From: Anaerolineae bacterium
Lineage (GTDB): Bacteria; Chloroflexota; Anaerolineae; Promineifilales; Promineifilaceae
NCBI GenBank assembly: GCA_025929715.1
Contig: JAICPS010000002.1
Location: 1 to 37,982 of the forward strand
DNA: 37,982 nt
Direction of reading: 5' to 3'
The first letter of the stretch is position 1. The number at the start of each line of letters is the position of its first letter. The translations under genes were made by a program, and so were the position numbers. Below are positions 1 to 37,982 of this stretch, one piece after another. Below the pieces are notes generated by a model. That model did not search any database. It had not been told where the DNA came from and saw only the letters and a list, made by a program, of their open reading frames with translations.

Positions 1-617
1 AGCAGTGGAACCAGCACGATAAACGGGTTAGGTTTCAGCGCAAGAAGAGCCAATGCAGCACCGGCCGAGAAGGGGCGGTTTCGATGGAGAAGGTAGAGAA
101 ACAGCGATAGAAGCGCCAGCAGCAGATAAGTCATCTGCCCGTTAATCTGCACGAGCACTGTTGAAAGTGAGGTAAAGGCGACCAGGAATAAGATTCCCAC
201 TTCGCCTGTACTGAGCCGGCGTCGTCCAAACATCGAGACAAGTAAAACGGCGCTGAAGACAAGCAAAAGTTCTTGGAAAGTAAGCCACACCGCAGCCGCC
301 ACCTGTATCGGCAGCAACGAAATGGGGATCATTAGCAGAAACGTCCACAGCGGAAATGGCGCTCGCGGATCGGGCATCCAACTACTGCCATAGGCGGCTC
401 GCAGCGGCTGCCAGACGGCTTCGTCATACGGATTCAACCCATGTAGAACTGCCCTCGCGCCGGTCCACAGGCTCATGAAATCCTTATTGGCGTAATCGAG
501 AGGCGCAACCACGAAGCGATAGTGAAGCCAGGCAAGTAGCACGAATGCCAGGGCGAGGATAAGCCCTATCTGCCAACTGTTGCGGCGAACCGGCGTTAAA
601 ATGCTGCTGTCGACCAT
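1..617 (-). CDS. Partial polytopic membrane protein, glycosyltransferase family 87 / DUF2029-like (C-terminus outside window)
   Basis: Manual minus-strand translation from ATG at 617 gives MVDSSILTPVRRNSWQIGLILALAFVLLAWLHYRFVVAPLDYANKDFMSLWTGARAVLHGLNPYD..., open to the window edge; the 'D..S.W.GARA...G.NPYD' pattern is typical of GT87/DUF2029 proteins. Confidence 0.65.
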   Translation of the reverse strand, partial: MVDSSILTPVRRNSWQIGLILALAFVLLAWLHYRFVVAPLDYANKDFMSLWTGARAVLHGLNPYDEAVWQPLRAAYGSSWMPDPRAPFPLWTFLLMIPISLLPIQVAAAVWLTFQELLLVFSAVLLVSMFGRRRLSTGEVGILFLVAFTSLSTVLVQINGQMTYLLLALLSLFLYLLHRNRPFSAGAALALLALKPNPFIVLVPL

Positions 618-829
618 ATCAATAGAAGTAAAAGGGATTAGACGCTTTTCAGGAGTGTATCCGAAAATCGAGACAACTTCATGCACCAAAGGTCATATCG
701 TTAATGAAGCGGGTGGTTGTTATCCTCGTTAGGTCTGACATTAGCTGCCACCCTTGGGCATGGTACAATTGCGTGTTTGCTCCACGAACAGTGTATAACT
801 CAACAGGAGTCTGGGAAGGCATTATCATT

Positions 830-1834
830 TTGAACCGGTGGCAATTCTGGATTGGGCTGGCGATAAGCGCCATATTCTTGTGGCTGGCGCTGCAAGGCCT
901 GGAACTGGGCGACGTTTGGAGCAATATTCGCGGCGCGAATTATTGGTGGCTTATCCCGGGTGTAGGCGCGTACTTTATAGGGGTCTGGGCGCGAACATGG
1001 CGCTGGGATTACATGTTACGACCACTAAAACAGATCCCGGTGCGCAGCTTATTCCGGGTAGTGGTTATTGGCTATATGGGAAACAACGTCTACCCTTTTC
1101 GCGCCGGCGAATTATTGCGCTCCTATGTGCTGCGGCGTAGAGAAGGTGTGCCCATGAGCGCCAGCCTGGCGACGGTCATCGTGGAACGCGTCTTTGATGG
1201 ACTGGTCATGCTGGTATTCGTCTTCGTAGCCCTGCCTTTTGCTCCCTTACCAAGTAATAGCTTGCGCACGCTTGTCGCGGTGGCCAGCCTCGCTTTTCTG
1301 GGAGCCATGTTGATTTTTTTCGGCCTTGCCGCGGCGCCAGAAAGGGCGTTTACGCTGGCAGAGTGGTTCAGTGGTATTTTCGTTCCGCGTCGCGCACGCC
1401 AGCCGGTTCTCGACTTTACCATCCGCTTTTTGCAAGGGCTGGAATCACTACGCAATTTCCGCAACGTGCTGATGATTTTTTTGACGTCGCTGATAATCTG
1501 GTTGCTAGAGACCGTGAAGTACTGGTTTGTCATGCAGGCGTTTCCCTTCCAGGTCTCTTTCTTTGCTTTGCTCCTTATGAATGGTGTCGTCAATCTGGCG
1601 ACAACGCTGCCCTCTGCGCCCGGTTACGTGGGCACGTTCGACACACCGGGGATCGCCATCCTCACGCTTTATAATGTCCCCCCTGATCTGGCCGGCGCAT
1701 ATACACTCGTATTACACGCGGCTCTCTGGCTGCCAATCACCTTACTGGGCGCGTACTATATGCTCCGCGAAGGGCTTGGCTGGTCTGACTTTGGGCGTGC
1801 GGCGAAGGTCGCAGAAGGCGAGGCTACCACGTGA
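830..1834 (+). CDS. Lysylphosphatidylglycerol synthase TM-region / UPF0104 flippase-like integral membrane protein
   Basis: ORF 704..1834; likely TTG start near 830 after an AGGAG-type SD (NRWQFWIGLAISAIFLWLAL...). Contains GYMGNNVYPFRAGELLRSYVL and TTLPSAPGYVGTFD, typical of the family. Confidence 0.8.
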   Translation: MNRWQFWIGLAISAIFLWLALQGLELGDVWSNIRGANYWWLIPGVGAYFIGVWARTWRWDYMLRPLKQIPVRSLFRVVVIGYMGNNVYPFRAGELLRSYVLRRREGVPMSASLATVIVERVFDGLVMLVFVFVALPFAPLPSNSLRTLVAVASLAFLGAMLIFFGLAAAPERAFTLAEWFSGIFVPRRARQPVLDFTIRFLQGLESLRNFRNVLMIFLTSLIIWLLETVKYWFVMQAFPFQVSFFALLLMNGVVNLATTLPSAPGYVGTFDTPGIAILTLYNVPPDLAGAYTLVLHAALWLPITLLGAYYMLREGLGWSDFGRAAKVAEGEATT

Positions 1835-3192
1835 GTGGGCGGACACATGAGTTGAGACGCGACACGAGTGACGACGCGAGCGTGCTCGGGCTCAAGATTG
1901 GCATCGTCGGAGCGGGCGTAACGGGTCTTTCCGCTGCCTATGACCTGCTAAAGCGTGGCCACGAGGTAACTCTGTTCGAAGCGGCCGACCACACTGGTGG
2001 ATTGGCCGCCGGCTTCAAAGATGAAACGTGGGAATGGCCCCTGGAGAAGTTCTACCATCACCTTTTCACCTCAGACGACGCGATTATTGGCCTAGTTGGA
2101 GAGCTAGGCATAGGCGATAAGCTCTTTTTTCCACGGCCGATCACGTCGGTCGTCTATGAGGGCAACATCGTCCCGTTTGATTCTCCATTGGCCTGGATAC
2201 GGTTTCCCGGCTTCAACTTATTGGACGTAGCTCGCTTTGGCCTGGTTAGCGCCTATTTGCGTTTTACGAGTCCCTGGCGTTCATTAGAAAAATTCACGGC
2301 TGACAATTGGTTGCGGCGTTGGTACGGCGACAAAATTTACGAGCTGACGTGGCGCCCGCTTCTGATAGGTAAATTCGGTCCTTATTTTACAAGGGCCAAT
2401 ATGGCCTGGATGTGGGCGCGGCTGAAGGTACGCAGTCCGCGCCTGGGCTACTTTCGCGGTGGATTTCAGATGTTCGTCGATACGCTTACGGAAAATGTGC
2501 GCCAACTTGGCGGGCAAATCTATCTGAATAGCCCAGTCGAGTCGATTGAGCCGGTGGCCGGTGGTGCGATAAGGTTGCGCATTTCGGGCGAGCCTGCCCT
2601 GTTCGACAGGGGATTGGTGACCACCTCGCCGGGCTTACTAAGCCGAATGGCGTATACACTACCCCCGCGTTACGTGGGACAGCTCGCCGGGCTAAAGAGC
2701 ATGGGCGCCGTCGTTTTGACCTTGGCGCTGCGCAGGCAGTTGATGCCCGAAACCTACTGGCTGAATATTCCCGCTAATTCTCCGGAAAAAAGCCAGAGTA
2801 AGTTCCCATTCCTTGCCCTTGTGGAGCACACGAATTACATTGACCGCGCGCATTATGGGGACGACCACATTATCTATTGTGGAGATTACGTTTTGCCAGA
2901 TCATGCCTACTTTACGATGAGTAAGGACGATTTGGAGTCTCTTTTCGTACAAAGTCTGCATCACGTCAACAAGGAATTTCGGCCCGAGTGGGTGCGCAAA
3001 AGCTGGCTATTCCGCGCTCGCTATGCCCAGCCGGTTCCAGAAGTGAACCACTCACAAAATATTCCTGACTTGCGCACGCCTATTCCTAATCTATACTTTG
3101 CTAGTATGAGCCAGGTATATCCCTGGGATCGGGGAACGAATTTTGCAGTGAAGATAGGACGAGAGGTCGCAACGCTAATACAAAAGGGCTAG
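1831..3192 (+). CDS. NAD(P)/FAD-dependent oxidoreductase (protoporphyrinogen oxidase / amine oxidase-like)
   Basis: N-terminal Rossmann motif GIVGAGVTGLSAAYDLLKRGHEVTLFEA; C-terminal YPWDRGTNFAVKIGREVA. Overlaps the preceding CDS by 4 nt. Confidence 0.8.
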   Translation: MSGRTHELRRDTSDDASVLGLKIGIVGAGVTGLSAAYDLLKRGHEVTLFEAADHTGGLAAGFKDETWEWPLEKFYHHLFTSDDAIIGLVGELGIGDKLFFPRPITSVVYEGNIVPFDSPLAWIRFPGFNLLDVARFGLVSAYLRFTSPWRSLEKFTADNWLRRWYGDKIYELTWRPLLIGKFGPYFTRANMAWMWARLKVRSPRLGYFRGGFQMFVDTLTENVRQLGGQIYLNSPVESIEPVAGGAIRLRISGEPALFDRGLVTTSPGLLSRMAYTLPPRYVGQLAGLKSMGAVVLTLALRRQLMPETYWLNIPANSPEKSQSKFPFLALVEHTNYIDRAHYGDDHIIYCGDYVLPDHAYFTMSKDDLESLFVQSLHHVNKEFRPEWVRKSWLFRARYAQPVPEVNHSQNIPDLRTPIPNLYFASMSQVYPWDRGTNFAVKIGREVATLIQKG

Positions 3193-3272
3193 GCTGCTTT
3201 TCCCGCGTCAGTTGTAGAATGTCGGCAGTTTATAGCGAAACCTAAAAAGAGGTCGTCTTAAGGAGAAATGTA

Positions 3273-4727
3273 ATGAAAATTATCGTTGTCGGTACAGGTT
3301 TTGTGGGACTTCCGCATGCAGCCGTGCTCTCTGAATACGGGCATGAAGTTTATGCATACGACATAGATGAGGAACGCATTCGCGCGTATCAGTCGGGTGA
3401 CCGGGACCAAATTGAACGATACGTCAACGAACCGGGATTAGTAGAGGCCATCGAAGAGACTATCGACCGGTATCTTCATTTCACGACTAGTCTGGACGAC
3501 GTGATCGAAAGCACCGACATCATTTTCATGTGCCTACCGACGCCACCAAAGCGAGACGGCTCTACTGACCTACGTTTTTACATGAACGCTGCCCACTACC
3601 TGGGCGGACTCCTGGCGCAGCGTTCAGACAAGAAGCGCGTTGTTCTGGTAAATAAGAGTACGGTGCCTGTGAGTACAGCGCGCCAGTTGCAAAAGGTGAT
3701 GGAGGAGCACGGTGTTGAGAATTATGGCGTCGCCTCAAATCCGGAGTTTCTGGCCCAGGGCAGCGCTGTGGAAGGATCGCGCCGTCCCGATCGTGTCGTC
3801 GTCGGAGCCGATACTGAAGAGGATTTCGTCCTATTACGCCAGGTTTATTCTCAATTTGTGAATCACGTGCGCATTCGCTACCTGGAGACGACCCCCGAAA
3901 CCGCAGAATCAATCAAATACGTGGCCAACACGCTGCTTCTCACCTATATCTCCTTCTGGAACGGCGTCGGCGCCAGACTCGGCGAATCATACGCCAACAT
4001 TCACATGGAAGATCTGAAGATCGGCGTAACTGCCGACGAGCGCATCAGCACGTGGGGTTCTTATGTCAGCAATGGGGCAGGTGGAAGCTGCTTTGGTAAA
4101 GATATTCAATCGCTCATTTACCAGCTTAACCGCTCGGGCCGTTCTACGGATCTGCTGCAGGCAGTCTACAATATCAACGAGTACCAGAAGACTTATATGA
4201 TCGATCGCGCGGTATATGAGGCCAATTTTAATTTCAATAACAAACGTGTGGCGTTATTAGGGCTCGCGTTCAAGAAAAGAACCAACGATATGCGCGACTC
4301 TTCTGCGCTGAAGGCAGTGGAATCGCTCCTAGCCAAGGGCGTCGCCGAAATCCGGGCTTACGATCCATTGGCAATGGACGATGCGCAGCGAAGTTGGTTC
4401 AGCCCCGATAATAACCATCTCTTTGAACGCATCACCTACCACGGGACGGCAAAGAAGGCCATCGAGGGGAGCGATGCCCTCTACATTTCTACGGATTGGG
4501 AAGAATTTCGTGGGCTGGCCTCAACCATCGAGCAGGCCGTGGAGCCGCCGTACCTTGTCATCGATGGGCGTCGCATGATTCCCGATTACGATCGACTTAT
4601 CGCCAAAGGGTACGATTATCTTTCTGTGGGTAGCGTGCTGCGCAGGCCGCAGCCTGAAGAAATGGACGAGGATCATAGCAACGGGCAGCTGAATGCAGGC
4701 GTAGGTCAGAAGATGAAAACTGCCTGA
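3273..4727 (+). CDS. UDP-glucose/GDP-mannose dehydrogenase family protein (UDP-glucose 6-dehydrogenase-like)
   Basis: MKIIVVGTGFVGLPHAAVLSEYGHEV, NPEFLAQGSAVEGSRRPDRVVVG, GAGGSCFGKDIQSL catalytic Cys motif; SD AAGGAGAAATGTA upstream of ATG. Confidence 0.9.
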   Translation: MKIIVVGTGFVGLPHAAVLSEYGHEVYAYDIDEERIRAYQSGDRDQIERYVNEPGLVEAIEETIDRYLHFTTSLDDVIESTDIIFMCLPTPPKRDGSTDLRFYMNAAHYLGGLLAQRSDKKRVVLVNKSTVPVSTARQLQKVMEEHGVENYGVASNPEFLAQGSAVEGSRRPDRVVVGADTEEDFVLLRQVYSQFVNHVRIRYLETTPETAESIKYVANTLLLTYISFWNGVGARLGESYANIHMEDLKIGVTADERISTWGSYVSNGAGGSCFGKDIQSLIYQLNRSGRSTDLLQAVYNINEYQKTYMIDRAVYEANFNFNNKRVALLGLAFKKRTNDMRDSSALKAVESLLAKGVAEIRAYDPLAMDDAQRSWFSPDNNHLFERITYHGTAKKAIEGSDALYISTDWEEFRGLASTIEQAVEPPYLVIDGRRMIPDYDRLIAKGYDYLSVGSVLRRPQPEEMDEDHSNGQLNAGVGQKMKTA

Positions 4728-4743
4728 TTTTTCATTTCGCCAA

Positions 4744-4772
4744 GTGACCGGCGTTTCGCGAGTGCCGGTCAC
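4744..4772 (+). repeat. Hairpin repeat copy 1 (UGD / ABC permease convergent spacer)
   Basis: GTGACCGGC-GTTTCGCGAGT-GCCGGTCAC; 9-bp perfect arms, 11-nt centre, 17 nt past the UGD stop. Confidence 0.85.
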
Positions 4773-4839
4773 ATCTGAAAGATCTAATAGTGCGCCAGGC
4801 TGCCCTCTTTCCGGGCGCGCTCTACTGCGAAGCTGAAAA

Positions 4840-5595
4840 TTAGCAGGGAAGCGGTAGGAGGACAATCGCAAAGGCCGCAAGAATAATCAAGTCTGGCGCC
4901 AGAGTCGCCCACGAAGCGCCTTGCAGCAATGCCAGACGCATGGCGCGCAAAGCATAGGTGATAGGCAGCAGGTTGGCAACAGCCTGTAGCCAGCCAGGCA
5001 TGATTTCCACTGGGTAGAAGACGCCGCCTACAAGCGTAGCGAACCCACCAAAGAGGCCGGTTACTGGATCGCCTCGCTTAATAACCATGATTACGCTCGC
5101 CGCAATGATCCCCAAAGCGGCAAAGGCCGACACGGCGATAAGCAGCGTAACGACAGCGCCCCAGTAGTTCGCGTTCGCCAGTTCCATCCCCAGCGCGATG
5201 CCGAGGAGCAGGTAGACGACGACGCGAAAGGTTGTGAAGGCGTAGCTCCACGCCGCCGAACCAATTATCACGAATGAAACCGGTGCGGGCGTCATGAGCA
5301 TGGCTTCCAACGTTCCGGTAGTCTGCGCCTGGCGCAGGGCGCGAGCAAAACCGCTGAGACCTAGCGTAAAATAACTGGCAAAAGCCACGCCAATGAGCGC
5401 GAATGCAAAATAGTCACCACCATAAGGCGCCAGCAGCGGCCGCACGCTGTCACCGAGCAAACGGGATACGAAGTAGTAGGTGACCGCCGTAAAAATAATG
5501 CCAATGATGCCAAGCAGAAATGAAAAGCGGTAGCTGATTTCGGTACGTAAATCTCGGATCAGGAAGGCGCGGATCAGTCGCAGACGATCCAGCAT
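4840..5595 (-). CDS. ABC-2 type transporter permease (C-terminus apparently frameshifted)
   Basis: Polytopic ABC-2 permease directly downstream of an ABC ATPase; 'GGVFYPVEIMPGWLQAVANLLPITYALRAMR' motif. ORF stops early (IVLLPLPC*) while the -1 frame continues a family-like C-terminus (see findings). Confidence 0.85.
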   Translation of the reverse strand: MLDRLRLIRAFLIRDLRTEISYRFSFLLGIIGIIFTAVTYYFVSRLLGDSVRPLLAPYGGDYFAFALIGVAFASYFTLGLSGFARALRQAQTTGTLEAMLMTPAPVSFVIIGSAAWSYAFTTFRVVVYLLLGIALGMELANANYWGAVVTLLIAVSAFAALGIIAASVIMVIKRGDPVTGLFGGFATLVGGVFYPVEIMPGWLQAVANLLPITYALRAMRLALLQGASWATLAPDLIILAAFAIVLLPLPC

Positions 5596-5598
5596 TCG

Positions 5599-6363
5599 TT
5601 ACTCATCCTCCTCGCTCGTGAACTGCGCGAAAACTTCGTCCAAGCTGGATTGCTTCCTCATCTCCGCCGGTTCGCCAACCATCCGAATTCGCCCGTTGCT
5701 CATCACCGCAACCCGATTGCAGAGCTTTTCGGCTTCCGACAGATCATGCGTGATGAGAAATACGGTCATAGTATGTTCTGCTATCAAGCGGCGCAAAAGA
5801 TCGTGAAGCCGTTGGGTGGCAGACGGATCCAGACTTCTGCTGGGCTCGTCAAGGAAAAGAATACGCGGACGGTGTAGGAGGCATCGCGCCAGAGCGATTC
5901 GTTGCTTCATTCCAGTCGAGTAATCGGAGAAGCGACGGTTGGCATGGGCTGACATGTCAACTTGCTCCAACACTTCGTCTACCCTCCTGTGCGCCGTTGT
6001 GCCATGTAATCGATACAGAGCCGCAAAAAATTGCAGGTTTTCCCGCCCGCTCAGTCGCCAGTAAAAACTGCGGTCATCGCTTACCATCATACCGACCGCG
6101 GCCCGAATTTCTGACGCGCGCCGCAACGAAAAGCCGGCAACCGTCGCGGATCCATGGGTAGGCAGGATTAAGGTACAGAGCATCTTTACCAACGTGGTCT
6201 TGCCCGCGCCGTTCGGTCCTAGCAGGCCAAATAGCTCGCCAGAATCTATGCGCAAGTTGACGTCCTGCACGGCCCTTGCGGGTCGCGCGCGACTTAGGCG
6301 TCGCCAACCGCGAGAAAGGGCGTAGTGCTTGGTTAGATTTTGGGTCTCAATGGCCGCATCCAT
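5599..6363 (-). CDS. ABC transporter ATP-binding protein
   Basis: Walker A GLLGPNGAGKTTLVKM, signature-like FSDYSTGMKQRIALARCLLHRPRILFLDEPSRSLDP, H-loop TVFLITHDLSEAE. Confidence 0.95.
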   Translation of the reverse strand: MDAAIETQNLTKHYALSRGWRRLSRARPARAVQDVNLRIDSGELFGLLGPNGAGKTTLVKMLCTLILPTHGSATVAGFSLRRASEIRAAVGMMVSDDRSFYWRLSGRENLQFFAALYRLHGTTAHRRVDEVLEQVDMSAHANRRFSDYSTGMKQRIALARCLLHRPRILFLDEPSRSLDPSATQRLHDLLRRLIAEHTMTVFLITHDLSEAEKLCNRVAVMSNGRIRMVGEPAEMRKQSSLDEVFAQFTSEEDE

Positions 6364-6384
6364 CGGCTTGAAATGCTGACCAGG

Positions 6385-8814
6385 CTAGCACTCACTATAG
6401 CCGCAAGCGTGGCACTTACGGCAGCCTTCTTCATTAACCAGGGCTGCCTCGCCACAGTCCGGGCAAAGATCGCCGATCAACAGCCGTGCGCCTTGCTGTG
6501 TGGGGCGTCCGTTATTTCTCGCTTCGAGCATGGATTCACTTTCATCCATAAACTCCCTCAAGATCTGGGCAACGCCATCCGGCAGTGAAAGGACACGATG
6601 TGCGCCGAATCCCAGCGGTCGGCCACCACCGATTCCCTCGAGCTGGCGGATGACCTCATTCATGCGATCGCGCGGTTCTACCGGGGATGAAAGACGTAAT
6701 ACGTAACTTATCAGCCGGCCTATCGCCTCTGAAACTGCCAGGGTATCCGTTCCGGCCTTCGAAGTGTGAATGAAGACCTCGAATGGCTGATCCTGACCAT
6801 TCAGGTTAATTGTTACGTATGTCGTACCTAACGGCGTCGTGATGCGGTGGGTCTGTCCTTTCAACAAAGCCGCGCGCGGCTTTTTCGATTCGTGCCACAA
6901 CATGGGCTGCTCTGCCTTCTGTTCCTTGGCTTCCTTGGTAGCCTTCGTTTCCAGGACGACCTTTTCGCGCGAGCCCGTAACATAGACTGTAAGTCCCTTG
7001 CAGCCTAATTTCCAGGCCAGCTTATAGGCCTTGGCCACGTCTTCCTGTGTGGCGGATTCGGGAAAGTTGCAAGTTTTGGAGATGCTGTTGTCGACGAAGG
7101 CCTGGATCGCCGCCTGCATACGAATATGCTCTTCGGGGCTAATGTCGGCAGCGACCACGAACGTATTGCGCACCGCCTTGGGAACGGCCACCACATGCTG
7201 GCAACTTCCGACACGCACGACTTCCTCGACAATCTCTCGTCGCGTTTTCTCGTCGATGCCGGACTGGGTCAAGGCCCTTTCAAACAACGGGCTGGTGTAA
7301 TAGAGCTCCAGATCGCTGCCCTTGTCGTCCATATGGCGAACATAAGCCAGAGCGAAGACCGGCTCGCAGCCATACCCTTCGCAACCAGAGACCGTAGCGA
7401 TGGTCCCGGTGGGCGCAACGGTCGTTTGCGCCGCATTCCGAATCCCATGCGCCTTGAGATCTTCGACCAGAGCGTCCCAATCCAACGTTGGGCGGCCATA
7501 GCTATTCCGGCTGCTTACCAGTGGTCTGGGAGGCTGCCACTTTAGATTTTCGGGATCATAAATACTCCCGGAGATTGCGGGGAATGGGCCGCGTTCTTTA
7601 GCCAGGGCAATGCTGGTGCGCATGCAATGGAAGCGCACAAATTCCATCACAGCACCGGCCAGCGCCTGACCTTCCTTGCTGCCATAACGCACTCCAAGGC
7701 TATACATCAAGTCGCCAAGACCCATGATGCCCAGACCGATGCGTCGCGCGCGATGCGCCGCCTCCACCAGCTGTGGTACGGCGGGCACGTAGGCATTCGC
7801 CGAAACTACATTGTCGAGGAAGTGAGTCGCTTCTTCAATTGAGCCTTGTAGCGCATCCCAATCGATCTTACCGTCTGCGTCCAGGTGCCGGGCAAGGTTT
7901 ATCGAGCCCAGGCAGCAGTTTTCATAGGGACCGAGCCATTGTTCGCCACAGGGATTGGTGGCTTCCAGCTCATAAAGATGAGGAACGGGGTTGCCACGAT
8001 TTGCCTCATCCAGGAACAGCATGCCGGGCTCGCCGTTGTTATAAGCATAGCGCACAATTTCTTCGAAGAGGTCGCGAGCGCGGATCGTACGCCAGACTTC
8101 GCCGTCGTGTGGATTCACCAGATCAAAGTCTGTGTCGTCTTCCACCGCCTTCATGAACGCATCGGTGATACCTACCGAAATGTTAAAGTTTGTAATGGCA
8201 TCTTCTTGCGCCTTGCAGGATACAAATTCGAAGATGTCTGGATGGTCGACCCGCAGCACTGCCATATTTGCCCCACGGCGCGTGCCGCCCTGTGCGATTT
8301 CGCCAAATGCCTGGTCATAGACGCGTAGAAATCCAACCGGACCGGTGGCCTGTCCGGCTGAACTTTGCACAAGTGCGCCTTTCGGCCGCAGGCGCGAAAA
8401 GGCAAAGCCATTACCGCCTCCTGTCTGCTGAATGAGGGCAGCGTCACGCAGCGTCTGGAATATTCCTGCGCTATCGCGTCCCATATCGTCCTCTATGGGT
8501 AGCACAAAGCATGCCGCCAACTGTCCAAGAGGCGTACCTGCGCCTGTGAACGTTGGACTATTGGGCATAAAGCGAAGCTCGGTTAGCAGGTTATAGAATT
8601 TCTGCTCCGTGGCCTCAGGGTCGTCGCTGAACTCGCTATCCGGCGCTGCAATATGGTGCGCAACGCGCTTAAACATCTCTTCCACCGTTTCCACCGGCTT
8701 GCCATCCTCTCCTCGACGAAGATAACGGCGCTCTAGCACCGCCCTGCCATTTTCACTTAATGGAATTCTAGTCGTGGTTTCGTCGGATTCGATCCGTCGC
8801 AGGTTTTCCAGCAT
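6385..8814 (-). CDS. nrdJ: Vitamin B12-dependent (class II) ribonucleoside-diphosphate reductase
   Basis: RNR motifs [61 protein letters not shown]-terminal zinc-ribbon [26 protein letters not shown]. Start refined to ATG 8814, preceded by TTGGAGG; the ORF-track start at 8826 would use the SD itself as start codon. Confidence 0.93.
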
Positions 8815-8885
8815 ATCAACCTCCAAATAGAATGTGATTTTGCTCGGGCCCCCAAAACGGCTGCAGGATTGGGCGCCAGAGGCGC

Positions 8886-9335
8886 TTACTCCTCTAAAAG
8901 ACGATCTATTTCGTCCTGGATCGACTCCAGGTCGTCCAGTCGCAAGTAGACGATCGCATAACGAACATATGCGACTTCGTCAATCTCTTTTAGTTTGCGG
9001 ATGACCTTATCCCCCACCAGGCGGCTGGGCACTTCTGCCTTGCCGATCTGCTGCAGCTCCGCCTCAATTTCACCAACCATACGCTCAATTGCGGCTGCCG
9101 CCACAGGACGTTTAGCACAGGCGACGCGAATTCCGCCCATTAACTTGTCGCGAGAGAACTCCTCGCGGGTTCCATCTCGCTTAATAAGCAACGGCGTCGC
9201 CAGAATTGGCCGTTCGTAAGTGCTGAAGCGCTCGTCACAGTTGCCGCACACTCTCCGTCGACGTATGCCGCCTCGCGAGTCGTGACTGGTGTCAATTACT
9301 CGCGTTTTTTCGTGGCCGCAGTATGGACATCTCAC
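8886..9335 (-). CDS. nrdR: Transcriptional repressor NrdR
   Basis: [42 protein letters not shown] zinc ribbon plus ATP-cone; 149 aa; next to nrdJ. Confidence 0.97.
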
Positions 9336-9460
9336 CTTTTACACTCCCTGCCGAGCCCGGACTCCAACATATGAACAAACTCGGCAGCACCGACGGAAAC
9401 CACCAGATATAAGGGCACGATAGTAACGCTCCCCCATATTTAGCCCTTCAGGTGTGTGGC

Positions 9461-9489
9461 ATTATAACATGCGGCATGGGCAATGACAA
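9461..9489 (-). promoter_or_regulatory. Sigma70-like promoter upstream of nrdR-nrdJ
   Basis: Minus strand TTGTCA (9484-9489) - 17 bp - TATAAT (9461-9466), about 125 bp upstream of the nrdR ATG. Confidence 0.7.
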
Positions 9490-9577
9490 GAGAAATTCGA
9501 GTTAATAACCTTAAAAGATATATCTGTTATGGGCGAGTCATCATTTGGAGAAAGTAGCAGCGAAAACAGGTATCGAC

Positions 9578-9604
9578 TGCCGGCGACCTTAGTGGTCGCC
9601 GGCA
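9578..9604. repeat. Perfect hairpin downstream of ftsZ
   Basis: TGCCGGCGACC-TTAGT-GGTCGCCGGCA: 11-bp perfect stem, 5-nt loop, no clear T-tract; about 78 nt past the ftsZ stop. Confidence 0.8.
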
Positions 9605-9681
9605 ATCTACCAGAGGGGGTAAACTGTGGTTAGTGGCGACTCAGCCAATAGGACGAGCGCTGACGTCGCCGCCGGTATCGA

Positions 9682-10863
9682 TCAACGCTTTTTCCGCAGG
9701 AACGCCGGAATCTCCAGATCATCCAGACGGAACGAAGACGTCTGGCGCGAAGCGTCGCCTGCAGCAGCGTCAGCAGCGGGATTTGGCGCCGAGCTGGTCA
9801 CCGGTGCTGATTCACGTACCGGCGGACGGGTAGGGCGGCGGTCGGTCGTCCGTGGCGCTGAGGTCATACGGTGAATCGAGGGTAATGTGCGCTCAAAACC
9901 TGTAGCGATCACCGTAATGTGAACCTCGTCGCCCATTTCCTCGTCGACCACCGCGCCAAAGATAAGATTAACGTCTGGATGCGCCGTTTCACGGATAACG
10001 GACGCCGCCTGATTAATCTCGAAAAGGCTAAGATTAGGCCCACCGGTGACGTTGAAGAGAATACCCCTCGCGCCGTCGATAGTTACATCCAGAAGCCGGT
10101 TAGATAATGCCTGCTCCGCAGCAATTTGTGCGCGGTCATCGCCATTACCATAGCCGATCGCCATGAGCGCCGCCCCCCCCATCGACATGATGGTACGGAC
10201 GTCGGCGAAGTCCAGGTTAATAAGACCGGGAACTGTGATCAATTCACTGATACCCTGGATGCCCTGGCGCAATACGTCGTCCGCCAGACGGAATGAATCC
10301 ATCAGCGAAACGCGGCGATCCGCAGTTTCCAGCAGACGGTCGTTCGGGATGACGATTAGTGTATCCACGTGCTCCTTCAGCTGGTCGATACCTTCTTCAG
10401 CAGCCTTGGCGCGCTTCGAACCTTCAAACGTGAAAGGACGAGTGACAACACCTATGGTCAGCGCCCCCTCATCACGAGCCACCTTGGCAACCGTTGGCGT
10501 CGCTCCTGTGCCGGTGCCGCCGCCCATGCCCGCGGTGACGAACACCATATCAGAGCCGCGCAGAACGGACCGCAGCTCGTCCATTGACTCTTCTGCAGCG
10601 CGCGAGCCAACCTCAGGATCCCCGCCTGCGCCGAGACCACGCGTGGCGCGCTCACCGATATGGAGCCGTTGCCGGGCGCGGCTCGACATGAGGGCTTGGC
10701 TGTCGGTATTCACGGCGATGAAGTCGACGCCGGCTATTCCGGCTTCGATCATGCGGTTCACCGCATTACTGCCGCCGCCGCCAACCCCAACGACGCGGAT
10801 CAAAGCCGCACCCTCCACATCGGGCATTCTTTGAACTTCACGTTGTCTTCTCTCTGTACCCAT
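9682..10863 (-). CDS. ftsZ: Cell division protein FtsZ
   Basis: [35 protein letters not shown] tubulin signature, C-terminal peptide [30 protein letters not shown]. Confidence 0.98.
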
Positions 10864-10958
10864 GTTTACCCCTCTTGAACTATATTTTGAACAATTTCCA
10901 GTTGATACTTCCGATTAGCTTTCTCCGTCTTCAGGCCGGCATAAACATTTGCTCCCCC

Positions 10959-12170
10959 CTATTCGGGCAACAACGCCCGGAAAAAGCCGCCCAGACGCCG
11001 CCCCCATTCGCCCTGTCGGGCGCGGGGACGGTAGGCGTTGCTGCCACTAATTGCCCATCGCAACAGACCCACGCTGGTAGCGTATGCCGGGCTGCGCAAA
11101 GCATCGACAAGTCCCACCAGGCTGCGAGGGGCGCCAACTCGCGCCGGTACATTGAGTACGCGTTGCGCGACGCTGCCTATGCCCCGCAACTGCGAGCCGC
11201 CACCGGTAAGAACGATTCCGGCAGGGAGCAGGCCGTCATAGCCAGACAATTCCACTTCCTGCAGGATTAGTTGGAAAATTTCTTCGACACGCGCTTCGAT
11301 AACGGTCGCCAGGTCTTGCCGGCCTACCAGAATGCGCTCCCCGCTGAAAGGAGACACCGTGAAGTCGGATTCCGGATCAATCTCCTTGGGACGGCAATCA
11401 CCGTACTGTAGTTTCACGCGCTCTGCGACCTCAAAAGGGACGCGCAATCCAATGGCGATGTCGTTCGTAACATGATAACCGCCAACCGGTAGGACCCGCG
11501 TGTGAAATACACTACCGCGCCTGTACAGGGCCAGATCTGTGGTGCCACCACCAATGTCGGCAACTATAACGTCCATATCGCGCTCATTCGGTTCTAGAAC
11601 AGCTTCGCCGGATGCCAGCGCGTTGAGCACGAATTCCTCAGCTTCAATGCCTACGTTGTCGGCGCATTTCCCCAGGTTCAGTAGCGCCGTGGATGCGCCG
11701 GTGACAATATGCGCTTCCACCTCTAGCCGGTAGCCGTGCATTCCTACCGGCTGATGCACGACAGTTTCGTCGACGCGGAAGTGGCGAGGGACCAGATGGA
11801 CGATTTCGCGATTATGGGCAATCGGAACGGCCTGTGCAGCATCGAGCGCCCGTTCAATATCCTCCGTCGTCACGCCGCTTCCGTTGCGGCTGATGGCCAC
11901 CGCGCCATTGCTATTGGTCGATCCAATATGCTCGCCGGCCATGCTAACGAGGGCGCGCGAAAGTGCGTAGCCCGACGTCTCCTCCGCTTTCTCTACCGCT
12001 CGAGCGATGGCCACAGACGCTTCGCCGACGTCGACAATCATCCCCTTTCGCATTCCACGCGAGGGCTCTACGCCATAGCCAATAATGCGCAGCTGTCCCG
12101 TACGCACTTCACCTACGAGTGCGCATACCTTCGTTGTTCCAATGTCCAGACCGAAAAGTATCCCTTCCAT
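10959..12170 (-). CDS. ftsA: Cell division protein FtsA
   Basis: MEGILFGLDIGTTKVCALVGEV, DIGGGTTDLALYRRG, VLTGGGSQLRGI; C-terminal amphipathic tail RLGGFFRALLPE. Confidence 0.97.
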   Translation of the reverse strand: MEGILFGLDIGTTKVCALVGEVRTGQLRIIGYGVEPSRGMRKGMIVDVGEASVAIARAVEKAEETSGYALSRALVSMAGEHIGSTNSNGAVAISRNGSGVTTEDIERALDAAQAVPIAHNREIVHLVPRHFRVDETVVHQPVGMHGYRLEVEAHIVTGASTALLNLGKCADNVGIEAEEFVLNALASGEAVLEPNERDMDVIVADIGGGTTDLALYRRGSVFHTRVLPVGGYHVTNDIAIGLRVPFEVAERVKLQYGDCRPKEIDPESDFTVSPFSGERILVGRQDLATVIEARVEEIFQLILQEVELSGYDGLLPAGIVLTGGGSQLRGIGSVAQRVLNVPARVGAPRSLVGLVDALRSPAYATSVGLLRWAISGSNAYRPRARQGEWGRRLGGFFRALLPE

Positions 12171-12249
12171 CTAATGCCCCTACCATTAATGTGACCGGTG
12201 GCGCCGACAAAAAGCGACCAGGAACCACCGACAGTGAGTTATTACCAGG

Positions 12250-13221
12250 CTATGAATCACTCGCCAGATAGAATGGCTTCTCCTGATTGCTTACGCTGAT
12301 ATAAACCGGTATCTCTTGCTCGGCGAGAAGATGTTCTACCAGCGTCTCGTAGACAGCCAGCTTCTGGGCCATCTCAGTGCCGGTACCAAAATACACGCGC
12401 CAGCCTCGACCATCCTGATAACTTAATCCACCCGAGATGTCATAATGGAGGACGGCGATATTTGGCCGCAGCTCGCGGAGCTGCAATGCTCCAGCCAAAA
12501 CTTCGTCAGGAACAAAGGGCATTGACGGTTCTTCCGATTCTGCCGCTTCATCAGGATTCGCGTCTTCTGGCTCGTCTCTTGCCTCCAGAGCTTCGCCTGG
12601 CCCCGTCGCCGCCGGGGCCGGTTCCTCAGCCAATATGTGCAACAGACCGGGAATATCAACGCGCGCCGGCGCCAACTGCCCGTTCCTGTTTACCCAATAC
12701 ACCTCTCCGCCTTGTTCCCACACGGCGATGGGCGAATCTTCGGCGATGCGGATATAGGCCGAGTTCGGCCACTGTAGCGACACTGTGGCGGAGATGACAC
12801 CCGAAATCTGGGCGATCTGCTCTGCAGCCTCAACCGGGTTTGCCGAAAAGATATGTGCTCCGGCAAGGCCGCTTGCATCTACAATTTCCGCGGGTGGAAT
12901 TGAAGCCGCTCCCTCCACGGGAATTATGGTCAGATAGAACCTTTCATCCATGCCTACAAGCACAAGCGATAACACACATATCACCAGCAGAAATAGACTG
13001 ACCCATCGCGAAGAGAGAAGGACCTGCTTGATCGCGGCGGTTGGCAGGCGCAGGGGGCCGCGGTTGCGGCGACGCCGTTTGCGCGCCGTCCGCGGTATTT
13101 CCAGGCGCGGAATCTGAAAACCTGCCCCAGCATCCACGCGACGCATCTTCGGTTGCCTGCGCAATTTCCGTTGGCGCTCCGAGCGCCGTTCTCTAAGCAT
13201 CTCCCTAAGTCTCTCTTTCAT
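12250..13221 (-). CDS. ftsQ: FtsQ/DivIB-type cell division protein
   Basis: Arg-rich cytoplasmic N-terminus, one TM (WVSLFLLVICVLSLVLVGM), POTRA-like region; position between ddl and ftsA. Confidence 0.85.
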   Translation of the reverse strand: MKERLREMLRERRSERQRKLRRQPKMRRVDAGAGFQIPRLEIPRTARKRRRRNRGPLRLPTAAIKQVLLSSRWVSLFLLVICVLSLVLVGMDERFYLTIIPVEGAASIPPAEIVDASGLAGAHIFSANPVEAAEQIAQISGVISATVSLQWPNSAYIRIAEDSPIAVWEQGGEVYWVNRNGQLAPARVDIPGLLHILAEEPAPAATGPGEALEARDEPEDANPDEAAESEEPSMPFVPDEVLAGALQLRELRPNIAVLHYDISGGLSYQDGRGWRVYFGTGTEMAQKLAVYETLVEHLLAEQEIPVYISVSNQEKPFYLASDS

Positions 13222-14348
13222 TCGTCCCCTTCCGGGCGAAAGTTGATCTTCAGGTTCTTTTTTTCATGATGGCGGTCCAGCGCGAGTTCAATAAGCCGGT
13301 CGAGGAGTTCGGGATAAGGAATCCCGCTGGCCTCCCATAACTTTGGATACATTGAGATACGAGTGAACCCAGGAATCGTGTTGATCTCGTTCATGTAGAG
13401 CGAACCATTCTCGCGGTCCATAAGCAGATCAACGCGACCCATGCCGGCACAATCGATGGCCTTGTAAGCTTTAAGGGCAAGATTACGAACCTCGTCGGCG
13501 ACCGCTGCATCAAGGGACGCTGGAATAAGCAGTTCGGAATCGTCGCTGACATACTTGGCCACGTAATCATAAAATGCCCGCCGTGGCCGGACTTCGCCCA
13601 CAATGCTGGCTATGGGCGTATCGTTGCCCAAGACAGCCACTTCCAGCTCACGGGCGTCCGCGCCCTGCTCCACGACGATGCGCCGGTCATACTGCGCCGC
13701 GGTGTCCAGGCCGGTCTCTAGCTCGGCCCGGTCTGCGCAGCGGCATATGCCTACGGACGACCCCAGATTGGCCGGTTTCGTAAACACCGGATAGCAAAAC
13801 ATAGACTCCAGTTGTTCAAGTACCGCGCTGCGCCGCGAGCGCCAGTCGCCTACTAACACCAGGCGCCAGGGTAGTATTGGGATCCCGTTCGCCGCCATGA
13901 CGTTCTTAAAAATGGCCTTATCCATACCTACTGCTGAACCGACGACACCCGCCCCCACGTATGGCAAGTCGGCGAGCTCGAGAAGACCTTGTACGGTGCC
14001 ATCCTCTCCATATGGTCCATGTAAAATTGGCATGATAACGTCGAGCTCTGCTACCTCGGAAAATGAAGATAATTCCATCGAAGCGCGCTCAACAGGCGTC
14101 AATGCTGGCGACTGCGATTCGGGAAGATGCGTTACCGGACGCGTCGCGCTCGATGTGCCGACGTTCAGCGCCGCCAGAGCATCGCCGGCAAGCCACTGGC
14201 CGGCCCTTGTAATGCCCACAGGCACAACCTCATACTTCTCAGGGTCCAGCGCATCCATAACGGACCGCGCCGACATAAGCGAAACCTCATGCTCGCCAGA
14301 GCGACCGCCAAAGATCAACCCAACACGAATCCGACGCTTAATCTTCAT
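13218..14348 (-). CDS. ddl: D-alanine--D-alanine ligase
   Basis: [56 protein letters not shown] to 14405, likely start [15 protein letters not shown] at 14348. Confidence 0.95.
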
Positions 14349-15306
14349 CCTCCTCAAACTGCCAATCACCCACAAGCTCAACTTCCAATTCCAACTCGAC
14401 TCCAAACTGTTCGCGGACTGCGTGCCAAGCTTCGGCGATCAACGCACGTACATCTTCGGCCGTCGCCTCGCCCTCATTGATAAAGAAGTTGGCGTGTTTC
14501 TCCGAGATGGCGGCGTCGCCGATGCGGAAGCCTTTCATGCCTGCCGCGTCTATGAGGTAACCGGCATAATAATGCTCAGGATTCTTGAACATCGAGCCGG
14601 TACTCGCGCCGCCTGGTTGCGTTTGCTTGCGATGGGCTGTGAACCCATCAGCGCGCGCCATCAGTACGTCTACAGCCTCCGGTTTCAACTCTAGCTCGGC
14701 GATTAGTACCACGCGACGTTGTACATCCTCGCCTTGTTCGCGCTTTAGGATGCTTTCACGATAGCCATAGGCTAACTCTTCATTACTGTATATACGCGCA
14801 CCCTCCCCTGGTTCCCAGATTGTGGTCGCAACCAGCGTCCCGTTCATGTCTCCACCGTGTGCCCCGGCGTTGCCGACGACTGCACCACCTACCGTTCCGG
14901 GCACGCTGACGGCCCACTCAAGGCCGCCGAGTCCCTTGGCGATACATTGGCGGGCGAGCGATGATAGATTCCGGCCACTCTCTACAGTGCAGATGACGCT
15001 AAAACCTGTATTGCGAAACTTCACTTCGCGGGCCCGGTTCATGATTACCAGGCCACGAATGCCGCTATCTGCGACAAGTATGTTTGAACCTCCACCAAGA
15101 ACGAAAAAGGGAATGTTCTGGGCATAGGCCATTTCCACCGCCATCTGCAAGTCGCTGACGTTGTGTACTGAGAGGAACATATCGGCGGCGCCTCCAACGC
15201 GAGCCGAGGTATAGCGCGAGAGTGAAACGTCTAGTTGGAACGCCTCGCCAAATACCTCGCTGAAGCGTGGGATTACCGCTTGCCACACTGTCGTCTGCAC
15301 GTCCAT
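14338..15306 (-). CDS. murB: UDP-N-acetylmuramate dehydrogenase
   Basis: [78 protein letters not shown]. Confidence 0.95.
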
Positions 15307-15458
15307 CACTTCTTTGCGTCCTCTCCTTTAAGTTTCGCCACAAGGCGACGAATATCCTCAGCGGAGACCTCCGCCGTGGATCGGTTCGCATTCGTTTCTC
15401 GTGGTTCTCTTGAACCGTTCTCCGCCGCCGATCTCTTTGACTTCTCCTCGCGTGCCAT
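15306..15458 (-). CDS. Small highly charged hypothetical protein (50 aa) between murC and murB
   Basis: MAREEKSKRSAAENGSREPRETNANRSTAEVSAEDIRRLVAKLKGEDAKK, preceded by SD AGGAGGGATTTC-ATG; stop overlaps the murB start (GTGATG). Confidence 0.6.
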   Translation of the reverse strand: MAREEKSKRSAAENGSREPRETNANRSTAEVSAEDIRRLVAKLKGEDAKK

Positions 15459-15468
15459 GAAATCCCTC

Positions 15469-16932
15469 CTATGGATTAGCCTGGACTCTTCGTCGCAAAC
15501 CATCTAGTATCCACTTTCCAACCTCATCGCCGTCACCGGCGCCAAGCGTTAGGACCAGGTCGCCTGGCAACACACGGTCCAGGATAAATTTTGCAGCCTC
15601 TTCCTTTAACCCAATGTGTCGCGCGTAAGGATGATCCATCTCGGCCACGATTTGCGCTGCGTTTACACCCAGCGTATCCTTTTCGCGGCTGCGGTAGATG
15701 TCCAGCACGATGACCCGGTCGGCATCGCCGAAGGAGCGGGCGAATTCACGTCCCAGCAGGCGTGTGCGACTGTAAGTATGAGGCTGCCACACGGCCCACA
15801 GGCGGCGCCCGCGAAAGCGTTGACGCGCCGCTGCCAGCGTTGCCCTTATTTCAGTAGGGTGATGGGCATAATCGTCGATCACCGTCACATCCCTGATTTC
15901 GCCGACGAGCTGAAAACGACGTTCGACTCCACCAAATGAAATGAGCGCCTGTACGATTTCAGTAAAGGCAACGCCCAGCGCATTGCACGCGGCAATAGCC
16001 GCCAGGGCGTTACGAACATTGTGCTCGCCTGGCAGCCTTAACCGCGCCAGCCCCAACGTATCGCCATTGTATAGTACGACGAAGTCCGTCCCACCAAGCT
16101 GGTTGGGCTGCAAATCGACAGCTCTAAAGTGGAAGCCGTCCGGCGCTTCTCCCGTACCATAAGTCATGACCTGAATGTCGCTGCGTTGATTCTCTGCAAG
16201 CAGCTGGCGCGCCCCTTCATCATCATGGCAACAAATCAACGTGCCGTCAGGTGGCAGGCGGTCGACGAACTTCATGAAGGCGCTGAGGTACGCGGCGGGC
16301 GTGTCAAATAGATCGGGATGATCATATTCCAGATTCGTGACTAGTTCGATCTGCGGACGAAGTCCAAGGAACATGTAATCGTACTCGTCGGCCTCGACGA
16401 CAAAGAGATCGCTTTCTCCGGCGCGCCCGTTACGGCCCAATCCGGGCAGGATGCCGCCGGCGACCAACGATGGATCGCGCCCCGCTTCTAGCAAGATGTG
16501 CGCGATCATGCTGGTTGTCGTCGTTTTGCCATGAGTGCCCGCTACCGCAATTCCCACGGCGCCGGTCATGAGATAGCCGAGAAGATCAGCGCGCTTCAAC
16601 ACAGGGATGCCGGCCTCTAGGGCAGCGACGACTTCGACGTTCTGGGGCGGCACTGCAGATGAAATCACGACCAGTTCAGCGTCTGAAACGTTTTTCGCAT
16701 GGTGCTCCACGTGCACAACTGCGCCCGCCTCCCGCAAAGCGGTTACCAGATCATTCTGGTGTAGGTCGGAACCGGAAACGGCAAAACCGCGTCCTAACAG
16801 TAGCCAGGCAATCGCCGACATGCCACTGCCAGCGATGCCCACAAGATGTATGCGCATTCCCGGCTGCAAATTCAGCTGCTGAGCTTCGTCGATATTCTGC
16901 TGGTCCTGCGTGTGAGTTGCACTCATTAACAT
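15469..16932 (-). CDS. murC: UDP-N-acetylmuramate--L-alanine ligase
   Basis: HLVGIAGSGMSAIAWLLLGRGFAVSGSD; AGTHGKTTTTSMIAHIL; DDYAHHPTEIRATLAAAR. Confidence 0.97.
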   Translation of the reverse strand: MLMSATHTQDQQNIDEAQQLNLQPGMRIHLVGIAGSGMSAIAWLLLGRGFAVSGSDLHQNDLVTALREAGAVVHVEHHAKNVSDAELVVISSAVPPQNVEVVAALEAGIPVLKRADLLGYLMTGAVGIAVAGTHGKTTTTSMIAHILLEAGRDPSLVAGGILPGLGRNGRAGESDLFVVEADEYDYMFLGLRPQIELVTNLEYDHPDLFDTPAAYLSAFMKFVDRLPPDGTLICCHDDEGARQLLAENQRSDIQVMTYGTGEAPDGFHFRAVDLQPNQLGGTDFVVLYNGDTLGLARLRLPGEHNVRNALAAIAACNALGVAFTEIVQALISFGGVERRFQLVGEIRDVTVIDDYAHHPTEIRATLAAARQRFRGRRLWAVWQPHTYSRTRLLGREFARSFGDADRVIVLDIYRSREKDTLGVNAAQIVAEMDHPYARHIGLKEEAAKFILDRVLPGDLVLTLGAGDGDEVGKWILDGLRRRVQANP

Positions 16933-16956
16933 TTACAATATCCGGTCGTTGGCCGC

Positions 16957-17571
16957 CTATATCACGGCAATGAGGACCACAAAAAACGAAACAAACAACA
17001 GGATGAGCCAGACATTGGGACTGAACAGCCCCATCGGCAGCATGCTAGCCAGCGCCGAGGCGGCAGAAGTAGCCACCGGGCGAACAATGACGCTGGGATC
17101 GAATGGATAGGATTGGCCAGGCTGCAACTGAACGTATCCTAAGTTCGTAATCTGATATTCCAAAAACCCCCAAATAGAGCCAATCGTCAGGTACCCATTA
17201 ACCGCTCCAATCATCGCGCCCACAATGCGCCTTTCCAAACCGCCGCGCAATCGTTCGGCCAGACCTCCGCCGGCCCTCTGTTCTGCCAGGCGCGCCACCA
17301 CCTGATAACTGAAAAAAGCAATCGTGGCGTGAAAAATCGTTTGAATCCAGAACTGCTGGCGTTGAAAAGCCAGTGGATCGGCCGGGTTGATCTGAACCGT
17401 TCCCGTCAAGCCTCCGATAAGCCGTGTAATGGTGTCGCCGAACTGTACGAGCGCCGCCAGGGAGGCGACGAGCCCACTGAGGGCAATCACTTCGCGTTGC
17501 CAGCCCCGCATATACCCAATTAATGCAAAGAAAATGACCATGAACCAGAACACGAAATGCAAGGATACCAT
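16957..17571 (-). CDS. CvpA-family membrane protein
   Basis: WFMVIFFALIGYMRGWQREVIALSGLVASL, several TM segments; family call by N-terminal pattern. Confidence 0.65.
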   Translation of the reverse strand: MVSLHFVFWFMVIFFALIGYMRGWQREVIALSGLVASLAALVQFGDTITRLIGGLTGTVQINPADPLAFQRQQFWIQTIFHATIAFFSYQVVARLAEQRAGGGLAERLRGGLERRIVGAMIGAVNGYLTIGSIWGFLEYQITNLGYVQLQPGQSYPFDPSVIVRPVATSAASALASMLPMGLFSPNVWLILLFVSFFVVLIAVI

Positions 17572-17582
17572 GCGTCTGTAAC

Positions 17583-18692
17583 CTATCGTCTTTCTGCCAG
17601 CTCGCGCAGCAGTTGAGCCAGGTGGTAGGCGGCTTGCGGCCGGTCCAATGCCCTGGCGGCTACTCTCATCGCCGAGAGTCGCGCCTCGTCGTTCATCAAC
17701 TCGGTGATGGTGGATATTAGCCTCTCCGGTAATGACTCGTCGTCCAGGCGCACCGCAGCGCCACGTTCTACGAGGTAATCCGCATTGACTTTCTGATAAC
17801 GCCAGGCGTGTGGATAAGGTACCAATACTGAGGGCAGGCTAAAGGCGGGCGATTCACCCAGCATGCTGGCGCCCGCCCGAGCAACGACGAGGTCAGCAGA
17901 ACGGAACGCAAAGCCCATCTTTTCATGGAGAAAGGGAAACGGCCGGTAGTAACGGCGCTGATGCGCTGACAACCGCTCCGCTCCCTGATGCACCTCATGC
18001 CAGTCCAATGCGCCACTCACATGGATTACCTGAAAGGTCTGCAATAGAGTTTCCAGGTTACCCATAAGGGCGCGATTGATGCTGCGCGCTCCTCGACTGC
18101 CGCCGAAAACGAAAACCGTCCTGCGATCGGGCATTAAATCGAATTTAGCAAGAGCCGCCTCGCGGCTCAGGGCCAGCGCGTCGCGCAGTTCCGGTCGGAC
18201 CGGATAGCCGGTCGCCACTACTTTGTGGTGAGGAAAATAGTCTCTGGACGCTGCCGCGGTACATGCTACCCGTTGGGCAAAACGACTCAACATGCGAATT
18301 GCCGTCCCGGGTTCAATATCGGGCAGAAATATAGCAGCCGGAACGCGCAACAATCGGGCTGTTGGCGCCACAGACACGTTGACGTAACCTCCGGTCATAA
18401 ACAAGACGTCAGGACGGAAGCTGCGCAGCAGTCGCGTCACCTTGCCCAGGCTCAAGATTAGTTGGGCGCCGTTCGCCAGACGCGCATTTGGCGCCACGCC
18501 GACGATTGGTCCTCCCTTAATCGTTGCTAAGCTAATTCCTGCGCGCGGTACCAACTCTTCCTCCATTTGTCCGCTTGTACCAATCCAAAGAAATTCCGCC
18601 TGAGATATTCGCTGCCGGCGTAGTTCAGCGACGACCGCCAAAGCGGGATAAATATGACCGCCTGTCCCCCCGCCGCAAACTAAGACTCGCAC
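17583..18692 (-). CDS. murG: UDP-N-acetylglucosamine--N-acetylmuramyl-(pentapeptide) pyrophosphoryl-undecaprenol GlcNAc transferase
   Basis: VRVLVCGGGTGGHIYPALAVVAEL (GTG start); FVFGGSRGARSINRAL; DLVVARAGASMLGE. Confidence 0.96.
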   Translation of the reverse strand: MRVLVCGGGTGGHIYPALAVVAELRRQRISQAEFLWIGTSGQMEEELVPRAGISLATIKGGPIVGVAPNARLANGAQLILSLGKVTRLLRSFRPDVLFMTGGYVNVSVAPTARLLRVPAAIFLPDIEPGTAIRMLSRFAQRVACTAAASRDYFPHHKVVATGYPVRPELRDALALSREAALAKFDLMPDRRTVFVFGGSRGARSINRALMGNLETLLQTFQVIHVSGALDWHEVHQGAERLSAHQRRYYRPFPFLHEKMGFAFRSADLVVARAGASMLGESPAFSLPSVLVPYPHAWRYQKVNADYLVERGAAVRLDDESLPERLISTITELMNDEARLSAMRVAARALDRPQAAYHLAQLLRELAERR

Positions 18693-19863
18693 GTAAAGAC
18701 TCCGTAACTGATTTGTTTGGCTGACTTCGCGTCGCCAGGTGAGCGTCTCGTGAAACGTTTAACAGGATACCGACCCCAATAAGGGACATAAGCATCGAAC
18801 TTCCGCCATAGCTCAGGAAAGGCAGCGCGATTCCTGTAAAGGGAATAACTGCCGTAATTACCGCAATATTGATCAGCGCCTGATAACCCAGCCAGCAGGT
18901 AATGCCCAAGGCTAACAATCCGCCATAACTGTCACGAGCAGTTTGCGAGGCGCGAATGCCGCGCCATACCAGCATTCCCAACAGCAAGATGACGACCAGC
19001 GAACCTGCTAAACCCAATTCTTCACCGACGATGGCAAAAACGCCGTCGGTGTGCGCGGCCGGGAGTGGTCCAAACTTCTGTGTGCTGTTTCCCAACCCCA
19101 CGCCCAGTAGACCTCCAGAACCAAGGGCTATCAGCGCCTGTTTCACCTGCCAGATGGCCTGGTTGGGGTCACGCAGCACTTCCTGCCAGGCGGCAACGCG
19201 CGCGGCGGCATGTGGAACGGTCAACGCCAGGAAAACAAAAATGCCGCCGCCAATCGCGCCCGCGATTAACATCTGTCGCAGCTCTGCGCCGGCAACAAAA
19301 AAGATAGTGAGACCGATGATGGCGACAAGGCCGGCGGAGCTAAGATCAGGCTGTACCACGATTAAGAAGCAGACCACGCCGGTAATCACAGAAAACGGCA
19401 GTAGACCGTAGGTAATGTCCTTGATGCGATCCCCTTTTGAAGATAGCCAATGCGAAATGTAAAGGACGGTAGACAGCTTCGCTAACTCGCTGGGCTGGTA
19501 AGAATTGGCATATAGACCGCGCACTGCCCCGAAATTGGATTCGCCGAAAAAGAGCAGAAACACAAGCGAGCCGAGCGTGATGAACATCAAAAGCACCGAA
19601 AAACGCCGCAATATGTGGTAGTCGAACTGCATAATGATCAAGCTGACAACTACCCCAATGACCAGAGCCACCAGTTGCCGGCGAAAGTAGTAAGTCGGTT
19701 GGTCGTGCACCAACAAGCCAAGGTCGAACGTGGTGCTGTACACCATCAACATGCCCACGACAACAAGGCCTGTCGTAGCCAGGAGGAGCCAGTAATCAAA
19801 ATACAGCTTGATTCCCGGGCGGACGCGATCACTTTTCTTTCGAACAACTGTTACTGACGCCAT
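18625..19863 (-). CDS. ftsW: Peptidoglycan glycosyltransferase FtsW (SEDS family)
   Basis: LFFGESNFGAVRGLYANSYQPSELAKLSTVLYISHWL; TDGVFAIVGEELGLAGSLVVILL; LPFLSYGGSSMLMSLIGVGILLNVSR. Confidence 0.96.
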   Translation of the reverse strand: MASVTVVRKKSDRVRPGIKLYFDYWLLLATTGLVVVGMLMVYSTTFDLGLLVHDQPTYYFRRQLVALVIGVVVSLIIMQFDYHILRRFSVLLMFITLGSLVFLLFFGESNFGAVRGLYANSYQPSELAKLSTVLYISHWLSSKGDRIKDITYGLLPFSVITGVVCFLIVVQPDLSSAGLVAIIGLTIFFVAGAELRQMLIAGAIGGGIFVFLALTVPHAAARVAAWQEVLRDPNQAIWQVKQALIALGSGGLLGVGLGNSTQKFGPLPAAHTDGVFAIVGEELGLAGSLVVILLLGMLVWRGIRASQTARDSYGGLLALGITCWLGYQALINIAVITAVIPFTGIALPFLSYGGSSMLMSLIGVGILLNVSRDAHLATRSQPNKSVTESLRASLSLRRGDRRSYLSRFGGRR

Positions 19864-19884
19864 ACCTTCACCACCTGTTTTGCC

Positions 19885-21294
19885 TCACGCGCGCTCTCGT
19901 TTAAGCCGTTCCACCAGCGAGCGGAACTCCGTCCCTCGCTCTTCGAAGTCCTTGAACGCATCATAGCTGGTCCCGCCGGGCGACAGGAGAACCACGTCGC
20001 CCGGCTGCGCCAACCGCGCGGCGCATCCGACGGCTTCCGCCAGCGTCTCGAGCCGTGTGACGGCTACCTGCGCTTTTGCATCCGACTGCCGCTGCTGCCG
20101 CAGGCTTCGTTCCAGAATAGGGGCCAACTCGCCGAACAGAACGACGTATCGCGCGCGCCGCGCAACCACGTGTGCCCACCGTTCCCAGGCCATCTGCTTA
20201 TCGCGCCCACCCGCAAGCAGTATGATTGGTTCGTGGAATGCAGCAATTCCGGCCAGGGCACGTTCCGGGGCAGTGGCAATAGAGTCATTGACGTATGTAA
20301 CACCGTCAATCACCGCGACTGTTTCCAGGCGGTGTGCAACACCGCGAAAAGCGCGAATCGCATGTCGCATCGACCGCATATCGACGCCAACGGAGTCGGC
20401 CAGGGTGACGGCAGCCAGCACGTTGAGCAGATTATGCTCGCCGCGCAGGCTTATTTCCCCGAGCTGGCACAACTCACGTTCGCTTCCGTCACCCCGAATC
20501 CAGACCTGTCCCTCGTGGATATAAGCGCCGTCCTCGACTGAACCTTGCGCGCTAAATGTTCGTAACCGGCCGCGAACGTGGGCTGCCAGAGCCATCGAGC
20601 CCTCATCATCCATGCTTAAAACGGCGACGCCATCTCCAGGCTGCCGATGCAACAGGTTCGCCTTAGCCGCCGCATACGCTTGCATCGTGCTATGACGATC
20701 CAGATGATTTGGCGTCACGTTCAACACCGCCGCGACGGATGGACCTCGAAACTGCCCGTTGCCCCACTCTGACGACCACATCTCGAGTTGGAAACTGGAT
20801 AATTCCTGCACGACAAGATCGTCTGACGTCATGTGGGACAGATCCGCGATCAGGGGCCGGCCTATATTTCCTCCCACCCATGTCGTGCGACCGCTCTCGC
20901 GACCCATCATGCCCGTGAGAGACGTCGTCGTCGTCTTTCCTGCCGAACCCGTAATGCCCACAATAGGAGCCGGCGAACGCATGGTAAACTCCAGGGCATC
21001 ATTGGAAACGCGGATGCCCCGTTGGCGCGCCGCGGCGACGATGGGCGCGCTGCTAGGCACGCCACCACTCACGGCCAACACGTCCGTTCCCTCCAGGAGT
21101 GTCATCGGATGTTCACCAAATACATACGAAATTTCCAGATTTTGTAGATTTGCCACGTTTTCCTGCACCGCTCCGGCCGGTCGCAGGTCAGACACAATAA
21201 CCTCGGCCCCAACAGATGCCGCAAATCGCGCCAGCGCCTCGCCCTGCCGTGCAAGGCCGAGAATTACGATGCGTTTGCCTGTTAATGGGTCCAT
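19885..21294 (-). CDS. murD: UDP-N-acetylmuramoyl-L-alanine--D-glutamate ligase
   Basis: VILGLARQGEALARFAASVG; GITGSAGKTTTTSL; LNVTPNHLDRHSTMQAYAAAK; LLSPGGTSYDAFKDFEERG. Confidence 0.97.
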   Translation of the reverse strand: MDPLTGKRIVILGLARQGEALARFAASVGAEVIVSDLRPAGAVQENVANLQNLEISYVFGEHPMTLLEGTDVLAVSGGVPSSAPIVAAARQRGIRVSNDALEFTMRSPAPIVGITGSAGKTTTTSLTGMMGRESGRTTWVGGNIGRPLIADLSHMTSDDLVVQELSSFQLEMWSSEWGNGQFRGPSVAAVLNVTPNHLDRHSTMQAYAAAKANLLHRQPGDGVAVLSMDDEGSMALAAHVRGRLRTFSAQGSVEDGAYIHEGQVWIRGDGSERELCQLGEISLRGEHNLLNVLAAVTLADSVGVDMRSMRHAIRAFRGVAHRLETVAVIDGVTYVNDSIATAPERALAGIAAFHEPIILLAGGRDKQMAWERWAHVVARRARYVVLFGELAPILERSLRQQRQSDAKAQVAVTRLETLAEAVGCAARLAQPGDVVLLSPGGTSYDAFKDFEERGTEFRSLVERLKRERA

Positions 21295-21297
21295 AAC

Positions 21298-22299
21298 TCA
21301 TATCAATGCCAACGCGATACCCACCATCGCCGCCAGAATTCCCATCAGCCACCAGCGCTGGACGATCTGTGTCTCACTCCAGCCGATCAGCACAAAATGG
21401 TTATGCAGCGGCGCCATGCGAAATGGGCGGATGTCACGACCTATAAAGCGGCGGCTGAGGATAGCAGACATTACCTGTAGAATGGTCGAAAGTGTGGTCG
21501 CCACCGGCACAAAGGCGATGATCGGGAGAATCAACCACTGGTTGGTCATCAGGGCCACGACACCCAGCGCGCCTCCTAGCGCCTGCGAGCCTACGTCACC
21601 CATAAACATCTGGGCGGGATGGGCGTTGAACCACAGAAACGCAAAGCAGGCGCCTACTACGACGAAGCTAAAAATCAATAAGAACTGCTGGTCCTGTAAA
21701 AAGGCAATAATTCCATAGGCGGCGAATGCCGTAGCGGCGATAATGCCTGCCAAGCCATCCAGACCGTCAGTCAAATTCACGGCATTAGCCGTCGCGGTGA
21801 TGATAAAGGTGGCAACAGGGATATACCACAACCCAATGTCGAGAAGTATCTGAACCGTGGGCACCGCGATCCAGCCGTGTGCATCGTTCACAACCCCATA
21901 CAGCAAGATAGCGGCTAGGGCCGCGATGCCTACCTGATACCAGATCTTATATCGAGCAAGCATGCCCACACCCAGTCGCTTGCGGAACCCCTGATAATCG
22001 TCAATGCCACCCAGAACCGAGTAAGCAACCATAACGCCCAGAGGAATTATCACACTCTCCGCGATTTCCAGGTTCTGTACGAGCTGGACGGTGTTGACGA
22101 CAATGCTGATGATGACGGTCCATCCAACGATGAGTATTCCTCCCATGGCAGGTGTACCCATCTTAGCCATGTGCTCCTGTGGGCCTTCGATGCGGATTTG
22201 CTTGCCCAGCCTCAAGCGGCGCATGATCTCAACCAGGGGACTGCCCCAGATCACCGCCATCACAAAGGTAAAACCGCCAAGCGTTAATGCAAATGCCAT
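21298..22299 (-). CDS. mraY: Phospho-N-acetylmuramoyl-pentapeptide-transferase
   Basis: MGTPAMGGILIV; NAVNLTDGLDGLAG; NAHPAQMFMGDVGSQALGG; APLHNHFVLIGWSETQIVQRWW. Confidence 0.97.
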   Translation of the reverse strand: MAFALTLGGFTFVMAVIWGSPLVEIMRRLRLGKQIRIEGPQEHMAKMGTPAMGGILIVGWTVIISIVVNTVQLVQNLEIAESVIIPLGVMVAYSVLGGIDDYQGFRKRLGVGMLARYKIWYQVGIAALAAILLYGVVNDAHGWIAVPTVQILLDIGLWYIPVATFIITATANAVNLTDGLDGLAGIIAATAFAAYGIIAFLQDQQFLLIFSFVVVGACFAFLWFNAHPAQMFMGDVGSQALGGALGVVALMTNQWLILPIIAFVPVATTLSTILQVMSAILSRRFIGRDIRPFRMAPLHNHFVLIGWSETQIVQRWWLMGILAAMVGIALALI

Positions 22300-22311
22300 T
22301 CTTCACCAATG

Positions 22312-22338
22312 CCGGGGGCGCTTTTCGCCCTATACCGG
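22312..22338. repeat. Hairpin in the murF-mraY spacer
   Basis: CCGG-GGGCG-CTTTT-CGCCC-TATA-CCGG: 5-bp stem plus outer 4-bp pairing across a 4-nt bulge. Confidence 0.55.
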
Positions 22339-22346
22339 ACTGTTAA

Positions 22347-23786
22347 CTACATTTCTCGATGTGATGGCTCGCGCCTTGCTAGCGCGGTCACAACCTGATC
22401 CAGCGCCACGCCACGCGAGCCCTTCACCAATATAACGTCAAGTGGTTCAATCAAATCTTCTAACAAGGGTATCGCCTCTCCTGCTTCCGCTACAGTAAAG
22501 ACGCGTTTCGGGGACATCCCGTCCAACAGGGCTTCTTCGGCGATCATACGCCCGCGCGTGCCTACCGCTACCAGGATCTGTGCGACGCCTTTGACGCGGC
22601 GTCCAACCAGTCGATGTGATTGTTCTTCGGCCGGACCCAGTTCCAGCATGTCTCCAAGCACCGCTATGCGACGGCCCGGCAAATCTTTAAGCAGGTTCAA
22701 GGCAGCAATGACAGATTCAGGACTGGCGTTATACGTATCGTCCAGGATCAGAGATCCTTGTGGCCCGCGCTCGGTGACAAGTCGCAATTGCGATCGTTCG
22801 TCCTGCAATCCGTCGATAATCTCGTCCCAGCGCATACCAACGATCAGTCCTACCGCGGTCGCCCGCAGCGCAGTATGAACGCTGTGCCGACCGAGTAATG
22901 GAACGTGCACGCGCATCGTATCGCCCCGATAATGAAGTGTGAAGCGTAAGCCGTCCAGACCCATGGAAACGATATCATCGGCCCAGAGGTCGGCTCGTGG
23001 ATCGAGACCGTACGTGAACACCTGCGCTTCGGTATGCTGCGCCATGGCCATCACCAGGGGTTCGTCGCGATTTAGGATGGCTACGCCGTCAAAGGGTAAC
23101 GACTCCACCAACTCCTGCTTGGCAGCCGCGATGGCGTCAAGACTCCCCAATCGAGACATGTGCACCGGACCAACGATCGTAACGACGCCGATGCTGGGGC
23201 GAGCAATGTCGCAAAGAAGCGCGATTTCGCCGCGGGCATACATACCCATCTCCAACACGGCCTGTTGGTGGTATCGCCTAAGATTGAGCAACGTCAGAGG
23301 TAATCCAATCTCATTGTTGTAATTGCCTTCGGATTTTAGCGTGCAAAATCGGCGTGAAAGAACGGCGTACGTGAGTTCCTTAGTGGACGTTTTGCCAACA
23401 CTGCCCGTGATACCTGTCACTTGCACGCTGAAGCGGGTGCGCCACTCTCGGGCCCACCGCTGCAGAGCTTGCATCGTGTCGTCGACGACGACCTGGATCG
23501 GAGGTACAAGCGGTCCATCGGGCACGTCGGCCATTTCCGGACCACTTCGTAAATCGATCGTCCCCACGTCGTCAACGACCGGTCGTTCGGCCAACACAGC
23601 GATGGCACCTTTATCGAAAGCATGCTCGACGAAGTCATGGCCATCCCGTTGCTCTCCGCGAAAGGCGACAAAAACATCGCGCTGTCTGACGCCGCGACTG
23701 TCGATGACGACCGAGCCTATGTCCGGCTCGTTGCCGGTAGAACGATATTCAGATAACGCTTCCAACAGATGGCCTAACGTTAACAT
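22347..23786 (-). CDS. murF: UDP-N-acetylmuramoyl-tripeptide--D-alanyl-D-alanine ligase
   Basis: DSRGVRQRDVFVAFRGEQRDGHDFVEHAF; TGITGSVGKTSTKEL; GNYNNEIGLPLTLLNL; LDDTYNASPESVIAAL. Confidence 0.96.
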   Translation of the reverse strand: MLTLGHLLEALSEYRSTGNEPDIGSVVIDSRGVRQRDVFVAFRGEQRDGHDFVEHAFDKGAIAVLAERPVVDDVGTIDLRSGPEMADVPDGPLVPPIQVVVDDTMQALQRWAREWRTRFSVQVTGITGSVGKTSTKELTYAVLSRRFCTLKSEGNYNNEIGLPLTLLNLRRYHQQAVLEMGMYARGEIALLCDIARPSIGVVTIVGPVHMSRLGSLDAIAAAKQELVESLPFDGVAILNRDEPLVMAMAQHTEAQVFTYGLDPRADLWADDIVSMGLDGLRFTLHYRGDTMRVHVPLLGRHSVHTALRATAVGLIVGMRWDEIIDGLQDERSQLRLVTERGPQGSLILDDTYNASPESVIAALNLLKDLPGRRIAVLGDMLELGPAEEQSHRLVGRRVKGVAQILVAVGTRGRMIAEEALLDGMSPKRVFTVAEAGEAIPLLEDLIEPLDVILVKGSRGVALDQVVTALARREPSHREM

Positions 23787-23902
23787 TAATTCTCACATCC
23801 GCAGGTGCCGCGCACTTCGTAAGTATTGGCCCCTTAAGTGCCGGTCAACTGGGACAGAACACAGCATAAATACACGACCGGTGAACGATCGACACTCGAC
23901 AC

Positions 23903-25600
23903 TTAATTGCCTCTTACCTCGATTACGTCGGCTTGTAAACGAACTGAATCAGGCGGTACGTTTAGCATGACGACCAGTTCTTCAGCCAGTTCGGCAAAGG
24001 TTGGCGCCGCGGTCATCGAGCCCCACGGCGACGTGGTCATGCGGTCAAGCTTGACGAGTACCACTATTTCCGGAGCATCTGCCGGCAACCAGCCAATGAA
24101 GGAGCCTATGGTAGCGTCAGAAAGATAGACGCCATTCTCGGGAATCTCTGCAGTGCCGGTTTTCCCGGCGACCGTGTAATCTGCTACTTGCGCCGAATTG
24201 ACCTCGCGGCTCACGGCGGTCACTGCCATCGCATTAAGCTGCTGGGCAGTCGTGGCGCTTATCGGCTGATTCCCAACAGTCGGTTCATGTCGGAATATGC
24301 GGTCGTTGCTGTGAATTTCCTGCACCACGTGCGGTTGCATCAGCCGCCCACCGTTGGCGATTGCTGAAACCGACGAAATCATCTGCAGCGGCGTGACTGC
24401 GATACCCTGACCGTAGGCGTTGGTAGCAATGAAAGATTCGGTCCAGAATTCACTTCCGGGTAGATGCAGAGTTCCAGCTGCCTCCGCCATGAGGTCAATT
24501 CCGGTAGGTCGTCCGAATCCAAATCGCTCCAAATATGTGTAGTAGGTTTCTGGGCCCATCCAACTGGCGATGGTCGCCGCGCCAACGTTGAGCGAGCGTG
24601 CCAGCAATGTCGTCATATCTGTCACGCCCGGTCCGCTGCGGTCCCAATTGAATGTCCGGTGCCCGCCAATCTCGATTATGCCGGTGTCATTATAGGTCGA
24701 TTGCGGCGTCACCGTGCCCGAGTCCAGCGCGGCAGCCATCGTCACCAACTTCATTACGGATCCTGGTTCATACTGTTTGCTTACCGCAGGATTGACTAAT
24801 AGATTTTCGGGAGCCTCATAGAACTCATACGGCGAATAGCAAGGATAATTTGCCATCGCGATGATGGCCCCAGTTCGTGGATCCATGACGATAATGGTGC
24901 CACTTTGTGCCCCGTATTCACTTATCGCTCGCTGAAGATGCTGTTCCACTGCATACTGCACAGTGCGGTCGATAGTCAAAACCAGATCGGCGCCCTCGCG
25001 GGCGATGACGCTGCGCTGGGGCGTCAGCGGAGAGATGCTTCGGACGTCGCTTGCTGCTTCACCTGCCAATTCAGTCTGGTAATATCCTTCCAGCCCGGCG
25101 CCGCCTATGCCACCAAAGTCGACGTAACCCAGCACGTGGCACAGTAGCTCGCCCTGGGGATAGATACGGCGCGGGAGTGGATCGATCTGGATGCCATCGT
25201 ACGGCAAGGCGCGGATAGCTTCGGCAACTTCTGGTGAAACACGACCGGCAAGCAGGACGTAAGGTGTATCTGCTTGCATTAGGGCCAGCAATTCATAACG
25301 CTGCTTTTGCAAGATAGGCGCCAGCGCGGTCGCCATCTCTTCAGCCTGGGTTATCAGAGCCGGAGAAACACCAATTTGATAATCGGCACTGTTACCGGCA
25401 AGAACAGCACCATTGCGATCGTAGATAATCCCACGGTCCGGCTTTGCCACCACGTTGATGCGCTGCACTTGCTTGCCTAGCTCCTTCCAGTGGGCGCCTT
25501 GTACCACCTGAAATGCGACCAGGCGACCAATGATGATCATTGATGCAAATCCTAGCCCGATAACGACGATCCACATACGCTTCAACTGGCTGCCGGTCAC
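23903..25600 (-). CDS. ftsI: Penicillin-binding protein 2 / FtsI-type peptidoglycan D,D-transpeptidase
   Basis: GTG start; one N-terminal TM; active site YEPGSVMKLVT, SLN, GKTGTAEI; no PASTA domain seen. Confidence 0.93.
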   Translation of the reverse strand: MTGSQLKRMWIVVIGLGFASMIIIGRLVAFQVVQGAHWKELGKQVQRINVVAKPDRGIIYDRNGAVLAGNSADYQIGVSPALITQAEEMATALAPILQKQRYELLALMQADTPYVLLAGRVSPEVAEAIRALPYDGIQIDPLPRRIYPQGELLCHVLGYVDFGGIGGAGLEGYYQTELAGEAASDVRSISPLTPQRSVIAREGADLVLTIDRTVQYAVEQHLQRAISEYGAQSGTIIVMDPRTGAIIAMANYPCYSPYEFYEAPENLLVNPAVSKQYEPGSVMKLVTMAAALDSGTVTPQSTYNDTGIIEIGGHRTFNWDRSGPGVTDMTTLLARSLNVGAATIASWMGPETYYTYLERFGFGRPTGIDLMAEAAGTLHLPGSEFWTESFIATNAYGQGIAVTPLQMISSVSAIANGGRLMQPHVVQEIHSNDRIFRHEPTVGNQPISATTAQQLNAMAVTAVSREVNSAQVADYTVAGKTGTAEIPENGVYLSDATIGSFIGWLPADAPEIVVLVKLDRMTTSPWGSMTAAPTFAELAEELVVMLNVPPDSVRLQADVIEVRGN

Positions 25601-25645
25601 TTAATTACTTCCTTTTCGAGTTTGATAGCTCGAAGCTTGCTCTAA

Positions 25646-26128
25646 TCATTGGCCAGACTGGCCCAACACCATATCGCTGACGCTGCCACGCAGCGCCAGA
25701 AGGATTGCATCTCCCATGCTTTGCGCCGGAACGGGCGCCGCCTGAAGTGGTTCAGGCGCAGGCTGTGTAGGCGCCGGCGCGGGATATTGCGGTACCACGA
25801 GATATTCCATGTCCTCCGGCGCAGCTCGCACAAAACCCAGGCGCGCCGCTTCCTGCTGCATCCGTTCCAACGATTGCGCTTCGGCAACGGTTCGCTCCAG
25901 CGCTGCATTGTCGCGCTTGATAATTTGCAGATCGTTTTGCAAAATCTGTACCCTGCGGCCGGTACTAGCAATATTACTGGCCTGGCTGAGATAGATTGCT
26001 CCTACCAACGCCGCTACAGCCAGAACTACGAACCAGCCCATCGCTACCTGAGCGTCGGTGAGAATACCAAGTCGTCTCGCCCGCTGCCGCTTTTGTCTTC
26101 CGGAACTTTTTTCTGCTAGGACTGCCAT
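25646..26128 (-). CDS. ftsL: FtsL-like bitopic division protein
   Basis: Basic N-terminus, single TM (MGWFVVLAVAALVGAIYLSQA), coiled coil (VQILQNDLQIIKRDNAALERTVAEAQSLERMQQEAARLGF), position between rsmH and ftsI. Start MAVLAEKSS at 26128 with a GGAG SD; the longer ORF to 26284 overlaps rsmH. Confidence 0.75.
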   Translation of the reverse strand: MAVLAEKSSGRQKRQRARRLGILTDAQVAMGWFVVLAVAALVGAIYLSQASNIASTGRRVQILQNDLQIIKRDNAALERTVAEAQSLERMQQEAARLGFVRAAPEDMEYLVVPQYPAPAPTQPAPEPLQAAPVPAQSMGDAILLALRGSVSDMVLGQSGQ

Positions 26129-26156
26129 CGCTACTTGTCTCCGGTATTTTTCAGAG

Positions 26157-26185
26157 GTGACCGGCACTTTGCAAGCGCCGGTCAC
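26157..26185 (-). repeat. Hairpin repeat copy 2 (rsmH-ftsL spacer)
   Basis: Minus strand GTGACCGGC-GCTTGCAAAGT-GCCGGTCAC; 9-bp perfect arms extending to about 13 pairs with one G-U; 14 nt past the rsmH stop. Confidence 0.85.
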
Positions 26186-26198
26186 TTGAGAATTTGAG

Positions 26199-27140
26199 TT
26201 ATACGCTAATCGTTGCTCCAAGCTTCTCGGCGACCCGCAATCTTGCGCTGCGGCTGCGAGGATTGATTTCGATTTCCTGCTCACCTGGCTTAACCGCCTT
26301 CCGGGTGATAAGCCTCACGACTGCTTCGGCATCACAGGTGCAGATAGGCTGACGCGGGGGACAAACACAGTCTCTAGTGAGATCTCGAAAAAAATTCTTA
26401 ACGAACCGGTCCTCTAACGAGTGGAAACTGATCACCGCGATGCGGCTACCGGGTTGCAACAGCTCGATGGCTTCCTGCAAGCCCACTTCCAACTCGGCAA
26501 GCTCCTGGTTAACAGCGATCCTTAGCGCCTGGAACACCTGCGTGGCGGGGTGAATTCGGCGGCGCCGCGAGTGGCCTGGCGCTTCGTGTTCGATCAGCTT
26601 TGCCAATTCAAACGTCGTAGATATCGGACGGGCGCTTACAATTGCCCGCGCATACTTACGGCTCAGACGTTCCTCGCCATAGCGCCAGAAGATATCCGCT
26701 AGAGCATTCGCGCTTAGACTGTTAACCAGGTCGGCGGCCGTTTTTCCCGCGCTGGTATCGAAACGCATGTCGAGTGGCCCCTCGCGCTGAAACGAAAAGC
26801 CTCGAGCGGGATTTTCTAACTGTCGTGACGATAAACCCAGGTCTAGCAAAATACCGTCCACCTTTGTAAAGCCATGGATTGGAGCCAATTCTCCCATCCG
26901 AGAGTAGCTGTCGTGCACAAACGTTACACGGTTGCTATGTTCTGCCAGACGATCTGCGGCGAATGACAAGGCCTCTTCGTCGCGATCGAAGGCCAACAAA
27001 CGGCCGTCGGGTGCCGAGGCTTCCAGGATACCGGCGCTGTGTCCGCCGGCTCCAACTGTACCGTCGACGTACTGTCCGCCAGGACGTGGCTCGAGTAAGG
27101 CCAGAACTTCATCGTACAGAACCGGAACATGCTCTTCCAT
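26199..27140 (-). CDS. rsmH: 16S rRNA (cytosine(1402)-N(4))-methyltransferase
   Basis: [87 protein letters not shown]. Confidence 0.97.
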
Positions 27141-27153
27141 TTTGGAGAAGGAT

Positions 27154-27212
27154 AGGCTAGAGATCGGAACTTCTTAACGAGAGGATTGAGGGAAGGCCCC
27201 AATCTCTAGCCT
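27154..27212. repeat. 11-bp inverted repeat filling the mraZ-rsmH spacer
   Basis: AGGCTAGAGAT (27154-27164) and ATCTCTAGCCT (27202-27212) are perfect reverse complements separated by 37 nt. Confidence 0.85.
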
Positions 27213-27215
27213 CCA

Positions 27216-27641
27216 TTAAACTCCCAGATCTTCCCACCGCCGGGCATCATTGTTGTCCTCGATCGATTCCCGTACCGTCTGCCAGGCGTCAGCGCTCCAT
27301 AGTTCGATGTAATTAAACATGCCCGTGATAATCACTTCCCCATCAATTCCTGCGAATTCACGAAGATATTGGGGTACAATGATACGACCCTGACGATCTG
27401 GTTCGAGATCTACGGCGCCCGAAAAAACGCGACGACGAAAAGCGCGTACGCTTTCATCACCCAAGGGGCGCTGGGCAACCTTCGTGGCCAGCGATTCCCA
27501 TTCTTGAAATGGGAAGACCATAAGATTTTGGTCAAAGCCACGCGTCACGACAAGCCCCGCCGCCAGCTCCCCTCGGAACTTCGCCGGGATCGTAATACGT
27601 CCCTTGTCGTCGATGGTGTGAGTATACTCACCAAGAAACAT
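27216..27641 (-). CDS. mraZ: Transcriptional regulator MraZ
   Basis: MFLGEYTHTIDDKGRITIPAKFRGEL and second AbrB-like repeat SGAVDLEPDRQGRIIVPQYLREFAGI. Confidence 0.97.
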   Translation of the reverse strand: MFLGEYTHTIDDKGRITIPAKFRGELAAGLVVTRGFDQNLMVFPFQEWESLATKVAQRPLGDESVRAFRRRVFSGAVDLEPDRQGRIIVPQYLREFAGIDGEVIITGMFNYIELWSADAWQTVRESIEDNNDARRWEDLGV

Positions 27642-27795
27642 GTCGTCTTAGATTGCCTGACCGAGGAACATCATCTTGAAAACACGGCGTAAGCTGGAAG
27701 TTACTTATGTGGGCCACCGGACCTGTTAAGAATTAGAACATCTGTACGGAATGTCCCATTTTTGGAAGCTTATTGGTCCGGATCTGGGCGATGCG

Positions 27796-27825
27796 ATCCA
27801 CATTCCCCCACTTCGTCCCACATTC
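27796..27825 (-). promoter_or_regulatory. Putative MraZ operator (three 10-bp repeats)
   Basis: Minus strand GAATGTGGGA-CGAAGTGGGG-GAATGTGGAT: TGGGN-type boxes with 5-nt spacers, 155 bp upstream of the mraZ ATG. Confidence 0.8.
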
Positions 27826-27831
27826 TGCAAC

Positions 27832-27860
27832 AGTATACACGATTAAACACGCTGTGTGAA
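27832..27860 (-). promoter_or_regulatory. Putative promoter of mraZ / dcw operon
   Basis: Minus strand TTCACA (27855-27860) - 17 bp - TATACT (27832-27837), directly upstream of the MraZ boxes. Confidence 0.7.
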
Positions 27861-28195
27861 GAAGTCCTGGGTACTAACCGGTATATTTTAAGGTACAGTA
27901 GCCGGCACACTTAACGGCTTGGTCTCGTTTTCGTCGCTGGGCCGTTTTAGGTAATACCGAATAAGAAGACCGCGGTGTTAAGGCGGTCTGAGTAAAGCCA
28001 TGCGCGTTTAAAAATGTTTCATGAAGTCGCAGGCTATAATAGCGGCGCCACTATGCGCTGTTGATGGATTTTCGTATCGAACCGTAAAGACTTTTTAGAT
28101 ACCCCAAGGAAGCGAACAGTCACTTCCACCGGCACAACAGTATTTTAACGCTTTTTTCACGCTTGTCCAGTAATTGCGGCCAAATTTCCCCCAAA

Positions 28196-28213
28196 ATAGC
28201 CCATATTGGCTAT
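28196..28213 (-). terminator. Possible terminator of trmD
   Basis: Minus strand ATAGCC-AATATG-GGCTAT followed by TTTTGGGGG, 30 nt past the trmD stop; short stem and short T-run. Confidence 0.4.
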
Positions 28214-28242
28214 ATGTAACCGTGAATTTACTCCCAATCCTA

Positions 28243-29040
28243 CTATTTCGCGGTTTGCTCCTCGGCCAGAACTGCCAAGAATTTCTTGTCCTCTTCGCTT
28301 AACTCTACAGTCAACAGCAACTCTGGTCGCCTTTGCCACGTGCGGCGTAAGGCCTGTTCCCGGCGCCAGCGGGCGATACGCGCCGCATGTCCTGAGCGCA
28401 ACACATCGGGTACAACCCATTGGCCAAAGGTCGCCGGCCGCGTGTAGTGCGGGCCTTCCAGTAAGCCTGTGGCGAAGCTGTCTTGCTCGGCGGCGTCTTC
28501 TGCACCAAGAACGCCGGGAATCAGCCGGGCGACAGCATCCACGACGACCATCGCTGCTAACTCCCCTCCGGTCAGGACGTAATCACCAATGGACAGTTCA
28601 GCACTCACAAGGTGCTCGCGCACCCGCTCGTCTATACCTTCATAGCGACCACAGAGCAATATTAGACGTGGAAGTAGCGCCAGTTCGCCTGCCATTTTTT
28701 GATTGAATGATTTGCCCTGAGGCGTCAGCAAGATCAGCGGCGGTCGCGAAGGTGGTTGCCACTGCTCACCTCGGTTTTCTTGATCCCCAGGCCAGTTTTC
28801 AAGCACACCGTCCGGCGCGATGGCATTAACAGCCCGAAAGATTGGTTCTGGTTTCAATATCATCCCGCTTCCCCCGCCGTAGGGTGGTTCATCAGTCACG
28901 TGGTGTTTGTCAGTAGTGTATTCACGGATCTGGTGAGTATAGATTTGTAGAAGATCAGTCTCCTGTGCGCGCTCCAGGATGCTCGCCTGAAAATAGCCTT
29001 CAAATACTTCCGGAAAGAGAGTCAGTATGTCGATTCGCAT
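28243..29040 (-). CDS. trmD: tRNA (guanine(37)-N(1))-methyltransferase
   Basis: [83 protein letters not shown]. Start refined to ATG 29040. Confidence 0.97.
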
Positions 29041-29047
29041 GTTGCCT

Positions 29048-29076
29048 ATTATCAGTACAGGGCGCCCAGGCGACAA
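29048..29076 (-). promoter_or_regulatory. Putative trmD promoter with leaderless geometry
   Basis: Minus strand TTGTCG (29071-29076) - 17 bp - GATAAT (29048-29053), then 7 nt to the ATG at 29040. Confidence 0.5.
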
Positions 29077-29099
29077 GCGATGTGCATTTTGGTGTCAGG

Positions 29100-29128
29100 C
29101 TGACGCCGTCTGCAAGCGGCGCTATAAT
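29100..29128 (+). promoter_or_regulatory. Putative rmlD promoter
   Basis: CTGACG (29100-29105) - 17 bp - TATAAT (29123-29128), about 52 bp upstream of the GTG start. Confidence 0.55.
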
Positions 29129-29180
29129 TCTGCAGTCAACCACCGGACGATGTTGCGGACAGTGTATCCAGGAGCGACAC

Positions 29181-30026
29181 GTGCAGATCTTGCTCACAGG
29201 AGTAAAAGGCCAATTGGGAAGGGAGCTGTCGGGCGCTCTGAGCGGGCATAACGTAACTGGCATCGATTTGCCCGAGGTGGACATCACCCAGCGCGAAGCG
29301 ATTCTCGCTGCCATAGAGGAGTCGACCGCTGACATCGTGATCCACTGTGCGGCCTATACCGATGTCGACGGCTGCGCGCGTGATCCACAACTCGCCTATC
29401 GCGTAAATGGACTTGGCACCCAAAACGTAGCGTTGGCCTGCCTTCAAACAGCAACCGAAATGGTACACATCAGCACGAACGAAGTTTTTGACGGATTGAA
29501 TCCCAATGGGTATGAGGAGTGGATGGCAATCAACCCACAGAATGCGTATGCCCGGTCCAAAGCTGCCGCCGAGCTTCACGTGCGCCAATTATTGAGCCGC
29601 GCCTATATTGTTCGCACAGCCTGGGCTTATGCTCCAGGCGGTCGCAACTTTGTTCACGCAATCCTGAAACACGCGCGCGATAAGGGCGCGGTCCGCGTTG
29701 TGACCGACGAAATCGGTAATCCAACTTACATGCGCGACGTCGCGGTTGCTATCCGACAGTTGATCGAAACCGGGCAATATGGGACTTACCACTTTGTGAA
29801 CGAAGGAAGTTGCTCGCGATGGGAGTTTGCCAATGAAATTTTGCGCCTGGCAGGCCTCCAGAACGTTGGCAATACGCCGATCCTGAGCCATGAATTTCGC
29901 CGCGCTTCGACGCCGCCCCTCTATGGCGCCCTTCACAACGTCGCCGGGGCTGCGCTGGGCATCAGGTTGCGGCCGTGGGAGGAGGCGTTGACGGAGTTTA
30001 TGGGACTAGAGATTGGAGATTGGTGA
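29181..30026 (+). CDS. rmlD: dTDP-4-dehydrorhamnose reductase-like SDR protein (RmlD family)
   Basis: (GTG)QILLTGVKGQLGRELSGAL; HCAAYTDVDGCARDPQLAYRVN; YARSK active site; GNPTYMRDVA; TYHFVNEGSCSRWEFA. Confidence 0.85.
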   Translation: MQILLTGVKGQLGRELSGALSGHNVTGIDLPEVDITQREAILAAIEESTADIVIHCAAYTDVDGCARDPQLAYRVNGLGTQNVALACLQTATEMVHISTNEVFDGLNPNGYEEWMAINPQNAYARSKAAAELHVRQLLSRAYIVRTAWAYAPGGRNFVHAILKHARDKGAVRVVTDEIGNPTYMRDVAVAIRQLIETGQYGTYHFVNEGSCSRWEFANEILRLAGLQNVGNTPILSHEFRRASTPPLYGALHNVAGAALGIRLRPWEEALTEFMGLEIGDW

Positions 30027-32134
30027 TGGGACGAAATGATGGCGTAGAGCCGCCAGATCTAGAGCGTAAGCCGGTTGAATTGACGATGCATGGGCACACG
30101 CGAATCGACAACTATTATTGGTTGCGTGAGCGGGACAATCCTGAAGTGATTGCTTATCTGGAGGCAGAAAATCGCTTCACACAAGGCGCCCTCGCCCATA
30201 CCGAGGGGCTACAAGAGTCGCTATACGAAGAGATGGTTGGGCGTATTCAGGAGACTGATCAGACGGTTCCAGAGGGGATCGATGATTATTTTTACTACTC
30301 GCGCACAGAAAAAGATAAGGAATACAGAATTTATTGCCGAAAGCATGGCTCAGCAGACACGGTGCCGGGGTCAAACAAGCAAGAAGAAGTTCTTCTGGAT
30401 CTGAACGTACTTGCGGAGGGGCAAGAGTATCTAAACATGGGGATCTATAAGGTCAGCCCCAATCATAACGTGCTGGCCTACTCACTCGATACGGATGGCT
30501 CGGAAGAATACACCATCTACTTTAAGAACCTGCAAACTGGGGAGAGGTGGACAGACGAAATTCGGCGAACGGACTACTCGGCGGAATGGGCCAACGACAG
30601 CCGCACACTTTTTTACACCACTTTTGATGAGGCCAAACGTAGCGATAAGGTGTGGCGCCATAAACTGGGCAGCGATTCCGCGAACGATGAACTTCTTTTC
30701 CACGAAAGTGATGAGCTGTTTCGCGTCTTCTTATATAAGACCAAGGACCAACGCTACATTGTTCAACTTGTTCGCAGCTTAGAAACTTCTGAAGCACATA
30801 CGCTTAACGCCGATCGTCCTGATGGAGAGTTTGCGCTGATCCAAGAGCGCAGTGCCGGCGTTCGCTATCACGCCGAACACCATGATGGGCGTTTCTTCAT
30901 CGTCACCAACCTTGAGGCGACAAATTTCAAGCTGGTAACTGCGCCAGTGGATGCACCCGGCCAGGAAAACTGGCGCGAGTTCCTCGCACACCGCGATTCG
31001 GTTAAGATCGATGATATTGAGCTGTTTGCCGGTCACCTCGTTGTTTACGAACGGAAAAACGGTCTGCGAGCAATCCGTATTACGGATCTACAGAGCAACG
31101 AAACGCATTACGTAGAGTTTCCAGAGCCTGTTTACACTTTTGCGGACAACAGCAATCCAGAATTTCACACGGAGGTGCTTCGATTTACCTACCAATCACT
31201 CACCACGTCCCAATCTGTCTACGACTACAACATGGTTGACGCAAGCCGAGAGCTAAGAAAACAGGAGCCGGTCAAAGGTTATGATCCTCGGGCCTACTGC
31301 AGCGAACGCATCTTTGCGCAGGCGGAAGACGGCGCTCAGATCCCCATATCCCTGGTTTACAGGGCGGATTGTTATGAGGCGGGCCGACCGATGCCTTGTC
31401 TCCTTTACGGCTATGGCTCCTACGGGTACTGCATTGATCCTGGGTTCAGCAGTAGTCGCGTGAGCCTGCTAGATCGGGGGGTAATCTGGGTGATTGCTCA
31501 CGTTCGCGGCGGCGAGGAAATGGGGCGCACCTGGTATGAACAGGGCAAGTTCCTACACAAGCGCAATACGTTTAGCGATTTCATCGCCTGCGCCCGGCGC
31601 CTGATAGACGAGAAGTATACCGACAGCGATAGGCTGGCAATTATGGGGCGCAGCGCAGGTGGACTATTAATTGGCGCCGTTCTTAACATGGCTCCAGAGT
31701 TGTTCAGTGCAGCGGTCGCGGGAGTTCCGTTCGTAGACGTGCTCACCACCATGTTAGACGAGTCAATCCCGCTCACAGTCGGCGAGTTCGAGGAATGGGG
31801 CAATCCAAAAGATCCAGAATACTACCATTACATGCTCTCCTACTCACCCTATGATAACGTAGCGGCGCGCACATATCCCGACATACTCGTGACGGCCGGC
31901 CTGAACGATCCGCGGGTACAATACTGGGAACCTGCGAAATGGGTTGCGCGCCTCCGCGACTCCTGGGCTGGCAACAACCGCCTCCTGCTTAAGACAGAAA
32001 TGGGCGCTGGTCATGCCGGGCCTTCAGGGCGCTACGAATCGCTGCGCGAAGTAGCACTGTACTACGCTTTCGTTCTTGATGCCCTCGCAGTGCCGGCATC
32101 TGGCGGGGGCAGCAGCGAATACGACCGTGCCTGA
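30026..32134 (+). CDS. S9 family peptidase, oligopeptidase B-like
   Basis: KPVELTMHGHTRIDNYYWLRERDNPEVIAYLEAEN; LLYGYGSYGY; GRSAGGLLIGAVLNMAPELFSAAVAGVPFVD nucleophile region. ATG at 30026 overlaps the rmlD TGA. Confidence 0.92.
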   Translation: MGRNDGVEPPDLERKPVELTMHGHTRIDNYYWLRERDNPEVIAYLEAENRFTQGALAHTEGLQESLYEEMVGRIQETDQTVPEGIDDYFYYSRTEKDKEYRIYCRKHGSADTVPGSNKQEEVLLDLNVLAEGQEYLNMGIYKVSPNHNVLAYSLDTDGSEEYTIYFKNLQTGERWTDEIRRTDYSAEWANDSRTLFYTTFDEAKRSDKVWRHKLGSDSANDELLFHESDELFRVFLYKTKDQRYIVQLVRSLETSEAHTLNADRPDGEFALIQERSAGVRYHAEHHDGRFFIVTNLEATNFKLVTAPVDAPGQENWREFLAHRDSVKIDDIELFAGHLVVYERKNGLRAIRITDLQSNETHYVEFPEPVYTFADNSNPEFHTEVLRFTYQSLTTSQSVYDYNMVDASRELRKQEPVKGYDPRAYCSERIFAQAEDGAQIPISLVYRADCYEAGRPMPCLLYGYGSYGYCIDPGFSSSRVSLLDRGVIWVIAHVRGGEEMGRTWYEQGKFLHKRNTFSDFIACARRLIDEKYTDSDRLAIMGRSAGGLLIGAVLNMAPELFSAAVAGVPFVDVLTTMLDESIPLTVGEFEEWGNPKDPEYYHYMLSYSPYDNVAARTYPDILVTAGLNDPRVQYWEPAKWVARLRDSWAGNNRLLLKTEMGAGHAGPSGRYESLREVALYYAFVLDALAVPASGGGSSEYDRA

Positions 32135-33116
32135 TAATCGCGACAGCCGGCAACCACTGGTTTCTGTCATCATTCCACACTGGAACGGCAAGCCCCACCT
32201 GCAGACGTGTCTCACGTCATTGCAACGCCAGACCCTATTGCAGCACGAGGTGATCCTGGTCGATAACGGCTCGACTGATGGATCGCAAGATTTTGTCCGC
32301 GACCGATTCCGGCAAATCATTCTGCTTGAGTTGGGACGCAATCTTGGCTTTACGGGTGCGTGTAACGCGGGCTATCGCGTGGCGCGCGGTGAATTTGTGG
32401 TTTTGTTAAATAATGACACGGAAGCAGATCCCAGGTGGCTTGAAGCGGTTGTCGATAGCTTTCGACGTAACGCGAGCGCCGGCATCATTGCCAGCAAGCT
32501 CCTTCTTTTTGATAGGCGCGACCACTTTCATGCGGCGGGCGATTTTTATCGCGTCGACGGCATTCCCGGCAATCGCGGTGTATGGCAGTTGGACGTGGGT
32601 CAATATGACGTGGAAGAAGAGGTATTCGGCGCGTGTGGCGCGGCGGCAGCCTATCGCAGGCAGATGCTCGACGAGATCGGTTTTCTGGACGACACTTTTT
32701 ACTTTTCATGCGAGGATGTCGATCTGGCGTGGCGCGCCCAGTTAAGCGGCTGGAAAGTAATATACGCGCCGCAAGCCGTCGTCTATCATAAGCTCAAGGC
32801 CACGGGTGGCAGCCTCACCGGCAGCTACTTTGACGGCCGCAATTTCCTATATCTTATTTGGAAAAACTATCCTTCTTCGCTGCTTCGCTGTTACTGGCGC
32901 CAACTCCTGAAAGCTCAATGGTGCATCAGCCATGACGCGCTGGTCTCGTGGCGCGGAAACGCAGCGCGGGCGCGCTTGCGCGGGCAACTGGCCGGAATTT
33001 GCGGCATCGGTCGTATGTTGAGCAGGCGCCGGCGTGTCCAAGCCGATCGGCGAGTGTCCGACGCTTACCTGATGCAGCGCTTAACGGCCGTTGACGTCTC
33101 CTCCTGGCACGGGTAA
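32127..33116 (+). CDS. Glycosyltransferase family 2 protein
   Basis: VSVIIPHWNGKPHLQTCLTSLQRQT; VDNGSTDGSQDFV; NNDTEADPRWL; CEDVDLAWRAQLSGWKVIY. GTG start at 32127 overlaps the preceding stop. Confidence 0.9.
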   Translation: MPDNRDSRQPLVSVIIPHWNGKPHLQTCLTSLQRQTLLQHEVILVDNGSTDGSQDFVRDRFRQIILLELGRNLGFTGACNAGYRVARGEFVVLLNNDTEADPRWLEAVVDSFRRNASAGIIASKLLLFDRRDHFHAAGDFYRVDGIPGNRGVWQLDVGQYDVEEEVFGACGAAAAYRRQMLDEIGFLDDTFYFSCEDVDLAWRAQLSGWKVIYAPQAVVYHKLKATGGSLTGSYFDGRNFLYLIWKNYPSSLLRCYWRQLLKAQWCISHDALVSWRGNAARARLRGQLAGICGIGRMLSRRRRVQADRRVSDAYLMQRLTAVDVSSWHG

Positions 33117-33180
33117 GATTGCGCGTCTGGCGCCTGTCGAGTGGACCTCGCGCTCTAAATCCGCCAGCGCCGACCTCAAT

Positions 33181-33969
33181 ATGAATAAAAAGACACCCTT
33201 ACTGAGCATTATTGTCCCGGCCTATAATGAGGCTGCTCGTCTGCCTCAGACCCTTCCCCAGATTGTCGAATTTATTCTGGAGCAGCCCTACAAGGCCGAG
33301 TTGCTCATTGTCAACAATAACAGTAATGACGATACGTACGCTATAGCCTGCGACTTTGCCGGCGAATTTCCATTCATTAAAGTTCTTGACGAACCAAACC
33401 AGGGAAAAGGAGCCGCTGTACGTACGGGATTGATGGCCGCCAGCGGCGACTACCTGTTCATGGCAGATGCAGACCTTTCGATGCCGATTGATGAGGTCAG
33501 CAAATTCCTTCCGGCGGCTCTGGGCGATTATGATGTCGCGATTGGCAGTCGCGAAGCGCCGGGCGCAGTACGTTACAATGAACCCGAGTATCGCCATCTC
33601 ATGGGGCGCATCTTCAACCTGATCGTTAAGATTCTGGCGGTTCCCGGCTTTCAGGATACGCAGGCGGGCTTCAAATGTTTTCGACGGCAGGTAGCGCTAG
33701 ACGTACTGTCCAGTCAGACCATCAATGGATGGGCCTTCGACGTTGAGCTGCTCTACATCGCCTTGCTGCGTGGTTACGACATCATCGAGGTGCCCATTCA
33801 CTGGTATTATCGGCGCAACAGCCGCATCAGTCCCATAAGAGACGCCCTGGAAATGGTGCGCGAGGTGTTGCGTATCCGCCTCAACGACCTGCAGGGCCGG
33901 TATGATCGACCGGCATCGCTCGAGACCGCACAGCATAAGCCTGCCGCAAGTCGCAATGAGCTCCAATAA
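33181..33969 (+). CDS. Glycosyltransferase family 2, dolichyl-phosphate glucosyl/mannosyltransferase-like
   Basis: MNKKTPLLSIIVPAYNEAARLPQTLPQI; GKGAAVRTGLMAASGDYLFMADADLSMP; DTQAGFKCFRRQVA. Confidence 0.9.
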   Translation: MNKKTPLLSIIVPAYNEAARLPQTLPQIVEFILEQPYKAELLIVNNNSNDDTYAIACDFAGEFPFIKVLDEPNQGKGAAVRTGLMAASGDYLFMADADLSMPIDEVSKFLPAALGDYDVAIGSREAPGAVRYNEPEYRHLMGRIFNLIVKILAVPGFQDTQAGFKCFRRQVALDVLSSQTINGWAFDVELLYIALLRGYDIIEVPIHWYYRRNSRISPIRDALEMVREVLRIRLNDLQGRYDRPASLETAQHKPAASRNELQ

Positions 33970-34612
33970 CCGACACGGCACTTTGCCTACCCTGGAACTG
34001 GAAAACGCCGTGCGTGCTGAAACCGGCCTGCGCCACATCGTAGGGCTTGACGAAGCCGGACGTGGGGCTTTGGCGGGTCCGGTCGTCGCCGCTGCCGTCA
34101 TCCTACCGCTCGATGCACCGCATCGACTGCGATATTTGCGGGAGGTCAACGATTCCAAGCAGTTGACCGCAAAGCAGCGGGAACGGCTCTACATTCTTAT
34201 CGTGGAGCACGCGCTTTCTTGGGGCGTGGGTAGTAGCCCCGCCGAGGACATTGACCGGATGGGCATCATTCCCGCCAATGTCAGGGCCATGGAGGCTGCG
34301 CTGAAGCAGCTCGATCCACCCGGCGAGTTTTTGCTGATCGATGGGCGCATGCGCCTGAGTAATGTGTCGCTGCCCCAACAATCGGTGATTCGTGGTGACA
34401 GCCTGAGCCTGAGCATTGCGGCGGCCTCAATTCTGGCTAAGGTCACTCGGGACAGGCACATGATCGCTTTGGAGAGTTCCTATCCCCAATACGGTTTCGG
34501 GCGGCACAAAGGATATTGCACACGGCAGCACGTTGTGGCAATCGACCGTCATGGTCCCTGTCCTACGATTCACCGCTACTCATTCGCGCCGATTCGGCCG
34601 CCGCTCCTCTAG
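33956..34612 (+). CDS. rnhB: Ribonuclease HII
   Basis: HIVGLDEAGRGALAGPVVAAAVIL; ITDSKQL-like NDSKQLTAKQRERL; GDSLSLSIAAASILAKVTRDRHM; HRYSFAPI. Confidence 0.95.
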   Translation: MSSNNRHGTLPTLELENAVRAETGLRHIVGLDEAGRGALAGPVVAAAVILPLDAPHRLRYLREVNDSKQLTAKQRERLYILIVEHALSWGVGSSPAEDIDRMGIIPANVRAMEAALKQLDPPGEFLLIDGRMRLSNVSLPQQSVIRGDSLSLSIAAASILAKVTRDRHMIALESSYPQYGFGRHKGYCTRQHVVAIDRHGPCPTIHRYSFAPIRPPLL

Positions 34613-34683
34613 TAGCCGCGATTTCCTTTTGGAACCTAATCCCACACCCGCCTCTGGCAACGCGGTAAGAAACCGCGGCAACA

Positions 34684-36795
34684 CTACTGCTCGACGAGCA
34701 GGTTGCCTATTTCATCAACGCTGACGCGCCACAACGGTGGCACTACAGTAGTCGAATCGTACTGCACAATGACTGCCGGTCCAGCAAAGCGGTGTCCTGG
34801 GCGAAGTTTTGAACGGTCATAAAGCTCGGTCACACGCTGTGATCCGTCAAACCACACCAGTTTCTTGCCAACAATCGCCTGCGCGTGGTCTGTGTGCGCG
34901 GTTTCAACGCGCGTCAGAGGCGCCAGCGGCAGCGGTGTGCCCGGCGCTACCACCGTCAGCCGCAGGCTGACCACTTCGACTGCCGCCTGCGGGCGACGGT
35001 AGCCGTAACGCAGTTCGTGAGCCGCGTGAAATTGTTCGGCAACGGCTTGTATCGTCCCTCTTTGATAGCCGACCTTCAATTCGTGCGACTGTCCTAAGTA
35101 GCGCAAATCCAGGCCAGGCCGGAAGTGTAGCCGAGACCTTTCATAGCCTTCTACTTCCATATCCAACACCGCCGATTCGTAGAGCGGATCAAAAGAAACG
35201 TCCAGCCAGGAATCGCCGGCTTCTTCCTTACTATCCAACCTACGTAGCACCGTCTGCGAATAGTCTCGTGTGGGCTCTGCGACCAGCATACCAAGCGCCG
35301 AAAGGACACCTGGCGTCGCCGGGATCAAGACCCGAGGAATTTGCAAGGCTCGTGCCAGGTCACAGGCATGTAGAGGACCGGCCCCACCAAATGCGACCAG
35401 CGTGAAGTCACGCGGATCATACCCTCGCTCCACAGAAATTAGACGGATCGCTCGCTCCATGGTGGCATTTGCCACGCGCACGACGTCCCATGCCGCCGCC
35501 TGCGCCGAGGGCGCGCCAATTTTCTTCGCCAGCGCATCCAGGGCGGCGTCTGCTGCAGCTGCATCAAGGCGTATCGTGCCCCCGAGAAAGTGCTGAGCGT
35601 CCAGACGCCCCAACACCAGGTTGGCGTCAGTGGTCGTAGCGTACATAGCCGCATCACCTTCCGGCGCCGCGCCGGGATCAGTCTGTCGCGAGGCGCGTGA
35701 CAGACCATACGAGATGGGACCAGGATTCGCTCCCGCGCTTTTAGGACCGACATGCAATGCGCCGCCGGCATCCACCGTAACGAGACTGCCGCCGCCCGCC
35801 CCCACGGTATGTATGTCGAGGATCGGCAATCGTAGTGGCATGCCGGCGACCTCACCCTCCGACGTCGTGGGTAAAACTCCCGGGCAGAGGGCAACGTCGG
35901 TGCTGGTACCGCCCATGTCAAAGGTAATCACGTTCTCGAAGCCCGACTGGCGTGCTACGAATTGGCCGCCCACCACGCCTCCTGCCGGGCCAGACAGCAC
36001 TGTGCGCGCGGCGTGCTCGCCGGCGATGTCGGCGCTGATCACGCCGCCGTTGCTCTGCATTACCGTCACCGTTCGCGGCGTTATCGCAGCCGTTAACCGG
36101 CGCAGGTACCGCGACATAATTGGCGCCACGTAGGCGTTGATCACCGTGGTTGCTGTGCGTTCATATTCGCGATACTCAGGCAGGATCTCTGACGATAATG
36201 AAATGTGCAGCCCAGTTTCATCATCACCGCCGAGGTCTGCAATGTGCTCTAATAGATAGCGCCGAATCGCCTGTTCATGCTCTGGCCTAAGAAACGAAAA
36301 AAGCAAACAGACGGCAACCGATTCGATGCTGGACTCGCGTAGCTGGTCAAGAATTACACGTAATTCTCTTACGTCCAGTTGCTTCAGGATCTCACCCTGC
36401 GCGCTCACGCGCTCGTTAACCTCGAAACGCCATTGGCGTGGAATGAGCGGATCAGGCTTCTGCGGGACGAGTGAGTATAAGTCCGGGCGATTTTGGCGCC
36501 CAATGGCCAAAACGTCACGAAAGCCGGCTGTCGTCAACAACGCAGTACGTGCCCCGTTACGCTCCAGCAAGGCATTTGTCGCGACGGTGCTACCGTGAAT
36601 AACCGCAGCTGTATCAGGCAATGATTGTGCCTGGCTTAGCCCGTTTAGAACCGCGCGGGATGGATCGTCGGGGGTGCTGAGCTGCTTATGAACCCTAAGC
36701 TGCCCGTTTTCAAACCATACGAAATCGGTGAATGTGCCGCCGGTGTCAATACCTATTCTGTAGGGCGCGTCAAACGCCTGTTGCTCAGGCGTCAT
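34684..36795 (-). CDS. Hydantoinase/oxoprolinase family protein (HyuA-like)
   Basis: RIGIDTGGTFTDFVWFENGQLRVHKQLSTPDDPSRAVL; VTFDMGGTSTDVALC; GAGGGSLVTVDAGGALHVGPKSAGANPGP; FGGAGPLHACDLAR. Confidence 0.94.
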   Translation of the reverse strand: MTPEQQAFDAPYRIGIDTGGTFTDFVWFENGQLRVHKQLSTPDDPSRAVLNGLSQAQSLPDTAAVIHGSTVATNALLERNGARTALLTTAGFRDVLAIGRQNRPDLYSLVPQKPDPLIPRQWRFEVNERVSAQGEILKQLDVRELRVILDQLRESSIESVAVCLLFSFLRPEHEQAIRRYLLEHIADLGGDDETGLHISLSSEILPEYREYERTATTVINAYVAPIMSRYLRRLTAAITPRTVTVMQSNGGVISADIAGEHAARTVLSGPAGGVVGGQFVARQSGFENVITFDMGGTSTDVALCPGVLPTTSEGEVAGMPLRLPILDIHTVGAGGGSLVTVDAGGALHVGPKSAGANPGPISYGLSRASRQTDPGAAPEGDAAMYATTTDANLVLGRLDAQHFLGGTIRLDAAAADAALDALAKKIGAPSAQAAAWDVVRVANATMERAIRLISVERGYDPRDFTLVAFGGAGPLHACDLARALQIPRVLIPATPGVLSALGMLVAEPTRDYSQTVLRRLDSKEEAGDSWLDVSFDPLYESAVLDMEVEGYERSRLHFRPGLDLRYLGQSHELKVGYQRGTIQAVAEQFHAAHELRYGYRRPQAAVEVVSLRLTVVAPGTPLPLAPLTRVETAHTDHAQAIVGKKLVWFDGSQRVTELYDRSKLRPGHRFAGPAVIVQYDSTTVVPPLWRVSVDEIGNLLVEQ

Positions 36796-37982
36796 TGTGA
36801 CTTCTAGAGGGACCAAGCAACATTAGCAAAGCCAGCGTATTGAGTAGCGCCTTGGGTACGAGCGATCCGGGCGACACGTATTCTTGATCTTTGCTCCCGT
36901 CCGAACTGCGCTGAGAGCAATGTGCATTACCGCCAGACGGTCCAAGCGCGTCCAGCGATGGAATATCCCGCCAAAAGTAGTTGCCATCACTCAGGCCGCC
37001 GCGCTGCTCTGGAATAACATTTAGATCCAGCAGCTTTCCCGCCTCCTGCCAAACTGAAAAAAGGCGGCCGGTCTGTTCGTTATGAGGCCACGGTTCTGTG
37101 CGCCGCGTCACTCTGACAGATACGCGGCACTTGTAATCACCATTTGCGCTACCAACGGAGGCTTCGTCCGCCAGGGCAAGCATCCTGGACATGCCATCTT
37201 CGAAGGCATCCATCGTGTATGCCCGCATTTCCACCCGGGCAGAGGCCAGATGCGGCACGCGATTCACGACGCTACCTCCGGCAATTGTCCCCACGTTGAA
37301 GGTAAGTTCACGTTCGTAATCAGTAAAGCCCGCGATTTTCTGCACCATCTCGGCCAGTTGCACGATCGCGTTGGCGCCATTTTGATGGGCGGTACCCGCG
37401 TGAGCAGCCTTTCCCTCAACTTCAACGTGGAAGATCGCCATTCCCTTGCGGGCTACGACGACGTGCGCGCGATCCTCGTCGAGGTAACCGCCCTCGAAGA
37501 TAAAGCATCCCACGGTATCCTCACCTGCCAGCCGTTCCTTGCACAGCCGGCCGAAGTCCTGACCGTCAGTCTCTTCGGAGGCGTCGAGGAGCAATATCCA
37601 GGTCACCTCCTCAAATAAAACCGGTGAAGCCTCGCGGATGGCCTCCAGGACCATATACATGACGACTGTTCCACCTTTAATGTCGACGGTACCCGGACCA
37701 TAGATGCGATCGCCTTCCTCGCGCCAGCAGAAGTCGTTCTCGCGTTCTTCGCCAGGGGGAAAGACTGTGTCCAGGTGTGAGACAAATCCCACTTTTCGAG
37801 CGCCGCTACCCTGACGCGTCAACACCAGGTGGCTGCCATACTGAGGGTTTTCCGAGGAAATCATCTCAGAGGTGAAGCCCAGTTCTGCGAACTGGTTGGC
37901 GGTTAGCTCGCCGAGTTCGTTCACTCCCTCGGGGTTCGCCGTAAAGCTATTTATGGCAACCATCTGGCGCAACTTGTCCAGA
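36785..37982 (-). CDS. M20 family metallopeptidase, N-terminus truncated by the window edge
   Basis: GFVSHLDTVFP; GPGTVDIKGGTVVMYMVLEAI; LLDASEETDGQDF; GNAHCSQ. Frame stays open upstream of the ORF-track start (TTG 37972) as ...LDKLRQMVAINSF. Confidence 0.88.
   Translation of the reverse strand, partial: LDKLRQMVAINSFTANPEGVNELGELTANQFAELGFTSEMISSENPQYGSHLVLTRQGSGARKVGFVSHLDTVFPPGEERENDFCWREEGDRIYGPGTVDIKGGTVVMYMVLEAIREASPVLFEEVTWILLLDASEETDGQDFGRLCKERLAGEDTVGCFIFEGGYLDEDRAHVVVARKGMAIFHVEVEGKAAHAGTAHQNGANAIVQLAEMVQKIAGFTDYERELTFNVGTIAGGSVVNRVPHLASARVEMRAYTMDAFEDGMSRMLALADEASVGSANGDYKCRVSVRVTRRTEPWPHNEQTGRLFSVWQEAGKLLDLNVIPEQRGGLSDGNYFWRDIPSLDALGPSGGNAHCSQRSSDGSKDQEYVSPGSLVPKALLNTLALLMLLGPSRSHNDA

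Follow-up and report, generated by a model that had tools for sequence, protein, structure and literature searches.

The question raised by this locus is whether the strong hairpin in the spacer between rsmH and the gene in the ftsL position is a signal of the genes around it or one copy of a dispersed repeat. The window, i.e. the whole stretch of 37,982 nucleotides that was analysed, contains exactly two sites of the palindrome at three or fewer mismatches, and both match with none; in shuffled versions of the window the mean number of occurrences was 0.02, and two were never reached. The palindrome core in the rsmH-ftsL spacer (26157..26185, - strand) reads GTGACCGGC-GCTTGCAAAGT-GCCGGTCAC, with a 13-bp stem that includes one G-U pair on the - strand and a 3-nt loop, and is part of a full oriented unit at 26151..26190 (- strand; CTCAA-palindrome-CTCTGA). 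The second core (4744..4772, + strand) reads GTGACCGGC-GTTTCGCGAGT-GCCGGTCAC and is part of a unit at 4739..4778 (+ strand; GCCAA-palindrome-ATCTGA). Both copies sit exactly where the initial annotation had placed them, with identical arms of 9 + 9 nucleotides, and the stems of about 13 pairs that it had claimed are borne out by folding: on the transcribed strand of the upstream gene each copy forms a stem of 13 bp closed by a loop of 3 nt, the two fold energies being -22.3 and -17.4 kcal/mol. Upstream of the spacer copy lies rsmH (26199..27140, - strand), an MraW methyltransferase gene recognized by the Pfam family Methyltransf_5 (E 2.1e-113), and downstream lies an ORF (25646..26128, - strand, with a putative ATG at 26128) that has no Pfam match and is named ftsL by its position only. 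The second copy follows a UDP-glucose/GDP-mannose dehydrogenase gene (3273..4727, + strand) and faces a convergent gene for an ABC-2 type membrane protein (4840..5595, - strand), both assigned by Pfam. The palindrome lies 13 nt from the stop codon of rsmH and 16 nt from that of the dehydrogenase ORF, in both cases just past the stop codon as had been described, and a scan of the whole window against Rfam matched no family.

Searching the source genome, a metagenome-assembled genome (MAG) of 5.06 Mb in 776 contigs that is 94% complete, we observed 116 sites at three or fewer mismatches and 89 at two or fewer, against 5 and 0, respectively, for a control consisting of the same pattern read backwards. 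The initial annotation would have been undermined had the two window copies been the only ones in the genome, and they are not. Examination of 59-60 copies in context (about 407 kb, about half of all copies) gave a consensus unit of about 40 bp, CAG-GTGACCGGCACTT-nnn-AAGTGCCGGTCAC-CTCTGG, which is longer than the 29 bp first recognized; the consensus of the flanks is YTCAG-palindrome-CTCTGG. The AG..CT of these flanks lengthens the stem to 15 bp, and the next position holds a conserved mismatch, C..C in one orientation and G..G in the opposite one. Among copies with AG..CT, the flanks are CAG..CTC in 16, GAG..CTG in 9, CAG..CTG in 6 and GAG..CTC in none (Fisher p 2.5e-4), and this conserved asymmetric mismatch gives the repeat unit a direction. 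Compensated variants of the stem are often found (e.g. GTGCCCGGC..GCCGGGCAC and GCGCCC..GGGCGC). The copies are mostly singlets, and the inverted-pair (REPIN/BIME) arrangement was not found. At three sites (L079 2044, L090 3025, L091 3060) a full copy is directly preceded by a half-copy (CAGGTGACCGGC...) that points the same way, as would be seen if an older copy had been hit or displaced by a newer one, and at L080 13664 a further palindrome variant, GGCGCCAGGCACTT-CAG-AAGTGCCTGGCGCC, adjoins a GTGACCGGC half-site.

The placement of the copies is far from random. With genes called by our own coding model trained on these contigs, 51 of 59 copies are non-coding, compared with about 10% under random placement (p 7e-42), and the nearest stop codon lies at a median of 15 nt, compared with 76 nt for random intergenic placements; the individual distances are approximate because the gene calls come from a self-trained model. 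Convergent gaps hold 14 of the 46 classified copies and are enriched (expected 9.5%), while divergent gaps hold 3 of the 46 and are depleted (expected 25%). The family is thus placed as REPs are, i.e. in intergenic sequence, between convergent or unidirectional ORFs and downstream of coding regions.

A position about 15 nt past stop codons, the avoidance of divergent gaps and a strong RNA stem (-17 to -22 kcal/mol) would also be expected of a transcribed hairpin selected as a terminator or for protecting or processing the 3' end of the mRNA from the upstream gene; REPs of other bacteria can indeed function as RNA hairpins (PMC3733652). The features that should set such an element apart are, however, missing from the family. 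In gaps between tandem genes the unit runs with transcription in 13 cases and against it in 10, of the stem pairs that are G-U on one strand and A-C on the other, 12 have the G-U on the transcribed strand and 10 on the opposite one, and a run of T after the stem (at least 5 T in 8) occurs on 3 of 117 strand-sides, compared with a background of 2.9%; these are small tests, which a weak bias would escape. The initial annotation had proposed an RNA-level element with a fixed orientation to the upstream gene and had allowed for G-U pairs in that orientation. As judged from the flanks, the two window copies do share an orientation relative to their upstream genes, but the split of 13 to 10 means that this is not a property of the family, and the tolerance of G-U pairs is likewise not a feature of the transcribed strand. 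An intrinsic terminator was rejected, the T-run being at background level only, and termination at 26157 would moreover be polar, since that copy lies between rsmH and a next gene on the same strand. Neither is the hairpin kept at orthologous positions: it is absent from all 29 orthologous rsmH-ftsL spacers examined in relatives, and the family as a whole is absent from the congener. Given the lack of bias in orientation, G-U pairs or T-runs, the RNA-element reading is not supported, and we regard it as improbable; nothing indicates that the hairpin serves the two genes that precede the window copies as an RNA signal.

The distribution among relatives is patchy. In the sole congener in our genome collection (G001) the stricter pattern has 0 copies, and a census of palindromes revealed no recurrent family within 162 kb. 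Among 396 genomes from across the class, a close match is present in 24, nearly all of which have one to eight, and a scan that recorded organism names placed the nearest organisms with this type of palindrome in Chloroflexota, mainly Anaerolineae. Such patchiness among related genera points to a mobile element. The spacers downstream of rsmH in four loci of other genera (L303, L307, L316, L323) contain different, unrelated palindromes, and the one at L307 (genome G010), AACGATTTGGTAAATCGTT, resembles palindromes that adjoin a RAYT of the same genome. The near absence of the family from sister genera also bears on the idea that the palindrome is a chromosomal protein site (an operator, or a site for a nucleoid or gyrase-like protein) that is kept by selection rather than transposition. 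Such a site would show a nearly perfect dyad and be present in many near-identical copies, as is the case here, but the copies avoid the promoter-side (divergent) gaps, a symmetric dimer has no need of a conserved asymmetric flank, and family-specific sequences pair with transposase clades (see below), so that this explanation is very unlikely.

We then consider the transposases. In relatives, genes that match Y1_Tnp and REP_Tyr_transpos often lie between two matched palindromes, typically of 25-40 bp and near the ORF; this is the case for 32 of the 81 distinct RAYT ORFs examined in Anaerolineae and relatives. Across these 32 ORFs the similarity of the palindrome arms tracks the similarity of the RAYT proteins (Mantel r 0.61, with none of 2000 permutations as high); in Stenotrophomonas, RAYTs coevolve with the REPs that flank them (PMC2817692). 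The arm of the source family, AGGTGACCGGCACTT, is closest to AGGTGCCCGTCACTT (L269), ACGTGCCAGGCACTT (L274, L277) and ATGTGACAGTCACTT (L266), and the RAYTs at these four loci fall in one protein clade, with an HUH motif and YIHxNP and with matches to NF047646/PF01797. Palindromes of the same format bracket RAYTs at L239, L266, L269, L270, L274, L277 and L110, and the source palindrome therefore belongs to the class of sequences that bracket RAYT genes. The G012 gene at L110 (positions about 504-1120 of this locus, which is on contig C213) has lost its reading frame through a tandem duplication (about 22 bp), and both halves resemble intact relatives; the palindromes around it (431-481 and 1126-1184) have a common core, GTGACAGTCACC, and differing, locus-specific outer arms, each being perfectly self-complementary over 51 and 59 bp, respectively. 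Many genomes also give a weak match to Y1_Tnp (positions 20-108 of the profile) with a recurrent protein about 390 aa long (frames of about 376-455 aa, e.g. G001:C340:5135, G012:C272:3312 and G014:C65:3416); this could be a distant relative of the HUH enzymes or a conserved protein with no relation to them.

The REP-associated transposase (TnpA_REP) whose presence the initial annotation had suggested checking was found in relatives, in related form, but not in the source genome itself. There, searches with PF01797 (Y1_Tnp) and with an alignment of six sequences from the clade gave no match, the latter at E<=10, and the best hit to NF047646 (REP_Tyr_transpos) had an E of 0.79, not above chance; with a MAG that is 94% complete, this absence is not certain. 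Accordingly, we saw no RAYT gene bracketed by copies of the palindrome in the source genome, and none bracketed by exactly GTGACCGGCACTT either in other multi-copy genomes (G145, G401, G101, G151, G209, G044) or across the phylum. A RAYT-like match in G015 (L367) has an A-variant of the palindrome on one side only, at a distance of about 440 bp.

One sister-genus genome, S016_13 (G012), has 174 matches to a looser pattern. Its palindrome, GTGACAGGCACTT-GCC-AAGTGCCTGTCAC, mostly occupies the middle of a 90-bp element that ends in GGGAAGG..TTTTCCC (loci L100-L109, L122-L223), and 51 of 54 intact copies of this element are flanked by identical 3-nt duplications, TAA or TTA in nearly all cases. 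Judging by its ends and YTAR-like target, the element is a putative IS5-like one. A second large REP family in this genome was rejected, the high count being mostly due to this palindrome-bearing MITE. The G012 palindrome and the source family share a 33-bp format, 12 of 13 arm positions and similar flanks (TTCAG..CTTGG in G012), whereas the terminal repeats and TAA/TTA duplications of the 90-bp element have no counterpart in the source family. That the source family might itself be a DDE-transposon MITE in which the palindrome merely travels along is suggested by the mid-element position of the related palindrome in G012, where 51 of 54 intact copies have target duplications, but is largely refuted, and the least probable of the explanations, since conservation in the source genome ends about 6 bp outside the palindrome and its copies have neither terminal repeats nor a consistent target duplication. 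It is possible, if somewhat short of an even chance, that members of one hairpin superfamily are spread in sister genera by two machines of unrelated kinds: in the source genome by a RAYT-type single-strand mechanism acting on the bare REP-like unit, and in S016_13 as cargo in the centre of an IS5-like DDE-transposon MITE. If this were true, the persisting unit would be the hairpin itself and not one transposase.

From these observations, we hypothesize that the two hairpins are, with high probability, copies of a non-autonomous, REP-like palindrome family with a unit of about 40 bp that was spread by a transposase of the RAYT (TnpA_REP) type. The REP/MITE-like palindromic repeat that the initial annotation had offered as its other reading is upheld by the roughly 116 dispersed, mostly intergenic copies, by their patchy distribution and by a format shared with palindromes that bracket RAYTs. 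The repeat strand would fold into a hairpin in single-stranded DNA, an HUH/tyrosine transposase would cut and rejoin the hairpin strand, and copies would survive mainly where they are harmless, i.e. right behind stop codons and between convergent or tandem genes; for binding, cutting and movement we extrapolate from work on the TnpA_REP of E. coli and others (PMC8266576). In this lineage the source family was presumably moved by a RAYT of the L269/L274/L277/L266 clade, and, as none is in the present assembly, that RAYT may have been lost, may be missing from the MAG or may have acted from another replicon. The link between RAYTs and the source family is indirect but strong as a class. For annotation, the lesson is one of caution: even a strong hairpin in the rsmH-ftsL spacer is not necessarily a regulatory element of the dcw operon.

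REP-type repeat families are best described in Proteobacteria, and in the open-licence papers searched we found no description of such a family in Anaerolineae. With a palindromic unit of about 40 bp and 116 sites in one genome (5 for the control), within the 20-40 bp and the tens to hundreds of copies typical of REPs, the family is a REP in the broad sense. The absence of the GTAG/GTGG tag beside the stem, where the flank consensus is CAG..CTCTGG, excludes it from the canonical GTAG REPs, and an origin from a REPtron in the source genome is unsupported, because no RAYT was found there. The Anaerolineae RAYTs and their matched, GTAG-less palindromes constitute a ready data set on how transposases read hairpins.

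Among described repeats, the closest are REPs with their RAYTs and the partly self-complementary repeats, lacking GTAG, that flank TIRYTs or atypically structured RAYTs (PMC3733652, PMC6006769). With the RAYT-associated REPs of E. coli, Stenotrophomonas and Pseudomonas the family shares short, high-copy, extragenic and oriented palindromes, a location near 3' ends in convergent or tandem gaps, and an association with RAYT genes, which related palindromes bracket and with which they co-vary (PMC2817692, PMC3733652, PMC8266576). Unlike these, it has no GTAG/GTGG foot, its 15-bp arms are nearly perfect around a 3-nt loop, its copies are mostly singlets rather than BIME/REPIN pairs, and its host assembly contains no RAYT. 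The repeats of TIRYTs or TIRtrons (Di Nocera et al. 2013) resemble it in that RAYT-like genes are flanked by inverted repeats other than GTAG (PMC3733652), some of the repeats of TIRYTs and atypical RAYTs are self-complementary, and solo copies are moderately abundant (PMC3733652, PMC6006769); RAYT subclass 2.6 and class 3, with their 'atypical secondary structures' (Quentin et al. 2018), are also near (PMC6006769). The described TIRs, however, often carry a GGGGWSAS motif, whereas the Anaerolineae palindromes have GTGxCxGxCACyT and related arms, and the RAYT subclasses with atypical structures belong mainly to Bacteroidetes, Planctomycetes and Acidobacteria, whereas the present palindromes belong to Anaerolineae.
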